A stretch of DNA of 64,000 bases from Nitrospirota bacterium. Its GTDB lineage: Bacteria; Nitrospirota; UBA9217. The stretch covers positions 1-64,000 of the forward strand of contig DATIZR010000049.1 in assembly GCA_035516965.1 (NCBI GenBank). The letters are read 5' to 3'. Shown here in pieces: positions 1 through 64,000 of the stretch. Below the pieces are notes generated by a model. The model was not told the origin of the DNA, searched no databases, and was given only the letters and a program-made list of their open reading frames with translations. The translations under genes and the position numbers were made by a program. The stretch's first letter is position 1; each line of letters starts with the position of its first letter.

Positions 1-615
1 TACTTTGCGGCAATGCGGCGTCTTGTCATTGCTGCTTGGGGCGGGCGTATTGAGATTGATGACACCGGCCTCATGAATCCATCTGTCCATGCTTCAGTGG
101 AGCAGATGGCGAAAAAACACGCTCTCGACTATCAGACTCACTCCAGTCAGTTACTATTCTTCGCGGTCGATACTCTGCTCTCGGTCCGAACTCGGCTGCG
201 GTGCTAATCACTGCGGACGGTAAGTTGGCCGCTGCTGCTTCCTCGGAGCGCATTCGTGTCTGGAACTGCATTGCAGGTCCAGCGCCAGACTGGGCATAAT
301 CCTTCCTGAAGTTTTGAAGGTTCCATTCTTAGCAGCCATTAAATTTACACTCGGTACATGTTAGCTTCATCCTATAAAATGTCAATTCAGAGTCAGTTGA
401 CATCTCCCTAAATCAGTTTATAATCATTATAGATATTATCATTTTTCGGAATTGTCTGGAATGATGTTTATCCTTACAACCTGCGGGCATCTTTCTTGCG
501 AAATCCACTAACAAAGGGTTGTCGTATATGAGCCTGATGGTTCCGTTCAGACAATAAGGGCTGGGAAAGCAATAATTATTTTCTCCACAACGTTCTGCAA
601 CGGGGCGGGATAATC
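1..615. other. Region without an intact gene
   Basis: No convincing complete gene is visible before the histidine kinase. Frame 3 is open from 63 to 299 without a usable start. Its last 25 or so residues read like the end of a WD40/TolB-type repeat (ADGKLAAAASSERIRVWN, then a stop at 297-299), so this may be the decayed tail of a repeat protein. A second open frame at 13-207 has no recognisable features. From about 350 to 600 the DNA is AT-richer and probably holds the kinase promoter, but no clear -35/-10 pair stands out. Confidence 0.3.
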
Positions 616-3600
616 GTGATCCTTCAACTGGCAGATCCAATCAACTACGTGCTGAACGGCTATGCGATCCCCGTGCTGGTCGCCGGTATCGCAATCGCCT
701 GCCTCGGATTCTTTGTTCTCTTCCGGGAGCGCGGGTCCGGCGTCGGCGCTTCGTTCCTCTTCCTGTGCCTGAGCGTCGGTCTATTCCTGGTATCCTTCGG
801 TTTTAATTATTCGAGCACAGACGCCAGCGTGTCACTTTTCTGGATCAGGATATCACACCTGGGTGTTGTCTTTATCCCCAGCAGTGCCCTTCTGTTAACG
901 CTGGTGCTCTTCGACTTGTACCATCGGTACAGCCTTTTCATTGCGGCCAGTATCGGCCTGTCATTTCTCTTTTGCCTCGGCATTTTCCTCTCTGATCAGT
1001 TTATCCGCACTACCGAACGCTTCTCCTGGGGCAACTACCCCCACTACGGACTGCTCGGTTTTGCTTTTCTTATTTTTTTCTTCGGTATCATGGCCTACAT
1101 ACTATTTCTCTACTGGCGTCAGTATCGGGGCAGTACCAATGAGAGGAACAGGAAAAGGAACAAAGGCTTGTTCTTTGCCTTCAGCGGCGGTTACCTGGGG
1201 GCTGTCGATTTTCTGCCCGCGCTCGGCGTTCCGGTCTATCCCTTTGGATACATTCCCATTTTCTTTTTTATTGTTGTCTGTACCTACGTTGTCATTCGGT
1301 ACCAGCTCGTGGACATAACGCCCGAAACGGCTGCGGGTGAGATTCTGGAGACCATGCAAGGGGCCGTCATCGTCACGGACCTGGAGGATAGGATCCAGGT
1401 GGCCAATCGCGTAGCGTTGGAAATGCTCGGATATCAAAAATCGGAGATTCTCGGCAGGGACCTGACGTCCATTCTTCCGATTCCTGCAGAAATGAGCGCT
1501 GTCCAGGCAGGGGAGCGTTCCCTCGACAGGGAGATGGTCTGGCCCGGCAGGTACGGGAAACAATCCGACGTCATCGTATCCGCGTCCCAGGTGACGGACC
1601 ATCGTAACGTTCCGGTAGGGACGGTCTATGTAGCCCATGACATTACCGAGCGCAAGCAGTCGGAGGATGCGCTGCGTAATCAAGAATCGGAATTGAATAA
1701 ATCGCAGCGTCTGGCGCATATCGGCAGTTGGGACTGGGACGCGGTCAAGAACACCATCTGGTGGTCGGACGAGTATTACCGTATCTACGGCCTCGATCCG
1801 CAGAATCCGACGCCGAACTACGAGGAGCATCTCAAGGCCTATACCCCGGAGAGCGCCGGACGGCTCGACGCTGTGGTAAAGCGGGCCATGGAAACCGGCG
1901 AGCCCTATGAGGTCGACCTTGAACTGGCCCACCCGACTCCTACCACACGATGGATCGTCGCACGGGGCGAAGCCAAGCGCGACACGAATGGAAACATATA
2001 TGGTCTTCGCGGCACAGCCCAGAACATCACCGAACGCAGGCAGATGGAGAACGAGCTACGGATAAGCGAGGAAAAATTTCGGAAGGCATTCTTGACCAGC
2101 CCTGATTCGATTAACTTTAATCGACTCCAGGACGGAATGTACGTCTCAGTGAATGACGGTTTCACCAGGATGTCCGGCTACACTGCGGCCGAGGTTATCG
2201 GTAAAACCTCGCTTGAGCTAAACATTTGGGCCGATCCGAATGATCGTCAGAAATTACTGGAAGGGCTGAGGAAGCTGGGAGAGGTTAAGAACCTGGAGGC
2301 ACGCTTCCGTACAAAGGACGGGCGAGTCATTGACGGAATAATGTCTGCGGCGATCATCGAGATCAATAACATTCAGCACATCGTCAATATAACCCGTGAC
2401 ATCACCGAGCTCAAGCTGGCGGAAAGGGCATTGCGGATATCCGAAGAGCGCTTGAGCCTGGCGTTGCAAGCGGCGGAGCAGGGGATTTATGATTTGGACT
2501 TAAGAACAGGCGAAGCTATTGTAACCTCGGAATATGCCCTTATGCTTGGCTATGACCCCGTTGAATTTCATGAGACCAATGCAAAATGGATAGAGAGACT
2601 GCATCCTGATGACAGGGAGTCCGTTGCTGCTGTATACCGAGCTTATGTTAAGGGTGAATTACCGGAATATAAGGTCGAGTTCAGACAGAAGACAAAAGAT
2701 GGAAACTGGAAATGGATCCTGTCTCTCGGCAAAATCATGGAGCGTGATACGGATGGTAATCCCCTCCGCATGATCGGAACACATACTGACATCACCGAGC
2801 GCAAACAGGCGGAAGCTGTGCTGCAGGAGAACCAGGCACGGTTAGACCTTGCACTGCGGTCTGCACATATGGGTGTATGGCGCTTTGAGCTCAAGGAGAA
2901 CAGGCGCTATTTCGACGACCTGACCTGCCAGCTGTTTGGGATAGATCCGGCCACGTTCACCGGGACACCGGAGGAATTCTTTCGGGTCGTACATCCTGAA
3001 GATCGCGAAAAGATAAAGGCCGCAATAACGAGGGCCATTGAGCAGGATACACTTTATGAGCCGGGGTCATATCGCGTTGTCTGGCCTGATGGAAGCGTTC
3101 ATTTTATGTCAGCCCGCGGCAGGCTGATCCACGACGACAAGGGGCAGCCCTTAAGAGTCAATGGTATCGTATGGGACATCACGGATCAACATCTCCTTGA
3201 GCTGGAGCGTCTCAAAACCCAGAAGCTCGAGTCCATCGGCACCCTCGCAGGCGGCATTGCCCATGACTTCAACAATCTCTTGCAGGGTGTTTTTGGCTAC
3301 ATATCCATGGCGAAACTGACCTACGACCAGAAAGAGAAATCGCTTGTCATGCTGGAACAGGCGGAAAAAGCCCTGCACCAGTCCGTGAATCTGACTTCGC
3401 AGCTTTTGACCTTCGCGAAGGGCGGCAAGCCGGTGATTAAACCGACGAATGTTCGACCGTTGATAGAGAATGCCGCAAAGTTCGCCCTGAGCGGATCACG
3501 TTCCGATTACCGAGTCGTTGCTGAAGACGCTCTCTGGCAAGTGGAGGCCGACGAGGGCCAGATCACACAGGTGATCCAGAACATTGTTTTAAACGCCGAC

Positions 3601-4335
3601 CAGGCCATGCCGGAGGGCGGACTGGTTACGATCATGGTGAAGAATGTTAAGGTCATCGGCAAGACACCTAGCCTCGACCTCCCGAAGGGCCGATACGTGG
3701 CAATCGTGATCAAGGACAACGGCATCGGCATTCTGGAAGAGCATTGTGCGAAGATCTTCGACCCCTATTTTACGACAAAGGAAAAGGGCAGCGGTCTGGG
3801 ACTCGCGACCTCCTATTCGATTATCAGGAACCATGGCGGCCTGATCAACGTGAACTCCAAGGTAGGCAAAGGGAGCACTTTTTATATCTACCTTCCCGCG
3901 TCAGACACTCAGGAGCACGGAGAGCCCCTTCAGCCGGCGGCAGTCATGGCACCGCGGCGCGCCGCCAGAGTATTGGTCATGGATGATGAAGAAGTCATTA
4001 GGAATCTGAGCATCGAGTTACTCGTTGAGCTAGGACATACTGCAGAGGTCGTAGAAAAGGGCCAGGAGGCGCTCGAAAAATATCAGAATGCAATGACCGC
4101 AGGAACTCCCTTTGACATCGTCATCCTCGATCTGACCGTTCGGGGTGGCATGGGGGGATTAGAAACGATACAAAAGCTCCTCCAGATCGATCCAATGGTG
4201 AAGGCAATAGTGTCGAGCGGTTACTCGGATGACGCGGCTCTGTCGAATTACCGTGAGTTGGGATTCCAGGCCTTCCTCAAGAAACCCTACCGGGTAGGAG
4301 ATCTGCAGAGAATATTGAATTCATTGCTTGCCTGA
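616..4335 (+). CDS. Multi-PAS hybrid sensor histidine kinase with C-terminal receiver
   Basis: A 1239-residue membrane-bound hybrid kinase with a GTG start. Residues 1-225 hold about seven hydrophobic helices, like the 7TM-type sensory region of histidine kinases. Five PAS domains follow (about 237-350, 365-475, 483-602, 610-733, 740-863), most ending in the PAC signature DITER or a variant. The dimerisation/phosphoacceptor helix has GGIAHDFNNLL with His883. The ATPase domain has DNGIGI and GSGLGLA boxes. The C-terminal receiver has the acidic pair DDEE and acceptor Asp1172 in ILDLTV, with lysine in FLKKPY. No DNA-binding output domain is present, so signalling must pass to a separate partner. 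No cognate regulator lies next to it, so the stimulus and target are unknown. The gene is monocistronic and is followed by a convergent gene. Confidence 0.93.
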   Translation: MILQLADPINYVLNGYAIPVLVAGIAIACLGFFVLFRERGSGVGASFLFLCLSVGLFLVSFGFNYSSTDASVSLFWIRISHLGVVFIPSSALLLTLVLFDLYHRYSLFIAASIGLSFLFCLGIFLSDQFIRTTERFSWGNYPHYGLLGFAFLIFFFGIMAYILFLYWRQYRGSTNERNRKRNKGLFFAFSGGYLGAVDFLPALGVPVYPFGYIPIFFFIVVCTYVVIRYQLVDITPETAAGEILETMQGAVIVTDLEDRIQVANRVALEMLGYQKSEILGRDLTSILPIPAEMSAVQAGERSLDREMVWPGRYGKQSDVIVSASQVTDHRNVPVGTVYVAHDITERKQSEDALRNQESELNKSQRLAHIGSWDWDAVKNTIWWSDEYYRIYGLDPQNPTPNYEEHLKAYTPESAGRLDAVVKRAMETGEPYEVDLELAHPTPTTRWIVARGEAKRDTNGNIYGLRGTAQNITERRQMENELRISEEKFRKAFLTSPDSINFNRLQDGMYVSVNDGFTRMSGYTAAEVIGKTSLELNIWADPNDRQKLLEGLRKLGEVKNLEARFRTKDGRVIDGIMSAAIIEINNIQHIVNITRDITELKLAERALRISEERLSLALQAAEQGIYDLDLRTGEAIVTSEYALMLGYDPVEFHETNAKWIERLHPDDRESVAAVYRAYVKGELPEYKVEFRQKTKDGNWKWILSLGKIMERDTDGNPLRMIGTHTDITERKQAEAVLQENQARLDLALRSAHMGVWRFELKENRRYFDDLTCQLFGIDPATFTGTPEEFFRVVHPEDREKIKAAITRAIEQDTLYEPGSYRVVWPDGSVHFMSARGRLIHDDKGQPLRVNGIVWDITDQHLLELERLKTQKLESIGTLAGGIAHDFNNLLQGVFGYISMAKLTYDQKEKSLVMLEQAEKALHQSVNLTSQLLTFAKGGKPVIKPTNVRPLIENAAKFALSGSRSDYRVVAEDALWQVEADEGQITQVIQNIVLNADQAMPEGGLVTIMVKNVKVIGKTPSLDLPKGRYVAIVIKDNGIGILEEHCAKIFDPYFTTKEKGSGLGLATSYSIIRNHGGLINVNSKVGKGSTFYIYLPASDTQEHGEPLQPAAVMAPRRAARVLVMDDEEVIRNLSIELLVELGHTAEVVEKGQEALEKYQNAMTAGTPFDIVILDLTVRGGMGGLETIQKLLQIDPMVKAIVSSGYSDDAALSNYRELGFQAFLKKPYRVGDLQRILNSLLA

Positions 4336-4483
4336 TACAACCGGAATTCTTTGCCCTCGTCATCATATCGACAGAGCAACCTTGTAGGTGTTATCTGCTG
4401 TAGTCAGCATTTGTGCTGGCAGCATGGCAATGAGGTGCGATCGCGGGATTTACTCGCTGTTGGCCATGCGAATGGCGGGGTTA

Positions 4484-5305
4484 TTACGGCAGCAGGCTAC
4501 CCGCACCGCTGTGCTTGAGCATGATCTTCTGGAGCATCATGGCGATGCCGGTCCCGAGCGTGAAGAGCGAATCAATGGGAAGGTTCTTTTCGGCGCTCTC
4601 GTCGAAGAATACATGGAGCTTGGACTCCATATCCTCTTCCGGTTTCCAGTAGCAGATCAGGATCGGCACCCGGGGGAGGGGATACAGGACAACGGAGATA
4701 TCGGCGTTGAAATCATTGAACGATGAGACGGCGCTGAACATGCTGATCAGGTCCTCGAAAAGGGCCGCATGCCTGTCGGCGATCTGCTTCAGCGGCTTCT
4801 CGCATCGCTGCTCAAAGAGACGGCTCCAGGTCTGACCGCTCGGAAGCTCGCGCAAGGGGACCCAGTTCCCGGTGACTTCCGCGCCCGTGCAGTTTACGAC
4901 GTAATCGAGCAAGGGCAGGGAGAACCATGCGTGCGTATGGCACTGGGACCTGACCGTTCCCTGAGCGTCGACCTCGAAGTCCCTGCCGAGGCAGGAAATG
5001 ACGAGGGAAGAATCATTCACCCTGCCGCACAGGCACTCCACCCGCGAGGGCAGCTCGATAGTTCTGATCTTCTTCTGTAATTTTTTCAGTTGTTCCTGCT
5101 GGACGCTCTCCAGGTTCACCTGCCGGTCTATTTTCCCGCTATACTCGCTGATGATTTTTTTGTCCAGACGGGGGCAGCCGGAGAGCTGCGCTTCCTGTTT
5201 GATGACCGCCGCAGCAAAAGCCATGCAGGTTCGTGGCGGGCATTCTCCGCAGTTCGATCTGGGCAGCAGCTTATAGACCTCGAGGGGTGTTCTGAGCCTG
5301 GACAT
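4484..5305 (-). CDS. Fe-S cluster domain plus DUF3786 protein
   Basis: A 273-residue cytosolic protein. The N-terminus carries a four-cysteine Fe-S motif (NCGECPPRTCMAFA followed by GCPRL), like the small 4Fe-4S domain of corrinoid/iron-sulfur and RnfB-type proteins. The rest matches the DUF3786 architecture known from anaerobes. I chose the internal start giving MSRLRTPLEVYKLL because relatives begin just before this helix. An upstream ATG at 5359 would add 18 unremarkable residues, and neither start has a strong ribosome site. The function is unknown, though association with C1 or corrinoid metabolism is plausible from the Fe-S domain. It lies 190 bases downstream of a zinc-ribbon gene on the same strand and may be co-transcribed with it. 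Confidence 0.8.
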   Translation of the reverse strand: MSRLRTPLEVYKLLPRSNCGECPPRTCMAFAAAVIKQEAQLSGCPRLDKKIISEYSGKIDRQVNLESVQQEQLKKLQKKIRTIELPSRVECLCGRVNDSSLVISCLGRDFEVDAQGTVRSQCHTHAWFSLPLLDYVVNCTGAEVTGNWVPLRELPSGQTWSRLFEQRCEKPLKQIADRHAALFEDLISMFSAVSSFNDFNADISVVLYPLPRVPILICYWKPEEDMESKLHVFFDESAEKNLPIDSLFTLGTGIAMMLQKIMLKHSGAGSLLP

Positions 5306-5495
5306 AAGCGTCTCATTCAACGGGAAATCCAATGAAAAATACACCTTGTCCCGGTGCATTGCAAGAAGGTTTTAAAACGGGAGCGGAGTGATAGCTTCGG
5401 CCGGGGAAGGGGGTCGAATCGTTTTGGACGGCCGGACATGGAAAGGTCTTCTCCCCTTCATCGGCAGAAGCCTTCCCTGAAGGAATTCGGGGCAC

Positions 5496-5738
5496 TTATT
5501 TTTTGACTGCGTTTTTGAGCCGCTCGAGCTTGTCGGCGCCCACGCACTCTTTCGCAAAGGCGCACCACTCGATGCAGGACGTGCCGATGGGCCGGGCATT
5601 CACGTGGCCGCACTTCTTGCATGCCGTGTCCGGCTCGTCGCTCCAGATCTCGACCTTCTCGCCGCACTTCTGGCACCGGATATCTTCCGGCTTGGGCGAC
5701 CGTATTTCAGTACTTCCTGGGCATCCTTCCTTGAACAT
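5496..5738 (-). CDS. Small zinc-ribbon protein
   Basis: An 80-residue protein with a CQKCGEK...CKKCGHV zinc ribbon in the first half and two further cysteines (TSCIEWCAFAKEC) in the second, seven or more in total. It is preceded by a GAGG ribosome site. The arrangement suggests a structural zinc or Fe-S site, but no enzymatic motif is visible. It sits 81 bases upstream of nothing on its own strand except the DUF3786 gene downstream, and 80 bases after the ChaN-like gene. All three genes share the minus strand and could form one transcript. The function is not known to me. Confidence 0.75.
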   Translation of the reverse strand: MFKEGCPGSTEIRSPKPEDIRCQKCGEKVEIWSDEPDTACKKCGHVNARPIGTSCIEWCAFAKECVGADKLERLKNAVKK

Positions 5739-5818
5739 GATTTAATTCTACCTCAACAATCACGCGCCGTCTATGATGCAGATCATAATCGCAACGCCGA
5801 TTCTGACTTGGCTGCGCG

Positions 5819-8815
5819 TCACAATTTTACGTCGAACTGCATCTCCCGGTCACCCAGGAAAAAGCGCTTCCTGATCACCTTCACGCTCACGGTCTCGCCT
5901 TTCTTCTTGAAGAAGAGCACGAGCCTGATGTCCTCCACGCTCTCAACCTGTTCGTTGTCGAGCGACAGGATCCTGTCCCCGACGGTCATGCCGGCTTTCT
6001 TCGACACGCTGCCCTCGGGCAGTTCGATGATGCTGACCGCGCTGTTCTCGACCTTGAGCACCGCCATGAGCTTCGGCGGCGCGACTCCCTCGAGCGGCTG
6101 CGGCAGGAGCAGGTAGTTCGCGACGTCCGGTTCGACCTCGCTGTCGTTCAGCGCGATGAAGTAGGGGAGGCTGTTCCTGCGGAACGCTCGCTTCGGGATG
6201 CCGGACCCGTAGGAGAGATGGCCGCTGCCGGCGATCACGACCATGCGGCGTTCGGGGTTCTTCCGCAGGAACTCGTCAATGGACTCCGCCATGGTCTCGT
6301 CCCAGAGCACCTGGGCCTCGAAGAAGTAGTCGAAGCTCAATTCGGCAGCACCCGGGTGCTGGTCGAAGGCCGACTTCAACCGGTCCCGGTACCCGGCGTC
6401 CGAGAAATCCATCTGCCGCGGCACCTCGCTCCGCTCCTCACTGGTCAGGGAATCGAGGCCGGATTTCGAGACCTTGTCCGTGATCTCCTTCCGCTGGTTG
6501 AGCGCGACCACGGGTATCCGGTGCTCCCGCGCGAAATCGAGGATGGGTTTGTACAGGTTGTAGTCGAAGACCCAGCGCTTGAAGTACTCCGATTGCTTCA
6601 GGAACGCGCGTTCGTCGATCGTGCCGCCAATGTAGTCATCAAGCACCTTCTGGAAGGGCCGCTGGAACATTTCCATGCCGATGGCGAGGCTCAGCCCCTT
6701 CTCGTGGAGGGCACTGATCACCTGGAGCTGCACGGCATGGTGCGCGAACTTGTCATGATACTCGCCGAGGTAGATGATCCTGTTCCCGGCCGCCGCGGTG
6801 ACGGCTTCGGTCAGCGTCTTGACCGAGGAAAGGTCGATTGCCATCGTTCTTTCTCTGAGCTCCATGAGCATACCCCTTTGCGACTCGTCGGTCTTCCGGG
6901 AAAGGCCGCCCGCCCGGTCGACGGTCACGCGGCTGTACCTGCCGGACTGCAGCATCTGAGCAAACCCCGCAGCCGCGTCCCTGTCGGTGCGCGCATGCAT
7001 CAGCAGGACAGCCTTGCGCGGATTCCAGGGATTTTTCCTTGCAATCAGATCGAAGGCTGCGCCGGTACCGCTCATCATCCCTCCGAACAGACGGTCGATA
7101 ATGGGGTTGTCCCTGCCGAGGACTACAAGCGAGGAGGACTTGAGCGAAGCATCGGTGAGGTCTGCCGCCTCCTTTACTAGGGCCCCCTGTTCCTTCAGTC
7201 GATCAATCACTCTCTGGTAGGACTCCCGGCCGGCAACGGGGAGCACGACCAGGCGGCTGTCGTCCCCAAGGAATGTTTCGATCAGGGGGGGCGACTCCTC
7301 CTCGGTCAGTTCCCGTGCAAGGTCATAATCCGGGTCGATAACGAGGTTCCGCGGCTCCTCGGGAGGCTGGAGGGTGATGTCTGTCTTCCCGGAGCCGATG
7401 TTCAGGCGCTCCGTCGTAACAGCGCCGTTCGCCAGCGTCATGACGGCCGGAACCTCGACGGGAATGGACAGATTATGTTGGTCCAGCGTGAAAGTGACCT
7501 CGAAGATGTCACCGGAGCGCTGGACCGCGGGCTTGTCCGGGACCAGCTCGGCAAGCCCTTCTTTGTCCACCCATTGCTTGAAGAAGGGGGCAAGGTCAGA
7601 GCCTGCGCGGCGCTCGAAGGCAAGCCGCACATCGTCCCATGAGGCGCGCTGGAACCGCTTTTCCGTGATCAGTTCCCGAAGCCCGTCAAAGAACATTGTG
7701 TCGCCCAGCGACCGCCTGAGCATGTGAAAGACGAGAGCTCCTTTACCGCGGCCAATGGCGCGGGCAGCGCCGTCCGTGCCGTCCCGGAGACCCCGGAGCG
7801 ACGTCTCATTCTTGGCGTTCACCCGGGAGGCATAGTCGAGGAGCAGTTGTTTTCGGAAATCCCGGCCCCTGCCTGCCTGCTCCTCGCTCAGATGTTCTCC
7901 CAGATAGGCGACGAGTCCGGCGGCCCAGTTACCCTGTTCAGGATCGACGAAGACCGCACTGCCGAACCATTCGCTCAGGATCTGATCGCGCAGGGGGGCC
8001 TCCGCACGGGAAAGGCGGAAGTCGCCCCGGTCGATCAGGGCGATGGTCGGTTGCGCGACGGACAAGGATCGCACGCTCTCGACGAGAGATATCCTCCGGT
8101 ACGGAAACCGGGAAAGGAGCTTCTCGTACTGCTCGAGGTAGTCCCTGGCCTCCGCGAGACGTATGGCTGCATGGCCCCGGTCTTCGGGAAGATAGTACGT
8201 AACGATCTCGACGCCGTTCATCTCGTTGCTGAGCAGCGCGTAGCGGCCGGCCACAAGGCTCAGCCCGTCGAGGGGATGGTCGAATTGGAAGTGGAATTCC
8301 CACTGGCCATCGCGGATGTTCTTCTCGATCGCGTCCGCCTCGGACACGGCCTCGTACCCCGCCGGCAGATTCACCCTGAGCCGGTATCGCGCGGGCCCTT
8401 CGATCTTCGGATACCAGGCGCCGGTCAGGAATATCCCATTGGCATCGATGACCCTCTCCTTGATCGGCGGGGATCCCGATCCGGAACTTGTCCCGCCCTT
8501 GAACACTCCTTCATATTCGATCGTCAGTCGTCCGCCTTCCTTGGGAGCGGTGCTGATCGCGATCCTGTTGTTCGTGACCGCACGATCCATGGCAACACCG
8601 TTGAGGCTCACGTTCTTGATGATGAGGTCCGACGTGGTGATCGTAACCGGCATGTCGGGAGCGAGCGCGATGGTGGCAACGCCTGTCAGGCGAGAAGCGG
8701 GAAGGTCGATGGAGACGGTGAGGCTGTATTCCGGCAGCGTTATTTCGTTGCTGCGAGCCGGAAACGGGGAGAGCAGGATGAGAATAAGAAAGAGACTGCG
8801 AATCAGTTTCGGCAT
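5819..8815 (-). CDS. Secreted protein: inactive M1-peptidase fold + ChaN domain + PDZ
   Basis: A 998-residue exported protein with a signal peptide of about 22 residues. Residues 25-470 follow the M1 aminopeptidase layout (beta sandwich, then helical domain). The zinc site HExxHxW is replaced by DQILSEW at 277-283, so all three catalytic residues are gone. Residues 520-650 form an alpha/beta linker domain. Residues 675-880 match ChaN/haem-binding-uptake (Tiki-like) proteins, with YLGEYHDKFAHH, EMFQRP and a terminal AGSGHLSYG. Residues 905-998 form a PDZ domain (GSVSKKAGMTVGDRILSLD). ChaN family members bind haem or act in iron uptake. Here the dead peptidase could bind peptide or substrate in the periplasm. 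A GAGG site lies 6 bases upstream of the ATG. I am not aware of this exact fusion being characterised. Confidence 0.85.
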   Translation of the reverse strand: MPKLIRSLFLILILLSPFPARSNEITLPEYSLTVSIDLPASRLTGVATIALAPDMPVTITTSDLIIKNVSLNGVAMDRAVTNNRIAISTAPKEGGRLTIEYEGVFKGGTSSGSGSPPIKERVIDANGIFLTGAWYPKIEGPARYRLRVNLPAGYEAVSEADAIEKNIRDGQWEFHFQFDHPLDGLSLVAGRYALLSNEMNGVEIVTYYLPEDRGHAAIRLAEARDYLEQYEKLLSRFPYRRISLVESVRSLSVAQPTIALIDRGDFRLSRAEAPLRDQILSEWFGSAVFVDPEQGNWAAGLVAYLGEHLSEEQAGRGRDFRKQLLLDYASRVNAKNETSLRGLRDGTDGAARAIGRGKGALVFHMLRRSLGDTMFFDGLRELITEKRFQRASWDDVRLAFERRAGSDLAPFFKQWVDKEGLAELVPDKPAVQRSGDIFEVTFTLDQHNLSIPVEVPAVMTLANGAVTTERLNIGSGKTDITLQPPEEPRNLVIDPDYDLARELTEEESPPLIETFLGDDSRLVVLPVAGRESYQRVIDRLKEQGALVKEAADLTDASLKSSSLVVLGRDNPIIDRLFGGMMSGTGAAFDLIARKNPWNPRKAVLLMHARTDRDAAAGFAQMLQSGRYSRVTVDRAGGLSRKTDESQRGMLMELRERTMAIDLSSVKTLTEAVTAAAGNRIIYLGEYHDKFAHHAVQLQVISALHEKGLSLAIGMEMFQRPFQKVLDDYIGGTIDERAFLKQSEYFKRWVFDYNLYKPILDFAREHRIPVVALNQRKEITDKVSKSGLDSLTSEERSEVPRQMDFSDAGYRDRLKSAFDQHPGAAELSFDYFFEAQVLWDETMAESIDEFLRKNPERRMVVIAGSGHLSYGSGIPKRAFRRNSLPYFIALNDSEVEPDVANYLLLPQPLEGVAPPKLMAVLKVENSAVSIIELPEGSVSKKAGMTVGDRILSLDNEQVESVEDIRLVLFFKKKGETVSVKVIRKRFFLGDREMQFDVKL

Positions 8816-8968
8816 AGGTGCCTCGTGAAGAAGACCGTAGAGCTATCATAGCAAAAAAAATCATATTTATCCATAAGTTATTATCTCCGGCGCGATGATG
8901 GCTCATGGCGGTCCCGCGGAAATCCCGGGTTCCGGACCATCGTCATCCGTGTTTTCATGATATTTAGC

Positions 8969-8997
8969 TTGTATTTGGAAGGCTTCGCAATTATAAT
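8969..8997 (+). promoter_or_regulatory. Sigma70-type promoter of the DksA-like gene
   Basis: TTGTAT at 8969-8974, a 17-base spacer and a perfect TATAAT at 8992-8997. Transcription would begin near 9004, giving a leader of about 37 bases with a GGGGAGGT ribosome site. Confidence 0.7.
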
Positions 8998-9040
8998 GGC
9001 CATCTAGTTTACAACGACTCCGGGGGAGGTTTCCAAATAG

Positions 9041-9658
9041 ATGGCTGTAAAAAAAGGTGCAAAAAAGAAAACCGCCGCAAAACCGAAGCCCAAGAAAGCG
9101 GCCAAAAAGGCGGTCAAGAAAGCCGCTAAAAAAGCCGTCAAAAAAGCAGCGCCGAAAAAGCGCAGCACGGCCAGACCGAAGAAAGCTGCAGCGAAGCCCG
9201 TGAAAAAAAAGAAAACCACGGCTGCACAAGCCGTCCCGTCCCGTCCCGCACGCATCACCCCGGCAACGCAGAAGCGGAACGAAGTGCTGAAGAAGATCCT
9301 GCTCAAGAAGCGGAACGAGGTGGTAGCGGGCCTCGAAGCCCAGATGGGCCGCAAACTGACGCGGGAGACAGGGCAGCGGATCGACGCGGCAATGGACAGT
9401 GCGGACATGTCATCGCAGGACATGGACCAGGGCATTGATTATTCCCTCATCGAGATGCGGTACGAGCAGTACAAGGACATCGCAGACGCCTTCCGTAAGC
9501 TCCAGAACAACACCTTCGGCCTGTGCGAAGAGTGCGGCGAAGAGATCGACATCAAGCGGCTTGAAGTGAACCCGCTCGCCCGGTACTGCATCTCCTGCAA
9601 GACGAAGAAAGAGGAGATCGAGCGGATCCAGAAGGAAGAGACGAGGTTCAAGGAATAA
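9041..9658 (+). CDS. DksA/TraR C4 zinc-finger protein with histone-H1-like tail
   Basis: A 205-residue protein in two parts. Residues 1-65 are almost entirely Lys, Ala and Pro in AAKKAVKK-type repeats, like eukaryotic H1 tails and bacterial H1-like proteins. Residues 75-205 form a DksA/TraR-type module: a coiled-coil helical hairpin followed by a zinc finger with CEEC at 162-165 and CISC at 183-186. DksA proteins enter the RNA polymerase secondary channel and tune rRNA and stress promoters. The basic tail would add non-specific DNA binding. The gene has its own strong promoter and is divergent from the ChaN-like gene. The acidic tip residues that define true DksA (DxxDxA) are only loosely matched (MDSADMSSQDMD), so its exact activity is uncertain. 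Confidence 0.88.
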   Translation: MAVKKGAKKKTAAKPKPKKAAKKAVKKAAKKAVKKAAPKKRSTARPKKAAAKPVKKKKTTAAQAVPSRPARITPATQKRNEVLKKILLKKRNEVVAGLEAQMGRKLTRETGQRIDAAMDSADMSSQDMDQGIDYSLIEMRYEQYKDIADAFRKLQNNTFGLCEECGEEIDIKRLEVNPLARYCISCKTKKEEIERIQKEETRFKE

Positions 9659-9734
9659 ATCTCTGGGAGGTCAGGCGGTCCCGAAAGGACATGCTTCTCA
9701 CCTGTCCCTGTCGTGTCAGAGAATCAGGTTTTTC

Positions 9735-9763
9735 TTGACAAAAAGTCCGTAATCCAGTATCGT
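9735..9763 (+). promoter_or_regulatory. Sigma70 promoter of the tRNA gene
   Basis: A consensus TTGACA at 9735-9740, a 17-base spacer, and TATCGT at 9758-9763. The expected start near 9770 leaves a short 5' extension before the tRNA. Confidence 0.75.
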
Positions 9764-9781
9764 ATGCCTCTGATTTTCCGG

Positions 9782-9857
9782 GGCGGTGTAGCTCAGCTGG
9801 TAGAGCAGGGGAATCATAATCCCTGTGTCCGGGGTTCGAGTCCCTGCACCGCCACCA
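9782..9857 (+). tRNA. tRNA with CAU anticodon, most likely elongator tRNA-Met
   Basis: A 76-base cloverleaf with the CCA end encoded (9855-9857). The 7-bp acceptor stem is perfect (9782-9788 with 9847-9853). The D arm has GCTC/GAGC, the anticodon stem is GGGGA/TCCCT, and the loop ATCATAA places the anticodon CAT at 9815-9817. The T loop is GTTCGAG. The G-C start pair rules out an initiator. A CAU anticodon can also mark tRNA-Ile2, the substrate of TilS, whose gene begins 112 bases downstream. The anticodon-arm sequence looks more like elongator Met to me. Confidence 0.93.
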
Positions 9858-9968
9858 TTTTTCCCCCACTCTCTTTTTCCGCGGTCGTTGTCCCCTGAAC
9901 ACTGGAAGATATCCAAAGCGTGTTCCTGTTGCCATGGTGTTTTAGCTGCGTAATTCTTTCTCTCGCTC

Positions 9969-11369
9969 ATGCTCCTTCTGAACGTTCAAGATACCATCAG
10001 GAAGTACGGCCTTCTGGACCCCGGAGACCGGGTGGTTGTCGCGGTATCGGGCGGGCCGGACTCGGTCTGTCTTCTTGCCATCCTGCACACCATGGCGAAG
10101 AACCTCGGCCTCTCCCTCCACGTGGCCCATCTTGACCATATGTTCCGGGGCGAGGAATCGGCGGAAGAGGCGCAGTTCGTCGCCGATCTCTCGAAAAAGC
10201 TCGGCATCCCGTCGACGAGCGAGCGGTTCGACGTGCCGGCCTTCTGCCGGGAACGGGGACTGTCGGCCCAGGAGGGCGCGCGCAAGGTCCGGTACGGATT
10301 TCTGGAGCAGGTGGCGCACGATACCGGCGCCAGCCGCATCGCGACGGGCCATACCGCGGATGACCAGGCCGAGACCTTTCTGCTGCGGCTCCTGCGCGGC
10401 GCAGGCGTCTCGGGTCTGTCCTCCATCCCGCCGAGGCGCGGGATGATCATCAGACCGCTCATCGAGATCACCCGGGACCAGGTACTGGACTACCTGAGGG
10501 AGAACAGCCTCGGCTTCAGGACCGACCCATCGAACGCGAAACCGGTATACACGCGGAACAGGGTGAGGATGGATGTCATCCCTGTCCTCCGGCAGTTCAA
10601 TCCCCGTATCGTTGAAACGCTCGCGGCCGAAGCTGCCCTGCTCCGGGACGAGGATGAGGCCGTTGACGCCTACCTGGGATCGGTCACGGAGGCCGCTCAC
10701 CGGGAGGATGACGAGACGGTCTCGATCAAACGCGATGCCTTCGACACGCTCCCGCCCGCTTTCCGCCGCAGGTTGCTCAGGAAGATCGCGGACATGACGG
10801 ACAGGGGCGCCTCATTCCTGTCGCTCGGCCAGATCGACGATGCGCTGTCGTTCATGCTGAGCACGCAGACGGGGAAATCGATCATGCTGTCCCCCGGGCT
10901 TTCAGTCACCCGGGAATACGACCGGTTCGTCTTCAGCTCGCCGGCGGCTCGCCCGGGCTTTTCCCGAACCCTGTCGCACCCCGGCGCCACGATGGTCCCG
11001 GAGCTCGGACTCGAGGTCAAGACCCTGATCGCGGAGGGCCGCCGGACCGAGCCGGAGCTTTCAAATTATATATGGCAGGCGCAGTTCGATTATGATAAGA
11101 TAGGGCCGCTTTTGACGCTCAGGAGCAGGCACTCCGGCGACCGGTTCAGCCCCTCGGGAATGGCCGGCAGGAGCAAAAAGCTCCAGGACTATTTCGTGGA
11201 CGCGAAAGTGCCGCGCCGAAAGCGGGACAGGGTACCCTTGCTCTGCTCGGGAGAGGATATCCTGTGGGTGGTTGGCCTCAGGACCGATGAGCGGTTCCTG
11301 GTAACGGAAGCAACGCGGACGGTGCTGACGGTGCTGATCAGACCGTCAGGCGCGAGACATGGGGAGTGA
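9969..11369 (+). CDS. tilS: tRNA(Ile)-lysidine synthase
   Basis: A 466-residue enzyme that uses ATP to attach lysine to C34 of tRNA-Ile(CAU), switching it from Met to Ile decoding. The PP-loop ATP-pyrophosphatase motif SGGPDS is at residues 27-32. HLDHMFRGEES and the GHTADDQAETFLLRLLRG block follow, and the C-terminal TilS domain ends about residue 450. Length fits the family's longer members. The ATG at 9969 lacks a clear ribosome site but the motif spacing supports it. It heads the tilS-hpt-ftsH order found in many bacteria and lies next to a CAU tRNA. Confidence 0.96.
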   Translation: MLLLNVQDTIRKYGLLDPGDRVVVAVSGGPDSVCLLAILHTMAKNLGLSLHVAHLDHMFRGEESAEEAQFVADLSKKLGIPSTSERFDVPAFCRERGLSAQEGARKVRYGFLEQVAHDTGASRIATGHTADDQAETFLLRLLRGAGVSGLSSIPPRRGMIIRPLIEITRDQVLDYLRENSLGFRTDPSNAKPVYTRNRVRMDVIPVLRQFNPRIVETLAAEAALLRDEDEAVDAYLGSVTEAAHREDDETVSIKRDAFDTLPPAFRRRLLRKIADMTDRGASFLSLGQIDDALSFMLSTQTGKSIMLSPGLSVTREYDRFVFSSPAARPGFSRTLSHPGATMVPELGLEVKTLIAEGRRTEPELSNYIWQAQFDYDKIGPLLTLRSRHSGDRFSPSGMAGRSKKLQDYFVDAKVPRRKRDRVPLLCSGEDILWVVGLRTDERFLVTEATRTVLTVLIRPSGARHGE

Positions 11370-11429
11370 GGCAACGGGAACGTCTCAAGATCCCGCCTTA
11401 CCCTTTACGGATATTACGGAGGCCATGCC

Positions 11430-11975
11430 ATGGTAGGCATCGATTTTGGGAAGCCGCTGTTTACGAGCGAGGAGATACAAAGGAAGATCCACGAATTGGG
11501 AGCGAGAATATCGACCGATTATGCAGACAGGGATCTGCTGGTCGTCGGCGTGCTAAAGGGAGCCCTTTTCTTCATGTCCGACCTGCTCCGTTCGCTCAGG
11601 ATATCGGTCTGCATGGATTTCATGCATGTCACCAGTGCTTCCTCGAAGGACAGGGAGGGGCACCCCGTTCAGATCCTGGCCGACATGAAGCAGGACATCA
11701 GCGGCAAGCATATCCTGCTCGTAGAGGACATCATCGACTCCGGCCTGACCGTGGACTACCTGAAGAAGATGCTTGTTGCCCGGAATCCCGAATCCCTCAA
11801 GGTCTGCGTGCTGCTGGACAAGCCCGACCGGCGTCAGGTGCCGATCGAGGCGGACTATGCCGGTTTCCGCATCCCGAACAAATACGTGGTCGGCTATGGC
11901 CTCGACTACAAGGAACGCTACCGCAACCTGCCCTACATTGCCGTGCTGCCGCTCGAGGAGCGGCAGTCCTCATAA
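11430..11975 (+). CDS. hpt: Hypoxanthine phosphoribosyltransferase
   Basis: A 181-residue purine salvage enzyme that converts hypoxanthine or guanine plus PRPP to IMP or GMP. The PRPP-binding loop VEDIIDSGLT is at residues 98-107, the GVLKGALFFMSDL flap region at 40-52, and the base-binding segment with VGYGLDYKERYRNLP near the C-terminus. It begins 60 bases after tilS, and the tilS-hpt-ftsH gene order is conserved widely. IMP formed here is the substrate of GuaB, encoded far downstream in the window. Confidence 0.96.
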   Translation: MVGIDFGKPLFTSEEIQRKIHELGARISTDYADRDLLVVGVLKGALFFMSDLLRSLRISVCMDFMHVTSASSKDREGHPVQILADMKQDISGKHILLVEDIIDSGLTVDYLKKMLVARNPESLKVCVLLDKPDRRQVPIEADYAGFRIPNKYVVGYGLDYKERYRNLPYIAVLPLEERQSS

Positions 11976-12043
11976 GCTACCCCTGACAGGCGTGGGAAGG
12001 GGACTTCCCGTAAGGAAAGTCCATCCAGAACGGGATTAAACTG

Positions 12044-12072
12044 TTGTTTCCGGCCGGTCAATATGTTAGAAT
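12044..12072 (+). promoter_or_regulatory. Candidate ftsH promoter
   Basis: TTGTTT at 12044-12049, a 17-base spacer and TAGAAT at 12067-12072. Start near 12079 places the following 18-base palindrome at the very 5' end of the ftsH transcript. Confidence 0.55.
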
Positions 12073-12082
12073 TCAATATTTC

Positions 12083-12109
12083 GCAGGCCCCGGGGCCTGC
12101 CGCTTTTTT
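12083..12109 (+). terminator. Perfect palindrome with T6 tract before ftsH (terminator or attenuator)
   Basis: GCAGGCCCCGGGGCCTGC (12083-12100) is a perfect 18-base palindrome. It is followed after three bases by six T (12104-12109) and then directly by the AGGAGG ribosome site of ftsH. It could end the hpt transcript or attenuate ftsH. Confidence 0.6.
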
Positions 12110-12125
12110 CAGGAGGTTTTGATCG

Positions 12126-13922
12126 GTGAACTCATTCTACAAAAATCTGGCGCTGATACTGCTGTTCGTCGTGGTATCCGTGCTGATCTTCAATCTCTTC
12201 AATCCCGTGAACACGGCATCGGAGCAGCTGCCGTTCAGTTCCGTCATGGATAAGATCGCGAATGGCGACGTGAACGACGTCACGATCAAGGGTAACGAGA
12301 TGTCCGGAAACCTGAAGACGGCGAAGTCCTTCAGAACGAACCTGCCCGAATATCCCGATCTCGTCAAGGACCTGCGCGCCAAGGGCGTAAAGATCAACGT
12401 CGAGCCCGTCAAGGAGTCGGCGTGGTACAACTTCCTCGTGGTCTGGGCGCCGCTCATTCTGATGGCGCTCTGGTTCCTGTTCATCATGCGGAACATGCAG
12501 ATGGGCGGGAACAAGGCCATGTCCTTCGGCAAGAGCAAGGCCAAGCTTTTGAACGAAAGCTCCAAGAAGGTGACCTTCAGTGAAGTGGCCGGCATGGACG
12601 AGGCCAAGGTCGAGGTGCAGGAGATCATCGAGATCCTCAAGGACCCGCAGAAGTTCCAGAAGCTGGGCGGCAAGATCCCCAAGGGCGTGCTGCTCGTCGG
12701 GCCTCCCGGAACGGGCAAGACCCTGCTTGCACGGGCCATTGCCGGCGAGGCGGGCGTGCCGTTCCTGTCCATCAGCGGATCGGACTTCGTCGAAATGTTT
12801 GTCGGCGTTGGCGCCTCGCGCGTGCGCGACCTCTTCGAACAGGGCAAGAAGAATGCCCCCTGCATCATTTTCATCGACGAGATCGATGCCGTGGGCAGGC
12901 ATCGCGGTGCCGGCCTGGGCGGCGGCCATGACGAGCGCGAGCAGACCCTGAACCAGCTCCTCGTCGAGATGGACGGTTTCGAGAGCAACGAGGGCGTGAT
13001 CCTTGTGGCGGCTACGAACCGCCCCGACGTGCTCGACCCGGCGCTCCTCCGGCCCGGCAGGTTCGACCGCCAGGTCGTGATTCCCCGGCCCGATCTGAAC
13101 GGCCGCGTCGGCGTGCTCAAGGTGCACACCCAGAAGATCAAGCTGGCGCCCCATGTGGATATCGAATCCATTGCCCGCGGGACGCCGGGCCTCTCCGGCG
13201 CCGAGCTGGCGAACCTCGTGAACGAAGCGGCGCTGCTCGCGGGCAGGGCCGGCAAGACCCAGGTTGAGAACGACGACTTTGACCGCGCCAAGGACAAGAT
13301 CCTGATGGGCCTCGAACGCAAGAGCATGCTGATCAGCGACGAGGAAAAAAAGAACACCGCATACCATGAGGCGGGCCATACCATGGTGGCGAAGCTCATC
13401 CCCGGCACGGACCCGGTCCACAAGGTCTCTATCATCCCGCGCGGCATGGCGCTGGGCGTCACGCTCCAGCTGCCCACCGCCGACCGGTACTCCTATGACA
13501 GGGATCACCTGCTGAACAACATAGCGATCCTGCTCGGCGGCAGGGCTGCCGAGGAGATCGCTCTCAAGCACATGACCACGGGCGCGGGCAACGACCTCGA
13601 GCGCGCCACCCTGCTTGCCCGCAAAATGGTGACCGAGTGGGGCATGAGCGACAAGCTCGGTCCGCTCACCTACGGCAAGAAGGAAGAGCAGATCTTCCTG
13701 GGCCGCGAGATCGCCCAGCACCGGGACTACAGCGAGCACACCGCTGTCGAGATCGACGAGGAAGTGAAGCGAATCGTGGTCCAGAACTATGAACGGGCGA
13801 AGAAGCTGATCACCGACCGCCGCGACACGCTTGACACGCTCACGAGGGCACTGCTCGAGAAGGAAACCCTCGACGGGCCGGAGATCGAAGCGATCGTGAA
13901 CGGCCAGCCGGCCACGGCGTAG
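12126..13922 (+). CDS. ftsH: ATP-dependent zinc metalloprotease FtsH
   Basis: A 598-residue inner-membrane protease that forms hexamers and degrades misfolded membrane proteins and regulatory proteins. It has two transmembrane helices (about 6-26 and 101-120) flanking a periplasmic domain. The AAA+ module has Walker A GPPGTGKT at 192-199, Walker [12 protein letters not shown], and the second region of homology [21 protein letters not shown]. The zinc protease motif HEAGH is at 414-418. The GTG start is fixed by AGGAGG at 12111-12116. folP begins 9 bases after its stop, so the two are co-transcribed. Confidence 0.98.
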
Positions 13923-13931
13923 GAGGCCGGC

Positions 13932-15107
13932 ATGGCGCCTGTCTTCCGCATCTCGGGGCATGGTGCGATCACGGTGGTTCTGCACGGTCTGACCCCTGAA
14001 GAGTCAGGCGAAATCCGTAATGCCTTGCGCAGCGTTGATGGCGGGGCGGACCAGAAGTCCGCTCCGCCTTCTTTTTCGGAACAGACATTCCGGGACGGCG
14101 CCACGGTGCCGGTCCTGACCGGCACCGCCGACCAGATCAGAGAAGCCTCCCGCATCATCGCTGCGTACGGCGGCCGGGCCCGCGCTCTAGCCGAAAAAAT
14201 ATCGTCGCACCTTGACAACTACCTGCGCTCGGATTATAAAATGAGCTGCAAGGGGACCGTGCTCGACCTCGGCAGCCGCACGCACATCATGGGGATCCTG
14301 AACGTCACCCCCGATTCGTTTTCCGACGGCGGCCGCTATGCCGATCCGGAGCGCGCCCTGGCCCATGCCCGGGACATGGTCACCGCGGGGGCGGACATTA
14401 TCGACATCGGCGGCGAGTCGACCAGGCCCGGCGCGCTTCCCCTCTCCGAGGAAGAAGAGCTGCGAAGGATCATCCCGCTCATTGAGCGCCTGTCGGCGGA
14501 GCTTTCCATTCCCCTTTCGGTCGACACGTACAAGTCCTCCGTCGCCAGAAAGGCGCTCGATGCAGGCGCCTCGATCGTGAACGATATCAGCGGGCTCCGG
14601 TTCTCGCCGGACATGGCCATGATCGCAGCCGACGCGGGCGCAGCCGTCGTGATCATGCACATCAAGGGCACGCCGCGCGACATGCAGCAGAAACCGGTCT
14701 ATGCCGACGTCATCGGCGAGATATCTTCTTTTCTCGCGGAGGGGATCGAGCTCGCCGAACGGGCAGGCGTCAGCCGCGAAAAGGTGCTGATCGATCCGGG
14801 GATCGGGTTCGGGAAAACGCTCGAGCACAACCTTACGATCCTGGGCAGGCTCGAGGAGTTCCGGACGCTGGGCAGGCCGATCGTGCTCGGCACGTCGCGG
14901 AAGAAGTTCATCGGCACGGTACTCGGCATTCCCGGGCCGGATCACCGCGTGCTGGGATCGATGGCGACGATCGCGCTGGGAATCGAGCGGGGCGCCTCTG
15001 TCCTGCGGGTCCATGACGTTGCCGAGACGGTCCAGGTCGCGCGCATGACCGATGCGATAATGAGGACAACCACAGGATTTTCGTCATCCAATCGCGGGAA
15101 CCAATGA
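13932..15107 (+). CDS. folP: Dihydropteroate synthase with N-terminal extension
   Basis: A 391-residue enzyme. It condenses p-aminobenzoate with 6-hydroxymethyl-dihydropterin diphosphate in folate synthesis. The TIM-barrel core starts near residue 115 with the signature ILNVTPDSFSDGG (122-134), then DIGGESTRPGA, NDISG and the FGKT loop. The first 110 residues are an extra domain seen in some Desulfobacterota FolP proteins; its role is unknown to me. AGGAGG overlaps the ftsH stop. The nearby p-aminobenzoate source, chorismate, is provided by the aro genes at 24-27 kb. Confidence 0.95.
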   Translation: MAPVFRISGHGAITVVLHGLTPEESGEIRNALRSVDGGADQKSAPPSFSEQTFRDGATVPVLTGTADQIREASRIIAAYGGRARALAEKISSHLDNYLRSDYKMSCKGTVLDLGSRTHIMGILNVTPDSFSDGGRYADPERALAHARDMVTAGADIIDIGGESTRPGALPLSEEEELRRIIPLIERLSAELSIPLSVDTYKSSVARKALDAGASIVNDISGLRFSPDMAMIAADAGAAVVIMHIKGTPRDMQQKPVYADVIGEISSFLAEGIELAERAGVSREKVLIDPGIGFGKTLEHNLTILGRLEEFRTLGRPIVLGTSRKKFIGTVLGIPGPDHRVLGSMATIALGIERGASVLRVHDVAETVQVARMTDAIMRTTTGFSSSNRGNQ

Positions 15108-15201
15108 CCAGGCGCCACGGATAGACGTCCGGTCATGGTGATCTCATGCTTGGATCGCCTCCTGGTTCGATGATTTGTAATGGGGAACCTATCTTTATTC
15201 C

Positions 15202-15996
15202 ATGCTGACCAACTTTGCCGAAATACGGGCCGCCCTCGCCCACTACCGCTGGTTCAACGACACGGTGGACATTGCGCTCGTCTATTACATGTTTTACCGC
15301 ATCCTGCTGATCATCAAGGGAACACGGGCGTTCCAGATGCTCATCGGGCTTGGCATCATCGTGATCGCCCTCGTCGCATCCCGGGCGTTCGAATTCTACA
15401 CTCTGGACTGGCTCATCCATAGCTTCTGGTCGCAGATCGTGCTCGCTATGGTGATCCTGTTCCAGCCCGAGATCAGGCGCGCCCTGGCCCAGGTCGGCCA
15501 GAACAACATCTTCAAGTCCCTGTCGGCCGTGGAAAAGTCCACGTTCATAGAAGAGACGGTCAAAGCCGCTGTGTCCATGGCGAACAAGCGGATCGGCGCG
15601 CTGATCGTGCTGGAGCGGGACACGGATCTTTCGACGATCGTGGAAATGGGGACAGAACTGGATGCAAGGGTCACGAAGGAGATCCTGGTCAGCATCTTTC
15701 TCCCCTACTCGCCGATCCATGACGGGGCGGCCATCATCCGGAGCGGCCGGATCGCGGCGGCGGGCTGCTTCCTGCCCCTCACGCTGTCGTCAAACATAGC
15801 CAAGTCCTTCGGTACGCGCCACCGGGCCGCCATCGGCCTGACCGATGAGTCCGATGCGGTGGTCGTGGTCGTGTCGGAGGAGACCGGCGAGATCTCCGTG
15901 GTGAAGCACGGCGCAATCGAGCAAAATGCGGATGCGCAGGCGCTCAGGAAGACGCTCCAGGAGATCTTCATCAGAAAGAAGAACGGAGCGCCGTAA
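15202..15996 (+). CDS. cdaA: Diadenylate cyclase CdaA
   Basis: A 264-residue membrane enzyme that makes cyclic di-AMP from two ATP. Three N-terminal transmembrane helices (about 22-38, 43-60, 72-88) precede the DisA_N catalytic domain, with the motifs DGAAII (174-179) and RHRAAIG (206-212) that define active cyclases. The neighbours ybbR and glmM match the conserved cdaA-cdaR-glmM operon, in which CdaR and GlmM modulate the cyclase. This indicates that this organism uses c-di-AMP, linked to cell-wall precursor and osmotic control. Confidence 0.95.
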   Translation: MLTNFAEIRAALAHYRWFNDTVDIALVYYMFYRILLIIKGTRAFQMLIGLGIIVIALVASRAFEFYTLDWLIHSFWSQIVLAMVILFQPEIRRALAQVGQNNIFKSLSAVEKSTFIEETVKAAVSMANKRIGALIVLERDTDLSTIVEMGTELDARVTKEILVSIFLPYSPIHDGAAIIRSGRIAAAGCFLPLTLSSNIAKSFGTRHRAAIGLTDESDAVVVVVSEETGEISVVKHGAIEQNADAQALRKTLQEIFIRKKNGAP

Positions 15997-16653
15997 ATGG
16001 ACATCCGCCGATGGCTCACCGACAACTGGGGCATCAAGCTGCTCTCGCTCGGCCTTGCGGTCGCTCTCTGGTTCTACGTCACCTCGACCGGAAAAACGGA
16101 GCTGACGCTCACGGTCCCCATAGAGCTGAGGAACATACCGGCCGGCATGACGGTCGTGGGAGACGTCACCGGCAGTCTCGAAGTGCGCGTGCAGGGCCAG
16201 GAGCGCGTGATGGGGGACAGCGCATTCAGCAAGAAGATCGTCGCCCTGCTCGATCTGTCCCTGACGAAGGAGGGCGAGAACGCGGTCCCGCTGTCCCCCG
16301 ATGATATCAGGCGGCCGGCGGGAACGATCATCACGCACCTGTCGCAGACCGAGGTCAAGATCAAGCTCGAACGGCTCGTCCGGAAAACCTTCCGGTTGAG
16401 GCCGGTCCTGCACGGTACGCCCGCCGCCGGGTACCGGCTGGCGGGCGTTGCGGTGACGCCGGCGAAGATCGTGCTGGAAGGGCCGGCAAGCGTCATGCAG
16501 ACGATCGACAGGCTTGAAACCTTGCCCATCGACATCCAGCGGGCGAGCCAGAGCATGAGCGTGGAGCCCCGGATCGATTACCAGGGAAAGCCGGTTAAGC
16601 TCCTGGAGAAGAACATCACGGTGCGCGTGAATATTGAGAGGACGGGACAATGA
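15997..16653 (+). CDS. YbbR-domain protein (CdaR-like)
   Basis: A 218-residue protein whose start codon follows the cdaA stop with no gap. One transmembrane helix (about 11-28, [19 protein letters not shown]) anchors two YbbR-type beta repeats outside the membrane. In Gram-positives the equivalent CdaR binds CdaA and adjusts c-di-AMP production. The same role is likely here from position, though the protein is shorter, with fewer repeats than Bacillus CdaR. Its stop overlaps the glmM start as ATGA. Confidence 0.9.
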
Positions 16654-17999
16654 AAAAGCTGTTCGGCACTGACGGGGTCCGGGGCGTTGCGAACCAGGAC
16701 CCGATGACTTTGGAGATGGCCATGCGGATCGGCAGGGCGGCGGGGCATGTCTTCCGCGATTCCTCCCGCCGCCACCGGATCGTCATCGGCAAGGACACGA
16801 GGCTCTCCGGCTACATGATCGAAAGTGCCCTCACGTCCGGGCTCTGCTCGATGGGCGTCGATGTGCTGCTCGTGGGGCCCGTGCCCACGCCTGGCATAGC
16901 GTTCCTGACGCGGAGCCTCCGCGCCGATGCGGGAGTCGTTATCTCCGCATCGCACAACCCCTACGAGGACAACGGCATCAAGTTCTTCGGGCGGGATGGA
17001 TTCAAGCTGCCCGACGAAACAGAGGACAAGATCGAGGAACTCATCTTTTCCGATGCCATCGACCACGTCCGGCCGACGGCGTCCGAGATCGGCAAGGCCT
17101 TCCGGGTCGACGATGCGATCGGGCGGTACAACGAGTTCGTGAAGTCATCGTTCCCGCGCGGCATGGACCTTGCCGGTCTGCGGGTAGTGGTGGACTGCGC
17201 CAACGGGGCGGCCTACAAGATCGGTCCGCGCATCCTGACCGAACTCGGCGCCGACGTGATCGCCCTGTACGATGAACCGAACGGCATGAACATCAACCAG
17301 GGCTGCGGCTCGCTTCATCCCGAGGTGATCAGCAGGGCGGTCGTCGCGAACGATGCCAGCATCGGCATCGCCTTTGACGGCGACGCGGACCGGGTGATCC
17401 TGTGCGACGAGCGGGGAACGGTCGTGGACGGCGATGCGGTCATGGCCATCTGCGCACTCCAGATGATGAAGGAGGGCAGGCTCAAGCAGAACACGCTGGT
17501 GGCCACGGTGATGAGCAACCTCGGGCTGGAGCTGGCTATGAAGAAAGCGGGCGGAAGGCTGGTGCGCGCCGCTGTCGGCGACCGCTATGTCATGGAAAAG
17601 ATGCTGTCCGGCGGATACAATCTCGGCGGAGAGCAGTCCGGGCACATTATCTTTCTCGATCACAACACGACCGGAGACGGCCTCATCTCGGCGCTCCAGG
17701 TCCTTTCCGTGATGCGGCAGGCCGGGAAGCCTCTGTCCGGGCTGGCATCGTGCATGAAGAGCTACCCCCAGACGCTTGTGAACGTGCAGGTGAAGGCGAG
17801 GCAGGAGCTGGCGTCCATCCCCGAGATCGCGAACCGGATGGCGGAGATCGAGAAGAAGCTTGAGGGTACGGGGCGCCTCCTCGTCCGTTATTCCGGCACG
17901 GAACCCAAGGTCCGCGTGATGATCGAGGGCGAGAGCGAAAAGGAGATCAACGACCTTGCCCAGGGCCTGGCCGGCATCATCAGGGAGAAGCTGGGGTAG
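16650..17999 (+). CDS. glmM: Phosphoglucosamine mutase
   Basis: A 449-residue enzyme. It interconverts glucosamine-6-P and glucosamine-1-P on the way to UDP-GlcNAc, for peptidoglycan and LPS. The active-site phosphoserine is Ser101 in [17 protein letters not shown]. The magnesium loop is DGDADR and the sugar loop GGEQSGH. The C-terminal phosphate-binding loop is [11 protein letters not shown]. It overlaps ybbR by 4 bases. GlmM inhibits CdaA in several bacteria, consistent with this operon. Confidence 0.97.
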
Positions 18000-18099
18000 C
18001 ATTCTCTCTTGGAGATGAAAGAACGATGATATAAGAATCAGTCCTGAACAGGGTCGAGAGCCCGTCCCGACATACTCCGATCGGGGCTCAGCAACTCCT

Positions 18100-20643
18100 A
18101 TGCAGAAACCCCTCATCGTCCTCACGCTCGCGTACGTTGCAGGCCTGCTGCTTGGGCAAGGGTTTCTCTACTTTCCCGCTGCCGGTATCATCCTCGTTAT
18201 CGTATCCCTCCTCATAGCGGGAATCTTCGCCTTGTCCGGCAGGGTTTCCTTGCAACGCTTTCTCCTGGTCACCATCCCCGGGCTCGCAGGCATGGCAGCC
18301 TATCTCTATTCGGCTGCCTGGTTGCCATCGGATCACTATACCCGACTGTTCCCGGAGACCAAAGCACCTCATCAGATGTCCGGAACGATAGCCTCATCGC
18401 TGGACCGGGACCCGGACAGGACGAGCTTCGTCGTCGATGTTCATCGGATCGATGCCGTCCCGGCTTCGGGCAGGGTCCGCGTGAGCATCCGGGAGGCGAA
18501 TGCATCGATCGGGTACGGAGATCGGATTCTCTTTTCAGGGAAACTCTTCAGGCCCGGGGGATACAGAAATCCGGGTGGGTTCGATTACTCCGCATACCTT
18601 GAGCAATCGGGTGTTCATCGAGTGGTCAGCCTGAAAGGCCTCGATCAGATTCAGGTCCTCGTGCCGGGCGCGGGGGTCTTCAGGACCATCCAGGACTGGC
18701 GCGAGCGGATCAGGCGGGCGTTTCTCGCTTCGACCAGGGGGCCGGGCTCGGCCATTCTGCAGGCCATGGTCCTGGGCGAGGAGGGAGGGCTCACGGACGA
18801 GATGCGGGATTGGTTCATGGCCGCCGGAGTGACCCACATCATCTCCATCTCGGGCTCGCACCTCGGCATGTTCGCAATCATCTGCTTCGGCCTGATACGG
18901 CTGCTCTTGCGGCTCATGCCCGAGCGCTGGTATCATTGGCTGACCCTGCATGCCGATCCGAGGAAGATAGCTGCCTGGGCGACGCTCCCCCTCGTGATCT
19001 TCTATACGCTCCTGGCCGGCGGCCAGACGGCCACGGTCCGGTCGCTGGTGATGATCGCTGCCGCTCTCGCGGCGCTGATCCTCGACCGGGAGACCGCGCT
19101 GGTCCATTCGCTCGCGATTGCCGCGCTCCTCATTCTGGCCGTGACCCCTCAGGCCCTGTTCGACATATCATTCCAGCTTTCGTTCCTGTCCGTTTTGAGC
19201 ATCGCCTTCGTCGTCCGTCTCTGGCAGGAGCTTGGCTGGGAACGGAAGGGGCGGGTGATCGGCCTGCTCCGGGACGCGGCGCTGCTCATGATCATCTCGT
19301 TCTCGACGAGCCTCGTTACGGGCCCGCTCGTCGCCCGTTATTTCAACCAGGTTTCGCTTGCCGGCCTGGTGTCGAATACAATCGTGGTCCCCTTTGCCGG
19401 CATGGTCATCGTACCGCTCGGACTTCTCTCGGGGGTGCTGTCGCTCTTCATGGACGCGCTGCCGTTCGCGGGCCTGAACCAGTTCATGGCGGACCGGTTC
19501 ATCGGCACGGTCGTCTTTTTTTCCCGGCTGCCCTTCGCCGTGTTCCATCCGCGCTCGCCGGGGCTCCTGTGGCTGACGGCCTATGCCGTCCTTGCTGCAT
19601 CATGCTTTGTCCTCCTGCGCGCCTGGCTCCTGGCGAGGTTCAAGCCCCTTGCCTCGTCATTCCGCATCAGCCGGACAGCGGTGGCGGCAGCGACAGGCGC
19701 GGCGCTCCTTCTGGTCGCCCTCTCAGTTCCGGCCTTCCTTCCGAAGCGCGGGCTCGAAGTCTCGTTCCCCGATGTAGGGCAGGGCGACTCGGCGCTGGTC
19801 CAGATTCCGGGAGGCCGGACGATCCTGATCGACGGGGGAGGGACCTATGACGACCGTTTTGACGTCGGACGCCGAGTCCTCGCCCCCTTCCTCTGGGGCA
19901 GGGGGGTCCGCAGGCTTGACCTCGTGGTCTTGTCGCATCCCCACCCTGATCACATGAACGGCCTCAAGTTCATCCTGAAAGCGTTCGATGTTGGGGAGGT
20001 CTGGACGCACGGAATGGACGGGGATCTTCCGGGATATGACGATCTTGTCCGGGTGATGCGGGACAAACGGGTCAGGCATACGGTCATGTCAGCCCGTGAC
20101 GCAACGGTCCGGCTGGGAGATGCGCAGCTGAATGTGCTGCACCCGGTGCCGACGTTTCACTCGCGGGAGCGGAAGGGCTATGCCGCAGAGAACGACCGTT
20201 CGCTCGTTCTGCGGGTCGCGTTCCGTGACCGCGTACTTCTGTTCACCGGAGACATCGGGACCGGGGCGGAGGGGGCGCTGCTCCACGGGGAGAGAGATTT
20301 GAAGTGCGACCTGCTCAAGGTGCCGCACCACGGGAGCAGAAGCTCGAGCTCCGAGGCCTTCGTCGCTGCCGCGCGGCCTTTGCTCGCGGTCGTGACCGTT
20401 GGCCGGGAGAACCGCTACCACCATCCTGCGGAAGAGGTCATCGAGCGGTATCAGCGAACGGGATCGCGCATCTATCGGACGGACCGCGATGGAGCGGTAT
20501 TCATCCGGGACGACGACCGGGGGCTGCAGGCGATGGCGTGGAGCGACCGGGAACTCTCCCGCATCAGGGAGATCGGGGAAACATCGCTGCAGCTCGAGCG
20601 GGAGAACTGGAAGCGGGTGTGGATCAGGAAATGGGAGCTTTGA
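18100..20643 (+). CDS. comEC: ComEC/Rec2 DNA-uptake channel
   Basis: An 847-residue inner-membrane protein for single-stranded DNA import in natural transformation. An N-terminal DUF4131 region with helices covers about 1-170. The competence domain with about eight membrane helices covers about 205-500. The C-terminal metallo-beta-lactamase domain covers 555-770, with DVGQGDSALV, HPHPDH at 613-618 and PHHGSRSS. This is the full three-domain form, suggesting a working uptake system, though no pilus or DprA genes are in view. Its last 20 bases overlap the end of the convergent LysR gene. Confidence 0.95.
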   Translation: MQKPLIVLTLAYVAGLLLGQGFLYFPAAGIILVIVSLLIAGIFALSGRVSLQRFLLVTIPGLAGMAAYLYSAAWLPSDHYTRLFPETKAPHQMSGTIASSLDRDPDRTSFVVDVHRIDAVPASGRVRVSIREANASIGYGDRILFSGKLFRPGGYRNPGGFDYSAYLEQSGVHRVVSLKGLDQIQVLVPGAGVFRTIQDWRERIRRAFLASTRGPGSAILQAMVLGEEGGLTDEMRDWFMAAGVTHIISISGSHLGMFAIICFGLIRLLLRLMPERWYHWLTLHADPRKIAAWATLPLVIFYTLLAGGQTATVRSLVMIAAALAALILDRETALVHSLAIAALLILAVTPQALFDISFQLSFLSVLSIAFVVRLWQELGWERKGRVIGLLRDAALLMIISFSTSLVTGPLVARYFNQVSLAGLVSNTIVVPFAGMVIVPLGLLSGVLSLFMDALPFAGLNQFMADRFIGTVVFFSRLPFAVFHPRSPGLLWLTAYAVLAASCFVLLRAWLLARFKPLASSFRISRTAVAAATGAALLLVALSVPAFLPKRGLEVSFPDVGQGDSALVQIPGGRTILIDGGGTYDDRFDVGRRVLAPFLWGRGVRRLDLVVLSHPHPDHMNGLKFILKAFDVGEVWTHGMDGDLPGYDDLVRVMRDKRVRHTVMSARDATVRLGDAQLNVLHPVPTFHSRERKGYAAENDRSLVLRVAFRDRVLLFTGDIGTGAEGALLHGERDLKCDLLKVPHHGSRSSSSEAFVAAARPLLAVVTVGRENRYHHPAEEVIERYQRTGSRIYRTDRDGAVFIRDDDRGLQAMAWSDRELSRIREIGETSLQLERENWKRVWIRKWEL

Positions 20644-21532
20644 TCGGGTAGACCTTGAGGAAGCCGAGGAACTCCTTGGCCGTATGGGTGCAGTAGTTCC
20701 GCTTCGGGGAAATGATACTGAAGTTGCGGTGGAATTTGATGTCCTTGAACATGGTCGCCTTCAGGCTGCCGTACTTGATGGCCGAGCGCGCAGCCCAGGC
20801 GGACACGATGGAGACGCCCATGCCTTCCTCGACGGCGCTCTTGATGGATTCCGTGCTGCCGAGCACGAGGGCGATCCTGAGGTTGTCAAGCTTGATGCCG
20901 TGGTCGTCCAGATGCTTCAGGATGATCTGGCGGGTGCCCGACCCTTCTTCCCGGAGAATCATCGGCTCCTTGGTCAGGTCGATGGCCGGTATGTTCCTGC
21001 GTTCGGCCCAGGGATGGGCTGGCGACATGATCACCACGAGCTCGTCCGATAGCAGCGTGTCCACGGTGAAGCGCTGTTTGCTCACGTCGCCCTCGACGAG
21101 CGCGATGTCGATCTCGCCGGCGTTCAGCTTTTCGGTGATCGTCTTCGTATTGTTCACCACGAGCGAGATGTTGACCTGGGGAACCTTTTTCTTGAAGGCG
21201 GCAATGATCGAGGGCAGGAGATAGTTGCCGATGGTGGAGCTGGCGCCGATGGAGAGGGAGCCCTTGATCGAGCCCGTGATCTCGCTGATGTTCTTCTGGG
21301 CTTCCGCGTAGAGCGCCAGGATCTCCTTGGCCCGCTTGTACAGGATCTCGCCCGCAGGGGTCAGGTTGATGGAATTGCCGGAACGATCGAACAGCCGGGT
21401 CTCGTACAGCTCCTCCATGGCCTGCACCTGGAGGCTGACCGCCGGCTGCGTCAAATGGATCAGCTCCGAAGCCTTCGAAAAGCTCTTCGTCTCCGCGACA
21501 GCGCAGAACACTCTCAGTTTATGATCTTCCAT
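20624..21532 (-). CDS. LysR-family regulator (CysB/YeiE-like, selenium-associated type)
   Basis: A 302-residue transcription factor. The winged helix-turn-helix is at residues 5-65 (FCAVAETKSFSKASELIHLTQPAVS). The effector domain from about 90 has two alpha/beta lobes, with GASSTIGNYLLP and EEGSGTRQ resembling sulfate/selenate-type binding loops. From memory it resembles the LysR regulators that sit with selenium-metabolism genes in Desulfobacterota; this is family resemblance, not proof. It has its own promoter and possible operator palindromes upstream. It is tail-to-tail with comEC with a 20-base overlap. The target is unknown. Confidence 0.9.
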   Translation of the reverse strand: MEDHKLRVFCAVAETKSFSKASELIHLTQPAVSLQVQAMEELYETRLFDRSGNSINLTPAGEILYKRAKEILALYAEAQKNISEITGSIKGSLSIGASSTIGNYLLPSIIAAFKKKVPQVNISLVVNNTKTITEKLNAGEIDIALVEGDVSKQRFTVDTLLSDELVVIMSPAHPWAERRNIPAIDLTKEPMILREEGSGTRQIILKHLDDHGIKLDNLRIALVLGSTESIKSAVEEGMGVSIVSAWAARSAIKYGSLKATMFKDIKFHRNFSIISPKRNYCTHTAKEFLGFLKVYPIKAPIS

Positions 21533-21604
21533 AGGTTAGACGGATCGTAAAAGGTGGAGTAGTGGAATTGATGCACTATCCGAAGGCTGCGGCTGCAAGG
21601 TTCA

Positions 21605-21633
21605 TTTATAAATCAAACGGTTGTTGTTGTCAA
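21605..21633 (-). promoter_or_regulatory. Promoter of the LysR gene
   Basis: Reading on the minus strand: TTGACA (21633-21628), a 17-base spacer, and TATAAA (21610-21605). Start near 21598. Upstream lies a perfect 12-base palindrome GGATTATAATCC (21670-21681) and repeated ATAAGG words, good candidates for autoregulatory binding sites. Confidence 0.7.
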
Positions 21634-21691
21634 GCAGATTATAAGGAAACATAAGGTTACTATAAAAAAGGATTATAATCCGATGAAAGGA

Positions 21692-23113
21692 TCACTTCAT
21701 ATTGTCAATAAAATCGAGAGCTTCCTGGCGGTCCCTTAGCGTTCCCTCAGCCTGGCGCTCTTTTATCAGGTCAAGGATCTCGCGGAACCGCGGGCCCGGC
21801 GTGAGTCCCGCGTCGATCAGGTCCTGTCCGGTCACGAGCGGTTTTGCCTCCGTCTTCAGAAATTTCACATAGTAGTAGTCGAGAACAGCGGCCATGGGTT
21901 TTTCCGTGTCCATGAACCTGTCCCTCGGCATCAGGTCATAGGTTGCACGGGCATCGGCCTGGGAGAGGAGCAGGCTCTCGGGAAGCGCGTCGCCCAGGTC
22001 ACGACAATAGCGGTACATGGCGTTCTTGCCCGGCCCCCCCGGAGCGGAGAGATTGAAGAGACGCATGTGGTGCTTGATGACCGACGTGACCATGGACTCA
22101 GTGTCGCGCGAGAGCCGGAAGCGGCCGCAGGTGTCCTTTGCCTTGAGCGCTCCGAGATTGTCATGGCCGTAAAAATGAATATGGCCGCTCTCATCGTGCG
22201 TGAAGGTGTCGGGCTTCGCGATATCATGCAGGAGACAGGCGAACCGGAGCGCCGCCTTGCGGGGGACGGGGTGCTCCAGGTGTTCGTCGAGGTGCTCCAG
22301 GACCTGAAGGTGGTGATCCGGTGATATCTTCTGCAAGTCGTCGAGCACAAAGTCCAGCTGCTCCACGGTCTTGAGCGAATGTGTCCGGACGTCATGGGTA
22401 TGATACATTCCCGGAGAGAAACCGCCGAGCGCATCCAGCTCCGGGAAAAGCGGTGACAAGAGCCCGAGGCCGTCCATAAGGGCCAGGGAGCTGCCGGCGC
22501 CGCGCTGCGCCAGCACCTGAAAAAGCTCGTCCCGGATGCGTTCGGGAGCCGGGCGGGTCGTGAGGTCAGCCCGTGAACGGATGTGGTCCTGAGTCTTCGG
22601 GTCAATGCGGAAACCGAGCAGGGCCGCGAACCGGACGGCGCGCAGCAGGCGAAGAGGGTCATCATCGAGAACGTCCGGCCTCGTAACCCGGACGATTCTC
22701 TCGCGCACGTCCCTGCTTCCGTCGAAGGGGTCGATCAGTCCGTCGGCCGCCCCGGTTGCGAGGAACTTCCTCAGGTCGAGCGCCATGGCATTGACCGTGA
22801 AATCCCGGCGCCCGAGGTCGGCAGTCAGATCGGGACCTTCGAAGTTCGTGAAGTCAAACTGGACATCCCCGCCGGCATCACGCTTGACGACCCGGGAGAT
22901 TTTCCGCTCTTCGTCGAGAAAGAAAAAACTACCGCCAATCCTGTCCGCGAACGCCTGCGCAACCGACTCGGAGCCCGATGGCATTGAAAGATCGAAATCC
23001 TTGATGTCACCGATGCCGATCAGCAGATCACGGACCGACCCGCCGACGAGATAAACCCTTTGTGGCGTCAGGCGAAGCAGGGAAGCGAGATATGGCAGGA
23101 CGGCGGGATTCAT
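21692..23113 (-). CDS. cca: CCA tRNA nucleotidyltransferase / poly(A) polymerase family, with HD domain
   Basis: A 473-residue class II nucleotidyltransferase that adds or repairs the CCA end of tRNAs. The head has VGGSVRD at 23-29 and the metal-binding DFD at 39-41, then RRDFTVNAMA and the RRI-type region DPLRLLRAVRFAA. The C-terminal half has an HD hydrolase domain (LLHDIAKP, and downstream KHHMRL) typical of tRNA-repair variants. It cannot be told from sequence whether it makes the full CCA or only part of it, as in split A-/CC-adding systems. The tRNA in this window already encodes CCA, so repair is its likely task there. Confidence 0.92.
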   Translation of the reverse strand: MNPAVLPYLASLLRLTPQRVYLVGGSVRDLLIGIGDIKDFDLSMPSGSESVAQAFADRIGGSFFFLDEERKISRVVKRDAGGDVQFDFTNFEGPDLTADLGRRDFTVNAMALDLRKFLATGAADGLIDPFDGSRDVRERIVRVTRPDVLDDDPLRLLRAVRFAALLGFRIDPKTQDHIRSRADLTTRPAPERIRDELFQVLAQRGAGSSLALMDGLGLLSPLFPELDALGGFSPGMYHTHDVRTHSLKTVEQLDFVLDDLQKISPDHHLQVLEHLDEHLEHPVPRKAALRFACLLHDIAKPDTFTHDESGHIHFYGHDNLGALKAKDTCGRFRLSRDTESMVTSVIKHHMRLFNLSAPGGPGKNAMYRYCRDLGDALPESLLLSQADARATYDLMPRDRFMDTEKPMAAVLDYYYVKFLKTEAKPLVTGQDLIDAGLTPGPRFREILDLIKERQAEGTLRDRQEALDFIDNMK

Positions 23114-23332
23114 CGATGGTTCTCAGTATACCGCAAGACTCGCGTCATCTCCGACCGCCGGTATCCGGCCCCGCTAGAGCCGGTTGCGAGCAAAATTGCG
23201 GCCGCGGGGTCACGAGGAGGGAATATGGTTAGCTGCTTTCATCATGTTCGATGCGGCTGATTCTTCCAGGCCTGCGTCGGCAAGGCTTGCCTTGTTCTGA
23301 TCGAAGAACCGGTTGAGGCCACCGCGACGCCG

Positions 23333-24025
23333 TCACATCTCCCGCGATTTTTCTTCAGCACCCGCACCGGCGATCTGCCGGATGGTCTCGAGCCGCTTGC
23401 GCCGCTCCTGCCGGGTCACATACCAGTCCTGGACGAGCGTCTCGATAAGGCCGATCAGGAGCTTGGCTTCTCCCGGTTCGGTGTCGAGGACCTCGGCGCT
23501 CCCGCCGTCCATGCGGGCACCGATCATGCCCGTGCCCCTGACCGATTCGATGGTCTCCCACGTCAGCGGGTCTGCGGTCCCCTTGATCTGGCGGAACTCG
23601 TCGCTCAGGCTGGCCGGCTGCACCTGCCAAAAGTCCCGCAGCATTTCCGAGAGGCAGCGCCGGGAGAGCGCCGCCGCCACCTTGGGACTAAATTCGAGGG
23701 CGAGACAGGCCTCCCGGTAGTCCTCGAGCACGCGGGGAGGCAGGTCAACGGCGAAGGACCGCGCGCGCGACGGCGGGATCAGGGCCCACGTCTTGATGTG
23801 CTTCCCGGTGTAGGACCGTTTGCCGGAGATCTCCAGGCCGTGCAGGGAAGCGCTCAGGGAAAACTGGCGGCACGCGGGGTCCGGGCAGACCACGAACTTG
23901 ACGACCAGCCGGCGTGGTCCCTCGGCGTTCTCGAGGGTGAGGTCCGCGAATGCCACCTGCCGCCCCGCGTCGGTGACGATCTGGTCTCGATTGCAGAATG
24001 GACAGTGCCACTGATATTCACTCAT
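23333..24025 (-). CDS. DUF4145-domain protein
   Basis: A 230-residue soluble protein. An N-terminal zinc-knuckle-like pair (CPFCNRD) and a second pair further on (CPDPAC) precede a helical DUF4145 region (about 85-190, with LEFSPKVAAALSRRCLSEMLRDF). DUF4145 occurs alone and in restriction or defence proteins, but here it stands among housekeeping genes. No catalytic motif is visible. It lies 18 bases downstream of aroB on the same strand, probably co-transcribed with aroK-aroB. Confidence 0.8.
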   Translation of the reverse strand: MSEYQWHCPFCNRDQIVTDAGRQVAFADLTLENAEGPRRLVVKFVVCPDPACRQFSLSASLHGLEISGKRSYTGKHIKTWALIPPSRARSFAVDLPPRVLEDYREACLALEFSPKVAAALSRRCLSEMLRDFWQVQPASLSDEFRQIKGTADPLTWETIESVRGTGMIGARMDGGSAEVLDTEPGEAKLLIGLIETLVQDWYVTRQERRKRLETIRQIAGAGAEEKSREM

Positions 24026-24043
24026 TCCTTCCTCCCGGGGAGA

Positions 24044-25126
24044 TCACCCCGCAAGCAGCCCACGCAGACGCCCTTCGTCCCACTCCTTCGTGATGACCGC
24101 ATCGCCGATCCGGCGGGGAAGGACGAACTTGACCTTGCCTGCCTCGGCCTTCTTGTCGACCTGCATGGTATCCATGAGCTCGGTCACTCCCGGCCTCCGC
24201 TTCAGCGCCGAAAGATCGCACGGCAGGCCGTAGGACCGGATCAGGCGCTCCACGCGCTCCGGCACCGACGCGTCACACAGTCCGCTTTCCCGGGCAAGGC
24301 GCGATGCATAGACCATCCCGATGGCGACCGCCTCGCCGTGGCGCACGGTGTACTGCTCTGCGGTCTCGATGGCGTGCCCCACCGTGTGCCCGAAGTTCAG
24401 GATAGCCCGGAGCCCGCCCTCGCGTTCGTCCCTGCCAACCACCTCTGCCTTGATCTCGCAGGAGCGCCGGACAATGTGCCCCAGGGCATCGGGGTCGAGG
24501 GCCTGGATACGGTCCCGGTTCGTCTCAAGGTACTCGAAGAGGACCGCGTCCCGGATGACGCCGTACTTGATGACCTCGGCCATGCCCGAGAGGAACTCCT
24601 CCCGGGGCAGGCTGGTGAGCACGTCGAGGTCCATCAGGACCCTCTTCGGCTGGTAGAACGCGCCGATCATGTTCTTGCCCATGCCGTGGTTCACGCCGGT
24701 CTTGCCGCCGACGCTGCTGTCCACCATCGCGAGAAGCGTCGTGGGGACCTGGACGAACGGGACGCCGCGCATGTAGGTCGCCGCCGCGAAGCCCGTGAGG
24801 TCGCCGATCACGCCTCCGCCGAGAGCAACGAGAGCGGACTGACGGTCGAAGCTGTTGGTCAGGAGCGCGGTGTAGATCGCATTGGCCCAATCGAGGTTCT
24901 TGTACCGTTCCCCGTCCGGGACCTCGATGGACAGGACCAGGAACCCGGCGGCCTTGAGGCTGTCGACCAGCCGGCTGCCGTACAGCTTCTTGACGGTCGG
25001 GTTCGTGACCAGCGCCATTTTCCGGCCGAAACCGAGGCCCTGGAGCCGTTCGCCGGCGCGGTCGAGGCTCGCGCCGATCTCGATGTCATAGCTCCGGTCC
25101 CCCAGGCTCACGTTAACAATAGGCAT
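24044..25126 (-). CDS. aroB: 3-dehydroquinate synthase
   Basis: A 360-residue shikimate-pathway enzyme converting DAHP to 3-dehydroquinate, NAD- and metal-dependent. It shows the NAD-binding region (PDGERYKNLD), the glycine-rich GGGVIGDLTGF, the loop GGKTGVNHGMGKNMIGAF, and the metal-binding histidines in NFGHTVGHAIE. Its start lies inside the aroK gene, a 14-base overlap pointing to translational coupling. The pair belongs with aroC upstream. Confidence 0.97.
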   Translation of the reverse strand: MPIVNVSLGDRSYDIEIGASLDRAGERLQGLGFGRKMALVTNPTVKKLYGSRLVDSLKAAGFLVLSIEVPDGERYKNLDWANAIYTALLTNSFDRQSALVALGGGVIGDLTGFAAATYMRGVPFVQVPTTLLAMVDSSVGGKTGVNHGMGKNMIGAFYQPKRVLMDLDVLTSLPREEFLSGMAEVIKYGVIRDAVLFEYLETNRDRIQALDPDALGHIVRRSCEIKAEVVGRDEREGGLRAILNFGHTVGHAIETAEQYTVRHGEAVAIGMVYASRLARESGLCDASVPERVERLIRSYGLPCDLSALKRRPGVTELMDTMQVDKKAEAGKVKFVLPRRIGDAVITKEWDEGRLRGLLAG

Positions 25127-25628
25127 AACGGATTTTTTCCTTGATCTCCGTGATCACGGCCTCGACAGACTTCTCCGATGTATCGATGACAGCATCGGCC
25201 TGGGCATAGAACGGCGCCCGGCTTTCGAGCAGTTCCCCGATCTTCGCCAGAGGGTCTTCGGTCCGGAGCAGGGGGCGATGGGTCTCGTGTCTGACGCGCT
25301 CGAAGATGACCTCGGGCCGGGCCGTGAGGCAAACGACGAACCCGGCCTTCTTGAAGGCTTCACGGTTCGAGTCCCGGAGCACCGCACCGCCGCCGGTTGA
25401 GACCACCTGGCTCTCCCGCTGCAGGACCTCCCCGATGACTCGCGACTCGACCTCGCGGAAAAAGGGCTCGCCCTTCGTTGAGAAGATCTCCGTGACGGAC
25501 ATCTTCTGGTCGGCCTCGATCAGCAGGTCGGTGTCCACGAACTGGTAGCCCACATCCTTCGCAAGCCCGGTGCCCACGCTGGTCTTGCCGACGCCCATGA
25601 AACCGGTCAGAATGATGTTCTTAAACAT
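25113..25628 (-). CDS. aroK: Shikimate kinase
   Basis: A 171-residue P-loop kinase that phosphorylates shikimate at O3. Walker A GFMGVGKTS is at residues 9-17, the shikimate-binding DTD in VDTDLLIEAD, and the GGG motif in VVSTGGGAVLR. A lid arginine is seen in the THRPLLR segment. Length is typical. aroB follows with a 14-base overlap, and aroC lies about 135 bases upstream on the same strand. Confidence 0.97.
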   Translation of the reverse strand: MFKNIILTGFMGVGKTSVGTGLAKDVGYQFVDTDLLIEADQKMSVTEIFSTKGEPFFREVESRVIGEVLQRESQVVSTGGGAVLRDSNREAFKKAGFVVCLTARPEVIFERVRHETHRPLLRTEDPLAKIGELLESRAPFYAQADAVIDTSEKSVEAVITEIKEKIRYAYC

Positions 25629-25763
25629 GATAATAACCGTTCAAATGTCAAAATACAGATGCCAAAGAATATTCAGAAGGAAAATCTCAGGGTGTCATTC
25701 ACCGCGTTCATGAATATACCGATCGTGCTTTGAACGTTGCACGCGGGGGTTGCCATTCCGGGC

Positions 25764-26954
25764 CTATCTCTTGGCCTGCTCCTCTTCCACTTCCATCCGT
25801 GCCTTCAGGAGCTTGTCGTAGGCAAGGTAATTCCGCTTCATTTCATCGATGCTGTCGCCGCCGAACTTCTCGATAAGAGCCGACGCGATCTCAACGGCGA
25901 CAGCCGCCTCGGCCACGACGCCCGCGGCAGGCACCGCGCAGGCGTCGGAACGCTCGATGCTCGCCTTGAAAGGCTTCTTGGTGACCATGTCCACGGAACG
26001 GAGCGGCTTGTAGAGCGTGGGGATCGGCTTCATGGCGGCGCGCAGAATGATGGCTTCGCCGTTGCTGATGCCCCCCTCGATTCCTCCTGCCATGTTCGTT
26101 CTGCGGGTAAAGCCCTGCTTCCTGTTCCAGAAGATCTCGTCGTGCACCTCGGAGCCGGGCTTGTTTGCGGCGCCGAACCCGGCGCCGACCTCGACGCCCT
26201 TGATCGCCTGGATGCTCATGAGGGCACCGGCGAGCCGGCTGTCCAGCTTGCGGTCCCAGTGAACGTGGCTGCCAAGCCCGATCGGAGCGCCCCTGATGAT
26301 CAGTTCGAACACGCCGCCCAGCGTGTCGCCGGCTGCACGGGCCTGGTCGATCTTCTTCATCATCCGCTTTTCCGCTTCCGGGTCCGAGCACCGGAGCTCC
26401 GACGCCTCGGCGCGCTTCCTGATCTCCTGCGGCGAGACCTTGGGCACCTTGGCGAACACGCCGCCGATGCTGAGCACATGGCTGATGATCTCGATGCCGA
26501 ACTCTTCCAGCAGCCGCTTTGCGACGGCACCGACGGCAACGCGCATGGCCGTCTCCCGTGCACTCGACCGCTCCAGGATGTTCCGGATGTCCGGCGTGCC
26601 GTACTTGAGCGCTCCCGCAAGGTCCGCGTGGCCCGGACGGGGCCTGGTAACGGGGTCGGCGGTGTTCAGGAACATGGGGTCGGGCGACATCTTGTCGCGC
26701 CAGTTGTCCCAGTCCTTGTTGCGGACCATGAGCCCGATAGGGCTGCCCAGGGTCCTGCCCCAGCGGACACCGCTGGAGATCTTGACCGAGTCCTTCTCGA
26801 TCTTCATGCGGCCGCCGCGTCCATACCCTACCTGGCGCCTGGCCAGGTCGCGGTCTATGTCCGTCATACGGATGAGGAGCCCAGCAGGCACTCCCTCGAT
26901 GATGCCCGTGAGAAGCTCGCCGTGAGACTCTCCGGCGGTGAGAAAACGTAGCAT
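25764..26954 (-). CDS. aroC: Chorismate synthase
   Basis: A 396-residue flavin-dependent enzyme converting EPSP to chorismate. The signatures are GESHGE near the N-terminus, GRGGRMKIE, and [14 protein letters not shown] with the following [14 protein letters not shown] block. The ATG at 26954 is preferred over an upstream one at 27026. GGGAGG ends 6 bases before it, and the family begins [12 protein letters not shown]. Chorismate also feeds the futalosine pathway and folate synthesis, whose genes lie in this window. Confidence 0.97.
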
Positions 26955-26997
26955 GCGTCCTCCCTGAAATACAGCGAATTTCCTGGAAATTTGGCGC

Positions 26998-27026
26998 ATC
27001 ATAACAAATTTAGGATAGAAGTGCAA
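26998..27026 (-). promoter_or_regulatory. Promoter of aroC
   Basis: On the minus strand: TTGCAC (27026-27021), a 17-base spacer, and TATGAT (27003-26998). The predicted start near 26991 gives a leader of about 37 bases. Confidence 0.65.
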
Positions 27027-27147
27027 TCGAAAGTATGGTATATTCCGGGGTATATTTCGGTATTTTGGGGATTTTTCCTCTTTTTTATGGGGTTTTTTAG
27101 TAGTTTAATCCGCAAGCCCCGGCATCCGTAGCTTCCGGGAGGGTGGC

Positions 27148-27276
27148 ATGCGCTATTCGCAAGGCGCCTTTGGCAGGGTTTTTATCGTCAAGTTCGAGGA
27201 CTGGGACGACCTCCTCATGGGCCTCAGGGAAGTGGCTGCCCGGGGAAAGGTCAAGGCCGGTACGATCGGGAATTGA
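27148..27276 (+). pseudogene. Truncated DUF296 (PPC-domain) protein remnant
   Basis: A 42-codon frame with a real-looking ribosome site (GGGAGGGTGGC before ATG). It reads MRYSQGAFGRVFIVKFEDWD and then DDLLMGLREVAARGKVKAGTIGN before a stop. This matches the first third of PPC/DUF296 proteins (normally about 140 residues), including the RxF-type strand and the helix leading to the KAGTI strand. The rest of the domain is not recovered in any frame before mqnB. It is probably a decayed gene rather than a functional short protein. Confidence 0.5.
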
Positions 27277-27357
27277 GCGAGATGAACGGGCATCATGATG
27301 CTGGAGTTGAAATGACCTTGAAGAGGGTGAGGCATCGGCGATGAGACGAGCTATACC

Positions 27358-28077
27358 ATGATCGCGCTCCTTTGTTCCGTTGAGGCCGAAGCAGAACTGC
27401 TGAAGGCCAGGGCAGCGGTGGCAAGAAGCGCCGTGATAGGCTCCAAAACCATCATGGAGGGAACGATCGACGGCAGCGACGTGCTGCTCTGCGTCTCCGG
27501 TATGGGCAAGGTCAATTCGGCCCATGGGGCTTCACTCCTGATGACCCGCTACGACCCCGAAGCCCTTATCATCTTCGGCATCGGCGGCGCCTACCCGGCT
27601 TCCGGCGCGGCGATCGGCGATGTGGTGCTGGCGAACGAGGAAATCGCGGGCGATGAAGGGGTCCTGATCGCCGAGGGGTTCAAGGACACCGAGTATATGG
27701 GAATCCCGCTGCTCAGGACCGCCGGCTCCGTCATATTCAATGACTACCCTGCTCCGGAAGGGCTGTTGAAGAAGGCCCTCCAGGCGCTCCAGTCCAGCCC
27801 CGGTCGCGTACAGGCTGGCCCCTTTGTCACCCTGTCCACGTGCACGGGGACCGCTGCGCGCGCGCGCGAGCTTGAAGCGCGCTACCACGGGTTGTGCGAG
27901 AACATGGAGGGCGCGGCCGCGGCCCAGGTCGCTCAGTACCATCAGGTGCCGTGGCTCGAAGTGCGGGCCATTTCGAACATCGTCGAAGACCGGGATCTCT
28001 CCAAATGGGACATTCCACGGGCGGCCGATGCTGTCCAGAGGGCGGTCCTCCGGATCCTGGGGGCATGGAAACAGTGA
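27358..28077 (+). CDS. mqnB: Futalosine hydrolase
   Basis: A 239-residue nucleosidase of the MTAN/PNP superfamily that removes the base from futalosine in the alternative menaquinone pathway. The glycine-rich substrate loop is in FGIGGAYPASGAAIGDVVLA, the CTGTAARARELE segment is characteristic, and the active-site region NMEGAAAAQVA carries the catalytic Met-Glu. It could formally be another 5'-nucleosidase, but the next gene is mqnD, which settles the assignment. mqnA and mqnC are not in the window. Confidence 0.93.
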   Translation: MIALLCSVEAEAELLKARAAVARSAVIGSKTIMEGTIDGSDVLLCVSGMGKVNSAHGASLLMTRYDPEALIIFGIGGAYPASGAAIGDVVLANEEIAGDEGVLIAEGFKDTEYMGIPLLRTAGSVIFNDYPAPEGLLKKALQALQSSPGRVQAGPFVTLSTCTGTAARARELEARYHGLCENMEGAAAAQVAQYHQVPWLEVRAISNIVEDRDLSKWDIPRAADAVQRAVLRILGAWKQ

Positions 28078-28158
28078 ATCGCGCGCACCTGCTCGAACAC
28101 AGGTCGATCGGCTCATGCCGGATCTAACGATAGGACACAGCTTCCCCGTGCAACACCT

Positions 28159-29022
28159 ATGACACAGACGCTTACCATAGGCTATTCCCCCTGCCCGAAC
28201 GATACATTCATCTTTTACGCTCTCATCCACGGCAGGGTCAGGGTCCCCGGCATCGCGTTTCGCGAACAGCTCGAAGACGTGGAGACGCTGAACCGGATGG
28301 CGCTCGAGGGCGAGCTCGATATCACCAAGATATCCTATCACGCGCTGGGCCATCTGCGCGACCAGTACGCGCTGCTCCGTTCCGGAAGCGCCCTCGGCAG
28401 GGGATGCGGGCCGTTGATCGTAGCAAAGCCGGGGACCGGCCTTCCGGACCTGAAGCACGGCATGATCGCGATACCCGGCAGGATGACAACTGCCTTCGTC
28501 CTGCTCAGATTGTATGACCCTTCGATGCAAAACGTGCAGGTAATGACCTTCGACCGGATCATGGATGCCGTCGCGACGGGACAGGCCGCTGCGGGACTGA
28601 TCATCCATGAGAGCAGGTTCACGTACCACCGGTACGGCCTCGAAAAGCTGCTCGATCTGGGCGAATGGTGGGAAGGGCACTCCGGACTGCCCATCCCCCT
28701 GGGCGGCATCCTGGGAAAACGATCCCTCGGGAAAGACATTCTGCTCGCCGTCGAGGATGGGATCCGCCAAAGCCTCCGCTTCGCCCGGACGCATGAGCAG
28801 GAGGTCATGGACTATTGCAGGAAGCACAGTCAGGAGATGGACGAGCAGGTGATGAAAAGCCATATCGCTCTCTATGTGAATGACTTCTCGATCGATCTGG
28901 GCGAGGAAGGAATCAGGGCGGTCCGCAGGCTGTTCGATGAAGCCGAAGCACTGGGCATATTCCCCCGGTCCGATAAACCGCTTCTCGCGGATGGCAAAAA
29001 ATCCGTCGGCATGAAAACGTGA
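28159..29022 (+). CDS. mqnD: 1,4-dihydroxy-6-naphthoate synthase
   Basis: A 287-residue periplasmic-binding-protein-like enzyme that splits cyclic dehypoxanthine futalosine to 1,4-dihydroxy-6-naphthoate. The N-terminal signature GYSPCPNDTFIFYAL is strong. The ligand region DITKISYHALGHL and the conserved GCGPLIVAK also match. It lies 81 bases after mqnB, forming an mqnB-mqnD unit. Menaquinone would be the natural acceptor for the quinone-linked fusion protein encoded at 35.5-43.4 kb (inference). Confidence 0.95.
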   Translation: MTQTLTIGYSPCPNDTFIFYALIHGRVRVPGIAFREQLEDVETLNRMALEGELDITKISYHALGHLRDQYALLRSGSALGRGCGPLIVAKPGTGLPDLKHGMIAIPGRMTTAFVLLRLYDPSMQNVQVMTFDRIMDAVATGQAAAGLIIHESRFTYHRYGLEKLLDLGEWWEGHSGLPIPLGGILGKRSLGKDILLAVEDGIRQSLRFARTHEQEVMDYCRKHSQEMDEQVMKSHIALYVNDFSIDLGEEGIRAVRRLFDEAEALGIFPRSDKPLLADGKKSVGMKT

Positions 29023-29097
29023 CGTACATCGAAGGGGCGGCCCCTTGTGGCCGCTTACGGAGAGTGACCTCTCAGGGTTACTCCTGCAGACATTTAT

Positions 29098-29769
29098 ATG
29101 ATTACGATCAAGCTCTTCGCCATATTAAAGGACCGGGCAGGACGGGATGAACTGCAGGTGCCCTATTCAGGAGGGCCGGTCGTTGATCTGTTGAAACAGG
29201 TGGCGGCCGTTTATCCTGCGCTGGCGGACCTCCTGTCACCGGGCAGGATCATGGTGTCCGTCAACCAGGAATTCGTGAGGCAGGACGCGCCTGTCCGCGA
29301 CGGGGACGAGGTGGCGCTCATGCCGCCTTTTTCGGGCGGGAGCGGACGGGCGCCGATCAGGGTCCAGCACGAGCCTTTCTCGGTCGACGAGGAGCTCGAA
29401 CGAATGAAGCAGTCATCGAACTCGATCGGCGGCATCGTGACCTTCCTGGGCACCACGCGCGACATCTCGCGGGACAAGGCCGTGTCAAAGCTGGAGTTCG
29501 AGCACTATCCGGGGATGGCGGAGAAGAAGCTTGCGGAGATCAGGGAGCGTGCGATCAGGGAATACGGGGTGATCGATGTCTCGATCATCCACCGCGTGGG
29601 AACGCTGCCCGTGGGGGAGAACATCGTGCTGATCGCCGTCGCCGCAATGCACCGCGACGAGGCGTTCAAAGGCTGCCGGTTCTGCATTGACGAGTTGAAG
29701 CGGATCACGCCGATCTGGAAGAAGGAGACCACTTCCGAGGGAGAGGTATGGGTGGAGGAACATCCCTGA
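29098..29769 (+). CDS. MoaD-MoaE fusion (molybdopterin synthase)
   Basis: A 223-residue protein. Residues 1-81 form the ubiquitin-like MoaD fold ending in the Gly-Gly of PPFSGG (80-81). Residues 88-223 form MoaE, with GGIVTFLGTTRD, LEFEHYPGMAEKKL, HRVGTLPVGE and a lysine-rich catalytic end (DELKRITPIWKKE). Together they insert two sulfurs into cPMP. In separate MoaD the Gly-Gly must be the free C-terminus for thiocarboxylation, so here it must be exposed by cleavage or bypassed. It implies use of molybdenum or tungsten enzymes. A bidirectional terminator follows. Confidence 0.93.
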   Translation: MITIKLFAILKDRAGRDELQVPYSGGPVVDLLKQVAAVYPALADLLSPGRIMVSVNQEFVRQDAPVRDGDEVALMPPFSGGSGRAPIRVQHEPFSVDEELERMKQSSNSIGGIVTFLGTTRDISRDKAVSKLEFEHYPGMAEKKLAEIRERAIREYGVIDVSIIHRVGTLPVGENIVLIAVAAMHRDEAFKGCRFCIDELKRITPIWKKETTSEGEVWVEEHP

Positions 29770-29819
29770 CCGCGAGCGCGAAACCAGAGCCGCACGAAGA
29801 AGCAGTATCGAAACACAAA

Positions 29820-29851
29820 ATCCCGGGCAGAGCTCTGTCCGGGATTTTTTT
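29820..29851. terminator. Bidirectional intrinsic terminator between moaD-moaE and merR
   Basis: A long palindrome from 29820 to 29845 (ATCCCGG arm, centre GAGCTC, CCGGGAT arm, one G-T pair). It is followed by a T run on the plus strand and has an A run at 29817-29820 serving the minus strand. It separates two convergent genes. Confidence 0.85.
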
Positions 29852-29893
29852 GATAGGTATTGCGGAGTTGTTAATCCGGTCTACAGACTTGGT

Positions 29894-30313
29894 TCATTTT
29901 TTCGCCGCCTTCTTGCCGTTCTTCAGGAACACCACGCAGGTGGTACAATCGTTCTCCATTTTGCAGCGGGTCGTCTCCCAGCAGGGTTTCCCCTTGTCCG
30001 TGAACGCCGTGCAGGTCGCGCGCCGCTCGTCGGGGCAGTCCTTGATCTCCCAGCAGGGCGCATAGTCAAGAAGCTTCTTGATGCCTTCGATGCTGATCTT
30101 TTTGGCGTGGATCAACTCCCGGATGCAGCGAAGCCACTTGATGTCATTCTCCGTGTAGAGCCTGTTCCGGCGCTCGCGGGTCGGAAGGATCAAACCGTGC
30201 TTCTCATAGAGGCGGAGCGTCTGTGCCGTGGTCCCCACGAGCTTTGCCGCAACACCCATGGTGTAGAGCGGTGCATCCTTGTCTTTCAAAACGTCCAGGC
30301 CGTCAGCTACCAT
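29894..30313 (-). CDS. MerR-family regulator with Cys-rich CWE-type tail
   Basis: A 139-residue DNA-binding protein. The N-terminal MerR helix-turn-helix (YTMGVAAKLVGTTAQTLRLYEKHGLI) is followed by RRNRLYTENDIKWLR. The C-terminal 55 residues carry seven cysteines in two PCWExxxC motifs plus CTTC, probably a metal or Fe-S centre acting as the sensor. I chose the ATG preceded by GGTGA at 8 bases. An upstream ATG at 30334 would add 7 residues. It overlaps the end of ccdA by 7 bases, so the two are co-transcribed and may regulate redox or cytochrome functions. Confidence 0.85.
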   Translation of the reverse strand: MVADGLDVLKDKDAPLYTMGVAAKLVGTTAQTLRLYEKHGLILPTRERRNRLYTENDIKWLRCIRELIHAKKISIEGIKKLLDYAPCWEIKDCPDERRATCTAFTDKGKPCWETTRCKMENDCTTCVVFLKNGKKAAKK

Positions 30314-31059
30314 AATTTTTTCACCGTCTCCCATGCATTCAGAATAGAGGATGTGAGCATCGTCATCTTATCGGTCACCAGGAGCAGCCCCATGGCGATC
30401 AGGATGACGCCGCTTGCTATCTTTATTGCCCGGAAATGCCTCTTCAGCCGCTCGAAGGACGAGAGGAATGCGCTGATGGCGACGGCAGACAGGATGAAGG
30501 GGACGCCCAGGCCGATCGAGTAGCATGCCAGGAGCGCCATGCCCCTGCCGAGCGTGTCCGTAGTCATGGCCAAGGCCAGCACCGACCCCAGGAACGGGCC
30601 CGTGCAGGGGGTCCAGCCTGCGCCGAAGATCATCCCGACGACGACGGTGCCGGCAAAGCCGACGGGCCGGCTCTTGAGATGGATCTTCGCCTCCCGCTGC
30701 AGGAACGGGATATTGACCACATCCATCACGAAAACGCCCATGATGATGATGAGGATGCCGCCGACGATCCGGATCGTGTCGAGGTGCCGGGAGAGGACGC
30801 TTCCCGCCAGGCTCGCCGTGGCTCCCAGGAGCACGAAGATCAGCGAGAATCCCCCTACGAACGCCAGGGAATGGAGCAGGGTTATGTTCATGTTCTTCCT
30901 GCGAGATTCCCGGTCCACCAGTTCGTCGTAGCTTATCCCGGTTATGTACGATACGTAGGAGGGGATGAGCGGAAGAATGCAGGGAGATGCAAACGAGATG
31001 AAGCCCATGGCGAGCGCATACAGCAGGATATACGGCGTTAATCCCTGAGACAGTTCCAT
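30307..31059 (-). CDS. ccdA: Cytochrome c biogenesis / thiol-disulfide transporter CcdA
   Basis: A 250-residue inner-membrane protein with six helices. It moves reducing equivalents from thioredoxin to periplasmic thiol proteins such as haem-ligation factors. The redox cysteines are Cys27 in FASPCILPL and Cys152 in GWTPCTGPF. Length fits the short CcdA form rather than full DsbD. Downstream is the merR-type gene, overlapping by a few bases. It implies that c-type cytochromes are made. Confidence 0.93.
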   Translation of the reverse strand: MELSQGLTPYILLYALAMGFISFASPCILPLIPSYVSYITGISYDELVDRESRRKNMNITLLHSLAFVGGFSLIFVLLGATASLAGSVLSRHLDTIRIVGGILIIIMGVFVMDVVNIPFLQREAKIHLKSRPVGFAGTVVVGMIFGAGWTPCTGPFLGSVLALAMTTDTLGRGMALLACYSIGLGVPFILSAVAISAFLSSFERLKRHFRAIKIASGVILIAMGLLLVTDKMTMLTSSILNAWETVKKLW

Positions 31060-31267
31060 CCAGGCGCATCCCCCTCATACTATTGGAAAATCATAATACC
31101 AAAGCGGATTCAAGGGAGTCAAGAAAAACTTTTTTAATTTCTGATTTACTTTTTCTCAAATTAAGATTATTCATGCGCACCTTTTGCCATTTTCATCTTC
31201 CCTAGGTCGTGCGATACCGGTTTCAGAAGTTCTGACTTTGGTATACAGTCTTTTGCAGAAAATTGTG

Positions 31268-31295
31268 TTGACATTTCTTGCGATATGGTTAAAAT
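31268..31295 (+). promoter_or_regulatory. Promoter of the small CxxC protein gene
   Basis: TTGACA at 31268-31273, a 16-base spacer and TAAAAT at 31290-31295. Start near 31302, followed by a GGAGGTGAT ribosome site. Confidence 0.7.
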
Positions 31296-31334
31296 GCACA
31301 GGTTTGTTTGAATTTGACCCGGAGGTGATGTCCC

Positions 31335-31508
31335 ATGGCAGAAATGAGCAAGACCGCAAAGGCGGCGACCAAAAAAGCGGTCGTGAATCTGAATGTTCCC
31401 CAGTGCTGCGGGAAGCCCATGCAGGCGGCAAAGATGATGACCACGACGGGCAGGGTACGCGGCATGATGTGGCTCTGCGATAAATGCTGGAAAGAGAAGG
31501 CCATCTAG
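31335..31508 (+). CDS. Small CxxC metal-binding protein (57 aa)
   Basis: A 57-residue protein. A near-perfect ribosome site (GGAGGTGATG, 31321-31330), a consensus promoter and a strong terminator bracket it, so it is a real, probably well expressed, single-gene unit. The N-terminal 16 residues are Lys/Ala-rich (SKTAKAATKKAV), then PQCCGKPMQ and WLCDKCWKEKAI give two cysteine pairs able to hold zinc or iron, rubredoxin-knuckle style. I do not recognise the family. The four cysteines and a trailing WKEK suggest a stand-alone zinc ribbon. Confidence 0.85.
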   Translation: MAEMSKTAKAATKKAVVNLNVPQCCGKPMQAAKMMTTTGRVRGMMWLCDKCWKEKAI

Positions 31509-31548
31509 CCTTTCATCCTGGTTGCAGCGGTCCGTTCTGATACGATTG

Positions 31549-31577
31549 AGGCGGTGATCTTTCACCGCCTTTTTTTG
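31549..31577 (+). terminator. Intrinsic terminator after the small CxxC gene
   Basis: A 9-bp stem AGGCGGTGA / TCACCGCCT with a 4-base loop, followed by eight T (31570-31577). Confidence 0.9.
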
Positions 31578-31768
31578 CCTTTTCTTCCCGGTCGTTTCCA
31601 GCCAGAAAAAAGTCAGGATCTCAGTGCCGGGAAGTGCCCCGGACATCAGCAGGTTGTGTCCCAGCCACGTGTTCCGACCTCAGTTCCTCTTTAGTCTCCC
31701 TGCCCTCTCAGCCCGCCAGAGAATCCTTCCGTCTGCAGGGACGCGCCTTGCCCGAAGCCATCCAAAGC

Positions 31769-31798
31769 TTGACTTTGCAACGGAGGGGATGCTATTAT
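31769..31798 (+). promoter_or_regulatory. Promoter of aspS
   Basis: TTGACT at 31769-31774, an 18-base spacer and TATTAT at 31793-31798. Start near 31805. The remaining sequence between the terminator at 31577 and this promoter shows nothing else recognisable. Confidence 0.6.
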
Positions 31799-31847
31799 CC
31801 AGCCTGTTTTGCATCAATCAGAGAAAGGTTCCACACCGGTGAAAACA

Positions 31848-33611
<1,764 letters not shown>

Positions 33612-33618
33612 AAACTTT

Positions 33619-33714
33619 AACCACAGAGGGCGCAGAGAAAGGCCTGAATCTGGAAACCGTTTGCAACACGAGGGCTGTGTCGTTTTCCGGCATCTCCCGG
33701 TGTTCTCTGTGGTT
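33619..33714. repeat. Imperfect inverted repeat AACCACAGAG ... TTCTCTGTGGTT
   Basis: The left arm AACCACAGAGGGCGCAGAGAA (33619 on) and the right arm TTCTCTGTGGTT (33703-33714) are reverse complements in outline, about 65 bases apart, in the gap after aspS. A related half-element occurs at 55663-55693. These look like members of the short CCACAGA-type intergenic repeats common in environmental genomes. Confidence 0.55.
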
Positions 33715-33736
33715 GATGCAGGCTTGAGGTTTGTTC

Positions 33737-33904
33737 ATGAAATGCAAGGTTTGCAATAACGTAGTGACCCTCCGGCTTGGCTGACGCAGAGCAGTGCTGC
33801 GCTGCACGGTGTGCGGCAGGGAGTTCGAGATCGGCCAGTATCTCGAAGAGATCAACGAGGAAATGTGGGAAGCCATCTCCAGCCGGGCCTGCAACAGGGT
33901 CTGA
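33737..33904 (+). CDS. Putative dual-CxxC small selenoprotein (in-frame UGA at 33782)
   Basis: A 56-codon frame with ribosome site GAGGT 6 bases before the ATG. It starts MKCKVCNNVVTLRLG, then has TGA (33782-33784), and continues in the same frame for 39 more residues with a second pair CTVCG, a helix EEINEEMWEAISSR and a terminal cysteine, before TGA at 33902. Both cysteine pairs and the C-terminus stay in frame across the UGA, which argues for selenocysteine read-through. Just after the UGA the RNA can fold: GTGC (33794-33797), a 6-base G-containing loop, then GCAC, with flanking CGCA/TGCG, resembling a bacterial SECIS. From memory, similar small dual-CxxC (seleno)proteins exist in Desulfobacterota. 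The alternative is a gene broken by a nonsense mutation. Confidence 0.65.
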
Positions 33905-34130
33905 GCCGAAGTACGGGGTCAGTCACCGGCGCAGGCCTGCCGGGGCGTCAGGGGATGTCCGGAAGAACGGTCCCCGCATGCCCTTCCGGAAAAGCCATAT
34001 ACACATCCCCGGTAATCAGTTGGTATGGTGCAAGCTCCATCAGGATCAATCGCACGGACCTGCCGTGAAACGAGCTATGCGCGCCGTCTTCAGCCGCTGA
34101 AATTTACCTGCACTCCCGTACCCTGCAATC

Positions 34131-35333
34131 TCATCCCAGGGGGTGCTTCCCCTCGCTCAATTCCCTGCAGAATCCGGCGATGCCCGCGAGCTCGCGTTCG
34201 ATGATCTCTTCCGCACGTCTCGACACATCCCTGACCTCCAGCCCGCGCTCGAGCACGACCTGGGCAGCCGCCATCTGCGGCTGGTCAATGGGCGAGCCGA
34301 TCCTGCTCACGAGATACACATAGGCTTCCCGGATGCCCTCGATCTCGCGGCACAATTTTTCCGCCAGGCGGTGCGAGAGAATATTGTATATCTTGCCCAC
34401 GTGGCTCACGGGGTTTTTGCCTGCCGCGGCCTCGGTGCCGAGCGGCCTGTTTACGGAGATGAGGCCGTTCACACGGTTGCCCCGCCCGACCTGACCGGAA
34501 TCGGCGTCCTCCGCCGACGTGCCGGTCAGGCTCAGGTAGATGCCGTCCATGCCCCTGCCGGGTTCGTCCAACGCATTGTAATGCACGCGGACTTCCCCGG
34601 AGCCGGCGCCCTGCCGTAAAAACTCGCTCATCTCCTGAATCAGTAAATCCTTCCTCCAGAAGTAGTCCTTTTCCGATGAGATCTCCCTGCAGAGGAGCGG
34701 CATGGCCACGGTAAGGTCTAGATCGTTCCCGTGCCTGAGCGCCATCACCTTCACGTCCTCGCCGGTCTCGGGGCGGCTCGCCTTGAAGTCCGGGGAATTG
34801 AGGCGCCGCTCCAGGCCGAGCACCATCTGCTCCGTGGGGCTCAGCGGATAATACCCGACCGTGGCCGACGTGTCATTGGCTCCCCTGACCGCACCCGGCC
34901 GCGAGAATATGTCCGTCAGCTCTTCCGACCCGGGAGCGAGGACAACCCGGTAGTTCACCTGTTGTTCGGGATCGACAAAGCGCATGTTCTTCCTGAGCCA
35001 GGCGCGGGCCGCATCCACGGCGATTTCCGCCACGGGAATGCTCCTGCCTTTGGCGCTGCTCGTCGCCCGGTCGCCGATCGTGAGCTCCATGGGTTTCAGC
35101 ACCTCGCCGCCCTTGAACTCCTTCCTGACGCTCCCGGCCGCCAGCAGGCCCTTGTCGATGTTGTGGTGCAGGATCGTTCCGAATTCCTGGAGGTAGGCCT
35201 GCGAGAGCGCGATCGAAATGGCGTCCATCATGGAATCGCAGAGCGTGTCCGGATGGCCGACGCCTTTGCGTTCAACGATCTCGAAGAGATGGTCCGCGAC
35301 GGGTTTCCCGGGAAAGGGCTCGACAATGATCAT
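34131..35333 (-). CDS. metK: Archaeal-type S-adenosylmethionine synthetase
   Basis: A 400-residue enzyme forming S-adenosylmethionine from methionine and ATP. It belongs to the archaeal MAT family (AdoMet_Synthase), not the bacterial three-domain MetK. Evidence: ERKGVGHPDTLCDSMMDAIS near the N-terminus, the NIDKGLLAAG segment, NRPLGTEAAAGKNPVSHVGKIYN, and the RIGSPIDQP block; the bacterial GHPDKxxD/FGDQG pattern is absent. Only scattered bacteria carry this form. The ATG giving MIIVEPFPG is preferred; an upstream ATG at 35357 adds 8 residues. A TATAAT lies 7 bases before the chosen ATG, so the mRNA may be nearly leaderless. Confidence 0.93.
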   Translation of the reverse strand: MIIVEPFPGKPVADHLFEIVERKGVGHPDTLCDSMMDAISIALSQAYLQEFGTILHHNIDKGLLAAGSVRKEFKGGEVLKPMELTIGDRATSSAKGRSIPVAEIAVDAARAWLRKNMRFVDPEQQVNYRVVLAPGSEELTDIFSRPGAVRGANDTSATVGYYPLSPTEQMVLGLERRLNSPDFKASRPETGEDVKVMALRHGNDLDLTVAMPLLCREISSEKDYFWRKDLLIQEMSEFLRQGAGSGEVRVHYNALDEPGRGMDGIYLSLTGTSAEDADSGQVGRGNRVNGLISVNRPLGTEAAAGKNPVSHVGKIYNILSHRLAEKLCREIEGIREAYVYLVSRIGSPIDQPQMAAAQVVLERGLEVRDVSRRAEEIIERELAGIAGFCRELSEGKHPLG

Positions 35334-35493
35334 GCTCTGATTATACAGGAAAACCATACCATCGGCCGGCGGGGCATGGTTCCGGATACGCGGCAGGACA
35401 GGGCAAGGGCGAGCTTATCTCGAGGCGTCTCCAAAATCATATTTCCCGGTATTGGGCATGACGGCGGAACAAGACTGAATGCGTTTCTCGGCG

Positions 35494-38400
35494 TTACCCC
35501 AGCCGTTCGATCAATTCCCTCACGGTCACGAACAGGTCGCCCGGGATCGGGTGCACGCGCGGGGCGGGCCGGTTCTGGTTCAGTTTCATGAGCGGCGCTT
35601 CGCGGTCCTTGTTGAAGCAGAGGATCTCGGCGCGGCTGCCGAGGTAGTCGGTATGCTGCGGCGCGCCGGAGATGCCGAGGGCGATGATGAGTTTGGGGTT
35701 TACGCGAACGCCGGTCTGGCCAATCTGGGCATCGAGCGGCAGCAGCTTCAGGTCCTGCGTGACCTTGCGCGTCGCTCCGAACATCGGTGCAAGGCCGAGC
35801 GCCTCCAGCTTCTTCTTGAGCTCCTGTGCGAGCGCGATTCCCGAGTTGTCCCTGATGCCGTACCCGAGGTCGATGATCACGTCTGCCTGTGCAAGGGTCG
35901 GCGGCGCTGTGGGCGGGAGCGGCATGATCCAGCCGGGATCAACGGCAAGGTCCAGGATATGGGCTTTGAATTCCCGCCTCTGTGCCTGCGCCGGGAAATC
36001 AGCTTCCGGGGCGACGGTCACGAATGCGGAGCCGCTCACGAAGACATGGCGCCTGATCAGTCTGCCTTCATAGGCGGGGAGCGAAAAGACAAGAGCGCCC
36101 GGGCCTTCCCTTGTTACGTCCGTTACTCCTGAGCAGAGGAGGACGTTGTTTCCCGGGTCATCCGCCTCGCCGGCCGCGTAGGCAAGGGAGCTTGCCCATT
36201 CCGTGCCCGCGAATATCATCGCGCTGTTCGACGCCTGCAGCATCAGGCGGAGCATCTGCCGTTTGCCCTCCTCCGTGAGCCTCCCGTTCCGTGAATCCAG
36301 GCAATAGGCCTGCTCGCAGCCATTTGCCCGAGCCACGCCGAGAAGCTGAGGCCACTTGTCGCGGGGAGCGGGTATCACGGCGCAGACGTTCCTGCTGACC
36401 AGTCCGGCAGACAGGACGCAGGCGCGGAGCACGGCGATATTTCCCTTCGGGTCATGGGGCTCGAGCACTGCCCAGATCGCATTGCCGTCCGTAAGAATAT
36501 GATGGGGAAGCTCTCCGCGATAATCCTGCGATGTTCCCGCGCTTGCCGACGCTGCGAAGACCCTGATGTACTCCGCTGCCGAGAGGGGGTCGGCGCTTAT
36601 TGCTGACGTTGACCTTGCTCCGGAGGGAAGGTCAAAACTTCCAACAGCATTCAGCTTTTGGTCAGACGTCATGACACTGATGGGCGAGTTCAGTGCAGAA
36701 ATCGATTCTACGATATTATGTTCCGGCTCGGACGCAGCGCCCGCAATGCTGATGACCGACGGAAGTGCGGGATGGACAAACCCGCTTCCATCGGGCTTGA
36801 CCTCGATCTCATTTGTCCGTTCGTGGTGCCGATCGAGCCTGCCTGCGAGATAAGCGCCTAGGCTCCGGTCTCCGTCGAGACCTGCGTCACCCACGGCGAT
36901 CAGGTCGTACTGCTGAGTGCCTTCGAGGTTCTGTATCATCGGGACATACGCGGCGGGTCCGCTCGAAGGGGCGATATCGAGGCGATGGAGGCTGTCAGCG
37001 CGGGGCCCCGCGGTCATCCTGAGAAGCGATTCCAGTTCCACGCCTCCGGGCATGAGCACGTCGATACTTACCAATGAATCGCCGCTGGGCTTGAGTGCGA
37101 GCAGCTGCGTCAGGGCCGCCAGGTCGGACGGGTTGATCCTCCACACGAGTTCTCGTAATTCCCCGTCCGCCAACCGGGGCCGGGGCGACAGATCGGCAAC
37201 GGGCCTGATGATCGAAAGCGCGCGAAGAGGAACTGCTAATGCCCCCGGTGCCGTGACAGGAGCAGGTTCCTTGCGCGACATCTCATCAAGCGCTGCATCG
37301 GCCAGTCGCACCTCGGGCATGTCCATGCTGTTCCTGACCTGTTCCCAGTTCTGCAGGAATTTCTCCTCCAGATGCTCAAGGCGCGTACGTGTCCTCTCGG
37401 CCGCCCTGCGGCCGGCGGAAAGCATGTTCATGCCGTAGTCCGGGAGATGCAGGTCAAAGGCGGGACGCCGGGCATTCAGCCACTCCCTGCGGTACCGGAT
37501 GCATTCGAGCCGCAGGATCTCACCGGCCATCTCGGAAAGGGGGAAGAGCGCGGGCTGGAGCATGGCATCGGACCAGCCCGTGTCGCCGAGCGTCCGGCTG
37601 GCTTCCCTGACATAGGAACGGAGCCGGTTCTTCCATGCTGCCAGCGTCCGGTCGGCATCAGGGCCCTCCTGTTCGGAGAGCTCCGGCCAGTTTGCTGCCA
37701 TGGCGATCAGGTCCTTCAGGATGAGGAAGCGCTGGACCTCGTTCGTGCCTTCGTAGATCGTGAGGATGCGGCTGTCGCGCCGCGCTTTCTCGAGTAGATG
37801 CTTTTCGGTCTGGCCCGCAGGGCCGTAGGCCTGCTCCACGAGTGTGATCAGTTCATGGATGTCCTCGGAGCAGACGTATTTTGCGATGGCCGATTCCATG
37901 CGCACCGACTCATGGGGCCGGTCGAACAGGCCGATCAGGTAGGAAGCGAGGGACTCGCTGCCGAACAGGATGGCCGCTGCCTCGCCCAGCAGCCTGTCGC
38001 GTTCCTCCGAAGCAGGTATCGCTGCGTTCGCCTCGGCCAGGAGCTTGCGCATCAGCGCACCGGAGACCACGGCAAGTCCGCACCGCCCCACGTTCAGGGT
38101 CTCGAGCGCGTTCACCTGGCCATGTCCCTCGTACCCGATCACGGCCTCTCGCGGTACCCGCACGCTGTCGATGGAAATCTCGTTCGTGGGCGAGCCTCGC
38201 TGGCCGGTCTTCTTCTCGTCTGCCCCGACCTTGAGCCCCTCGCTGTGCCGGTCCACCATGAAACCGGTCACGCCCTCGGGTGTCCGTGCGTACAAACAGA
38301 ACTGCGTCGCTATACTCCCGTTCGTGATCCACATCTTGGCGCCCGTCAGGCTGTAGTACTCGTACAGGGAGCCGTTGTCCGTGCTGCGCACCTGGCCGAT

Positions 38401-41400
38401 GTCATGGAACGGGCATTCCTTTCCTTTATAGAGATAGTAGCGGGACCCCTGGTCTGTCCTGTAATCGTATTGGTCATAGCGGATCGGCTGCTTCTGCTTG
38501 TCCGGCGTCTCATAGGCAATTCCGACATCCGTGAAGACGATCTTGTCCGCATCGATCAGATACCGGAAGCTCTCCTCATCGCCCTGCGGCTGAAAGGAGT
38601 ACCTGCCGTCATCGAGCGGCGTCATTCTTGCTTTCAACAGTTTAGCCGTAGTTTGGACACCGCCAGAGTCCGAGCCTGCTGTCGGTTCGGTCAGGGCAAA
38701 GGCGCTGACCGCGCTGTGGCCGAGGTAGCGGAGGAAGAGCCGGTGGCAACGCTCGCGCCGGGGAAGCTCTTCGAGGGAGGCACGGATGTCGGGCATGACC
38801 TTATCGAAGAGCCCGCCGGCATGCCTGAGATCCTCCATGAATGCGCCGAAATCGCCGCGCTGGCCGGCGATGCCCGCGCCGTAAAAGGCTTTCAGAAAAT
38901 GTGCGGCAAGATATTTCACGACGCGGGTATGGCGGATCCGGTCATCCACCAGCTTCATGATCGCTTCGTATTCTTTCCTGATCCATGCCGGGTTGGGTCT
39001 GGACAGGGCGCGGATGAGCCTCGCGAGCCGGGCGCCGATGCTGCCGAGTCTGCCTTCGTCTTCAACGAGGGGGGTCAGTTCCTCGCGCACGCGGGGAAGC
39101 TCCTCCTCGAGCCCGAGCAGGATCGGTGTCGTGCCGATGCTCGTGCTTGCCATGATCAGGAGGTCAATGGACGCGTCGCCGAAGCTGCCGGCCGCGGAGT
39201 TCAGGAGGTAGTATTCCGCCTTGCGCCAGCCGAGGCCGTCGAGCGACTGGGGGATATAGGTGGCGAGCCATTTGCCGTTCTTTGCCGCCTGTATGATCTC
39301 CGCCGGCAGATGATGGGACCGGTCGATGCTGCGCTCGAAGCCCAGGCCGTTGAATTGCTTTTCAGAGCAGTTCTGCCTGAACCAGTTCACGAGATCTGCC
39401 CAGCGCGCCCTGAGCTTCGGGTCATCCATCTGCATCTCGGGAACGAACCGCGGCGAACGGTCGAACACGGTCGCCAGGAAGCTCCCCGATCGGTGAGGCG
39501 CGCCCGGGGCCGTGCAGAACGCATCGTAGTCCGTGCCCTCCATGATAGCGGTGCTCGGGGGCGCAACGGGAAAGACAGACGAGGGAGGTACTGAACCGCG
39601 GCCCCCGGAGAGCGACGCCTGCATGACAGCGTCTTCCGCCAAGCCGAGCAGGACCTCGGCAGCCGCCGCGCGCGTCTCGCTCCCTTCCCCTCGGCTCAAG
39701 GCTTCCTCGATGGAGACGAGCATTCCGCGAAGGGCGGTGACCATGGCTTTTGCTTCCCCGGCGAGCGAAGCGTCCGGCTGCCCGGCCAGATCGGCGCACT
39801 TCTTCATGATGGCGTGTAACCGAAAGGCGAGAGGCTGCAGCGGTTCGCCCTGCACGGTGTCAAGACTGCCGAGAAAGGGTATTGCCTGCTCGAGGTCCTG
39901 CCCAGCGAGCGTACGATTCAACGCGGCAGCCGCGCCGTATCCCGGGGCCAGGAACCGGAACAGGGAACTGTCCCGGTAGAACCGCGAGAGCAGGTCGTCC
40001 TCGGAATAGGCAAAGCCGCCGAAGACCTGCCCGGCGTCGTAGCCCATGCTGCCGGGCTCGGGCCCGAAGGCCTTGGCCGCGATCGTTGAAAAGAGAAGAC
40101 CGAGTTCGGAGTGTCGCGTCGGGACTTCGGAGTGAAAGCTAACATCATAAAGAGTTTGCAGCAGCATCCGCCAGGCTTCGATCCGCGCGATCAGCGCCTT
40201 GACCGCGCCGAGCTTCGCGATGCCATCCCGGCCTTCCGTGTCGATCATCTGTCCCGGGAACTGGACCCTCCCTGAGGCATGTTCCTTCACGCGGAGGGAA
40301 AGATAGTCGGCAGCGCCGAGCGCGATGGCGAGACAGGAGCGTGCATCGGGGACCGGGGAGTGTCCCTGGATGGCCAAGGCCTGCTTTTCCACGAGGCAAT
40401 CGATCCCGATATCGGATAGACCTGCCGCCCGGAACCCGATGGCGGGCGCAGGCGTGATCGTGACGCCCGACTGAGTGAAGGGGACCAGGTATCCGCTGTT
40501 GCCCGCGCACAGAAGCAGGGTGCGGCCGGCAGCAGCGGGCACCAGGCTTAGAAATCCCTTGAGCCGGACACCTTCCTGCGTCTGCGTGATCTCGATATGA
40601 TGTCCGTCCACGGCGCACACGCCCGGGTCAGGAGTAAAGCCTGCCCGGGAAAGGATGCCCGTGGCGGCGAGCTGGTGGGAGGCGATCAGTCCGAGCGCGG
40701 GATTGACCGAGGAGAGGACGCGCACCATTTCAAAGGGAGAGTCGCGGTGATCGGAAATCAACGTCCTCAGGATCTCGCACGAGGCTTCGGGCATGGGCGA
40801 ATCTTCCCATTGTTTTACGACCCGGTCGGGAAACACTGCCGAGACGTGCTCATACGAAAATCCCCGTCCGTCCCTCTTGTCCCGGGGAGGATGTTTCCTG
40901 CCGCCTTGAGAGGCTGGATTTGAAAACCTCGCCGTGATCCGCTCCTCGATCCTGGCGCTGCAATAAAGCGCATGGAACAGCCTGCCCTCACCAAGCCTGA
41001 TCCCTAGGGCAGCGCGTTCGTATCGGACCATCCGGGCCAAATCATGTTCGTTGCTGTCTGCAAGGGCGGAATCGAGGTATGTCAGCTTTTCCGAAAGTCT
41101 CAGGCCGAGAGAGAGGGGCCATGCCGTTCGCGCCTTGTCCGCGGAAAGAGGGAGCTTCTCCACGCTTTCCCTGAATGCGGACGAGGCATGGAGGACAGCA
41201 TGCACGAACTGCCGGCGGGCAGGATCCAGGGGCCCCGGCTCCTGCCAGGCGAGGTCGCCGTCTTTGACGGGGGCACGTTCCTGCGATCGGCCGGTCTTGA
41301 GCGTGTCGAGGAGAACCGACAATGAGGCACTTTCGGGCCGGTAGATGAGTTTGTGGTCCGTGTGCCTGCCCCACAAAGCGCGACCCGGCTCGGCGCGCCA

Positions 41401-43404
41401 GCAAGATTCGCACTTGATGCAGTTTTCAAAATTGACCGTGACCTTGCCGCGTCCGGAGAAGGGCGGGACATCGTAGACATAGACGCGGGCAGGGCAGACA
41501 TGCCACAGGCCGCTCCGGGACATCGCGGGCTGAGTCGCAACGGATTCAGGCCAGAGCGTCCGGATATGGGAACCGGCACCCACGCGGTAGGTGTTCGTAG
41601 CGAGCTTTGCCTCGAGGCTCAGGGACGGCTTTACGAGGTCGAGGTCCCTCGCTTTTCTCAGCGACTCCTGGTATGCCATGACGGGCTCGGCAAGGAGTAT
41701 GTCAACGGGTGTCTTGAGCACGTAAAAGCGGAACGCATCAACGACGGCTGTTCCGAGCGCGATGAAGAAGAGCGCCGTTGCGTACGCGGGCAGGAGCGCA
41801 ATGTCGGTGAGCCGGAAGCCTTGAAGAACGTGACGGACAGCCCGGCTGAGCTTTTTCCCGAGCGGCTTGCCGTTATTGGCGTAGACCTGCGCGAGTGCGC
41901 GAGAGAGCGCCGGGGACATGCGTTCGAACAGCGAGCCGACCGGCCAGGGAAGCGATGCAGGTTCGATCTCCCTGCCGCGGATGTGCAGGATGAAGCGCAG
42001 CTTCTGATCACGATTCGCGGATGTCTTCACCAGGTTCATGGTCCATCGCCAGAATGTCGCCGGATTGAAGAGTGTCGCGAGGAGGGGTTTCCCGAGCCTG
42101 AGAGCGCCAACAGCGCGGACCGTGTCGACCGTGATTTCGCGCAATCCCTTTAAGGAGAGGATGTTGCTTCTGAGGAACCTGCCGGTCTCAACGTGGCCGT
42201 TGGTCGAAAGAAAATGCATTGTCCCGCAGACCGTATCAAGGGTCCTGCCGAATAGAACATGGGAACTCCCGAAATAGGCCGGCCACCGGGAGAGATGTTC
42301 GGCATTCCTGCCGCAGGCGCTCTCCCGCAGCGGCTCGATATACTCGCCGGCCAGTTCCCGTTCGTCAAAGGAGCCGCCCCGCTTCAGGATGTTCTTCACC
42401 GCGCGGGTGAAGAAGAGTCCCGTTGCCGAGGAGGGCCCGGTAAAATTGGGGAAGGGAATGTCGATGCCGAGATTGGCTGACGCGCCGCCCACGGCGAAGC
42501 CGTCCTGGACGAGCAGGGGCCGCTCGTGCCACCCCCCGCTCCTGATGATCTTGGTGCCGTACGCCGAGAGCGTCGCGCCCTCGATCAGGTCCCCGATGAA
42601 AGGGAGACCGCGCATCCACTCGTAAATGGCATCATGGCTTCCGCGAAAATTGTCCCGGATATTGTCGAGGGGCGCTACGTACCCGAGCGAGAGGCTGTCG
42701 CGGTTCGTGTACAGGAAGCCTCCGATGTTCAGGTGCGCGGTCCTTCCCCCGATTGCCGGATTTCGCAGCAGCAGTTCGTAGGCAGCGCCTTCCCCGGCCT
42801 TGAGACCGAACCGCTTCTCGATCTCATCCTCGCCGAGCGAAAGCACGGCCTTCACGCCCTGGAGAAAGTGCGGCTGAGGCAGGCGTTCGAGTTGTTCCGC
42901 ACGGACCAGGTGCGACGCGTCTCCCTCGGCGAGGAACGTAACGTCCGCGTACAGCGCTCCCCGGTTCGTATCCACGCCGACCACCCTGTTGTTGTTTCTG
43001 ATGAGCGAAGTGACCGTGGTGCCGGGGAGGTGGACGGCGCCCTTACGCGCCGCGAGGTTTGCGAAGTAGGGATCGTAGAGTGGCCTGAGCACGGTATAGC
43101 AGTCCCGGAACGCCTCGCGGTCGCGCAACTCCAGCCCGACCACGTCTTGGCCATTGTGCATGAGGGTCCCCCGCTTTGCGACCGCGCGCTCGAACGGCGC
43201 GGACGCCACTGCTACGGGGCCGAAGCAGTCCTCAGCCGCCAGGCTCTCGGTGAAGTAGACGCAGCCCGACCAGTTTTCTGCTCCCGCATACACGCCGGCC
43301 TCGAGCAGGGCAACGGAGATGCCGGCCCCGGCGAGGGCGCCCGCGGCCGTGACGCCGGCAGGGCCCGCGCCGATGATGATGACGGTGAACCGGGGAAGCG
43401 CCAT
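35494..43404 (-). CDS. Giant ETF-QO / ferredoxin / double acyl-CoA dehydrogenase / ETF fusion (2636 aa)
   Basis: A single open frame with ATG at 43404 and AGGAG 7 bases upstream. Domains in order: (1) 1-430, FAD oxidoreductase of the FixC/ETF:quinone-oxidoreductase type, GAGPAG at 12-17 and GFAVGGASANLGIDIPFPNF at 302-321; (2) a hydrophobic segment at about 533-563, a possible membrane anchor; (3) 630-690, FixX-like [4Fe-4S] domain with Cys637 (HVCPARVY), Cys662, Cys665 and Cys668; (4) 850-1170, an acyl-CoA-dehydrogenase-like module lacking the FAD-side TEPxAGSD motif and with the catalytic Glu position replaced (RDSSLFRFLAPGYG); (5) 1290-2030, a full acyl-CoA dehydrogenase with ALTEPTAGSDSGG and the catalytic Glu1885 in YEGTNEVQR; (6) 2060-2270, ETF-beta-like; (7) 2300-2636, ETF-alpha-like with the FAD-binding QTGVRVNP and ALGISGAPQH segments. 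Together they would pass electrons from an acyl-CoA through ETF and an Fe-S centre to quinone. The substrate is unknown. Confidence 0.9.
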   Translation of the reverse strand: MALPRFTVIIIGAGPAGVTAAGALAGAGISVALLEAGVYAGAENWSGCVYFTESLAAEDCFGPVAVASAPFERAVAKRGTLMHNGQDVVGLELRDREAFRDCYTVLRPLYDPYFANLAARKGAVHLPGTTVTSLIRNNNRVVGVDTNRGALYADVTFLAEGDASHLVRAEQLERLPQPHFLQGVKAVLSLGEDEIEKRFGLKAGEGAAYELLLRNPAIGGRTAHLNIGGFLYTNRDSLSLGYVAPLDNIRDNFRGSHDAIYEWMRGLPFIGDLIEGATLSAYGTKIIRSGGWHERPLLVQDGFAVGGASANLGIDIPFPNFTGPSSATGLFFTRAVKNILKRGGSFDERELAGEYIEPLRESACGRNAEHLSRWPAYFGSSHVLFGRTLDTVCGTMHFLSTNGHVETGRFLRSNILSLKGLREITVDTVRAVGALRLGKPLLATLFNPATFWRWTMNLVKTSANRDQKLRFILHIRGREIEPASLPWPVGSLFERMSPALSRALAQVYANNGKPLGKKLSRAVRHVLQGFRLTDIALLPAYATALFFIALGTAVVDAFRFYVLKTPVDILLAEPVMAYQESLRKARDLDLVKPSLSLEAKLATNTYRVGAGSHIRTLWPESVATQPAMSRSGLWHVCPARVYVYDVPPFSGRGKVTVNFENCIKCESCWRAEPGRALWGRHTDHKLIYRPESASLSVLLDTLKTGRSQERAPVKDGDLAWQEPGPLDPARRQFVHAVLHASSAFRESVEKLPLSADKARTAWPLSLGLRLSEKLTYLDSALADSNEHDLARMVRYERAALGIRLGEGRLFHALYCSARIEERITARFSNPASQGGRKHPPRDKRDGRGFSYEHVSAVFPDRVVKQWEDSPMPEASCEILRTLISDHRDSPFEMVRVLSSVNPALGLIASHQLAATGILSRAGFTPDPGVCAVDGHHIEITQTQEGVRLKGFLSLVPAAAGRTLLLCAGNSGYLVPFTQSGVTITPAPAIGFRAAGLSDIGIDCLVEKQALAIQGHSPVPDARSCLAIALGAADYLSLRVKEHASGRVQFPGQMIDTEGRDGIAKLGAVKALIARIEAWRMLLQTLYDVSFHSEVPTRHSELGLLFSTIAAKAFGPEPGSMGYDAGQVFGGFAYSEDDLLSRFYRDSSLFRFLAPGYGAAAALNRTLAGQDLEQAIPFLGSLDTVQGEPLQPLAFRLHAIMKKCADLAGQPDASLAGEAKAMVTALRGMLVSIEEALSRGEGSETRAAAAEVLLGLAEDAVMQASLSGGRGSVPPSSVFPVAPPSTAIMEGTDYDAFCTAPGAPHRSGSFLATVFDRSPRFVPEMQMDDPKLRARWADLVNWFRQNCSEKQFNGLGFERSIDRSHHLPAEIIQAAKNGKWLATYIPQSLDGLGWRKAEYYLLNSAAGSFGDASIDLLIMASTSIGTTPILLGLEEELPRVREELTPLVEDEGRLGSIGARLARLIRALSRPNPAWIRKEYEAIMKLVDDRIRHTRVVKYLAAHFLKAFYGAGIAGQRGDFGAFMEDLRHAGGLFDKVMPDIRASLEELPRRERCHRLFLRYLGHSAVSAFALTEPTAGSDSGGVQTTAKLLKARMTPLDDGRYSFQPQGDEESFRYLIDADKIVFTDVGIAYETPDKQKQPIRYDQYDYRTDQGSRYYLYKGKECPFHDIGQVRSTDNGSLYEYYSLTGAKMWITNGSIATQFCLYARTPEGVTGFMVDRHSEGLKVGADEKKTGQRGSPTNEISIDSVRVPREAVIGYEGHGQVNALETLNVGRCGLAVVSGALMRKLLAEANAAIPASEERDRLLGEAAAILFGSESLASYLIGLFDRPHESVRMESAIAKYVCSEDIHELITLVEQAYGPAGQTEKHLLEKARRDSRILTIYEGTNEVQRFLILKDLIAMAANWPELSEQEGPDADRTLAAWKNRLRSYVREASRTLGDTGWSDAMLQPALFPLSEMAGEILRLECIRYRREWLNARRPAFDLHLPDYGMNMLSAGRRAAERTRTRLEHLEEKFLQNWEQVRNSMDMPEVRLADAALDEMSRKEPAPVTAPGALAVPLRALSIIRPVADLSPRPRLADGELRELVWRINPSDLAALTQLLALKPSGDSLVSIDVLMPGGVELESLLRMTAGPRADSLHRLDIAPSSGPAAYVPMIQNLEGTQQYDLIAVGDAGLDGDRSLGAYLAGRLDRHHERTNEIEVKPDGSGFVHPALPSVISIAGAASEPEHNIVESISALNSPISVMTSDQKLNAVGSFDLPSGARSTSAISADPLSAAEYIRVFAASASAGTSQDYRGELPHHILTDGNAIWAVLEPHDPKGNIAVLRACVLSAGLVSRNVCAVIPAPRDKWPQLLGVARANGCEQAYCLDSRNGRLTEEGKRQMLRLMLQASNSAMIFAGTEWASSLAYAAGEADDPGNNVLLCSGVTDVTREGPGALVFSLPAYEGRLIRRHVFVSGSAFVTVAPEADFPAQAQRREFKAHILDLAVDPGWIMPLPPTAPPTLAQADVIIDLGYGIRDNSGIALAQELKKKLEALGLAPMFGATRKVTQDLKLLPLDAQIGQTGVRVNPKLIIALGISGAPQHTDYLGSRAEILCFNKDREAPLMKLNQNRPAPRVHPIPGDLFVTVRELIERLG

Positions 43405-43476
43405 CGGTGCTCCTTTTCTGTGAAGGTTTCGATGCAGTCGAAGGGAGGATTGAGTGCTTCGCGTGCTGATGCAAAA

Positions 43477-43485
43477 ATTATAACA
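43477..43485 (-). promoter_or_regulatory. Extended -10 promoter of the giant fusion gene
   Basis: On the minus strand TGTTATAAT (43485-43477) is a perfect extended -10 (TGnTATAAT) without a good -35 box. Transcription would start near 43470 with a leader of about 66 bases. The rest of the gap to 43805 holds an inverted repeat ATAAG-N7-CTTAT (43643-43659), a possible operator, and nothing else recognisable. Confidence 0.6.
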
Positions 43486-43805
43486 GAACAGGACCGCTGT
43501 GGCTACCGGGAAAAGCTGTGATCGAAGCGGGCGTGTGCGAAGCAGGGAGTCCCGGCCGCGTCGCAGGCGGTGCATCGATTCGCCTTGGCATCGCGGAACA
43601 GCAGGTTCATCGTGCCGGTCAACAGCCTGCGCCTCTCAAATTATAAGAGTATTTCTTATGACAATCGCGGCTTGGCTCGCAGATGAGGCTGGCTGCCGAT
43701 TTTCTTTGACAACGCAAGCTGCTGTCATTAATATCGGGAGAGCGCCGGGGTGAGGCAAGTGGCTCGCCGTGCCGCGGCGGGTCAGGGAACAGGGAGGAGG
43801 CTGGC

Positions 43806-44384
43806 ATGGAAGGCTACCGGTATCAGCAGATCGCCTATCTGATCATACCGCTCATCGCGGGCATCGAGTTCTTCCGCACGGCGCGGTTCCTGCGGAACCA
43901 GAGCGGGGCGGAGTCGGCGAGGACCGTCGTGATGGATGCCTGCGGTTACGGATTCATCGCTTTCATCCCGGCCATTTTTATTTTCACCATTGTCGGCCTG
44001 GAGTACCACCGTTTTCCCCTGTTCGTGCAGCTGCTGCACCGGTTCGACCGCTATGGCGTCATGTTCATGTTTCTCGGGTCGTGGTGGCAGGTGTTCCTGA
44101 TCACCGCGCTCAGGGCGAGGCGAACCTCCGCATCCGGGGGGTCTATGTTCCGCCTGGTCTGGATGCCCTACCTGGTGCTCGGATCGTTCATCTCGATGCT
44201 CATCCTCTGGGTGGCGCCGTTCGGCCTCATGTGGGTGTCGGTCTTCTGGTTCATTGCCAGTTTTGGCCTGCTGGCGGGCGTCAGGGTATCGCCGAACAAG
44301 GTCTGCCGCGTGTTCATGGCGCTCACGGTCGTCGTTTTTGTCGGCGAGAACATTCTCTTCATCGTCCTCGATGCCATTGTCTGA
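43806..44384 (+). CDS. Integral membrane protein of unknown function
   Basis: A 192-residue protein with about six hydrophobic helices and few charged loops. The first loop has ARFLRNQSGAES and the central part FGLMWVSVFWFIASFGLLAGV. AGGAGG lies 9 bases before the ATG. No enzymatic or transporter motif is recognised. It is divergent from the giant fusion gene, sharing a 400-base intergenic region, but nothing else ties the two together. Confidence 0.8.
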   Translation: MEGYRYQQIAYLIIPLIAGIEFFRTARFLRNQSGAESARTVVMDACGYGFIAFIPAIFIFTIVGLEYHRFPLFVQLLHRFDRYGVMFMFLGSWWQVFLITALRARRTSASGGSMFRLVWMPYLVLGSFISMLILWVAPFGLMWVSVFWFIASFGLLAGVRVSPNKVCRVFMALTVVVFVGENILFIVLDAIV

Positions 44385-44630
44385 AAGGTGAAGGACCTCC
44401 GGAGACGCCCGGCTCCGGCCGGACCATCTCTTCCCTGCAGACGCGGCTCCATATCCTTGCCCCGGTACGTGCCGTTCCGTCCGCAGTTTCCCTCCCGGTT
44501 CTCCCGGGCATCATTCTGGTTTTTTCTTAAAACGAAGCAATGAAAGGCAGGCCGTTTGCGCGGCGACCGGTGCGGGGGTTTTCACGCGGCGGAAGATGAA
44601 TAGGGGGGGAATTCCATGCATGCCGAGCAA

Positions 44631-44702
44631 GTCATTCTGAGCGAAGCGAAGAATCTCGCATGTCCAAATGCATCAGATCCTTCACTTCGTGCAGGAAGAT
44701 GG
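44631..44702. repeat. Degenerate palindromic repeat (CATTCTGAGCGAAGCGAAGAATC type)
   Basis: The left arm GTCATTCTGAGCGAAGCGAA starts at 44631 and continues GAATCT. The right arm, AGATCCTTCACTTCGTGCAG from 44675, is a decayed reverse complement. This hairpin-forming repeat is widespread between genes in draft genomes of many phyla. The 319-base gap after the membrane protein (44385-44703) contains nothing else identifiable. Confidence 0.6.
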
Positions 44703-44703
44703 C

Positions 44704-46101
44704 TTACCGGCGTTTTCGACTGCCTGTTAGTCCCTCTTCCCCGGTGGGGCGGGGACGCGTGGGCTTGCCTTCCTCCTGGTCCCTGCGTCTCTTGGCGTAG
44801 ATCCGGACGGGCGACCCATGGAACCCGAAGGCTTCCCGCAGGTTGTTCTCGATGTAGCGAATGTAGGAGAAGTGGACGCCTTCGGGGTAATTGACGAACA
44901 CGACAAATGTTGGCGGTTTGATCGACACCTGCGTAATATAGTAATACTTCACCCGTTTGGAGCGGTACAGAGGCGGCTCGTGCCGCGCCGCGAGCTGCTC
45001 GAAGACCCTGTTCAGCTCCGCAGTGGGGACGCGTTTTTCACGCTCCACGATCACCCGGTCGATCTCTTCGAAAACCTTCGTGATCCGCTGGCGCGTCTGG
45101 GCCGAGATGGTGATCACCGAGGCATAGTCAGCGAATTTGAGCCGCTGCTGGACGTCGGCCATGAACTGCTTGTAGGCCTGCTCCTTGTCCGGCACCAGGT
45201 CCCACTTGTTCAGCACGATGATGATCCCCTTGCCCTCCTCGTGGGCGAGCCCCACGATCCGTTCGTCCTGCTCCGTGATGCCCTCGGCAGCATCGATCAG
45301 CACCAGAGCCACGTCCGCCCTGCTCAGGGTCTTCATGGCCCGCATCACGCTGTATTTCTCCACTCCCTGACTGATCTTGCCGCGGCTCCTGATGCCGGCC
45401 GTGTCCACGAGCACGTATTTCTTGCCGTAGTAGGTGTACAGGCTGTCCACGGCGTCCCGGGTCGTGCCGGCCGCCGGGCTGACGATCATGCGGTCCTCCC
45501 CGATGAGCGCGTTCACGAAGGATGACTTGCCCACGTTGGGGCGCCCGATGATGGCGATCCGGGGCAGGATGTCCGCTTCCGGTTCCTCCTCATCCCGGGG
45601 GCCGGCAGGCAGCAGACGGCCAAGCTCGTCCATGAGGTCCGAGAACCCGGGGCCGTGTTTTGCCGATACCGAGAAAAGCGTGCCGATCCCGAGGCGGTAG
45701 AAGTCCGGAAGCTGCCCTTCCTGCTTCTCGCCGTCGACCTTGTTCACGGCGTAGATCACGGGCTTGCCCGATGCCCTGAGGCGCTGGGACACCTCGATGT
45801 CCGCCGGGAGCAGCCCCTCTCTGCCGTCCATCAGGAAGATGATGATGTCCGCCTCCTCCACGGCGAGCGTGGTCTGTTCCCGCATCTTTATGTACATCGA
45901 GTCCTCGGTCTCGGGCTCGAAGCCGCCGGTGTCCACGAGCAGGAAGCGCTTCCCCTCCCATTCCGCCTCGGCATAGTTGCGGTCCCGGGTGACGCCGGGC
46001 TGGTCCTCGACGATCGCGAAGTTCCTCCCGAGGATGCGATTGAACAATGTGGACTTGCCGACATTCGGCCGTCCGACTATGGAAACGACAGGTCTTGACA
46101 T
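44704..46101 (-). CDS. der: Double-GTPase ribosome assembly factor Der (EngA)
   Basis: A 465-residue essential GTPase for 50S ribosome assembly. Two tandem G domains: the first P loop GRPNVGKST at 10-18 with DTGGFE and NKVD, the second GRPNVGKSS near 178 with DTAGI and NKWD. A C-terminal KH-like domain (about 350-440) binds rRNA, and a basic tail follows (KRRRDQEEGKPTRPRPTGEE and on). Length is normal. It runs opposite to its neighbours and ends next to the palindromic repeat. Confidence 0.98.
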   Translation of the reverse strand: MSRPVVSIVGRPNVGKSTLFNRILGRNFAIVEDQPGVTRDRNYAEAEWEGKRFLLVDTGGFEPETEDSMYIKMREQTTLAVEEADIIIFLMDGREGLLPADIEVSQRLRASGKPVIYAVNKVDGEKQEGQLPDFYRLGIGTLFSVSAKHGPGFSDLMDELGRLLPAGPRDEEEPEADILPRIAIIGRPNVGKSSFVNALIGEDRMIVSPAAGTTRDAVDSLYTYYGKKYVLVDTAGIRSRGKISQGVEKYSVMRAMKTLSRADVALVLIDAAEGITEQDERIVGLAHEEGKGIIIVLNKWDLVPDKEQAYKQFMADVQQRLKFADYASVITISAQTRQRITKVFEEIDRVIVEREKRVPTAELNRVFEQLAARHEPPLYRSKRVKYYYITQVSIKPPTFVVFVNYPEGVHFSYIRYIENNLREAFGFHGSPVRIYAKRRRDQEEGKPTRPRPTGEEGLTGSRKRR

Positions 46102-46266
46102 GGTTGTGAGCCTGCTGGGGGACGGGCATGAGGCCCGTTCCCGGCGATTTGAATTTGCAGAAGGGACTATATCATTATTGGACGCATTGGTTCAAGAAAA
46201 AATCTTGCGAAGCCCTGCTAATTGTGTTATTTTTTTACCTCATTCCCCCTGCCGGAGGCCTTATCG

Positions 46267-46797
46267 ATGAAACGATCCCTGATGCCGTGGCTCTGCTTCC
46301 TGCTGCTCGCTGCCGCACCTTGTTATGCCGACTTTTACCGCTGGGTCGACAAGGACGGCAAGGAATTCTTCACCAACGACCCGAAACAGGTCCCGCAGGA
46401 GTACCGTGATCGCGCGACTACCGTGAAGCCGGACGAGAGCCGGGTGAGCGTGGGAGAAAAGCCGGCGCCGCCGGCTCGGCCGGACGATACCGTCGCGTCG
46501 CGGGAGCATAGGGACAAGAACGGCCACGGCGAGGAGTACTGGCGCAAGAGGGCGGCGAATTACCGCCTGAAGCTCCGGAACCAGCAGGATGAGTACGACC
46601 TGGTCCTCAAACAGCTGGACGATCAGGACCAGAAGCCGAAGAAGATCGCAACGAAGAAGAAAAAGACCCGCTCCAGCCTCGAAAAAAAGAAGCTGAAGAT
46701 CGAAAAGGACATGAGTCAGACCAGGCGCATGCTCGAGGTCGACCTTCCCGAGGAAGCACGCAGGGCAGATGCCTATCCCGGGTGGCTTCGGGAATAG
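46267..46797 (+). CDS. Secreted DUF4124-domain protein
   Basis: A 176-residue exported protein. A signal peptide (KRSLMPWLCFLLLAAAPCYA) is followed by a DUF4124 repeat (DFYRWVDKDGKEFFTNDPKQ), a proline-rich linker and a C-terminal lysine-rich coiled coil (about 95-165). DUF4124 is a small beta unit in periplasmic proteins of unknown role. The ATG at 46267 is supported by GGAGG 9 bases upstream and by the signal peptide; the longer frame from 46222 is not credible. Confidence 0.85.
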   Translation: MKRSLMPWLCFLLLAAAPCYADFYRWVDKDGKEFFTNDPKQVPQEYRDRATTVKPDESRVSVGEKPAPPARPDDTVASREHRDKNGHGEEYWRKRAANYRLKLRNQQDEYDLVLKQLDDQDQKPKKIATKKKKTRSSLEKKKLKIEKDMSQTRRMLEVDLPEEARRADAYPGWLRE

Positions 46798-46979
46798 GCA
46801 GGGCTTCACCCCGGGAGGAGCAATAAGCAAACCGCACTTGGTGGCGGCTGGTATCCCCCGGCAGTCCTGATAAACAGGATTGTCTATCGCCATTGGGAGA
46901 ATCGGCCTCTCTCAGGGCTAACCACTCCGGAAGGCCGGTGTTCTGCCAGTCCGGGACCTCGGCACCAATCCCGAGAATC

Positions 46980-47651
46980 ATGAAAAAAGTCATAATCGCG
47001 CGGAGCGTCCTGCACTTAATCGGCGGCCACGAAACCCTGTTCAGCCGGGGAAGCGTCACGGCCTATCCCGCCCGAACCTCGGAAGAGATCCTGAATCTTC
47101 ACGGGGTCCATCGCGCGGACCTCATCATCACGGATGCGGACCTGCCGCTCATGGGAGGCCCCAGGCTCTGCTCGCTCCTGCGTGAGGACGAAGACCTGAG
47201 AAGGGTCTCCATCGTCATGGTCTGCGACTCCTCCGCGGCTGGTGCCGCCGACTGCGCCGGGGGACAGGCCAACGCCGTCATTCCTAAACCCATAGACCCG
47301 GTCCTGTTCTTCTCCAAGGTGTCGGAACTACTGGTGATCCCGCGGCGCAAGGAGATGCGGGTGCTGCTCCGCGCATCGGTCAAGGGCCGGGAGCAGGAGA
47401 AGTCCTTTTTCGCCATGTCCCGAAACATCAGCATCTCCGGCATGCTGATCGAGACCGACCGGGCCTTGAGGAAGGGGGACGCCATCACCTGTTCATTCAG
47501 TCTCGGTCACGTGGAGATCACGGCTGACTGTATCGTGGTGCGGGTGTCCGGCTCCGGAGCGCGGGTCATCAGCGGCGTCAGCTTTATCAACCTGAACACC
47601 AAGGAACTGATCATCATCGAACAGTTTGTGAAGGCAGGGGTGAAACACTGA
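46980..47651 (+). CDS. Receiver-PilZ protein (c-di-GMP effector)
   Basis: A 223-residue cytosolic protein. Residues 1-118 form a receiver-like domain with the acceptor site in LIITDADLPLMGG and a lysine in VIPKPIDP, though the N-terminal acidic pair is missing (KKVIIARSVL), so phosphorylation is doubtful. Residues 120-220 form a PilZ domain with RRKEMRVLLRA and RNISISGML, the c-di-GMP-binding RxxxR and (D/N)xSxxG motifs. It probably links c-di-GMP to motility or surface behaviour; the partner is unknown. The chosen ATG starts the receiver; a longer frame from 46893 has no support. Confidence 0.85.
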   Translation: MKKVIIARSVLHLIGGHETLFSRGSVTAYPARTSEEILNLHGVHRADLIITDADLPLMGGPRLCSLLREDEDLRRVSIVMVCDSSAAGAADCAGGQANAVIPKPIDPVLFFSKVSELLVIPRRKEMRVLLRASVKGREQEKSFFAMSRNISISGMLIETDRALRKGDAITCSFSLGHVEITADCIVVRVSGSGARVISGVSFINLNTKELIIIEQFVKAGVKH

Positions 47652-47833
47652 GGGACCCGGGACAAATCGCAATTGCTCAAGGCACGGAGTGCCGAGCGCA
47701 TCATGCATGAGGCAAAATAGCTGGGCACTATCAGAGCGAAATCTGTTGTTTGCCGTAAAGAGGCGACCGCAGGCTCGTGACGGGTTAGCTCCGCTTGGGA
47801 AGGTACAGCGCTTTACTGATAGGGGAGGCTTTT

Positions 47834-50311
47834 TTGGAAGAACGGTACGATTTCAAGAAGGTGGAAGAACGCTGGCAGCGCGCGTGGGCCGAGGCAAAGA
47901 CCTTCAAGGTGTCCGAGGAAGCCTCGAAGCCGAAGTACTACTGCCTTGAGATGTTCCCCTATCCCTCGGGCAGGATCCACATGGGCCATGTGCGGAACTA
48001 CGCCATCGGAGATGTGATCTCGCGCTACAAGCGGATGCGCGGGTTCAACGTGCTCCACCCCATGGGCTGGGATTCCTTCGGCCTGCCGGCCGAGAACGCG
48101 GCGATCAAGCATGGGATCCACCCGCAGAAGTGGACCCTGGAGAACATCGCCTTCATGCGCGACAACCAGCTGAAACGGCTCGGCCTGTCCTACGACTGGG
48201 ACCGCGAGGTAACGACGTGCCTCGAGGAGTACTACCGCTGGAACCAGTGGTTCTTCATCAAGATGTACGAACGCGGCCTCGCATACAAGAAGCTCTCCTA
48301 CGTGAACTGGTGCCCGTCCTGCGCCACGGTGCTCGCGAACGAACAGGTGGAGGCCGGTCTCTGCTGGCGCTGTGGCTCCGTGGTCCAGCACAAAGAGCTC
48401 GAGCAGTGGTTCTTCAAGATCACCGCCTATGCGGAGGAACTGCTGTCGTATTGTGATAAACTTCCCGGCTGGCCCGAGCGCGTGCTCACCATGCAGCGGA
48501 ACTGGATCGGCAAGTCCACGGGCGTGGAAGCCGACTTTACGGTCGAAGGGACCGTCGAGAAGCTGACGATCTTCACCACTCGGCCGGACACGCTTTTCGG
48601 CGTGACCTTCATGAGCGTCGCGCCCGAGCACCCTATGCTCGAATCGCTCATTGCGGGAAAGCCGCAGGCGAACGAGGTGCGGGCCTTCGTGCAGCGCGTG
48701 CTGCGCGAGGACAAGGCCGCGCGGACCGACGAGACGCGGGAAAAGGAAGGCATTTTTACCGGAGCCTACGCGATCAATCCCCTGAACAATGAAAGGGTCC
48801 CGGTCTGGGTCGGGAACTTCGTGCTCATGGAGTACGGGACCGGCGCGATCATGTCCGTGCCTGCCCACGATCAGCGCGATTTCGAATTCGCCAGGAAGTA
48901 CGGTCTGTCCATCCGCGTCGTGATCCAGAACCCCGAAAAAAACCTCGACCCCGGGACCATGAAGCAGGCCTATGTCGAGGACGGCACGCTGGTGCATTCG
49001 GGGAAATTTGACGGACTGAACAATGCCGAGGCGAAAGAAAAGATCGCCGACCATGTGGCGTCGAGCAAGATCGGAAAACGCACCGTGAACTGGCGGCTCC
49101 GGGACTGGGGCATCTCGCGCCAGCGCTACTGGGGCACGCCGATCCCGATCATCTACTGCGGTGCCTGCGGAGCCGTTCCGGTCGCGGAGAGGGATCTTCC
49201 CGTGCGGCTGCCCGTGGACGTGGAACTCACGGGCAAGGGCAGCTCGCCGCTCGCGGAATCGAAGTCCTTCGTGGAAACAACGTGCCCAACGTGCGGCGGG
49301 AAAGCGCGTCGCGAAACGGACACCATGGACACCTTCGTGGACTCATCATGGTATTTCCTGCGCTATTGCTCCCCGCGGGAAGACAAGGCGCCCTTTGATA
49401 AGAAGGCCGCCGGATACTGGATGAGCGTGGACCAATACATAGGAGGCATCGAGCACGCCGTGCTCCACTTGCTGTATGCGCGGTTCTTCACCAAGGTGAT
49501 CCGCGACCTCGGCCTTTTCAGCGGCGATGAGCCGTTCCAGAACCTGCTGACCCAGGGCATGGTGATCAAGGACGGCGCCAAGATGAGCAAATCCAAGGGG
49601 AACGTGGTGGATCCCGACTTCATCCTAAACAAGTACGGCGCCGACACGGCCAGGCTGTTCTCGCTCTTTGCGGCGCCGCCCGAGCGCGACCTCGATTGGA
49701 GCGACCAGGGCGTAGACGGCGCATTCCGTTTTCTTCACCGCGTCTGGGCGATCGTGTACAAATACAGCGAAGACGTCAAGGGCATCAGGGCCGCCGGCGT
49801 AGAGGGCCGGGGCGACAGGCTTTACCGCAAGACCCATCTTACGATCAAGAAGGTGACCGAGGACATCGAGCGGGAGTTCCACTTCAACACGGCCATCGCC
49901 GCGCTCATGGAAATGGTGAACGAGATGTACGATTATACGTCGAGCAACGAGTTCAGTCCCCGCAAGCAGGGGCCGGTGCTCAGAGCCGCAATCGATGCGC
50001 TCACCCTGCTCATCTCCCCCTTTGCGCCGCACTTTGCCGAGGAGCTTTGGGAATCGCTCGGCAATAGAATGGGCATTGCAAATGCGGCGTGGCCGCAGTA
50101 TGATCCTGAAGCGATTGTCGCAGCCGAGATCACCATCGTCATCCAGGTGAACGGCAAGGTCCGGAGCAAACTGATGGTGCCGGCGGGGACCTCCGACAAG
50201 GACATCGAGGCCGCCGCGCTTGCAGATGCGAAGGTCCGGGAGTTCACGAACGGCAAGACACCCAAGAAGGTCATCGTCGTCCAGGGCAAGTTGGTGAATG
50301 TGGTGGTGTAG
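47834..50311 (+). CDS. leuS: Leucyl-tRNA synthetase
   Basis: An 825-residue class I synthetase. HIGH-type motif [12 protein letters not shown] appears near residue 50 after FPYPSGR, the editing domain (CP1) lies at about 225-415 with TTRPDTLFG, and KMSKS is in [13 protein letters not shown]. The start is a TTG at 47834: GGGGAGG ends 5 bases before it and LeuRS proteins begin [11 protein letters not shown] here. An ATG 39 bases upstream would give an unrelated extension. lptE and holA follow on the same strand. Confidence 0.97.
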
Positions 50312-50432
50312 GGCTTAACCACTCCTAAAACCGTCGCGCTTACCTCTGAGTGTGCAGGTGCGCTCAATTCGATGAGTGCTTTCCTGCATTTTCTCTTTGG
50401 ATGTGTTGGGAGTATGGAACTCAGGAGTCACC

Positions 50433-50978
50433 ATGAAAAAAAGATTGAGCGACGTGAAAACAGCACTCCTCCCGATTCTTCTTTTGGCTGTGGCCTCCTG
50501 CGGCTACCACTTCTCCGGCACCGGTGCGGTCGTGCCGGAGGGGGCGAAGAAGCTCGCTGTCCCCGTCTTTTTGAACACCACGAACGAGCCGTATGTTGAC
50601 GTTGAAGTGACCCAGGCCGTTGTCGAGGAATTCATGACCGACGGAAGGCTGAAGATCGTGGGTCCCGAGGACGCCGAACTCGTCCTTCGCGGCATCATCA
50701 CCAAGTACGAGGCGACGCCGCTCTCCTACACCGTCTTCAACGGCCAGACCTATGTCCAGCAGTACCGCATCAGCATCGTCGTCGAGGCGACCCTGGAGGA
50801 CCTCCGGGCAAAGAAGATACTCTGGAAACAGCCGGGGGTCGAGTCCACGTTCCTCTCGGATTATGCGGTGACGATGCAGAACGTCACGGCAACGCGGGTG
50901 TCAAAGGATGCGGCCGTGAAAAAGGCCGCGCAGGACATCGCCTGGACCCTTCGGAGCAGGGTGCTGGAAGGGTTTTGA
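50433..50978 (+). CDS. lptE: LPS-assembly lipoprotein LptE
   Basis: A 181-residue outer-membrane lipoprotein that plugs and helps assemble the LptD translocon. A signal peptide ends at a lipobox LAVASC with Cys23, followed by GYHFSGTG, the LptE hallmark. The mature part has the alternating beta and helix layout (PVFLNTTNEPYVDVEVTQAV and on). AGGAG lies 7 bases before the ATG at 50433. In the leuS-lptE-holA order it matches Gammaproteobacteria and other Gram-negatives, and it shows that this organism has an LPS outer membrane. Confidence 0.9.
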   Translation: MKKRLSDVKTALLPILLLAVASCGYHFSGTGAVVPEGAKKLAVPVFLNTTNEPYVDVEVTQAVVEEFMTDGRLKIVGPEDAELVLRGIITKYEATPLSYTVFNGQTYVQQYRISIVVEATLEDLRAKKILWKQPGVESTFLSDYAVTMQNVTATRVSKDAAVKKAAQDIAWTLRSRVLEGF

Positions 50979-51083
50979 TAAAACGCTCAAATGTCCATGG
51001 TCAAGCTTAACAGGGACACCCCGGCATTCGGTCATAGCATAGTTATTTGACATTGATATTTTGCCGGTTGAACATCCAACCCT

Positions 51084-52082
51084 ATGCTCAAGTACTCTGA
51101 TCTCATCTCCGGCCTGAAGCAGGGAAAGGTTTTCTCCCTGTACCTGTTTTACGGCGAGGAGGAGTTCCTGGTCCAGGAAGCGATCGACCTCATCATCAAG
51201 AAGGTCGTCGATCCCGGAGCGAGCGATTTCAACTTCAACACGCTCTACTGCCGGGATACGCGTGCTTCGGAGCTTGTCAACCTCTGCCAGACGCTTCCCT
51301 TCATGTCAGAAAAACGGCTGGTGATCGCAAGGGATTTCGACGCGTTCAAGGCCGCGGACCTCGAAGAGCTGGTGCCCTACCTGAAGGATCCGTCGCCGAG
51401 CACCTGTCTCGTCCTGGTTTCGAACGAGGGCAGGTATGAGAAGAAGACCGTGACGGCCGCGGTAGAGGCCAGGGGGGCGGTTGCGAGGTTCTTCCCGCTG
51501 CTTGACCGCGAGATGGTGCCGTGGATCGAAGGATGGGCAAAAGGGCGCGGTCTCTCGGTGCAGCGGGATGCGGCCCAGTACCTGTGGCAGACCACCGGCA
51601 ATGACCTCAGGAAGATCGGCAATGAGCTCGAGAAGGTCGAGATTCATATCAAGGGCAGGAAAGCGATCACCTTTGACGATGTGAAGGCGGTGGTAGGAGA
51701 CTTCAGGGAGTACACATCCTTTGACCTGGCGGCGGCTATCGGTGCGAAGAACCGGGAAAAGGCGTTCCTGATCCTCGCACGGCTGATCCAGGAAGGGGAG
51801 GCGCCGGTTGGCCTGCTCGGCTCCATCGCATGGAACTTCCGGCGGCTGCTTCAGGCTAAGACGATGGAGGCTTCAGGTGCGAGCAAGGATGAGATCGTCA
51901 AGAAGTTGAGGATTATTTTTCATCAGGCACCCCAGTTTCATGAGCAAGTGCGGCGCTACAATCTGGACGAACTGCGAGAGGCCTTCGCCGTATTGTTGTC
52001 CACGGATAAGGCGCTTAAATCGAGCGGCATTCCGGGCAGACTGGTACTGGAGCGGATGATCCTGCGGTTGTGCGGCGCCTGA
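51084..52082 (+). CDS. holA: DNA polymerase III delta subunit
   Basis: A 332-residue clamp-loader subunit that opens the beta sliding clamp. N-terminal AAA-like domain with LYLFYGEEEFLVQEAID, the central FMSEKRLVIARDFDAF, the RDLRKIGNELEKVE block, and the C-terminal collar domain with LLGSIAWNFRRLLQAK. The family's normal lack of a Walker A motif is seen here. It is 105 bases after lptE, completing the leuS-lptE-holA set, and is followed by rpsT in opposite orientation, an arrangement common in bacteria. Confidence 0.95.
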   Translation: MLKYSDLISGLKQGKVFSLYLFYGEEEFLVQEAIDLIIKKVVDPGASDFNFNTLYCRDTRASELVNLCQTLPFMSEKRLVIARDFDAFKAADLEELVPYLKDPSPSTCLVLVSNEGRYEKKTVTAAVEARGAVARFFPLLDREMVPWIEGWAKGRGLSVQRDAAQYLWQTTGNDLRKIGNELEKVEIHIKGRKAITFDDVKAVVGDFREYTSFDLAAAIGAKNREKAFLILARLIQEGEAPVGLLGSIAWNFRRLLQAKTMEASGASKDEIVKKLRIIFHQAPQFHEQVRRYNLDELREAFAVLLSTDKALKSSGIPGRLVLERMILRLCGA

Positions 52083-52104
52083 GGGAGACGCTCAAGAGAT
52101 GACG

Positions 52105-52139
52105 AAAAAAAGAGCGCCTTCGGACTACGAAGGCGCTCT
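52105..52139 (-). terminator. Intrinsic terminator of rpsT (also shields holA)
   Basis: A perfect 12-bp stem (AGAGCGCCTTCG at 52111-52122 with 52128-52139) and a 5-base loop. On the minus strand the stem is followed by a run of T (A6 at 52105-52110 in plus orientation). On the plus strand the following T tract is weaker. Confidence 0.9.
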
Positions 52140-52167
52140 CGTGTTTTCTTGATGATGCCGGTATGAA

Positions 52168-52437
52168 TTACGCCGCGCTGATCTTGCCGACCTTCGTGGA
52201 CAGGCGGGAGATCTTGCGCGAAGCGGTGCCCTTGTGCAGGACGCCGGCGGATGCGGCCTTGTCGTAGGCCTTCATGGCATTGACCATGGCCTCCTTGGCT
52301 GCGGCGGTGTTCTTTGCCTCGACGGCCTGTTCCACCTTCTTAGCCAGGGTCTTGAGCTTGGACTTCACGGCTTTATTTATCTCATGCTTCTTTTCGGCCT
52401 GCTTCTGCCTTTTGATCGCTGACTTATGGGTTGCCAC
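52168..52437 (-). CDS. rpsT: 30S ribosomal protein S20
   Basis: An 89-residue basic helical protein that binds 16S rRNA. ATHKSAIKRQKQAEK at the start and the GVLHKGTASRKISRL end are characteristic. The start is GTG with AGGAGG 7 bases upstream; GTG or TTG starts are a known feature of S20 regulation in enteric bacteria, so the same autocontrol may apply. It has its own promoter and a strong terminator. Confidence 0.97.
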   Translation of the reverse strand: MATHKSAIKRQKQAEKKHEINKAVKSKLKTLAKKVEQAVEAKNTAAAKEAMVNAMKAYDKAASAGVLHKGTASRKISRLSTKVGKISAA

Positions 52438-52473
52438 TGCGTGCCTCCTTCAGGGTTAAAAACAGAGTAGTCT

Positions 52474-52501
52474 TTTATCATAAAGTATGCACGGGTGTCA
52501 A
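52474..52501 (-). promoter_or_regulatory. Promoter of rpsT
   Basis: On the minus strand: TTGACA (52501-52496), a 16-base spacer, and GATAAA (52479-52474). Start near 52467, about 30 bases before the GTG. Confidence 0.6.
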
Positions 52502-52721
52502 GAAAAAAATCCTTTTCTTACCGGCCCTTTTCTGGTACATTTACTCTTCATTTCAGCCTTTTATTATGGCAGGGCAATCCGGACAGGGATAAATCCGGTT
52601 CACAGGGATTTCCCGGTTCTGGTTTACGCTCCGGGAATTCCCGACTGTGTCCCTATATCCACGATCTATTCGTCTTCACCGGTGGTTCAAAATGCATTTC
52701 GTCCGTGTAAGGTAAATCAGC

Positions 52722-54308
52722 ATGACTGAGAATGTGAAGGTCGCCAGAGCCGCCGGAGTCGTCGGAATCGCCACGCTGGTATCCCGCGTCATGGGATATC
52801 TGCGGGACATGGTCATGTCCTGGGCATTCGGCACGACCATCGCGGCAGACGCCTTCTATGTCGCCTACCGCATTCCGAACTTGCTGCGCGAACTCCTGGC
52901 CGAAGGGTCCATGTCGGCGGCGTTCATCCCCGTATTCACCGAGACCCTTACCAAAGAGTCGAGGGAGAGCGCGCGCCGTCTGGCGAATGCCGTCTTTGCC
53001 CGGCTGCTCGTAGTGCTCGTCGTCCTGACGGGCCTCGGCGTTCTCTTCGCACCCTACGTGGTAAAGCTGATCGCGCTCGGCTGGGAGTACCGGCCGGAGT
53101 TCCACGATAAGTACCTGCTGGGCGTGGCGCTCACGAGGATCATGTTCCCCTACCTGCTGTTCATCGGCGTCGCCGCCCTCGCCATGGGCATGTTGAACTC
53201 GCTCAGGTCCTTTCTCTCGCCCGCGCTCTCGCCGGTCCTGCTGAACGTTATGACCATATCTGCCGTCGTGCTCAGCATCCGCTTCCTGTCCGAACCGATC
53301 CTCGGCGTGGCCGTGGGCGTGGTCATCGGCGGACTGTTCCAGTTCTTGATCCAGGTGCCGGGGCTCCGCAGGCAGGGCATGATGCCGCGGCCTCGGTTCG
53401 AGCCCACGCACCCCGGCGTGAAAAGGATCGGGACGCTCGTGCTCCCGGTCTTTCTCAGCTCGTCGGTCAACCAGCTGAACATTTTTACGAGCACGATCTT
53501 CGCTTCATTCCTGGCGACGGGAAGCATCACCTATCTCTTCTACGGGATGCGGTTCATCCATTTTCCCCTCGGCATCTTCGGCATCGCGATCGCCACGGCA
53601 GTGCTGCCGACCATGTCCTCCCAGGCTGCACGGCAGGAGATGAGCGATTTCCGCGAGACCTTTTCTTTCGGCCTTCGGCTGGTATTCTTCATCATGTTCC
53701 CGGCAATGGCCGGGCTGATCACCCTTCGCATCCCCATCGTGAACCTTCTGCTCGAGCACGGTCATTTCGACCGTCTTTCCACGGAAGGCACGGCTGCGGC
53801 GCTTCTGTTTTATGCGGTCGGACTCTGGTCCATGGCCGGCTACCGGATCGTGGCCCAGGCGTTCTACTCGCTCCAGGATACGAAGACGCCGGTCAAGATA
53901 GCGCTTGTTGCCTTTATTGCCAACATGGTGTTCAGCAGCGCGTTCGTCTTCATGACGCCGCTCGCCCATGGGGGCCTGGCGCTGGCGAACTCGCTCGCAT
54001 CGATGCTGAATGTCAGCCTTCTTACGATTCAGCTCAGAAAAAAAATCGGCAGGATCGATGCCCGCAGGATCGTCAACTCGCTGCTCAAGATCATCCCGGC
54101 GTCCGTGGCAATGGGAGCGATCGGGTGGTGGGTCAGCCGGAATCCGGTCTGGGACATGAAAGGCGGCAGTCTGTACAAGGCGGAACTGCTGGGCGGCGCC
54201 ATGGTCGTGAGCGCGCTCTTCTATGTTGCAGCAATGTGGGCACTGAGGAGCGAGGAACTGACGTTTCTCTGGGGAATGGTGAAGAAGAGGAGAAAGCGTG
54301 AGACATAA
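52722..54308 (+). CDS. murJ: Lipid II flippase MurJ
   Basis: A 528-residue polytopic inner-membrane protein with about 14 helices. It flips lipid-linked peptidoglycan precursor across the membrane. The N-terminal signature GVVGIATLVSRVMGYLRDMV with conserved arginines, then PNLLRELLAEGSMSAAFIPVF, are MurJ/MviN hallmarks. ogt starts 11 bases before its stop, so the two are translationally coupled. With glmM it covers both ends of peptidoglycan precursor handling in this window. Confidence 0.97.
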   Translation: MTENVKVARAAGVVGIATLVSRVMGYLRDMVMSWAFGTTIAADAFYVAYRIPNLLRELLAEGSMSAAFIPVFTETLTKESRESARRLANAVFARLLVVLVVLTGLGVLFAPYVVKLIALGWEYRPEFHDKYLLGVALTRIMFPYLLFIGVAALAMGMLNSLRSFLSPALSPVLLNVMTISAVVLSIRFLSEPILGVAVGVVIGGLFQFLIQVPGLRRQGMMPRPRFEPTHPGVKRIGTLVLPVFLSSSVNQLNIFTSTIFASFLATGSITYLFYGMRFIHFPLGIFGIAIATAVLPTMSSQAARQEMSDFRETFSFGLRLVFFIMFPAMAGLITLRIPIVNLLLEHGHFDRLSTEGTAAALLFYAVGLWSMAGYRIVAQAFYSLQDTKTPVKIALVAFIANMVFSSAFVFMTPLAHGGLALANSLASMLNVSLLTIQLRKKIGRIDARRIVNSLLKIIPASVAMGAIGWWVSRNPVWDMKGGSLYKAELLGGAMVVSALFYVAAMWALRSEELTFLWGMVKKRRKRET

Positions 54309-54840
54309 GATGCCCGGTGTGAAGGGAAAAGCAAAAAAAATATTCAGAACCGATCTCGGCTGGGCCGGGATCGCCGTATCCGACTCGGGAGTGGCGCTGG
54401 TCGTTCTGCCGAGGAAGGACAGGAAGTCGGTCGGGCGAGAGTTGAATAGTCGTGAGCCCGGAGTCCGGAGTTCGGCGGGAGAAGCGGAGCGGCTCCTGAG
54501 CAAGGCAGTTGTTCTCCTTCAGAAGTATTTTTCCGGCGACGCCGTTGCATTTGACCTGCCCCTTGATACCCGCTATTATACAGCCTTCCAGCAGTCGGTC
54601 TGGAAGGCGGCATCGGCGATCCCCTTCGGCGAGACGCGGTCATACGCATGGATCGCCGGCAGGATCAGGAACCCTCATGCTGCCCGGGCCGTGGGCCAGG
54701 CTTTGGGTGCGAACCCGATCCCGGTCATCATTCCCTGTCACCGCGTGATCGGGTCGTCCGGGAGTCTGGGAGGGTTCTCGGGCGGGATCGGGATGAAGAA
54801 AGTGCTGTTGAAGCGGGAACGCGGGCATGGTCGCAGATGA
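54298..54840 (+). CDS. ogt: Methylated-DNA-protein-cysteine methyltransferase (Ogt/MGMT type)
   Basis: A 180-residue suicide repair protein that removes O6-methyl from guanine. The active-site motif IPCHRV has Cys147, preceded by the helix-turn-helix region (WKAASAIPFGETRSYAWIA) and followed by GSSGSLGGFSGGIGMKK. The GTG start (54298) has AGGAGA 5 bases upstream and overlaps murJ by 11 bases. A loosely conserved N-terminal domain (1-80) is normal for this family. Confidence 0.92.
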   Translation: MRHKMPGVKGKAKKIFRTDLGWAGIAVSDSGVALVVLPRKDRKSVGRELNSREPGVRSSAGEAERLLSKAVVLLQKYFSGDAVAFDLPLDTRYYTAFQQSVWKAASAIPFGETRSYAWIAGRIRNPHAARAVGQALGANPIPVIIPCHRVIGSSGSLGGFSGGIGMKKVLLKRERGHGRR

Positions 54841-54968
54841 GCCGTCCCCGGCCAGGTCGTGGACAGTATCCCCGCACGGGGTAAAGCGACTGCGCGTAGC
54901 TCTCTCGGAGTTCTTGCACTCCTGTTCGCAGCCTGGTTTCTGATCTCTCATCATCAAAGGACAAAAAA

Positions 54969-55607
54969 ATGCTGCTCATGAGACTCGTCGTAGGTCCACT
55001 CCAGGTAAACTGCTTCATTCTGGCCGATGAGAAGACCAGGGAAGCCGTGGTCATCGACCCCGGCGACGATGCGCAGGACATCCTCCTCATCATCAAGGAG
55101 AAGGGCCTGAAGGTCAAGTACATCGTGAACACCCACGGCCACTTCGACCATATCGGTGCGAACAAAGCGATCAAGGAAGCCACGGGCGCCGAGATCCTGA
55201 TCCATGAGGGCGACGCCGCGGTGCTCGCGTCCGCGCCGCGTCAGTCAGCCATGTTCGGCATGAAGTCCGTTTCCTCCCCTCCGGCGGACCGCTTTGTCAG
55301 ACACGGTGACGTGATCAGGGCCGGCGAGGTCTCACTCAGGGTCCTGCACACTCCCGGGCATTCCCCGGGAGGCATCTGCCTCCTGGAAGAAGGCATCGTC
55401 TTCACCGGCGATGCTCTCTTCGCCGGTTCCATCGGCCGGACCGACTTCCCGGGCGGCGACCTCGCGACCCTGCTTCGCTCCATCAAGACGAACCTTTTGA
55501 CCCTGTCTGATGACACAAAGGTCTTTTCCGGCCACGGTCCCGCGTCAACCATCGGCGATGAGCGGCGGGAAAACCCTTTTCTGAACGATCAGTCGGGGTT
55601 TGAATAA
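54969..55607 (+). CDS. Metallo-beta-lactamase-fold hydrolase (glyoxalase II-like)
   Basis: A 212-residue enzyme with the two-metal site motif THGHFDH at residues 55-61, then a histidine at the HTPGHSPGG segment and the conserved aspartate in FTGDALFAGSIGRTD. This is the YcbL/GloB2-like branch, acting on thioesters such as S-lactoylglutathione or similar. The physiological substrate cannot be read from sequence. It stands alone between ogt and guaB. Confidence 0.88.
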   Translation: MLLMRLVVGPLQVNCFILADEKTREAVVIDPGDDAQDILLIIKEKGLKVKYIVNTHGHFDHIGANKAIKEATGAEILIHEGDAAVLASAPRQSAMFGMKSVSSPPADRFVRHGDVIRAGEVSLRVLHTPGHSPGGICLLEEGIVFTGDALFAGSIGRTDFPGGDLATLLRSIKTNLLTLSDDTKVFSGHGPASTIGDERRENPFLNDQSGFE

Positions 55608-55662
55608 CTGGTTTCCCTTGAGCTTTAACGGGCGTTGTGGTAAATTAAGAGACCCGTTTATC

Positions 55663-55693
55663 AACCACAGATCAACACAGATGAACAGATGAA
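55663..55693. repeat. CCACAGATxAACACAGATGAACAGATG short repeat
   Basis: AACCACAGATCAACACAGAT and the following GAACAGATGAA are a run of related words with about 10-base spacing, a half-element of the type also seen at 33619. It lies in the 170-base gap before guaB. Confidence 0.45.
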
Positions 55694-55708
55694 CCCTGCG
55701 GTTCGTGA

Positions 55709-57238
<1,530 letters not shown>

Positions 57239-57394
57239 GCAGGCCCTTTTCACCCCGGACCGGGACTGTGTGGAGAGAAGGCGCCGTGTCAGCATCATCG
57301 ACGCTGTCACGGGCGAACAATCCCTCCCTTCGTATCCTTGCCGATCTGCATTTCCTTGAACCGGCGGCCGCGGGCACGCCGCGTATGACTTAAC

Positions 57395-57571
57395 ATGTCC
57401 AAAGTAATCCCGTTCAAGAAAACCCGTGGACCGAAGATGTCGAAGGCCCTGCCTCTGCATGAGGGCTTCGAGCCCTGCAGCCAGGACATGACCCTCTGCG
57501 GCGACTGCGAGGGAAACCGGGCAATGAACAAGTGCCCTCGGCTCAAGGAGTGGCTGGCGAAGCGGCGATAA
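57395..57571 (+). CDS. Small cysteine-containing protein (58 aa)
   Basis: A 58-residue basic protein starting MSKVIPFKKTRGPK and carrying four cysteines in the second half (EPCSQD, LCGDCEG, NKCPRL), a possible small zinc or Fe-S knot. The 5' signal is weak: no good ribosome site before the ATG. Cysteine spacing and lack of stops in a GC-rich window support it, but it could be a chance frame. It lies in the gap between guaB and the DUF523 gene. Family unknown to me. Confidence 0.5.
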   Translation: MSKVIPFKKTRGPKMSKALPLHEGFEPCSQDMTLCGDCEGNRAMNKCPRLKEWLAKRR

Positions 57572-57703
57572 GTAGCAGCAAGACCCTGCCGCGCCTGAGG
57601 TGCCTGAATATCCCTGGTTGCCCGAATCGCCTCCTGATGGCCAGTCTTCCTGCAACGGCGTCGTTGAGCCGGATGCCGTCCTGATGATCTTCCCGCAGGT
57701 CAC

Positions 57704-58237
57704 ATGTCAGACAAGATCAAGATCGCCATAAGCTCCTGCCTTTTGGGCTACCCCGTTCGGTACGACGGCGGGCACAGGCTCGATCCGTATCTTCGCGACA
57801 AACTCGGCCAGCTCGTGGAGTGGGTGCCGGTGTGCCCCGAGGCGGAGTGCGGCTTGCCCGTGCCGAGGGAGCCCATGCAGATCATCGATGACGGGGCATC
57901 GAGGAGGCTGGTTGCGATCTCCTCCGGAATCGACCATACCGTACGATTGATGATATGGGCGAAGAAAAAGCTGTCTGATCTCGAGAAGCTGGACCTCCGC
58001 GGGTTCGTGTTCAAGGCCCGCTCCCCGAGCTGCGCCGTGCGGGATGCGCAGATCGTTACGCCTTCGGGCAGCGCGGCCGGCAAGGCTGCGGGTCTGTTCA
58101 CCGAGGCTGTTCTGAGGAGCTTCCCGTCCCTTCCTGTGCATGACGAAGAAGCGCTTCAAGACCCGGCCGTCATAGGGGGTTTTATCGAGAGAATAGGTGC
58201 GCCTGGGCGCGGTCAAATTGATTTTAAGGGAGATTGA
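57704..58237 (+). CDS. DUF523 protein (TudS-like Fe-S desulfidase family)
   Basis: A 177-residue protein. The DUF523 hallmark SSCLLGYPVRYDGG with Cys12, VCPEAECGLPVPREPM with Cys44 and Cys49, and SPSCAV with Cys110 are all in place. A member of this family, TudS, uses a [4Fe-4S] cluster held by such cysteines to desulfurise thiouracil. The same chemistry on sulfur-containing nucleobases is possible here. Its end overlaps the long rluB frame but not the chosen rluB start. Confidence 0.88.
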   Translation: MSDKIKIAISSCLLGYPVRYDGGHRLDPYLRDKLGQLVEWVPVCPEAECGLPVPREPMQIIDDGASRRLVAISSGIDHTVRLMIWAKKKLSDLEKLDLRGFVFKARSPSCAVRDAQIVTPSGSAAGKAAGLFTEAVLRSFPSLPVHDEEALQDPAVIGGFIERIGAPGRGQIDFKGD

Positions 58238-58289
58238 CGGTATAATGATTTCTCGCGGGCCGAAGGGCAGCGCCGGAGAGAGGAAATTC

Positions 58290-59873
58290 ATGGAGGAACG
58301 AATACAGAAAATCATTGCGGCGGCAGGCGTTGCATCGCGCCGCACGGCGGAACAGCTGATCGCCGAGGGCAGGGTGCGCGTCAACGGCCAAGTGGTGACC
58401 GAGCCCGGCACGAAGGCCGACTCCACGCGGGACCACATCAAGGTCGACGGAAAGCTGATCAACCCAAAACAGCCCCCCACGTACATCATGCTGAACAAGC
58501 CAGCCGGATTTGTCACGACCATGTCCGACCCGGAAGGCCGGCCCACGGTGCAGGACCTCGTGTCCGGCGTCAAGACTCGCGTGTATCCCGTCGGCCGGCT
58601 GGATTACAACACCGAGGGTCTGCTGCTGCTGACGAACGACGGCGACTTCGCACACCTGATCACCCACCCCAAGCACGAATTCCCGAAGACCTATCTGGCA
58701 AAGGTCAAGGGCGTCCTGAGCGATGCCCAGATTGAGACGCTGGAAAAAGGTATGTTTCTCCAGGACGGCAGGACCGCGCCCGCGAAGGTCAAGAAGGTCC
58801 GCAAGGAGGAGGCGAACTCCTGGATCGAGATCACGATCCATGAGGGCCGGAAGCGCCAGGTCCGGCGCATGTTCGATCACGTGGGCAGTTCGGTCATCAA
58901 ACTCAAGCGGACCAGGACCGGGAGTCTGCTGCTCGGCGACCTGCCGGAGGGAAGGTTCCGCCATCTTACCAGCGATGAAATTCGCGCGCTGCGGGATACG
59001 GCTCTGAAGACCGACGAGAGCGGTCGGCAGATCAAGGTGTATAAGCCGGCTGTGCCGGCGCGCAGGGCAGACGGGAAAACCGGGAACGAGGGCGGCGGAC
59101 GCCGGGAAGAAGAGCGAAGGCTGACGACCCGGCGGCCCGGTATCCCGGATACCCGAAGCGGGTTGAGGAAGAACCAGGGAATAACGGCTAGGACTTCCCC
59201 CCGGCGCAGCGAAGACATCTCCCGGCGGGGCGAGAGAGGCCACGGCCCGGGGCCAAGACGAACTCCGGGGAGGCCTCCTGTATCGGGATCAGGCGAACGC
59301 CGGAGCGCATTCAGCAGTACGGGATCCGGGCGGATGGTCACGAGCAACACCCGAAGCAGGTTGCGCATGAGCCAGGGAGTGAAGGACAACAACACCGTTC
59401 GGAAGCGCGAAGGTTTCTCCCCGCGGGAAGAGAGAACCATCGGTTCTGATTCAAGACGAACCCCGGGAAGACCTCCTGTATCGGGATCGGGCGGACACCG
59501 GACGGCATTCGGCAGTACTGGGTCCGGCCGTATGGTCATGCACGACACCCGAAGCGGGTTGCGCAAGAACCAGGGAGTTAGGGACAACAACGCCGTTCGG
59601 AAAAGTGAAGGTTCCTCCCGGCGGGAAGAGAGAAGCACCGGTCCGGAACCGAGACGAACGCCGGCAAGTACCGCATCGGGATGGGGCGGCCGCCGGCCTC
59701 CATTCGGCACCGCAAGACCCCAACCGGGAACCGGCAGCGAAAAACGAAAAACAAGTTCCGGCCCGCGTCCTAACAAGAGCACGTACAGCGGAGGCCGGGG
59801 AGCGGCGCGCCGGATACCGCGGGGGCCTGGAAGTGGAACGAAAGGGCCGGGCAGGCCTGGAACGAGGCGATAG
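58290..59873 (+). CDS. rluB: 23S rRNA pseudouridine synthase RluB-type with long disordered tail
   Basis: A 527-residue protein. Residues 1-60 form an S4 RNA-binding domain (IQKIIAAAGVASRRTAEQLI), then the RluA/RsuA-family catalytic core at about 65-235 with the active-site GRLDYNTEGLLLLTNDG (Asp in RLDYN). Residues 250-527 are extra: Arg, Gly, Pro and Ser rich, with a 66-residue unit repeated almost three times. Typical RluB proteins end near 250-290 residues. The ATG at 58290 is preferred (AGGA upstream, start of the S4 helix). The pseudouridine target is expected in 23S helix 80 by family. Confidence 0.9.
   Translation: MEERIQKIIAAAGVASRRTAEQLIAEGRVRVNGQVVTEPGTKADSTRDHIKVDGKLINPKQPPTYIMLNKPAGFVTTMSDPEGRPTVQDLVSGVKTRVYPVGRLDYNTEGLLLLTNDGDFAHLITHPKHEFPKTYLAKVKGVLSDAQIETLEKGMFLQDGRTAPAKVKKVRKEEANSWIEITIHEGRKRQVRRMFDHVGSSVIKLKRTRTGSLLLGDLPEGRFRHLTSDEIRALRDTALKTDESGRQIKVYKPAVPARRADGKTGNEGGGRREEERRLTTRRPGIPDTRSGLRKNQGITARTSPRRSEDISRRGERGHGPGPRRTPGRPPVSGSGERRSAFSSTGSGRMVTSNTRSRLRMSQGVKDNNTVRKREGFSPREERTIGSDSRRTPGRPPVSGSGGHRTAFGSTGSGRMVMHDTRSGLRKNQGVRDNNAVRKSEGSSRREERSTGPEPRRTPASTASGWGGRRPPFGTARPQPGTGSEKRKTSSGPRPNKSTYSGGRGAARRIPRGPGSGTKGPGRPGTRR
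59151..59715 (+). repeat. Intragenic tandem repeat, 198-bp unit, about 2.7 copies
   Basis: Units begin at 59151, 59349 and 59547. Each encodes TRSGLRKNQG-like starts, a charged middle, RRTPGRPPVSGSG and STGSGRMV, 66 residues per unit. The third unit diverges after about 40 residues. Copies are in frame with rluB. Confidence 0.85.
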
Positions 59874-59910
59874 AATGCGGTTGTCATGCTTGCGGGCGAG
59901 GTGAGGCGGG

Positions 59911-60210
59911 GTGAAGGGCCGCGACCGGGAACAGCTGCGCGCTCATGTTGTCATCCACGGTCTGGTCCAGGGAGTCTTTTTCCGGGCGAGCACGCGGGAG
60001 GAGGCGTTTCGCCTTGGAGTTGGCGGCTGGGTCAGGAACCTGCCGGATGGAAGCGTCGAGGCCCTGTTCGAGGGAGAAAAGAAGAAGGTCGAGGAGATCG
60101 TCGGCTGGTGCTACAAGGGGCCGCCGGGAGCCAGGGTCCTGAAGGTCGATCTTCAATGGGAGTCTTATAAAGGGGAGTTCACGCTGTTCGATGTCCGCTA
60201 CAGTCGGTAA
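59911..60210 (+). CDS. acyP: Acylphosphatase
   Basis: A 99-residue enzyme that hydrolyses acyl phosphates. The catalytic loop [10 protein letters not shown] carries Arg25, and Asn43 is in [12 protein letters not shown], with the fold's typical length and Lys-rich end. Start is GTG with GAGG upstream. It begins 37 bases after rluB, and its last 20 bases overlap the start of the DUF4253 gene. Confidence 0.95.
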
Positions 60211-60919
60211 ATACCTCTGCCTGCTCCTCGCGGTCCTCGCACTCGAGTTCGCGTGCAGGACCGAAAAGCCCGTGGAGCCCAAGAAGCCGGAGCCGGCAGT
60301 GGTCATCAAGACAAAGCATCCGGTTCTCTCTCCGGGGCAGCGGGCGGAGTTGGGCTTTCCGATAGACCTGATCGGCCAGGTCGAGCTGTCCGCGGGAGCA
60401 GAGGCTGAACCGTTTTTTGTGACCGTCGAGATCCCCTCGGAGAACCTGAAGGGCGCCAAGGGGTTCGAAAAGGAGACACTCGCAGGCTTCAGCGTTCGCA
60501 CAAAAAAGTCGGACGATCTGATCCAGGCCTATCGGTCTGGCCTTCGCGTGAAAGGGCTCCTGATCTTCAAGAGCCACCGGGGCTACGGCAGCCTGCCCGA
60601 CATCGTGACTGTCGTACGGGGCCACAACTCCTACGACCTTCTCAAGATCCAGGGGACGGAGGCAGCCAATTACGGTCTCGATACCAAGACAATCATTGCC
60701 TGGCTCAAAGAGCAGCAGAAGGAAAGCAGCTTCATGGTCACCGGAGCGGGACCAGACTGGGTCGAGGCGAAGTTCACCCGGCAGCCGGAAGACATGAAGG
60801 CCTTCGCAAAAAAAGTGTATGCCTTCGCTCCCGATATACGCGAACACGGCCCTCAGACGGTGGAACAGATCGCAGAGCGCATGCGGAAGACCAACGGTTT
60901 TTTCCTCATCTGGGACTGA
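60191..60919 (+). CDS. Exported protein with DUF4253 domain
   Basis: A 242-residue protein. A hydrophobic leader ([17 protein letters not shown]) suggests export; Cys22 could be a lipidation site although the -3 residue is not ideal. The C-terminal half (about 140-242), with [20 protein letters not shown] and [17 protein letters not shown], resembles DUF4253. Function unknown. It overlaps acyP by 20 bases and is probably in the same transcript. Confidence 0.8.
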
Positions 60920-61004
60920 CACTCCGTTTTCCTCCTGCACTAGGGATATCACCACGGCGGCGAAGAAATTTCTCTTATACGGTTCTTTTCGACAAGGCGG
61001 GTGC

Positions 61005-61703
61005 ATGTACATCCTCGGGATCGAAACATCGACCAAGACCGGAAGCGTCGCGGTCGTCTCGGCAGAAGGCGTTGTCGCGCAGTACAGCCTGAACATCGAG
61101 GTCACCCATTCCGAACGGCTCATGTCCACGGTGGACCGGGTGCTGAAAGATACGGGCATGACTTTGAGAGATATGGACGGCTTCGCTGTGGCCATCGGGC
61201 CGGGCTCGTTCACGGGCCTCAGGATTGGCCTTGCTACCGTCAAGGCGCTGGCGTTCTCGACGAACAAACCCGCGGCAGCGGTCCCGACGCTTCAGGCGCT
61301 TGCCTGGAACCTTCCCTATGCCGTCTATCCGGTCTGCCCGATGCTCGACGCCCGGAAGAACGAGGTGTACGCCGCGATCTACCAGTTCGAGGGCGACCGC
61401 GTGATCCGACTGCTCCCCGAGACGGCAATAACGATCGTCGAACTGGGAGGACGGATCGCGGGGAGGACGATCTTCACCGGAGAAGGGGCCCGCATCTTCC
61501 GGGCGGAGATCGAAGAGCGGTGCGGGAGCAACGCGCTGTTCGCTCCGCTGTCGGCCATCTTGCCCTCTGCGGCCGCGGTGGCCGAGATCGGACTCGGTAT
61601 GATAACGCGCGGGGAAATGGCGGAAGGGGACAGCCTGACGCCACGGTATATTCGACGGCCGGAAGCCGAGGTTGCATGGGAAAAGAGACAGTCATCACGA
61701 TAG
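61005..61703 (+). CDS. tsaB: tRNA t6A threonylcarbamoyl complex subunit TsaB
   Basis: A 232-residue ASKHA-fold protein that works with TsaD and TsaE to make N6-threonylcarbamoyl-adenosine at position 37 of ANN-decoding tRNAs. The N-terminus YILGIETSTKTGSVAVV and GPGSFTGLRIGLATVKAL are diagnostic. The ATG at 61005 fits these; an upstream in-frame ATG overlaps the DUF4253 gene in another frame and is not credible. rimI follows with a 28-base overlap, a common pairing. Confidence 0.96.
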   Translation: MYILGIETSTKTGSVAVVSAEGVVAQYSLNIEVTHSERLMSTVDRVLKDTGMTLRDMDGFAVAIGPGSFTGLRIGLATVKALAFSTNKPAAAVPTLQALAWNLPYAVYPVCPMLDARKNEVYAAIYQFEGDRVIRLLPETAITIVELGGRIAGRTIFTGEGARIFRAEIEERCGSNALFAPLSAILPSAAAVAEIGLGMITRGEMAEGDSLTPRYIRRPEAEVAWEKRQSSR

Positions 61704-62191
61704 AGCGGATGAAGAAAAGCGACATAGACCAGGTGCTCGCCATCGAACAGGAATCCTTCAGTCATCCCTGGTCGAGAAATCTCTTCCTTTCCGAGTTCCG
61801 CAGCATGGTCTCGTTGCTGCTCGTCTCGCTCGCTGATGACCCCGCATTGCGGCGTGTGACGGGGTATATCATCTCCTGGCTGGTTGCGGATGAAATGCAC
61901 ATTCTGAACCTCGCCGTGGCGCCCGCCTTTCGCAGACACGGCATCGCCCGCCGTCTCGTGCTCGCGGCACTTCTGCAGGCTTCCTTGAAAGGCGCAAAGA
62001 AGGCCTTCCTTGAGGTCAGGGTATCGAACAGCAGCGCGCAGAAATTATACTCTGATCTCGGATTCACCGGGAGTTCCATCAGGAGGGACTATTACGATGC
62101 TCCTGTCGAGGATGCCGTTATCATGACGCTCGAACAGGGAGCGCTGGAGCATATCGTAAAAACGGTAAGCTCTGCGAACTGCGCATGGTGA
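61676..62191 (+). CDS. rimI: Ribosomal-protein-alanine N-acetyltransferase RimI
   Basis: A 171-residue GNAT acetyltransferase, by family acetylating the N-terminus of ribosomal protein S18. The acetyl-CoA site is RRHGIARRL (a Q/RxxGxG/A type loop), after EMHILNLAVAPAFR, and the C-terminal GFTGSSIRRDYY is typical of RimI. The ATG at 61676 has GAGG 5 bases upstream and lies inside tsaB. The tsaB-rimI pair is widespread. Confidence 0.94.
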   Translation: MGKETVITIERMKKSDIDQVLAIEQESFSHPWSRNLFLSEFRSMVSLLLVSLADDPALRRVTGYIISWLVADEMHILNLAVAPAFRRHGIARRLVLAALLQASLKGAKKAFLEVRVSNSSAQKLYSDLGFTGSSIRRDYYDAPVEDAVIMTLEQGALEHIVKTVSSANCAW

Positions 62192-62411
62192 TCACATCAT
62201 GTCGCCGCAGGAAAGAGCCCGATGGCACCATTCAATCGGGAATTTAATTTGGCATTTCAAATAATATATTTGTATTTTCAACATGTTACAGGCTTAAAAC
62301 GAGTCTTGCCTTTTCCCGGCAAGTGTGGTACATTTTTTTTACCAAATAGCGAGTTGCTCTTGTTACACCGCTGATAACCTGTCCCCTAACTTAACCGGTC
62401 AAAGGAGGGCT

Positions 62412-62657
62412 ATGCGTATGAATGCGGAGGTAAAAGAAGAAGCAGTAGTTATGGAAAGACTCAGGATCGAGAATCCTGAGTTCCAGAAATGGGAAGAGGA
62501 GCACAAGAAACTGGAAGACTCGTTGATGACCTTTGAATCCCACCGGTACCTGACTCCCGAGGAAGAATTCGAACGGAAGCGGATCCAGAAAATGAAGCTG
62601 GCAGCAAAGGACAGAATGATGGACTTGATCAGGCAGTCAACAGTAGGACGAGCCTGA
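62412..62657 (+). CDS. DUF465 (YdcH-like) small helical protein
   Basis: An 81-residue mainly helical protein, charged throughout, with KWEEEHKKLEDSLMTFESHR and LTPEEEFERKRIQKMKL, matching the DUF465 helical-hairpin family. AGGAGG precedes the ATG by 4 bases. Function unknown. It has its own terminator and presumably promoter in the 220-base upstream gap, where no clean boxes were found. Confidence 0.85.
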   Translation: MRMNAEVKEEAVVMERLRIENPEFQKWEEEHKKLEDSLMTFESHRYLTPEEEFERKRIQKMKLAAKDRMMDLIRQSTVGRA

Positions 62658-62720
62658 CGAAGGATGAGGCGGGGTGACGGAAACCCTGCCTTTTATATTT
62701 TACAACCGGGAAAATCGGAC

Positions 62721-62760
62721 AAATCCCCCCTTTACGACGAAGCGTAGGGGGGATTTTTTT
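62721..62760 (+). terminator. Intrinsic terminator after the DUF465 gene
   Basis: A stem of AATCCCCCC with GGGGGGATT, a 2-base bulge, an upper TACG/CGTA stem and a 6-base loop, ending in a T7 run. Confidence 0.85.
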
Positions 62761-62845
62761 ATTGACTCTGTTCCCGTATCTATGTTAAAAATAACAAATT
62801 GTTGAGAAGTTCCCTTGACGATCTTCGCTGCGAAGTATCGGCACG

Positions 62846-62883
62846 GACCGGCGCTTACGTTTCAGCAGGCGCCGTCATTTTTT
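62846..62883 (+). terminator. Hairpin with T6 in the ilvD leader (possible attenuator)
   Basis: GAC-C-GGCGC (62846-62854) pairs with GCGCCGTC (62869-62876) with one bulged base, followed by T6 (62878-62883), 21 bases before the ilvD start. A smaller hairpin GATCTTCGC/GCGAAG-ATC lies at 62820-62839. This pair could be an attenuator, with a TTGACT box at 62762 as a possible -35. Confidence 0.5.
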
Positions 62884-62904
62884 CTGAACAGGAGCCATAT
62901 CCCC

Positions 62905-64000
62905 TTGAGAAGCGACAGGATCAAAAAAGGCCTGGAGCGTGCGCCGCACAGGGCTCTTTTATTCGCTACCGGCATCACACGGAGCGAACTCGACAAACCC
63001 ATGATCGGCATTGCCACGAGCTGGAACGACCTCATTCCCGGCCATATCGGCATGCGCGATCTCGAGCGGTTTATCGAAAAAGGCGTGCACGCCGGCGGCG
63101 GATGGCCGCTTTTCTTCGGGGTGCCGGGTATCTGTGACGGTATCGCCATGGGCCACCTGGGCATGCACTATTCGCTCGCGTCCCGCGAGTTGATTGCAGA
63201 CATGGTGGAGTCCGTGGCAATGGCCCACGCCTTTGATGGGCTCGTGCTCTTGACGAACTGCGACAAGATCACACCGGGCATGCTCATGGCGGCGGCGCGG
63301 ATCGACATCCCGACCATTGTCGTGACCGCCGGTGCCATGCACTCCGGCAACTACCGCGGCAGCCGCATCAACCTCATCAGCGCCTTTGAGGCCGTGGGCA
63401 AGGTGCGGAAGGGCGAGATGTCCGAGCTCGACCTTGCAGAACTCGAGACCTGCGCCTGCCCGGGGGCAGGTTCGTGCCAGGGCATGTATACGGCGAACAC
63501 CATGGCCTGCGTCACCGAGTCGCTCGGCATGAGCCTGCCGGGATGCGCAACGGCGCTGGCCGTTTCGGGCGAGAAGCGGCGGATCGCCTTTGAGAGCGGA
63601 AAACGCATCTCCGGCATGGTGAAGGAAAATCTCACGCCGCGGAAGATCATGACCAAGAACGCTTTCGAGAACGCCATCCGCATCGACATGGCACTCGGCG
63701 GCTCGACGAACACGACGCTCCACATCCCGGCGATCGCCCATGAGGCTGGTATCGAATTGTCGATCGATACCTTTGATACGATCAGCCGTACGACGCCGCA
63801 TCTGTGCAACATGCTGCCCGGCGGTCCTACCTATATGGAGGACCTGGATGCTGCGGGGGGCATACCGGGTGTATTGTCCCGCTTCACCAAGGTGCTCAAG
63901 CCTTCACCCACCGTGAGCGGCAGATCGATCGTCGACCATGCGAGGGCAGGCCGTGTCGGGAACGATGACGTCATCCGGACCTTGAACAACGCCTACCACA
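62905..64000 (+). CDS. ilvD: Dihydroxy-acid dehydratase (5' part, cut by window end)
   Basis: The first 365 codons of about 560 of the Fe-S dehydratase that converts dihydroxy-acids to keto-acids in valine, leucine and isoleucine synthesis. It starts at TTG with [20 protein letters not shown], the family's beginning; AGGAG lies 10 bases upstream. Fe-S ligands are the cysteines in [21 protein letters not shown] and the earlier GVPGICDG region. It runs off the right edge, so the C-terminal lid is not seen. The leader hairpin suggests regulation. Confidence 0.95.

Follow-up and report, generated by a model that had tools for sequence, protein, structure and literature searches.

The locus examined here raises two questions: whether an open reading frame of 2636 codons, found in a 64,000-nucleotide stretch of DNA from a Nitrospirota bacterium (hereafter, the window; positions 1-64000 of contig G000:C49, which is 84 kb long and belongs to a genome of 3.8 Mb), encodes one protein, and what a protein would do that joins parts which are four to six separate proteins in other organisms. 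The frame contains no internal stop codon and runs from the ATG at 43404 to the stop codon at 35494-35496. A second in-frame ATG is located upstream at 43575, and the open frame reaches that far; the start at 43404 was preferred because AAGGAG lies 5 nt upstream of it and the homologues begin at this site. The features were assigned as follows (evidence in parentheses).

35494..43404, minus strand: whole gene for the 2636-aa fusion protein (open frame; equal order in one frame in 15 genomes)
43410..43415, minus strand: AAGGAG, the ribosome-binding site (spaced 5 nt from the ATG at 43404)
42130..43404, minus strand: FixC/EtfC-like quinone-reducing FAD module, aa 1-425 (7koe_C, 8.6e-46; NCBIfam PRK10015/FixC)
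41734..41811, minus strand: hydrophobic helix, conserved, aa 532-557, within the linker that connects the FAD module to the [4Fe-4S] module (Kyte-Doolittle 19-aa maximum)
41305..41619, minus strand: [4Fe-4S] module, aa 596-700, ligands C637, C662, C665 and C668 (ETF-QO 2gmh match, 0.0023)
39475..40869, minus strand: ACAD', aa 846-1310, an acyl-CoA dehydrogenase (ACAD) fold without the catalytic Glu (weak PDB matches; VLCAD/ACAD9 fold match; motif counts)
37690..39474, minus strand: catalytic ACAD, aa 1311-1905, with TEPxxGSD, WITNG and YEGT (base E1885) (Pfam, 3.3e-18; PDB 6fah_C, 4e-28)
37255..37689, minus strand: C-terminal helices that extend the catalytic ACAD, aa 1906-2050, like those of VLCAD/ACAD9 (model of aa 1905-2636, helices 12-138)
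36535..37254, minus strand: degenerate ETF-beta-like module without its docking loop, aa 2051-2290 (4kpu_B, 3.4e-14; Foldseek EtfB; EtfB HMM)
35935..36534, minus strand: ETF-alpha N-terminal domain, aa 2291-2490 (profile alignment from about aa 2309; Foldseek EtfA)
35497..35934, minus strand: ETF-alpha FAD domain, aa 2491-2636, with GATRK, QIGQTG, SGAPQH and FNKD (PF00766, 7e-18)

Thus, the order of the modules is FixC/EtfC-like FAD, hydrophobic helix, four-Cys [4Fe-4S], non-catalytic ACAD', catalytic ACAD, ETF-beta and ETF-alpha. The initial annotation had read the frame as joining the quinone-side FAD, Fe-S, ACAD and ETF modules on one polypeptide, with each redox module from acyl-CoA to quinone in that order, and the domain assignments bear this out. 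With Pfam and NCBIfam, matches were obtained for the FixC-type FAD module, the ETF-QO 4Fe-4S region (635-669, weak), the N, M and C domains of ACAD (1358-1898), PF01012 (2088-2192) and the ETF-alpha FAD domain (2504-2585). With family profiles against the PDB, in addition to the FixC and ETF-QO cluster matches listed above, the first ACAD module (0.004), EtfB (4kpu_B) and EtfA (6fah, 6.5e-21) were matched. Taken per domain, profile and Foldseek searches therefore matched FixC, the ETF-QO cluster, the ACADs, EtfB and EtfA, ACAD' only weakly by sequence. The number of invariant positions was counted for each module in 12 homologues from two phyla; less than 5% of the positions of the linkers between modules were invariant. 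The motifs conserved across three phyla were the FixC-type GxGxxG, the four cluster Cys, YEGT/WITNG/GSD and the ETF-alpha FAD motifs.

The catalytic ACAD module carries the Glu of YEGT (E1885 in 21 of the 22 aligned sequences) together with TEPxxGSD (E1573/S1578/D1579, 22/22) and WITNG (W1692/T1694, 22/22). The RxxFG and QxxGG residues, which in MCAD-type enzymes hold the FAD of the neighbouring subunit, are not on the same module as the base: HMM alignment and motif counts showed that the catalytic ACAD has lost the RxxFG stretch and has other residues in place of QxxGG (AYGPAGQT in this gene), whereas ordinary ACADs keep R and F of RxxFG in 34/34 and the first G of QxxGG likewise in 34/34. 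Both are found on ACAD' instead, which retains R1046, Q1048, F1049, Q1126, G1129 and G1130 across three phyla and is without the YEGT base. The first ACAD had been described as dead; its catalytic Glu is indeed missing, but the module is not inert, since it keeps the partner-side FAD residues. The losses are thus complementary, the R and F of RxxFG being in ACAD' and not in the catalytic ACAD and the YEGT base the reverse, which most probably means that each chain has a single FAD and a single active site, located between both modules. ACAD' and the catalytic ACAD probably make one shared active site, by analogy with CasC (see below).

The predicted ACAD' part has an alpha-beta-alpha fold; the best PDB matches of the model were VLCAD and ACAD9 at 11-14% identity, and were placed on ACAD' by inference from this low identity, as the coordinates of the match were not given. 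The overall pLDDT of the model of ACAD' and ACAD was 68, with low confidence in the catalytic half; the shared site, or pseudo-dimer, was not seen in this model because that half was poorly predicted. Note that the HMM alignment also places two insertions in the catalytic ACAD, at 38740-39093 (aa about 1438-1555) and 38365-38637 (aa about 1590-1680); they fall in the N and middle domains, are common to the family, and are absent from the ordinary ACAD profile.

We consider it likely, on the sequence evidence, that the fusion is a membrane-associated single-chain acyl-CoA:quinone oxidoreductase with a tethered ETF and a shared ACAD site. In such an enzyme, a single FAD lying between the ACAD modules would oxidise acyl-CoA, the catalytic ACAD giving the base E1885 and the flavin pocket, and ACAD' giving the partner-side FAD contacts. 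The electrons would pass from this FAD to that of ETF-alpha, a tethered domain whose linker would let it swing across to the [4Fe-4S]/FixC-type FAD module. There, at the membrane, quinone would be reduced; three FAD and one cluster would be expected per chain. The likeness to VLCAD and ACAD9 suggests a long-chain substrate. We infer the shared active site, the long-chain substrate, the quinone acceptor, the tethered shuttling and the membrane anchoring from the domains and motifs.

The ACAD pair might also act on an unusual substrate (a carrier-protein-bound acyl group, a steroid or a branched acyl group) along the same electron path. The split between ACAD' and ACAD resembles that of steroid enzymes such as CasC, and the two insertions of the catalytic ACAD are specific to the family; however, steroid or carrier-protein genes were absent among the neighbours scanned, and the matches were general ACADs, VLCAD and ACAD9, so that we regard such a substrate as unlikely. 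More doubtful still is operation in reverse, as a quinol-driven reductase of enoyl-CoA (or of the acrylyl/caffeyl type) serving as a respiratory electron sink. Acryloyl-CoA and caffeyl-CoA reductases were among the matches, and ACAD/ETF systems are known as reductases; from established knowledge, however, reduction of an ordinary enoyl-CoA by menaquinol would yield little energy, and the likeness to VLCAD and ACAD9 would point to oxidation.

As for the quinone side, the initial annotation had called this part ETF-QO-like, which holds for the cluster and less well for the flavin module. The FAD module is nearer to FixC/EtfC: its match to 7koe_C covers profile positions 3-419, whereas ETF-QO (2gmh) was matched at only 1.1e-10, and 125 of its 425 positions were invariant. 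The single four-Cys cluster is of the ETF-QO type (CPAxVY...NCxKCxxCW); its Cys residues were invariant wherever the base was readable, and the module has no other conserved Cys. The four conserved Cys compare with eight in three unfused FixX, and the two clusters of the EtfX/FixX type were not found. The Kyte-Doolittle 19-aa maximum of the helix at aa 532-557 was 1.7-2.7 in all Nitrospirota members; the helix is also there in the other phyla, by eye less hydrophobic, and is a candidate membrane anchor.

Both ETF halves had been claimed, and both EtfA and EtfB were matched with Foldseek on a model of aa 1905-2636 (pLDDT 83). ETF-alpha is clear: the R, QTG, SGAxQH and NxD motifs of its C-terminal FAD domain were found in the motif columns, in agreement with the fold match, and this domain (43/146 positions invariant) is among the best conserved parts. 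In contrast, ETF-beta is barely recognisable in this gene (EtfB profile, 1e-4) and, with 7/240 positions invariant, is among the worst conserved parts together with the ETF-alpha N-terminal domain (3/200). In ordinary ETFs, a loop of ETF-beta docks to the dehydrogenase. A recognition loop of this kind (GIMKAKKK-like) was not found: on the Acidobacteriota copies, most of the EtfB profile aligns and the loop is missing, and on most Nitrospirota copies the match ends before it. Given the docking role of the loop, a copy that has lost it is consistent with an ETF that is permanently tethered.

The same data bear on whether the protein is a fused electron-bifurcating EtfABCX with an ACAD, in which a FAD on the beta side would divide the electrons of NADH, sending some to ferredoxin and the others to quinone or enoyl-CoA. 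In favour of this, the quinone module most resembles FixC/EtfC of the bifurcating EtfABCX, and bifurcating EtfAB-ACAD complexes were among the best ETF matches (6fah). The poor conservation of ETF-beta and the loss of its docking loop make such a protein unlikely; the weak beta half and the single four-Cys cluster, compared with the eight Cys of unfused FixX and the two clusters carried by EtfX (PMC10734219), argue against electron bifurcation, which we judge very improbable.

Complete frames with the same module order (about 2620-2930 aa) were found in 15 genomes of Nitrospirota, Acidobacteriota and Gemmatimonadota, far beyond chance, in answer to the search for homologues of the same order that had been proposed initially; 13 of the 15 were without any ambiguous base. 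Among Nitrospirota, relatives with the same order were present in 19 of 396 sampled genomes from three families, and in 10 of 14 genomes within the class of the window. Six strong matches were obtained in 396 genomes of Acidobacteriota, and the fusion was found in 5/346 genomes of Gemmatimonadota; the assignment of these two groups to phyla follows from the Vicinamibacterales and Gemmatimonadaceae records used as centres. Two Gemmatimonadota copies (G1353 and G1510) are on contigs of 4,094,397 and 4,743,186 bases in genomes of 4.1 and 4.7 Mb, which are essentially single-contig. At least one other fusion record was among the matches listed in the contig scan ('Nitrospirae bacterium isolate WY3.bin154', L040). 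No fusion was found in 395 genomes of Desulfobacterota, where one weak match was to a short broken frame, nor on viral contigs; the Myxococcota sample (5 genomes) was too small. Conserved internal starts were not found at the module borders, Shine-Dalgarno-like candidates sharing a column in at most 3 of 12 genes.

That assembly or gene calling had joined separate genes, for which a few draft copies broken by a gap (G009), a TAG codon (G031) or frame breaks (G264 and G328) might speak, has a negligible chance and was rejected in view of 15 complete frames in three phyla, two of them on near-whole-genome contigs, and no conserved internal start; neither of the two outcomes that the initial annotation had named as fatal to the fusion was thus obtained. 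The broken copies look like draft-assembly faults. In the copy of G031 (L030), the in-frame TAG is at about 7198-7200, at about aa 366 and near the end of the FAD module; it may be an error of sequencing, or the gene may naturally encode two proteins here.

When a tree was built from the catalytic ACAD, the Nitrospirota and Acidobacteriota fusions grouped in a single clade (100/100), separate from the 34 ordinary ACADs. In the tree of the FixC module, the fused copies of the three phyla again formed one clade (100/100) apart from four separate FixC proteins, sorted by phylum. With a small sample of separate proteins, the single clade in both trees makes it likely that the fusion arose once, long ago. 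An unfused operon of the order ACAD-ACAD-etfB-etfA-fixC-fixX is present in UBA1386 (L042), a member of Desulfobacterota, and other unfused operons have etfB-etfA-fixC-fixX with ACAD before or after. Since the order of the fusion is a rotation of the former, the comparison suggests an origin from an operon of this type. The fusion is absent from the same-family genomes G002, G004, G006 and G013, which suggests that it is dispensable in its family, though these drafts are incomplete (74-96% complete).

No beta-oxidation operon was found around the fusion gene among the neighbours scanned in the window and in the other phyla, which counts against the proposed function. The neighbours vary from phylum to phylum; in the window they include genes for S-adenosylmethionine synthetase, EngA, an aspartyl-type tRNA synthetase and other housekeeping genes. 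The synthetase gene (34134-35357, minus strand) is of the archaeal type (PF01941, 2.5e-157) and is the next gene downstream of the fusion, in the same orientation. At 29098-29766 (plus strand), a ThiS-like domain followed by MoaE forms one 223-aa frame, a fusion of the MoaD-MoaE type. In two Acidobacteriota copies, the next gene after the fusion gene is convergent and has the motif CELGLVLSGGGARGAAHVG (L151, 13834-15978; L153, 14690-16888; both minus strand); by eye it encodes a patatin-like phospholipase, with a possible link to lipids.

Besides the fusion, the genome encodes EtfB and EtfA as an ordinary pair of separate proteins, has ACAD at three other places, and contains a frame of 715 aa that includes an enoyl-CoA hydratase domain and is compatible with a FadB/FadJ-like protein. 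These genes make beta-oxidation plausible; they also suggest that diffusible ETF has not been wholly replaced, a point against the proposed path. Separate ACAD, EtfB and EtfA genes are located at the end of contig G000:C64 (L001, L002 and L034), where EtfA is encoded by a long frame of 409 aa and may resemble those EtfA proteins that carry an additional ferredoxin domain at the N-terminus.

The family of every module and the overall reaction are already known. The initial annotation knew of no description of this architecture, and none was found in open-access papers, subscription literature being outside the scope of the search; within that literature, the architecture on one chain, its occurrence in three phyla, the pairing of complementary ACADs and the loss of the docking loop appear to be undescribed. 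In textbook beta-oxidation, a diffusing ETF ferries electrons from many dehydrogenases to ETF-QO via short-lived complexes. We lean, with less assurance than for the reaction itself, towards a distinct, old respiratory enzyme class of three phyla, in which a tethered ETF flavin domain without a docking loop would swing, the ACAD site would be split, and the electrons would stay on the chain all the way from acyl-CoA to quinone. Such an enzyme, with every redox centre on one natural chain, would be a complete, stoichiometric acyl-CoA-to-quinone machine for structural and kinetic work, and would show that evolution can dispense with the ETF docking loop. It would also mark a route of fatty-acid respiration in phyla of soil and sediment that single-domain annotation would miss or mislabel.

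Among known systems, EtfABCX/FixABCX (Thermotoga maritima, 7KOE) shares with the fusion the FixC/EtfC-type FAD module, a ferredoxin-like module, the EtfB/EtfA folds and, as proposed for the fusion, association with the membrane; the fusion differs in being one chain with two ACADs inserted, one four-Cys cluster instead of two and a degenerate beta half, and its sequence gives no sign of bifurcation. ETF-QO (2gmh) likewise has an FAD module followed by a single four-Cys [4Fe-4S] module of the CPAxVY...CxxCxxC kind, whereas in the fusion the FAD module is FixC-like, a hydrophobic linker is inserted, and ETF and ACAD are on the same chain. The quinone module of mycobacterial EtfD is presumably unrelated to that of the fusion. 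EtfD, for which a role in linking ETF to the respiratory chain during beta-oxidation has been proposed (PMC13083937, PMC8593149), is a separate membrane protein. CasC of Rhodococcus jostii is a steroid ACAD with two fused ACAD domains, of which the N-terminal one is without the base and serves FAD binding and the C-terminal one has the catalytic Glu (PMC8399759). The fusion has the same arrangement by its motifs (CasC being compared by description), and CasC and the ChsE4/5-type heterotetramers alike combine a base-less FAD-binding ACAD with a Glu-bearing one; however, descriptions of CasC include neither an ETF nor a quinone module, and the ACADs of the fusion look VLCAD/ACAD9-like. The L042-type operon (Deltaproteobacteria UBA1386) has the same parts in one operon, in six separate genes, with only about 26-33% identity to the modules of the fusion.
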